13,041 nt of DNA, from positions 1-13,041 of the forward strand of contig JACRGO010000068.1 in the NCBI GenBank assembly GCA_016212295.1, given 5' to 3'. Every line of letters begins with the position of its first letter. The first letter of the stretch is position 1. The stretch comes from Nitrospinota bacterium. GTDB taxonomy: Bacteria > Nitrospinota > Nitrospinia > JACRGO01. A program made the position numbers and the translations under genes. Below are positions 1 to 13,041 of the stretch, piece by piece. Under the pieces are notes generated by a model. It was given only the letters and a program-made list of their open reading frames with translations. It had not been told where the DNA came from and did not search any database.

Positions 1-79
1 AAGGGCGTGAATCACGGCAATATTGCAAGGGATTTTTAGGGCATTCCACCTTGGTTATAGTGCCGCTCAACAAAAATCT

Positions 80-141
80 GCGTGGGTACAGGGTTTTATA
101 AAACCCGGAACCCTGAACCTGAAACCGTGAACGGTTACAAA
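80..141 (+). repeat. Dispersed intergenic repeat, copy 1
   Basis: The words GCGTGGGTACAGGGTTTT, GGAACC and GAACGGTTACAAAT occur here and again, in the same order and orientation, at about 4955-5003. The second copy lacks a roughly 14-base middle segment. Both copies are intergenic. Confidence 0.75.
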
Positions 142-188
142 TTAATTTTAGATTTGCGATTTTAGATTTCAGATTTGTGGTGGTTTTT
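139..188 (+). repeat. AT-rich dispersed repeat, left copy of a 50-bp inverted pair
   Basis: These 50 bases match the reverse complement of 12766-12815 with one mismatch (C at 170 against T). The core is made of GATTTGCGATTTTAGATTT followed by TGTGGTGG. Shorter relatives lie at 1424-1458 and 5493-5520. It is intergenic in every copy, so it is probably a multi-copy element of this genome. Confidence 0.85.
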
Positions 189-255
189 TAAATATACTTC
201 ACAATCTGAAATTTGAAATCTTAAATTTAAAATGTCTTCTGCAAGGAGTTTTAGC

Positions 256-1419
256 GTGAAAAAGGTTTATCTAGATAATAACGCCACAACCCCGCTTAGG
301 CCGGAGGTATTAGAGGCCATGCTCCCCTTTTATAAAGACCTGTTCGGCAACCCTTCCAGCGTCCATCAGTTCGGCAGGAGTGTCAAGATGAAGGTGGAAG
401 AGGCAAGGGCAAAACTGGCGGCCTTGATAGGGGCGGACCCGTCCGAAATAGTCTTTACAAGCGGCGGGAGTGAGTCGGACAATTTCGCAATCAAGGGAAT
501 AGCTTTCGGCTCCAAGTCCGGGCATATCATCACCTCGCAGATAGAACATCCCGCTGTATTGGCAACGTGTAAGTCCTTACAGAAAATGGGATATGCCATT
601 ACCTATATTCCGGTGGACTCTTTCGGCATGGTGGACCCCGAACAAGTGCGGGCCGCCATCCGTCCTGACACGCTTATCATTTCCATCCACCACGCCAATA
701 ATGAGGTCGGGACGATCCAGCCCATCGAGGAAATAGCCAGGATCGCGCACGGGAAAGGGATATTTTTTCATACGGACGCGGTGCAAAGCCTGGGAAAGCT
801 GCCCATCAATGTAAGGAAAATGGATGTTGACCTCTTATCTGTCTCCGCCCATAAACTCAACGGCCCAAAAGGCGTAGGCGCGCTTTACATACGAAGAGAG
901 CTGAAAAAGATGACGCCTCTGATCGATGGCGGACACCACGAAAGACACCGGAGGGCCGGGACTGAAAACGCCGCCGGGATCGTGGGATTCGGGAAGGCGT
1001 GCGAAATCGCGGGAGCTAATCTGGAATCGGAGGCCGCGCGGATCACGGCGCTCCGGGACAGGCTCCATAAGAACCTCTCGGAAAAAATTTCCCATACCGC
1101 CTTGAACGGACATCCCTCCAAGCGCCTCCCAACCACCCTCAACATGGGCTTTGAGTTCGTGGAAGGCGAGTCCCTGCTGATAAATCTCGATCTCCAGGGA
1201 GTGGCCGTTTCCACAGGTTCGGCTTGCAGTTCAGGGTCGCTGGAGCCGTCGCACGTACTGGCGGCAATGGGCATTCCTCATGAGAAGATACATGGCTCGC
1301 TCAGGTTTAGTTTCGGCCATGATAACACGGATGAGGACGCGGATTACGTCAGCGAAATACTTCCCCCGATCGTGAGGAGGATACGCGAGATTTCTCCTTT
1401 GTGGGAGGGGAAGGATTAA
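256..1419 (+). CDS. nifS: NifS/IscS-type cysteine desulfurase
   Basis: PLP-dependent enzyme that takes sulfur from L-cysteine and hands it on as a persulfide for Fe-S cluster, tRNA thiolation or cofactor synthesis in the cytoplasm. I chose GTG at 256 because a good Shine-Dalgarno (AAGGAG, 243-248) sits 7 bases before it and the protein then starts MKKVYLDNNATTPLRPEV, the usual N-terminus of the family. An ATG at 232 would add eight unsupported residues. The product is 387 aa, normal for the family. Visible landmarks are the cofactor-stacking His98 (IEHPA), the PLP lysine K200 (SVSAHK), the GTEN motif near 235, and the catalytic Cys324 in STGSACSSGSLEPSHVL. The frame is intact. No scaffold (iscU/nifU) or regulator (iscR) lies downstream; the next gene is hisC after a repeat-filled gap. 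NifS and IscS roles cannot be told apart from this sequence. Confidence 0.95.
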   Translation: MKKVYLDNNATTPLRPEVLEAMLPFYKDLFGNPSSVHQFGRSVKMKVEEARAKLAALIGADPSEIVFTSGGSESDNFAIKGIAFGSKSGHIITSQIEHPAVLATCKSLQKMGYAITYIPVDSFGMVDPEQVRAAIRPDTLIISIHHANNEVGTIQPIEEIARIAHGKGIFFHTDAVQSLGKLPINVRKMDVDLLSVSAHKLNGPKGVGALYIRRELKKMTPLIDGGHHERHRRAGTENAAGIVGFGKACEIAGANLESEAARITALRDRLHKNLSEKISHTALNGHPSKRLPTTLNMGFEFVEGESLLINLDLQGVAVSTGSACSSGSLEPSHVLAAMGIPHEKIHGSLRFSFGHDNTDEDADYVSEILPPIVRRIREISPLWEGKD

Positions 1420-1423
1420 GGGA

Positions 1424-1458
1424 ATTTTAGATTTACGATTTAAAATTTGAGATTTAAA
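1424..1458 (+). repeat. Short copy of the AT-rich dispersed repeat
   Basis: Begins just after the nifS stop and reads TTTTAGATTTACGATTT followed by AAAATTTGAGATTT, close to the motif at 139-188. No clear terminator hairpin is seen after nifS. Confidence 0.55.
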
Positions 1459-1513
1459 TACTTACTCGCCTATTCCGGGAATTTATCTCGCATAACCTAT
1501 CCACAGCAAAGGT

Positions 1514-1570
1514 GCGAAGGCCGCAAAGAAAATATCTTTTTATTAACTCTGCGTTCTTTGCGTCTTTGCG
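1514..1570. repeat. CGCAAAGA-type hairpin repeat
   Basis: An imperfect inverted repeat. CGCAAAGAA (1522-1530) pairs with TTCTTTGCG (1554-1562), and flanking GCGAAGG / CTTTGCG extends the symmetry. The loop is AT-rich. From memory, this wording (GCGTTCTTTGCGTCTTTGCG) is common between genes in several anaerobic lineages. It ends exactly at the GTG at 1571, which argues against that codon being the hisC start. Confidence 0.7.
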
Positions 1571-1603
1571 GTGATAAAAAATTTCAAAGGCTATATTGAC
1601 AAC

Positions 1604-2659
1604 ATGGAAAACCTTGTCCGGCCAGAAATCCGAAACCTTAACGGATACCACGTTGAGAATGCTCCATCCAAAATTGTGTTGGACGCCAACGAAAATCCCT
1701 TTTCCCTCCCGGACGGGGTGATGGAGGAAGCCTTGAGCTCCCTAAGCCGGGTCAGGATAAACAGATACCCGGATACCAACGCCAAAAGGTTAAGGGACCT
1801 CATCGCCAGACAGGACGGGGTTTCGCCGGAACGCATCGTCCTTGGGAACGGCTCGGATGAAATCATACACATGATCCTTGCCGTATTTTGTGAAAAAGGC
1901 CAACGGGTCATGTATCCGGTCCCGACTTTTTCCATGTACCGTATTATCACCCTGGCCTGGGGAGGCGTTCCTTCGGAGTGCCGGATGGACGGCCAATGGG
2001 ACATCGACCTCCCCCTCTTCATGGAAGCGCTGGAGCGGGACCGTCCAGCAGTGGTTTTTCTTGCCACGCCGAATAATCCAACCGGAAATTGTCTTTCCAG
2101 GGATAAAATCCTGGCTATTCTAAATGGCTTTGGTGGAATAGTAGTTATAGACGAGGCTTATTTTCATTTCGCCGGGGAGACTTTTGTCAATATCTTAAAT
2201 GATTTTCCCAACGCCATAATTCTGAGGAGCCTTTCAAAAGTCGGAATGGCGGGCCTTCGGCTGGGATATTGCATAGCCTCTGAAAAAATCATCGACTATC
2301 TTAACCGGGTCAGGCTCCCATACAATATCAATGCTTTTTCCCAGGCCGCGGGGGAAGCAATTTTAAAAAATTGGGACATACTGAATGATCAGATAGAGGC
2401 GCTCAAGCTGGAGAGGGAAAAGATGCTTAGTTCCATGAAACAAATGACTGGCCTGACCCCCTTTCCGTCAAAATCCAATTTTATTCTCTTTAGCCTGGAA
2501 AAGGAGCGGGGGGCGCCGGAGAAGTTTTTTCAATGCCTGCTGGCAAAGGGGATAAGGATCAGGGACCTTTCCAAGGCCCCCTTTCTCGATCGTTGTTTTC
2601 GTGTTACCATTGGGACACGGGAAGAGAATGAAGCGTTCCTGGCCGCTATTGGGAATTAA
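1604..2659 (+). CDS. hisC: Histidinol-phosphate aminotransferase
   Basis: Class I/II PLP aminotransferase that converts imidazole-acetol phosphate and glutamate to L-histidinol phosphate. Starting at ATG 1604 gives 351 aa, a normal HisC length. The GTG at 1571 would add 11 residues encoded by the edge of an intergenic repeat and has no ribosome site. An AAAGG at 1586-1590 is a weak site for the ATG. Landmarks: VLDANENPFSLP near 25-37, GNGSDEII near 81-88, ATPNNPTGN (154-162), IDEAY (182-186), the PLP lysine K212 in RSLSKVGMAGLRLGY, and the substrate-binding Arg333 in FRVTIGT. hisB follows 7 bases after the stop, so the two are surely one transcript. Related aromatic aminotransferases share the fold, but the hisB neighbour supports the HisC assignment. 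Confidence 0.93.
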   Translation: MENLVRPEIRNLNGYHVENAPSKIVLDANENPFSLPDGVMEEALSSLSRVRINRYPDTNAKRLRDLIARQDGVSPERIVLGNGSDEIIHMILAVFCEKGQRVMYPVPTFSMYRIITLAWGGVPSECRMDGQWDIDLPLFMEALERDRPAVVFLATPNNPTGNCLSRDKILAILNGFGGIVVIDEAYFHFAGETFVNILNDFPNAIILRSLSKVGMAGLRLGYCIASEKIIDYLNRVRLPYNINAFSQAAGEAILKNWDILNDQIEALKLEREKMLSSMKQMTGLTPFPSKSNFILFSLEKERGAPEKFFQCLLAKGIRIRDLSKAPFLDRCFRVTIGTREENEAFLAAIGN

Positions 2660-2666
2660 ATTCAAT

Positions 2667-3254
2667 ATGAAACGAGAAGGCAAACATTACCGGAAAACCA
2701 AGGAGACGGAAATAGATGTCCGTCTCGTGCTGGACGGGGAAGGCAGGTATGAAATCCATACGGGGATACCTTTCATGGACCACATGCTGGCCCAGCTTTC
2801 CAGGCACGGGCTCTTTGACCTGGAGATCAATGCAAAGGGCGACACGGAAATCGACGGACACCATACAGTGGAGGACCTTGGGATCACCCTTGGGGAATCC
2901 TTTAAAAAGGCGTTAGGGGAAGGAAAGGGCATCCGCCGTTTCGGCATGGCCTCCATTCCTCTGGACGAAGCCCTGGCGTCGGTTTCCCTGGATATTTCCG
3001 GGAGAGCCCATCTCTCTTTCCCTGGCGGCCTTCCAAAGGAAAAGGTGGGGAACTTTGACGTTGAGTTGGTGGAGGAATTTTTCCGGTCCTTCACCTCAAA
3101 CGCGGGCATTACCCTGCATATCCGCCTCCTTTCCGGAAACAACCTGCACCATATCCTTGAGTCCATTTTCAAATCCTTCGCAAGGGCGCTAGACGAGGGG
3201 ACCCGGTTTGATGAACGCGTAAAGGACGTTCCATCAACAAAAGGGGTATTGTAA
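2667..3254 (+). CDS. hisB: Imidazoleglycerol-phosphate dehydratase
   Basis: Removes water from imidazole-glycerol phosphate to give imidazole-acetol phosphate, the substrate of the HisC encoded just upstream. The ATG at 2667, 7 bases after the hisC stop, yields 195 aa, the standard length of the single-function enzyme without a phosphatase domain. An in-frame ATG at 2601 lies inside hisC and is unlikely. The two metal-binding halves are clear: GHHTVED (H65, H66, E69) and LHHILES (H161, H162, E165), plus HTGIPFMDHML (31-41) and the C-terminal VPSTKGVL. These histidines and glutamates bind the Mn ions of the active site. The usual hisH-hisA-hisF followers are absent: an unrelated coiled-coil gene begins 29 bases on. 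Confidence 0.95.
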   Translation: MKREGKHYRKTKETEIDVRLVLDGEGRYEIHTGIPFMDHMLAQLSRHGLFDLEINAKGDTEIDGHHTVEDLGITLGESFKKALGEGKGIRRFGMASIPLDEALASVSLDISGRAHLSFPGGLPKEKVGNFDVELVEEFFRSFTSNAGITLHIRLLSGNNLHHILESIFKSFARALDEGTRFDERVKDVPSTKGVL

Positions 3255-3289
3255 TTTTTCACGAAATCAGTATAATCAGAATCATGGTT

Positions 3290-3850
3290 ATGAAAAAACC
3301 AGCCGCAATCATTTTATTTTTTACCTTTTTTTTATTCAACGGGCCGTGTTTTGCCGTGGAACCTGCTCCAAGGATTAGTGACAGGGAAATAATTGAGAGC
3401 CTTGCTGAAATAAAAACAGAAATAAAAGCGATTAAGCATGAGTTTGCCATCCAGTTTGAACAAGTGAATAAGCGGTTTGAGCAGGTGGATAAACGGTTTG
3501 AGCAGGTGGACAAGCGGTTTGAGCAGGTGGACAAGCAGTTTGAGCAGGTGAATAAGAGGATAGACGATTTAAGGGCGGATATGAACACTAAGTTCGAGGA
3601 CGCAAACGCTGTAAACAGGATGTTTTTTGGCTATACAATGTCGGTCCTCCTGGCCTTGTTCGGATACATTATCTGGGACAGGCGGACCTTAATGAAACCA
3701 CTGGAGGACAAGATTCTTTCCATCGAACGGGAGTTTGATATCGGCGGAAGCGACGGAAGCAAAATAACAAGGCTGATTAATGCGCTAAGGGAGTTGTCCA
3801 AGGAGGATGAAAAGGTGGCCGGTGTGTTGAAACGGTTTCATCTTTTGTAA
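3290..3850 (+). CDS. Secreted/membrane coiled-coil protein with heptad repeats (copy 1)
   Basis: Function unknown. ATG 3290 (or the in-frame ATG at 3284) starts a signal peptide: MKKP, a run of Ile, Leu and Phe, then a PCFA cleavage-like end near residue 22. The mature part begins VEPAPRISDREIIESLAE, a motif shared with the gene at 8383. Residues 56-90 are five tandem heptads of the form FEQVDKR, encoded by five 21-bp DNA repeats (3455-3559). They predict a long coiled coil, extended by RIDDLRAD. A hydrophobic helix at about 111-130 (VLLALFGYIIW) is followed by WDRRTLMKP and a charged C-terminal part of about 50 residues. The likely topology is a coiled coil outside the inner membrane with a cytoplasmic tail. 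There is no good ribosome site. It may be read through from hisB. Confidence 0.85.
   Translation: MKKPAAIILFFTFFLFNGPCFAVEPAPRISDREIIESLAEIKTEIKAIKHEFAIQFEQVNKRFEQVDKRFEQVDKRFEQVDKQFEQVNKRIDDLRADMNTKFEDANAVNRMFFGYTMSVLLALFGYIIWDRRTLMKPLEDKILSIEREFDIGGSDGSKITRLINALRELSKEDEKVAGVLKRFHLL
3455..3559 (+). repeat. Five 21-bp tandem repeats coding FEQVDKR heptads
   Basis: Units start at 3455, 3476, 3497, 3518 and 3539. The consensus codes Phe-Glu-Gln-Val-Asp/Asn-Lys-Arg. The inner units are almost identical in DNA (TTTGAGCAGGTGGACAAGCGG-like), so recent unit gain or loss by slippage is likely. Because each unit is a whole heptad, copy changes keep the frame and only change coil length. Confidence 0.9.
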
Positions 3851-3904
3851 TGGCGTTACGCGAAGTTTTTTGTTTCATTAGCAATAAGTTCACATTTAAA
3901 AATT

Positions 3905-4852
3905 ATGGCGTCACTTCAAGTTGGGCAGAAAATAGGAATAGAAACAGATGACGGGAACTCCTTCCAGGCCCAGTTAAAAAGAATCAAGGGACCTCTCATC
4001 GGCGTTTCCGTTATTTCCGGGTTAAAAAACCGGTCAAGCATAGCCGCCGGGAAGCCTATTAAAATCAACGTGAACGGAACCGGCAAGGAAAAAATCCAGG
4101 CCGTTGTAAAGCAGGACAAGGCGTTTCCGCTATTGATCCTCAGTCTTGAGACTTCCGGCAGGATATTGAACAAGGAAGAAAGAGCATTGGAAGAAGAGGA
4201 CATAGAAGAGATTATCGCCGGCGTTTCGGACCCGGAATATGTGGCCCAACGGGATTCCGCCAGATCCGAGGATTCCTTTCCCATTGAATTCTATAAACAA
4301 AGCCCTGAAAGGGTGGCCGCGAAGAAAAACGATTATTTGATCCGCCCTTCCCACCAAAGGAGGGAGTCCGCCAAGCAAGCCCCAAGCCAGGGTGCTTCCG
4401 GCATAAACGAGCAGGAACTCATGGCCAAGATATCCCACCTGGATCGGGTCCTTCAGGGAATCATAATCGACCTCTACCGGAGGGTGGGCCAATCTCAACA
4501 AGGCGGAGGCGTGTCCCAGCAAACAAGCCGCATAGCGGATGAAAATATCGGCACGTGCGTGGACATCAGCGGGACCGGCTTGCGTTTTCTTACCTCCCAA
4601 AATTTAGCGGTCGGGGATATCCTTAAGGTCATGATCGAACCGCCTCTCGCCAATCCATCCTTTTCCATCTCAGCGCTGGTGGAAGTAAAAAGGGTTTCAA
4701 AGGTCCGGAACCCCAAACCCCCGCACAAAAAATACGCGGTAGGCGTGAGATACTACGCCATGAACGAAGAGGACATGGAGCAAATCACCGCCTATACCTT
4801 TAAGCTCCAAAGAGACCAGTTGCAATTGAACAGGCAACTGAAGGCCCGCTGA
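3905..4852 (+). CDS. PilZ-domain protein with N-terminal beta-rich domain
   Basis: Probably a cyclic-di-GMP effector of the YcgR-like kind, which link the second messenger to motility or surface behaviour; the exact partner is unknown. Residues about 1-85 (VGQKIGIETDDGNSF onward) look like a small beta-barrel such as the YcgR N-terminal domain. About 95-165 is a charged linker. 168-195 (ELMAKISHLDRVLQGIIIDL) is helical. About 205-300 is PilZ, with the signature D220-I-S-G-T-G225 and the ending YAVGVRYYAMNEEDMEQI plus a helix rich in Gln and Arg. The usual RxxxR cyclic-di-GMP motif that precedes DxSxxG is not visible; only YRRVGQ and a lone R209 are near. There is no signal peptide, so it should be cytoplasmic. 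ATG 3905 has no strong ribosome site. Confidence 0.82.
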   Translation: MASLQVGQKIGIETDDGNSFQAQLKRIKGPLIGVSVISGLKNRSSIAAGKPIKINVNGTGKEKIQAVVKQDKAFPLLILSLETSGRILNKEERALEEEDIEEIIAGVSDPEYVAQRDSARSEDSFPIEFYKQSPERVAAKKNDYLIRPSHQRRESAKQAPSQGASGINEQELMAKISHLDRVLQGIIIDLYRRVGQSQQGGGVSQQTSRIADENIGTCVDISGTGLRFLTSQNLAVGDILKVMIEPPLANPSFSISALVEVKRVSKVRNPKPPHKKYAVGVRYYAMNEEDMEQITAYTFKLQRDQLQLNRQLKAR

Positions 4853-5088
4853 ATAAAACAGAAAGCGCCAAATATCAAGCATCAAATCACAAATAAGCTC
4901 CAATGATAAAATCCCAAGTAGAAAATTTTCGTAGGTAAGCGGGTTTTGGAGATAAGCGTGGATACAGGGTTTTCTGAAACCTGGAACCATGAACGGTTAC
5001 AAATCCAGGTACTAAGAGATTTTGAAAAAAGCCCGCGCGATTGAGCGCAAATTTTCACAGCGCTTTGGTCTGAGTATTCAAAAAATTC
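4853..5088. other. Non-coding stretch with dispersed repeat copy 2
   Basis: No gene is seen. 4955-5003 repeats the sequence at 80-141 (GCGTGGATACAGGGTTTT, GGAACC, GAACGGTTACAAAT) without its middle part. No clear terminator follows the PilZ gene. Confidence 0.65.
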
Positions 5089-5117
5089 TTGACAACGAAT
5101 TATTTTTAGTTTATTGT
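5089..5117 (+). promoter_or_regulatory. Sigma-70-like promoter
   Basis: A perfect -35 TTGACA (5089-5094), a 17-base spacer and a -10 TATTGT (5112-5117, 4 of 6). No protein gene follows on this strand before the terminator at 5255-5301, so the likely product is a short RNA. Confidence 0.55.
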
Positions 5118-5123
5118 TGTACG

Positions 5124-5301
5124 GTCATCTTATAATTTTAAAAAAAATCCATTATGAATTCCTAAGATTTAGTAATATCCCCCCTCCCCGGTTTTTTGTC
5201 ACTTGTCACTCAATCGTATACTCTCTTCCTGACTCTTTCTTTTGTTTTAAATTTAAAAGCCCGTTTGAAAAGCCGATATGAGGCGTCAAACGGGCTTTTT
5301 T
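5124..5301 (+). ncRNA. Candidate small RNA between promoter and intrinsic terminator
   Basis: Predicted only from its ends: a sigma-70-like promoter at 5089-5117 and a strong 14-bp terminator hairpin at 5255-5299. The roughly 180-base span has no plausible coding frame with a ribosome site, starts AT-rich and contains a pyrimidine-rich middle (CCCCCCTCCCC near 5179). I do not recognise it as a known RNA family. The exact 5' end is a guess from the -10 box. Confidence 0.35.
5255..5301 (+). terminator. Strong intrinsic terminator
   Basis: AAAAGCCCGTTTGA (5255-5268) pairs perfectly with TCAAACGGGCTTTT (5286-5299), a 14-bp stem with a 17-base loop. It ends in a T run at 5296-5301 and a further ATTTTT. 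The A-rich left side would also allow termination on the minus strand. Confidence 0.8.
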
Positions 5302-5330
5302 ATTTTTGGGCTTCCTCAACATGTTTTTCA

Positions 5331-5461
5331 GGCCCGAAGGGCCGAAAGCCTATAGCCGGGGGCAACGCCCCCGGAATTGGAACAAAAAAATTTAAGCCCC
5401 AAAGTGGGCGGCAGAAAAAATTTCCTTTTGTCTCTGATGGGGGAAAATGGCGTTGCCCCCG
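5331..5461. repeat. REP-like hairpin cluster
   Basis: Three hairpins in a row: GGCCC-GAA-GGGCC (5331-5343), CCGGGGGC-AAC-GCCCCCGG (5356-5374) and GCCC/GGGC (5396-5409, followed by GGCAGAAAAAA). A longer inverted partner of the middle element, GGCGTTGCCCCCG at 5449-5461, lies about 80 bases on. The design resembles the REP/BIME sequences mobilised by RAYT (IS200-like) transposases. No such transposase is in the window. A frame running through it is an artefact of the repeat. Confidence 0.65.
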
Positions 5462-5595
5462 TGTGTAAAAAACAATAGTAAAAGATATTTTTTAAATTTT
5501 AGATTGCGGATTTTAGATTGGAAGAATATAAAAGCAGGATAAAGATGAAAAGAGAAAACCTGCCACGAATCTAAATTTAGTTTAATCGGCGTTTA

Positions 5596-5624
5596 TTGAA
5601 TTGTGAGAGACGAATTCCTATAAT
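5596..5624 (+). promoter_or_regulatory. Promoter-like site with perfect TATAAT
   Basis: TTGAAT (5596-5601), a 17-base spacer and TATAAT (5619-5624). It points rightward, so a transcript would cross the regulator remnant (5671-5919) in antisense and then enter the protease frame at 5960. With AT-rich surroundings a chance match is possible. Confidence 0.4.
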
Positions 5625-5670
5625 AGAATCTAAAAGCAGGAAAAACGGCGCAACTTCGGCTTTTTGCGGG

Positions 5671-5919
5671 TTATTGCTTGGGCAGGTAATTTTTCTCTAT
5701 CTGTTCAAAGGCGGCCCTTAAAATCCGATAACACATTTTAATGTCGTCTTCCCTTTTTGTTTTCAGGTAAGCAAGGAGTTTTATAATCTCTGTTTCGACC
5801 GCGGAATCACCGGCTTTTTGATGGAGTTCAAAGTCAAAAAGGTCCTTGAGGGGTGTATGGAGGGCGCGGCCGATTTTTTCCAGGGCCATTAAAGATGGTA
5901 TGGATACCCCGCGCTCCAA
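5671..5919 (-). pseudogene. XRE-family regulator, C-terminal remnant
   Basis: The 82-codon frame encodes the end of a Cro/CI-type helix-turn-helix domain and its C-terminal tail. The sequence ISFLLERGVSIPSL is the classic recognition-helix end of this family, followed by MALEKIGRALHTPLKDLFDFE and a helical tail ending KNYLPKQ. Complete members have about 40 more residues before this point (first helices of the HTH). Here the frame continues only to NPRISFLL before losing resemblance, and it meets a stop at about 5972 reading leftward. There is no ATG or ribosome site; the TTG at 5917-5919 would make a protein without its DNA-binding helices. I read it as a truncated gene that meets the head of the protease gene at about 5930-5960. 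Confidence 0.7.
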
Positions 5920-5959
5920 TAAAAAAGAAATCCGGGGGTTAAGGCTGTTGGAGGTCCCG

Positions 5960-7303
5960 GTGAATAATTTTCAACTGGTTTCAAGAGATGCGCCTTCCAA
6001 GCGCCCGGATAACCTGAACGATCTGTTTTACCTGTATAATCCGAAGGGGATAAAATACATTTCAGGCTTAAAGGGAAGCGTGGTCACTTACCCATTGGTT
6101 TATAACAATAAGGCGCTGCTTTTTTGCGATTTGGAAAAGGTGGAGGAAGACCAATACGACCTCCTGGGCTTTCGTGGCGCCCCGCCCGGGCTAAGCGTGG
6201 GTTCGGAAAAGAGCATCGATCTGCATTCCGTTCCTTCCTTGGGGCTGTGCCAATTGAAAGGCAATAAAATCCACAAGATAAAAATCTCCGATAAAGCGGG
6301 CGAAGAATACTCTTCGGGAGGGAAAAAGAGATACGCCCTCGATCAGGGCGTGGAGGCTTCTCTTTTTAAAGATGAAATTTTTGATTTATTGCGGACGGCC
6401 GGGGGCCCGGAACAGGACACGCGGGAAGCGGATATTTTCAGCGAGCCGGATAAATCAATTTCCAGAAAATCCAGCTCTCCCAACTTAACGGTTGACTGCG
6501 CATCGCCTGATGAAAAATGCCAAATCAGCGGAATGGAAGATTTGGTGGTTCAGCAAGCAACGAACAGTTGGTGCTGGGCGGCGGTAACTCGGTCAATACT
6601 CAGATCATTAGGGAATGACACAATCACGCAATGCGATATTGCTTATTATGGCTCCGATCAAACTTATAGCGATTGTTACAAAGTGGGGAAATCCAACTGC
6701 ACGAAATTCAACAAAAACACCTACAAGAAGGACTCAAATAAGGAAGAAGGAAAGTCTTGTGCCAAGCAATCCGGGCAGATATATACTGTAGATCAAGCGC
6801 TTAGAAAGCTTAAAACGAAGGGAAAATTGAAAGCTTATCAACGAAATGAACCGTATTATTCCGAAACGGTTGCTGGATCAGGGAATGCAACAACCGGGTA
6901 TGATGATGTTTTAACCATGTCGAAGTACCTTTCCAAGGGATTGCCGCTTTACTTTGGAAGAATTTTGGAAGACGATAGTGGTCACGCATATGCTGTAAGC
7001 GGGTATTATGACGGCGGCTGGGTCTCCCGGGAATATTATCTCTCGGCTTGGGATCCCTGGCCTGATGGGATGCTTTTTTTTGGGGGCGGAGAATGGACAG
7101 ATTTACAAATAGATAAAATCATCATTGGCGAGTGGTTTTCCTTCAGCATTGGGTCAGGAAGCGCGGGCGGCTCCATCGACGCCACTAAGCCGAACAGGGA
7201 GCGTCAGCATAAACAGCGGGTCCTCCACCACGTTCTCCACGTCCGTGACGCTTTCCATATCCGCCACGGACGCCGTGGGCGTTACCGGCTATTACGCCTC
7301 TGA
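5960..7303 (+). CDS. Papain-like cysteine protease (C70/C39-like), frameshifted at its 3' end
   Basis: Probably cuts peptides with a Cys-His-Asp triad; target unknown. Starting at GTG 5960 (GGAGG at 5950-5954, 5 bases away), residues 1 to about 180 are an unrecognised N-terminal part. The protease follows: QQATNSWCWAAV with catalytic Cys205, then SGHAYAVSGYYDGG with His342, and LSAWDPWPDG with Asp365. Extra cysteines at TQCD, SDCYK, SNC and KSCAK hint at disulfides, hence export, yet no signal peptide is visible. After about 7192 the frame turns to arginine-rich nonsense up to the stop at 7303. Removing one A at 7193-7194 joins it smoothly (ATKPTGSVS) to the Ig-like domain in the next frame. 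A longer frame opens at 5846, but its first part is antisense to the regulator remnant. Confidence 0.7.
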   Translation: MNNFQLVSRDAPSKRPDNLNDLFYLYNPKGIKYISGLKGSVVTYPLVYNNKALLFCDLEKVEEDQYDLLGFRGAPPGLSVGSEKSIDLHSVPSLGLCQLKGNKIHKIKISDKAGEEYSSGGKKRYALDQGVEASLFKDEIFDLLRTAGGPEQDTREADIFSEPDKSISRKSSSPNLTVDCASPDEKCQISGMEDLVVQQATNSWCWAAVTRSILRSLGNDTITQCDIAYYGSDQTYSDCYKVGKSNCTKFNKNTYKKDSNKEEGKSCAKQSGQIYTVDQALRKLKTKGKLKAYQRNEPYYSETVAGSGNATTGYDDVLTMSKYLSKGLPLYFGRILEDDSGHAYAVSGYYDGGWVSREYYLSAWDPWPDGMLFFGGGEWTDLQIDKIIIGEWFSFSIGSGSAGGSIDATKPNRERQHKQRVLHHVLHVRDAFHIRHGRRGRYRLLRL

Positions 7304-7862
7304 GACTTCCACCACTCCCACGGCCTCCGCCTCGGGCTGGAAAGCTGTAACCTCCACCAAGAGCTATTCCAATTCCAAAATCTCCTTTACCCTGAGCAGC
7401 GGGGACGGGACCAAGACTGTGTACGTGTGGTTCAAGGACGCAGCGGGTAATGTGTCATCTCCGGCTAGCGATGCCATCACCCTCTCAACAGGAATAACTT
7501 TTACCGACAATGGAAACGGCACCGTTTCCGACAGCAACGGACTCATGTGGCAGCAGGGAGAAAATTCATCAACCTATAATTGGTATGTGGCTTCCGGCAC
7601 GTACGACGCAATGTACAATCCAAGTTCCACCAGCGTGTGCGGCTCTCTGTCCCTGGCCGGTTATTCCGGCTGGAGGCTGCCGACCTTTGATGAATTGAAA
7701 ACTTTAATAGACACAAGCCGCTCCACAGCGCCATATATAAACACAACCTTTTTCCCCAAATGCCCATTCATCGTACTATTGGTCGTCCACTACCAACGCC
7801 TACTATTCCAACGGCGCGTGGTACGTCTATTTCGGCAGTGGCTACGTCAACGACGGCTATAA
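7194..7862 (+). CDS. Ig-like plus DUF1566 (Lcl) domain, middle frame of the broken protease gene
   Basis: Not a gene of its own: it is the continuation of the protease in another frame. About 7194-7485 encodes an Ig-like, cell-surface style module (GSVSINSGSSTTFSTSVTL, ISATDAVGVTGYYASET, VYVWFKDAAGNVSSPASD). From about 7497, FTDNGNGTVSDSNGLMWQ and GYSGWRLPTFDELKTLID are diagnostic for DUF1566/Lcl, a C-type-lectin-like fold. At 7758-7760 an extra A breaks the frame; after it this frame reads nonsense to the stop at 7862. With one A removed the protein goes on as FFPNAHSSYYWSSTTN. An ATG at 7125 in this frame lies within the protease coding part and is not a real start. Confidence 0.7.
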   Translation, partial: TGSVSINSGSSTTFSTSVTLSISATDAVGVTGYYASETSTTPTASASGWKAVTSTKSYSNSKISFTLSSGDGTKTVYVWFKDAAGNVSSPASDAITLSTGITFTDNGNGTVSDSNGLMWQQGENSSTYNWYVASGTYDAMYNPSSTSVCGSLSLAGYSGWRLPTFDELKTLIDTSRSTAPYINTTFFPKCPFIVLLVVHYQRLLFQRRVVRLFRQWLRQRRL

Positions 7863-7908
7863 GGACGGCAACTACAGGTACGCCAGGTGCGTTCGAGGTG
7901 GACAGTGA
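7765..7908 (+). other. DUF1566 C-terminal segment with DGR-variable-region-like codon pattern
   Basis: This is the third frame of the broken gene, ending at TGA 7906-7908. It reads HSSYYWSSTTNAYYSNGAW, then alternating Tyr/Asn/Gly/Ser/Asp positions, and closes with ARCVRGGQ. Nineteen codons from 7801 to 7881 (for example 7801, 7804, 7810, 7813, 7822, 7828, 7834, 7837, 7840, 7843) are TAY, AAY, GGY, AGY or GAY. All can be derived from AAY by changing adenines, as in variable regions of diversity-generating retroelement targets, whose proteins end in the same C-type-lectin fold. DUF1566 proteins without a retroelement can also be rich in these residues. Confidence 0.45.
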
Positions 7909-7925
7909 GTCGGTTATTTGATTTC

Positions 7926-7995
7926 GGCCATCGTGGCCTCAATCCTTCGGGCGGCCAAAAAAAGGCCGTCCAATTTAACCGTCCTGGTTAAATTG
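7926..7995. repeat. Three hairpins just after the DUF1566 stop
   Basis: GGCCA-TCG-TGGCC (7926-7938), CGGCC-A7-GGCCG (7952-7968) and CAATTTAACC-GTCCT-GGTTAAATTG (7971-7995, 10 perfect pairs). None has a convincing T run right after it, so these are more likely structured repeats or cruciform-prone DNA than simple terminators, though they could slow transcription from both sides. Confidence 0.7.
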
Positions 7996-8382
7996 TGGTC
8001 ATTTGGTTATTTGATTTTTTATGGGGTGCAGGGGCGAAGCCCCGCCGGTTTTTTTTAAAATTAGTAATTGGGTCATTAAGTCATTAGTCATTGGTCATTG
8101 GGTGAAAGGTGAAAGGCGGAAGGCAGAGTCGCATGACTCATGACGCACGACCCATGACGATTGAGGGTTAAGGGTGAAAGGCTAAGGGCAAAGGGGATAC
8201 TTGTCACTCGTTACTCGTCACTGGGTAGCGGAATGCGGATGCTTCGACAGGGCTCAGCACAGGTTTAAAATCCCAAATATAAAATCCAAAATTTAAAAGC
8301 GTCATTGGGTCATTTGAAATTGACCCTGCCATTGACCCAATGACCATTGACATCCCTCCCATATTGCGGATAAGCTTTAGCC
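7996..8382. other. Repeat-rich, non-coding stretch
   Basis: No gene is seen. It holds a small hairpin GGGGC-GAA-GCCCC (8031-8043) near a T8 run, many short near-repeats of GTCATT, GTCACT and GTGAAAGG words (8065-8225), and a CTTCGACAGGGCTCAGCACAGG-like word at about 8240-8262 that I recall as a common bacterial intergenic repeat. A perfect 12-bp inverted repeat (8301-8312 with 8333-8344) lies just before the coiled-coil gene. Confidence 0.65.
8301..8344. repeat. 12-bp perfect inverted repeat upstream of coiled-coil copy 2
   Basis: GTCATTGGGTCA (8301-8312) and TGACCCAATGAC (8333-8344) with a 20-base loop, ending 38 bases before ATG 8383. It could be an operator or a transcript hairpin, or simply part of the surrounding GTCATTGG repeats, a partial copy of which is at about 8090-8102. 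Confidence 0.6.
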
Positions 8383-8824
8383 ATGAAGAAGTTCTTTCCC
8401 CTTTTATTTTTTTTTTGTCTCTATTTGCCATGCCCCGGTGTTCGCTGTGGAAACGGCCCCTCGCATATCCGACAGGGAAATTATTGAAAGCCTCGCGGAA
8501 TTAAAGGAGGGGCAGAATACACTCAAGGCGGAGATAAGGGCAAATGCGGAGGCTGTTAAACAGTTGAGAGAAGACATGAATAATAGATTTAATGATGTGA
8601 ATAATCGATTTGATGATATGAATAATCGATTTGATGATCTCCGTTGGATGTTAAGTCTTTTTATCACTATTGCCCTTGTAATCCTCGGTTTTGTCCTCCG
8701 AATGCAGTGGCAGATGCAAAGGAGGCAGACCAAGATGGAGACCGCCCTGGAGACCCAGAAAGATGAGCTTTCATTCCTGAAAACCCTCATAGAAAAACTT
8801 TTACCTCCGAAAGGCGTGTTATAA
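8383..8824 (+). CDS. Secreted/membrane coiled-coil protein (copy 2), frameshift in poly-T of signal peptide
   Basis: Paralogue of the protein at 3290, function unknown. The mature part VETAPRISDREIIESLAELK matches copy 1 almost word for word, and is followed by three heptad units (NNRFDDM type, 21-bp repeats at 8579, 8600 and 8621). A membrane helix (LFITIALVILGFVLRM, about 8654-8705) and a charged tail ending PPKGVL complete it. As given, the frame is open only from GTG 8438, which has no ribosome site. An ATG at 8383 starts MKKFFPLLFFF in another frame. Removing one T from the T10 tract at 8407-8416 joins them into a fine signal peptide ending HAPVFA before VETAP. So the product needs a frame change at the T tract: a mutation, sequencing error, phase variation or transcript slippage. 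Confidence 0.75.
8579..8641 (+). repeat. Three 21-bp tandem repeats coding NNRFDDx heptads
   Basis: Units begin at 8579, 8600 and 8621 and encode Asn-Asn-Arg-Phe-Asn/Asp-Asp-Val/Met/Leu. Units two and three differ mainly at the end. The period is the same as in copy 1 at 3455-3559, but the unit sequence differs. Confidence 0.85.
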
Positions 8825-8860
8825 ACGCGGCTTTGCCGGCCTCATGATTTTTTTTCCGCT

Positions 8861-8910
8861 CGTTACAGATTTGCAATCTGTAACGCGATACCTTTGGGAT
8901 TTATAATCCC
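8861..8910. repeat. Paired hairpins between convergent genes
   Basis: CGTTACAGATT-TGC-AATCTGTAACG (8861-8885, 11 perfect pairs) and GGGATT-TAT-AATCCC (8896-8910). The pair lies between the coiled-coil gene (plus) and the glycosyltransferase (minus), where it could stop both transcripts. A T8 run sits just before it. The sequence style is that of REP doublets linked to RAYT transposases. Confidence 0.65.
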
Positions 8911-8929
8911 TGCCGCGCTCCGATTGTGG

Positions 8930-10063
8930 TTACTTCTCCAAAAATTTTGCGCGCACGATCCCAGGTATGGTTGTCAGGACCTCCTCGTAAAGGCGTAAAC
9001 CATTTTCCCGGTTCCTGTTCGACAGCACAAACTCCCTTTGCTCCCTGAGCACAGAATCCCTCAGTTCCTCGCTCTCCACAAGTCTGGCTGTCTTTTGGAA
9101 CCAGTCCTCCTCCGATTCGTCCGCCAGATAGTTGCACTCCCCGGAATACGGATGGACATTCCCGGCAACGGTAACCGTCCCCACTGCCGCGTAATGGTAG
9201 AACTTTACCGCTGACCGGCAGCGATTGTAAACCGTGTCGCGGAGGGGACAAAGTCCTATGTCAAGGTTTAAATCCGCCAGCGCCTGGGGATATAGGCTAT
9301 AGGGGACACTGGGGAAATGCTTGTATTGAATGGACCCAAGCGCCTTGGCCATTCTGACAAAGGAAGCGAGATAGGGGTCGCCTGCCACTTCAGGCCCTTT
9401 AAGGCCGCGCGCCTTCTTCACCGTGTCCTCCATCTTCGCGTCCAAAAGGCCGAAGAGGACCATCTCCACCGGGAACGCTGACTGGATTCGCGCGACCGCG
9501 GGCATGATAGCGGCCAAGTCCTCGAAATGGGTGGGACCGCCGCACCATCCTATGCGGATCTTTTTGTTTCCGCCTTTTCGCAAGGGAAATTTTTGGGGGT
9601 CGATCATGTTGGGAACTATGAAAACATTCGGGTTCAGGGCGGCCATCTCTTCCTTCAAAACCTTTCCAGTCACGGTGACCGCGTGGAAGCTTCCCATGAG
9701 TTGCCTGCGAAGATTCAGGTTCTCCTCCAGTGAGGCGCGAAATGGACTGTCCGCCGTTGGGACGAAATAATGATCGTCCGCATCGCAGATCACCGCCTTC
9801 CCTCGGGTCCCGAAATATTTGACCATGGCGGACAATAGCGCGAAGGACCGCGTGTTGATGTCAACGATGTGCAGGAAAAGGGTGTCCGCCCGGTCCAGGA
9901 CAGCCGGGTCTGCTTCAACGCGCCCGTTCTCCACGCGGACCACCCGCTCCAGGGCAATGCATTCGAATCCGCGTTTTTCCCGCAAAAGCTCCAGGGGTTC
10001 CAGTATCCGGATCCGCTTGGATGCGTTTTCGCTTAATTGTTCCGAATATAGAATCGTTGGCAT
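8930..10063 (-). CDS. GT-B (GT4-like) glycosyltransferase
   Basis: Probably moves a sugar from a nucleotide-sugar donor to a glycan or protein; the sugar and acceptor cannot be told. The 377-aa product begins MPTILYSEQL and has two Rossmann-like halves. Typical features are VICDADDHYF (91-100), VPNMIDPQKF (150-159), the start of the donor half KIRIGWCGGPTHFEDL (168-183), and the donor-site region LDIGLCPLRDTVYNRCRSA (267-285) followed by VKFYHYAAVG, which stands where GT4 enzymes carry their conserved donor-binding acidic or polar residues. No membrane helix or signal peptide is seen. The gene stands alone on the minus strand, with a poly-T stretch just before its ATG and no clear ribosome site. 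No sugar-synthesis genes are near. Confidence 0.8.
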   Translation of the reverse strand: MPTILYSEQLSENASKRIRILEPLELLREKRGFECIALERVVRVENGRVEADPAVLDRADTLFLHIVDINTRSFALLSAMVKYFGTRGKAVICDADDHYFVPTADSPFRASLEENLNLRRQLMGSFHAVTVTGKVLKEEMAALNPNVFIVPNMIDPQKFPLRKGGNKKIRIGWCGGPTHFEDLAAIMPAVARIQSAFPVEMVLFGLLDAKMEDTVKKARGLKGPEVAGDPYLASFVRMAKALGSIQYKHFPSVPYSLYPQALADLNLDIGLCPLRDTVYNRCRSAVKFYHYAAVGTVTVAGNVHPYSGECNYLADESEEDWFQKTARLVESEELRDSVLREQREFVLSNRNRENGLRLYEEVLTTIPGIVRAKFLEK

Positions 10064-10340
10064 AAAAAAAAATAGTTAACAGGTTGCAGGGATCAGGAAA
10101 TATTCGCCTTACTCCAACGCAGCGTTAATATTTACGCTAAAGCCGGGTAGTTGTTTTCGTTTTCTCCGCCATAAATGGCGGAGTTATTAAAAACCAGTAT
10201 AGCAGCTCATTTGGATTAGACAGGGCTGAACTATTACATTTTTTTTTGTGTTATCCTGACACCTGCCACCTGATCCCTGCCCCCTGTTAATTTGTTAAAG
10301 AGTTTCATTATTAATATGAATATTGTAAATTATAACAACC
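10064..10340. other. Divergent intergenic region bounded by an inverted repeat
   Basis: No gene is seen. TTAACAGGTTGCAGGGATCAGG (10076-10097) is nearly the reverse complement of 10269-10290 (20 of 22 bases). Inside lies a 9-bp perfect palindrome CTCCGCCAT-AA-ATGGCGGAG (10164-10183). Promoters of both flanking genes should be here, but I cannot place them with confidence. Confidence 0.6.
10164..10183. repeat. Short perfect hairpin in the divergent region
   Basis: CTCCGCCAT and ATGGCGGAG are perfect partners around AA, so the practical loop is four bases. It is preceded by TTTTCGTTTT and followed by TTATTAAAAA. It may be an operator or a repeat element. Confidence 0.6.
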
Positions 10341-11612
10341 ATGATTGAAATAAAAACCGTCCAAAATCTGAATTCATCCGTTACGGTCCCGGCTTCCAAG
10401 AGCTACACCAACCGCGCCTTGATCATAGCAGCCTTGGCCGAGGGGGAAAGCTTCATTGAAAATCCGCTCAAGTCGGATGACACCTTCTATATGGCCGGGG
10501 CCCTTAGGGAATTCGGCGTGGAAGTGGAGGAAGACAAGGACTTCTTCCGGGTCTCCGGGAGTGGTGGAAAAATCTTTGCTCCCACGAAAGAGATACATGT
10601 GGGCAATGCAGGGACCGCCATGCGGTTCCTGGCCACTTTTGCCGCCCTTGCCCAGGGAAAAACTGTTCTGACCGGAGACCAGCGCATGAGGGAAAGACCC
10701 ATCGGCGACCTGTTGGAAGGGCTTTCCAGCATCGGGATACAGGCGCGCTCCCTGGCGGGCAACAATTGTCCGCCAATAGAAATCACCGGAGGCCCGCCCA
10801 CGGAAGGCTTAATTAAGCTTCGCGGCGGACTCTCCAGCCAGTACCTCTCATCCCTCCTTCTCTCCCTGCCTGCCTTTGGGAAGGAGTTCACCATTGAGAT
10901 AGAAGGGAAACTGACCTCAGCGTCCTACATCGATTTGACCCTTGATATCATGGCCGGTTTCGGCGTATCAGTGGAAAGGAAGGGGACCTCCTCGTTTTTC
11001 ATCAAGGGGGGGCAGCGCTACAGGGCCGGAAGATATAGAGTGCCCGGAGACGCCTCCAGCGCGTCCTATTTCTTCGCGGCGGCGGCGGTCACTGGAGGAA
11101 GGGTAACGGTCCACGGCATTCAACCCGATACGCCGCAGGGCGACATCCAATTCCTTTCCCTGCTCAGGCAAATGGGGTGCGAGGTGGAAAACGGAGAGGA
11201 TTCAATCACCGTGACCGGAGGAAGGCTGAAAGGCGTCCAGGCCGACATGAACCTCATGCCGGACGCGGTGCAGACAGCGGCGGTCACAGCCATCTTCGCC
11301 GAAGGAGAGACCAGGATCACCAACGTCGGCAATCTGAGGATCAAGGAAACGGACAGACTGGCGGCCCTTTCCAGGGAGTTGAAAAAACTCGGCGCGGGAG
11401 TGGGGGAGGGGGCCGACTGGCTAGCGGTCCGTCCGGGCAGCTATCACGGGGCAAGGATCGAGACCTATAACGACCACAGGATGGCCATGAGCTTCGCCGT
11501 GGCCGGGCTTAAAATTCCCGGCGTTATTATCGAGGACCCGGATTGCGTGAAAAAATCCTTTCCAAATTTTTTTGAGGTTTGGGAAAAGATGAGCGGGAAA
11601 GACGCTCAATAG
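10341..11612 (+). CDS. aroA: 3-phosphoshikimate 1-carboxyvinyltransferase (EPSP synthase)
   Basis: Joins phosphoenolpyruvate to shikimate 3-phosphate, the sixth step of the shikimate pathway to aromatic amino acids. The 423-aa length fits. Landmarks (E. coli equivalents in brackets): VPASKSYTNRALI with K20 (K22), GNAGTAMRFL with N89, G91, T92 and R95 (N94, G96, T97, R100), TGDQRMRERPIGDL (111-124), LSSQY (164-168), catalytic D308 (D313), IKETDRL with E336 and R339 (E341, R344), NDHR with H379 and R380, and K405 (K411). All catalytic residues are present. At 96 there is Phe where E. coli has Pro101. The start at ATG 10341 has no visible Shine-Dalgarno, but the N-terminal match is right. A good terminator follows, so it is probably a single-gene transcript. 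Confidence 0.95.
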   Translation: MIEIKTVQNLNSSVTVPASKSYTNRALIIAALAEGESFIENPLKSDDTFYMAGALREFGVEVEEDKDFFRVSGSGGKIFAPTKEIHVGNAGTAMRFLATFAALAQGKTVLTGDQRMRERPIGDLLEGLSSIGIQARSLAGNNCPPIEITGGPPTEGLIKLRGGLSSQYLSSLLLSLPAFGKEFTIEIEGKLTSASYIDLTLDIMAGFGVSVERKGTSSFFIKGGQRYRAGRYRVPGDASSASYFFAAAAVTGGRVTVHGIQPDTPQGDIQFLSLLRQMGCEVENGEDSITVTGGRLKGVQADMNLMPDAVQTAAVTAIFAEGETRITNVGNLRIKETDRLAALSRELKKLGAGVGEGADWLAVRPGSYHGARIETYNDHRMAMSFAVAGLKIPGVIIEDPDCVKKSFPNFFEVWEKMSGKDAQ

Positions 11613-11637
11613 CAAATGTCTATATTATTACGTTCAG

Positions 11638-11665
11638 AAATTTGCGCTGTCCGCGCAAATTTTTT
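11638..11665 (+). terminator. Intrinsic terminator after aroA
   Basis: AAATTTGCGC (11638-11647) and GCGCAAATTT (11653-11662) form a 10-bp stem with loop TGTCC, ending in a six-T run (11660-11665). It separates aroA from the hydrogenase genes. Confidence 0.75.
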
Positions 11666-11697
11666 GAGCCAGTCGCATAGCGCGACATGGGTGATAT

Positions 11698-12675
11698 ATG
11701 AAAAACCTTCTTTCACTTCATGGTCTTGGATGTGGAGGTGATACCATCTCCTTACTGAACGCGGAAGAGCCGGACGTTTTGGCTGCTTTCGGGATGCTGG
11801 ACATAAACCTAGCCTGGCACCCCTCGCTCTCTCTTGAAAAGGGCGATGCTGTCTTGAAAATATGCGCCGACTTTATCGAAGGGAGGCGAGTTCTTGATTT
11901 TTTCTTAATAGAAGGCGCGATACCCACTTCACCGGAGGGGAGCGGTCTAATATTTGAATTCATGGGTAGACCCTTTGCTGAATGGGTGAAGGAACTGTCA
12001 AGAGTTGCTGAATATACCATTGCCGTTGGCACATGCGCGGCTGCCGGAGGAGTACCTGCCGCCCCAAATAATCCAACAGGCGCTACGGGGGTTCAATTTT
12101 CCCGGGACAAAATCGGGGGCATTTTAGGCAAGGATTATAGTTCTAAAGCAGGGTTTCCCGTTATAAATATTCCTGGATGTCCCACCCACCCAGATTGGAT
12201 TATAGAAACCCTCTATCTGCTTTCACGGAAAAAACTGACCCTCGATGATCTTGATTATGCCAACCGTCCAGCGCATTTTTTTAATAACCTTGCCCACCAT
12301 GCCTGCCCCAGGAATGAATTCTATGAATTTAAGGCATCAGCGAATGAACTTGGACAGATGGGATGCCTCTTTGAGTATCTCGGCTGCCGGGGAACACAAT
12401 GCGAATCCGACTGCAATATCCGTCTCTGGCTCGGTCGGACAGGGAGCTGCACCAGGGCAGGTTATGCGTGTATTGCCTGCACCTCTCAGGAATTTCCCCA
12501 AAACACCAATTATTTCAAAACAGAGACGATAGCCAATATACCCAAAACCCTTCCGAGAGATGTCGCCAAGGCATGGTATATAGGGATTGTCGGACTCTCT
12601 AAAATGGCAACACCTGAAAGGCTGACAAATAATGCGACAGCAACACATAATAAGTATGTTATTAAAAAAGAATAA
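11698..12675 (+). CDS. [NiFe] hydrogenase small subunit, cytosolic group 2-like
   Basis: Electron-transfer subunit carrying three Fe-S clusters that link the [NiFe] site of the large subunit to an acceptor. The 325-aa product starts MKNLLSLHGLGCGGDTISLL, without a Tat leader, and has no C-terminal anchor helix, so it should be cytoplasmic. It resembles cyanobacterial HupS and HupU/HoxB-type proteins (NAEEPDV, AWHPSLSLE, GFPVINIPGCPTHPDW, CLFEYLGCRG). Proximal ligands: C12, C113 (GTCAAAGG) and C161 (GCPTHP), but Asp15 replaces the second Cys of the usual CxxC. Distal: H200, C203, C223, C230. Medial: C239, C251, C258, C261, four cysteines. A GGGTGA (11689-11694) is a weak ribosome site. The large subunit follows after 153 bases. 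An H2-uptake or H2-sensing role cannot be separated. Confidence 0.9.
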   Translation: MKNLLSLHGLGCGGDTISLLNAEEPDVLAAFGMLDINLAWHPSLSLEKGDAVLKICADFIEGRRVLDFFLIEGAIPTSPEGSGLIFEFMGRPFAEWVKELSRVAEYTIAVGTCAAAGGVPAAPNNPTGATGVQFSRDKIGGILGKDYSSKAGFPVINIPGCPTHPDWIIETLYLLSRKKLTLDDLDYANRPAHFFNNLAHHACPRNEFYEFKASANELGQMGCLFEYLGCRGTQCESDCNIRLWLGRTGSCTRAGYACIACTSQEFPQNTNYFKTETIANIPKTLPRDVAKAWYIGIVGLSKMATPERLTNNATATHNKYVIKKE

Positions 12676-12765
12676 AACAGCGCAGGGATCAGGGTTCAGG
12701 GGGCAGGAAAATCAAGAGATATTGATTCCCGCCAATATTGCTATATGGCAGGACAGGATAAATAT

Positions 12766-12815
12766 AAAAACCACCACAAATCTAAAATCTAAAATCGCAA
12801 ATCTAAAATTAATTT
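12766..12815 (-). repeat. AT-rich dispersed repeat, right copy of a 50-bp inverted pair
   Basis: Reverse complement of 139-188 with one mismatch. It fills most of the gap between the hydrogenase small and large subunit genes, which is otherwise an odd place for a repeat because the two subunits are usually tightly spaced. Upstream of it (12681-12712) are CAGGGATCAGGG/TTCAGGGGGCAGG words like those at 10075-10097. Confidence 0.85.
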
Positions 12816-12828
12816 CACCATAGGCTTT

Positions 12829-13041
12829 ATGGCTAAAATAATTATTTCACCCTTTAATCGTGTTGAAGGCGATCTGAAAATAAAGGTCGAATTAAGGGAC
12901 GGCAGGATATTTGAGGCAAAGGCTTCGGGGGTCATGTTTCGCGGTTTTGAATATATTCTTAAAGGGCACTTCCCGGAGGACGCCCTTGTCTATACCCCCC
13001 GGATTTGCGGGATATGTTCCATCTCTCATTCCGTGGCGTCC
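12829..13041 (+). CDS. [NiFe] hydrogenase large subunit, N-terminal part (cut by window edge)
   Basis: Catalytic subunit that binds the Ni-Fe(CN)2CO centre and splits or makes H2. Seventy-one codons are visible from ATG 12829 and the frame is open to the edge. It begins MAKIIISPFNRVEGDLKI, the conserved N-terminal RVEG motif of the family, continues MFRGFEYILKGHFPEDAL, and includes the L1 motif RICGICSISH, whose two cysteines are two of the four [NiFe] ligands; the other two lie near the C-terminus outside the window. The ribosome site is poor (TAGGC). With the small subunit just upstream this forms the expected pair. Confidence 0.92.
   Translation, partial: MAKIIISPFNRVEGDLKIKVELRDGRIFEAKASGVMFRGFEYILKGHFPEDALVYTPRICGICSISHSVAS

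What the first reader, a model, noticed from the sequence alone, without database searches (positions are those of the whole stretch)
7765..7908. DUF1566 tail looks like a variable region of a diversity-generating retroelement
Seen: from 7801 to 7881, 19 codons are TAY, AAY, GGY, AGY or GAY, all ending in C or T, set among constant residues (AW, V, F, K, R, A) and ending in ARCVRGGQ. These five codon types are reachable from AAY when template adenines are replaced. Known: retroelement target proteins end in a C-type-lectin fold, and DUF1566-like domains are, as I recall, among those used. Inference: the end of this protein was diversified by a retroelement elsewhere in the genome, giving a protease with a variable binding head. 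No reverse transcriptase or template repeat is in the window.
Basis: partly seen in the sequence, partly recalled or inferred. Interest (0 to 1): 0.75.

Follow-up and report, generated by a model that had tools for sequence, protein, structure and literature searches.

The report
Relic target of a diversity-generating retroelement
The end of this broken gene carries the fingerprint of a bacterial gene-scrambling system (a diversity-generating retroelement) that rewrites lectin-like binding tips; the same kind of target sits beside a complete system in a related Nitrospinota genome, but the machinery itself was not found in this genome.

Summary
Window 7765-7905 is the 3' end of a DUF1566 (now Lcl_C, PF07603) domain; 19 of 27 codons in 7801-7881 are TAY/AAY/GGY/AGY/GAY (p about 1e-9 against the window's other genes). 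It behaves as a variable repeat (VR): at 17 template AAY codons its third bases match the template of a complete DGR in Trichlorobacter at 16 (permutation p 0.002; codon-usage null mean 7.1), and it shares this pattern with four dispersed paralogues in its own genome whose upstream regions differ widely. A Nitrospinota relative (same class) has the full cassette (Avd-like protein, template, reverse transcriptase, two DUF1566 targets); the 22 and 24 VR mismatches to its template all fall on template A, and one target carries an M23 peptidase domain. Best reading: a decayed or orphaned DGR target. DUF1566 is already the commonest Pfam domain among DGR targets, so this is a new member of a known kind.

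The parts
5846..7303 (+). ORF (first plausible ATG at 5900) for a putative papain-like (C39/C70-like) cysteine protease; Cys codon 6572 (NSWCWAAV), His 6983 (GHAY), Asp 7052 (AWDPW)
   Evidence: Pfam C39_2 and C70 only at 12-13 bits, below cut-off; no homologue in the 76 other same-phylum genomes at E<=1e-10
7190..7197 (+). first +1 frameshift (frame 2 to frame 0), in the linker
   Evidence: sequence and ORFs; compare the intact linker of paralogue L018
7197..7493 (+). Ig-like linker (TGSVSINSGSS...DAITLSTG), frame 0
   Evidence: similar repeat in L018
7521..7763 (+). first two thirds of the DUF1566/Lcl_C domain, frame 0
   Evidence: PF07603, 54 bits
7754..7761 (+). second +1 frameshift (frame 0 to frame 1), in a T5-C4-A3 run just before the variable repeat
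7765..7905 (+). variable repeat (VR), frame 1: HSSYYWSSTTNAYYSNGAWYVYFGSGYVNDGYKDGNYRYARCVRGGQ
   Evidence: PF07603 7744-7896, 39 bits
7906..7908 (+). stop codon TGA ending the VR frame

Best explanation
The tail is a variable repeat of a diversity-generating retroelement (DGR). A template RNA, coding mainly for AAY codons at the variable positions of a C-type-lectin-like (DUF1566/Lcl_C) domain, was reverse-transcribed with random bases at its adenines, and the cDNA replaced the 3' end of this gene and of at least four dispersed sister genes in the same Nitrospinota genome. Shown: the VR fingerprint, homogenisation among paralogues, and a complete DGR with the same target domain in a relative. 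Inferred: mutagenic retrohoming itself, and that it acted in trans. After that the system was lost, silenced or left out of the assembly. The five VRs now differ pairwise by 12-21% at non-adenine positions, and this gene has two frameshifts, so it is most likely a relic target.
For: Third bases at the 17 codons that are AAY in the templates of two different DGRs match the Trichlorobacter template at 16/17 (permutation p 0.002; synonymous-codon null mean 7.1, 0 of 20,000 reach it), and own-genome VRs L015 and L016 at 16/17 (p 0.006). Differences among the window VR and L015-L017 fall on 56% of template-A sites against 14-17% of C, G or T sites. Upstream and tail histories disagree: third-position identity between L016 and L017 is 0.36 upstream and 0.85 in the tail, and between window and L016 0.36 and 0.69, while the window's upstream half is closest to L021-L025. 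Locus L072 (Nitrospinota, same class) has VR1, Avd-like protein, TR, RT and VR2, with 22 and 24 mismatches, all at template A and none elsewhere from base 16 on. L082 has VR, TR and RT. No DGR RT, Avd or TR found in G000.
Against: No template or DGR RT was found in the assembly, so the TR is inferred from relatives. The window VR carries 8 changes at positions that are non-adenine in both foreign templates relative to the five-VR consensus, and one extra codon (AGG), more than an active DGR would leave. A-site enrichment alone is partly a property of the fold: the less VR-like paralogue L021 also shows odds ratios of 1.8-4.0, so the third-base fingerprint carries the argument. No population reads were examined.
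Confidence: 0.9

Rival explanations
1. The DGR is still active, with RT, Avd and template in the roughly 10% of the genome that is not assembled, and it diversifies this and other tails in trans; the two frameshifts are assembly errors.
For: Assembly of 237 contigs, 90.5% complete. A relative's contig (G074 C48) breaks off inside avd just after a VR, showing that such cassettes break assemblies. Trans-diversification of remote targets is reported in Thiohalocapsa (PMC10907252).
Against: Non-adenine positions differ by 9-16 of 76 between all VR pairs, whereas the intact L072 cassette shows 0 between VR and TR. Two frameshifts lie in one gene while the neighbouring genes are intact.
Confidence: 0.25
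2. No retroelement: the DUF1566 tails are ordinary paralogues homogenised by gene conversion and diversified by positive selection at binding sites.
For: 16 DUF1566 matches over the Pfam cut-off in the genome; no DGR RT or template found; less VR-like paralogues also vary mostly at the same sites (L021).
Against: Gene conversion does not give about 50-60% change at positions that are A in foreign DGR templates while third bases match those templates at 16/17. The same tail is a clear VR next to RT and TR in the same class.
Confidence: 0.07
3. The tail was acquired already diversified, by recombination of the 3' end from a DGR target of another organism or phage, and was never rewritten in this genome.
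For: Foreign templates from Trichlorobacter and Nitrospinota fit about equally well; no machinery in the host assembly.
Against: Five dispersed VRs in this genome are about equally close to each other and each is fused to its own upstream region; the sister genome G001 has a true DGR, though of FGE type.
Confidence: 0.08

Closest known systems
DGR cassette of Nitrospinota bacterium NC_groundwater_1752 (L072, JACRGN010000216.1; contig G076 C103)
   Same: Same phylum and class; target tails are DUF1566 with the same constant residues (NSS-YWSSTT-A...AW-V-F--G-V----K----YVRC-RGG); AAY third-base pattern shared with the window (14/17); one target carries a peptidase domain (M23).
   Different: Complete there (VR1, Avd-like, TR, RT, VR2), and the target genes are intact; in the window genome no RT, Avd or TR was found and the gene is frameshifted.
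Trichlorobacter sp. MAG11 DGR (L082)
   Same: DUF1566 target, TR and RT side by side; template third bases match the window VR at 16 of 17 AAY codons.
   Different: Different phylum; cassette with an intact 252-aa target.
Bordetella phage BPP-1 DGR (Mtd/Avd/Brt)
   Same: Founding DGR: adenine-directed change of AAY codons in a C-type-lectin-like C-terminus (established knowledge).
   Different: Phage tail fibre target; Brt only 28-30% identical to the L072 and L082 RTs; the window genome lacks RT and template.
Legionella Lcl C-terminal domain (PDB 8q4e)
   Same: Best structural match of the L072 target model (E 6e-3, prob 1.00), the namesake of PF07603; described as C-type-lectin-like (PMC11162425).
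   Different: Not described there as a DGR target; trimeric adhesin head on a collagen-like stalk.

Membership tests
DGR variable repeat / target gene | VR lies at the C-terminal end of a C-type-lectin-type domain | tested here: met
   PF07603 to the last codons; model of the L072 homologue matches the Lcl C-terminal domain and then C-type lectins
DGR variable repeat / target gene | VR differs from a cognate template almost only at template adenines | tested here: inconclusive
   No own template found. Against foreign templates 25 of 40 (L072) and 25 of 39 (L082) mismatches are at A, p about 6e-5. The relative's own VRs: 22/22 and 24/24.
DGR variable repeat / target gene | Variation at codon positions 1 and 2 of AAY codons with the third base kept | tested here: met
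DGR variable repeat / target gene | Several VRs share template sequence while their flanks do not | tested here: met
   (L015, L016, L017, L019, window)
Complete DGR system | DGR-clade reverse transcriptase in the genome | tested here: not met
   only a group II intron type RT on C142; assembly 90.5% complete
Complete DGR system | Template repeat in the genome | tested here: not met
   searches found only target tails
Complete DGR system | Accessory Avd | tested here: not met
   only four-helix-bundle/IVP-like proteins below cut-off; the best one (C215) has no DGR neighbours
Complete DGR system | Population-level A-site variation | not testable with these tools
   no reads held
Papain-like cysteine protease (C39/C70-like) | Profile match and Cys-His-Asp/Asn catalytic order | tested here: inconclusive
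   Motifs present in order; Pfam 12-13 bits, below cut-off; no significant PDB relative

The most novel reading that the evidence does not exclude
A dispersed multi-target DGR in Nitrospinota rewrote the lectin-like heads of unrelated proteins (possibly proteases and a caspase-like gene) in trans and was then lost, leaving orphan variable repeats whose non-adenine drift records when it stopped; a second, Fib_succ_major-type VR family in the same genome suggests a second template.
Probability: 0.35. Interest if true: 0.5.

Novelty: new member of a known kind. Interest (0 to 1): 0.38.

Why it matters
It shows that a DGR target can be recognised without RT or template, from the third-base pattern and from tail-versus-flank incongruence, and that orphan or relic VRs exist in Nitrospinota, a lineage for which one paper search returned no dedicated DGR study. 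If the machinery is really gone, the five VRs give a way to date when a DGR stopped. Otherwise the finding is ordinary: DUF1566 is already the commonest Pfam domain among DGR targets (PMC6642488, PMC4159848).

Tried and rejected
The RT on C142 was considered and rejected as a DGR RT: by its sequence (GVDGIS..., maturase-like C-terminus) I read it as group II intron type. The Avd-like protein on C215 was rejected: four-helix-bundle/IVP-type, flanked by signalling genes, no TR or RT. The C182 match to the template 3' end was rejected as a template: it is a truncated VR end joined to a caspase-like gene. Family and order searches held only two genomes. No phage record encodes a template-like tail and no plasmid record a protease relative. 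NCBIfam's group II RT model also matches the L072 and G001 RTs but far below its cut-off, so it was not used to reclassify them. The 'all codons end in C/T' argument was set aside as mostly automatic.

Full report
Observation. The codon pattern is real: 19 of 27 codons in 7801-7881 are TAY/AAY/GGY/AGY/GAY, against 16.8% in seven other genes of the window (p about 1e-9), and no other stretch of that length in those genes exceeds 10. That all end in C or T is mostly forced by the genetic code; only the glycine codons could have differed. The tail belongs to a DUF1566 (Lcl_C, PF07603) domain, which Pfam finds in two pieces because the frame changes at 7754-7761. A second +1 change at 7190-7197 separates the putative protease from the Ig-like linker. 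As read, the protease ORF ends at 7303 without the lectin-like head.

Own genome. The window lies on contig 9 of a 3.74-Mb, 237-contig, 90.5%-complete genome. It shares its class with G076, whose contig C103 holds the L072 template at 100% identity and at the matching coordinates, so it is a Nitrospinota; the only other member of its genus, family or order held is G001. Sixteen Lcl_C matches in the genome pass the Pfam cut-off, two of them the halves of the window domain. Four tails (L015 and L017 on C34, L016 on C147, L019 on C97) share the window's tail pattern. Upstream of the tail, L016 and L017 agree at only 36% of third codon positions; in the tail they agree at 85%, while first positions agree at 65%. 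Window and L016 go from 36% to 69%. The window's upstream half is instead closest to L021-L025. The tails thus share a source that their upstream halves do not, and they differ mainly where amino acids change. That is the expected trace of copying from a mutagenised template.

Evidence that this tail type is a DGR target. A scan of genome contigs found 13 relatives. In L072 (Nitrospinota bacterium NC_groundwater_1752) an 882-aa Peptidase_M23-NHL-DUF1566 protein, an Avd-like protein, a template, a reverse transcriptase and a small secreted DUF1566 protein lie in a row. The template encodes NSSNYWSSTTNANNSSNAWNVNFNNGNVNNNNKSNNNYVRCIRGG. Excluding the first 15 bases, VR1 and VR2 differ from it at 22 and 24 positions, all template adenines and none other. 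In L082 (Trichlorobacter) VR, template and RT are likewise adjacent. Viral contigs hold further RT-linked cases.

Fingerprint. At the 17 codons that are AAY in both foreign templates, the window's third bases equal those of the L082 template at 16 places (p 0.002 by permutation) and those of L015 and L016 at 16 (p 0.006). Redrawing synonymous codons from the window's own codon usage gives a mean of 7.1 and never reaches 16 in 20,000 trials. Pairwise differences between the window VR and L015-L017 fall on 56% of template-A sites and 14-17% of the others; shifting the template against the window-L016 pair weakens the effect. A less VR-like paralogue, L021, shows a weaker A-site enrichment, so part of that signal reflects the fold; the third-base pattern is the stronger test.

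State of the system. PF00078, BPP-1 Brt and the L072 RT find only a group II intron type RT in the genome; Avd and template searches find nothing convincing. Between any two of the five VRs, 9-16 of 76 non-adenine positions differ, with no clear pairing, as if all were last copied at about the same time and have drifted since (inference). With the two frameshifts this favours a relic. An unassembled cassette remains possible: in G074 the contig breaks inside avd beside a VR, and trans-acting DGRs are known (PMC10907252). The sister genome G001 has a DGR with Avd, RT and an FGE-type template, a different template type.

Structure and function. The AlphaFold model of the L072 small target (mean pLDDT 72, 11 sequences; low in the VR loops) best matches the Legionella Lcl C-terminal domain, then C-type lectins; the Lcl paper itself reports the C-type-lectin-like similarity (PMC11162425). 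The likely function of intact relatives is a binding head whose surface residues are scrambled (inference). Fusion to a peptidase is shown for L072 VR1 only; in the window it is inferred and broken.

Known or new. DUF1566 is reported as the most common Pfam domain in DGR target genes (PMC6642488, PMC4159848). The finding is a new, probably derelict, member of a known kind.

Noticed in passing
L031 (G000 C60), L032 (C211), L033 (C156): A second VR-like family with Fib_succ_major-type tails: L031 and L032 agree at 94% of third positions but only 74-76% of first and second in the tail, against 72% and 90-95% upstream. This looks like a second, more recent DGR target set.
   Followed up: partly
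L059 (G000 C182) 311-694: A VR 3' end (CYGKEGGAYARCVRGGK stop) is joined out of frame to the 5' end of a caspase-like gene, as if the middle of a caspase-VR target were deleted or the contig were chimeric.
   Followed up: partly
L058 (G001 C67) 113-1640: DGR in the sister genome: Avd, RT (44% to BPP-1 Brt over its first half) and an FGE-sulfatase-type template.
   Followed up: partly
L072 4748-7396: DGR target with Peptidase_M23, NHL propeller and DUF1566: a peptidase with a diversified head in the same class.
   Followed up: partly
L061 (G000 C34), genes of L017 and L015: A long and a short DUF1566 target lie next to each other in the order seen in L072, but without the Avd-TR-RT block between them, possibly its deletion site.
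   Followed up: partly
window 3454-3556 and 8576-8638: Tandem 21-bp repeats in two small membrane/coiled-coil proteins of the same kind (KRFEQVD and NNRFDDM repeats) on either side of the target gene.
   Followed up: no
window 5671-5919 (-): Small ORF resembling the C-terminal part of an XRE-type regulator, by eye only, overlapping the 5' end of the protease ORF; Pfam gave no match.
   Followed up: no
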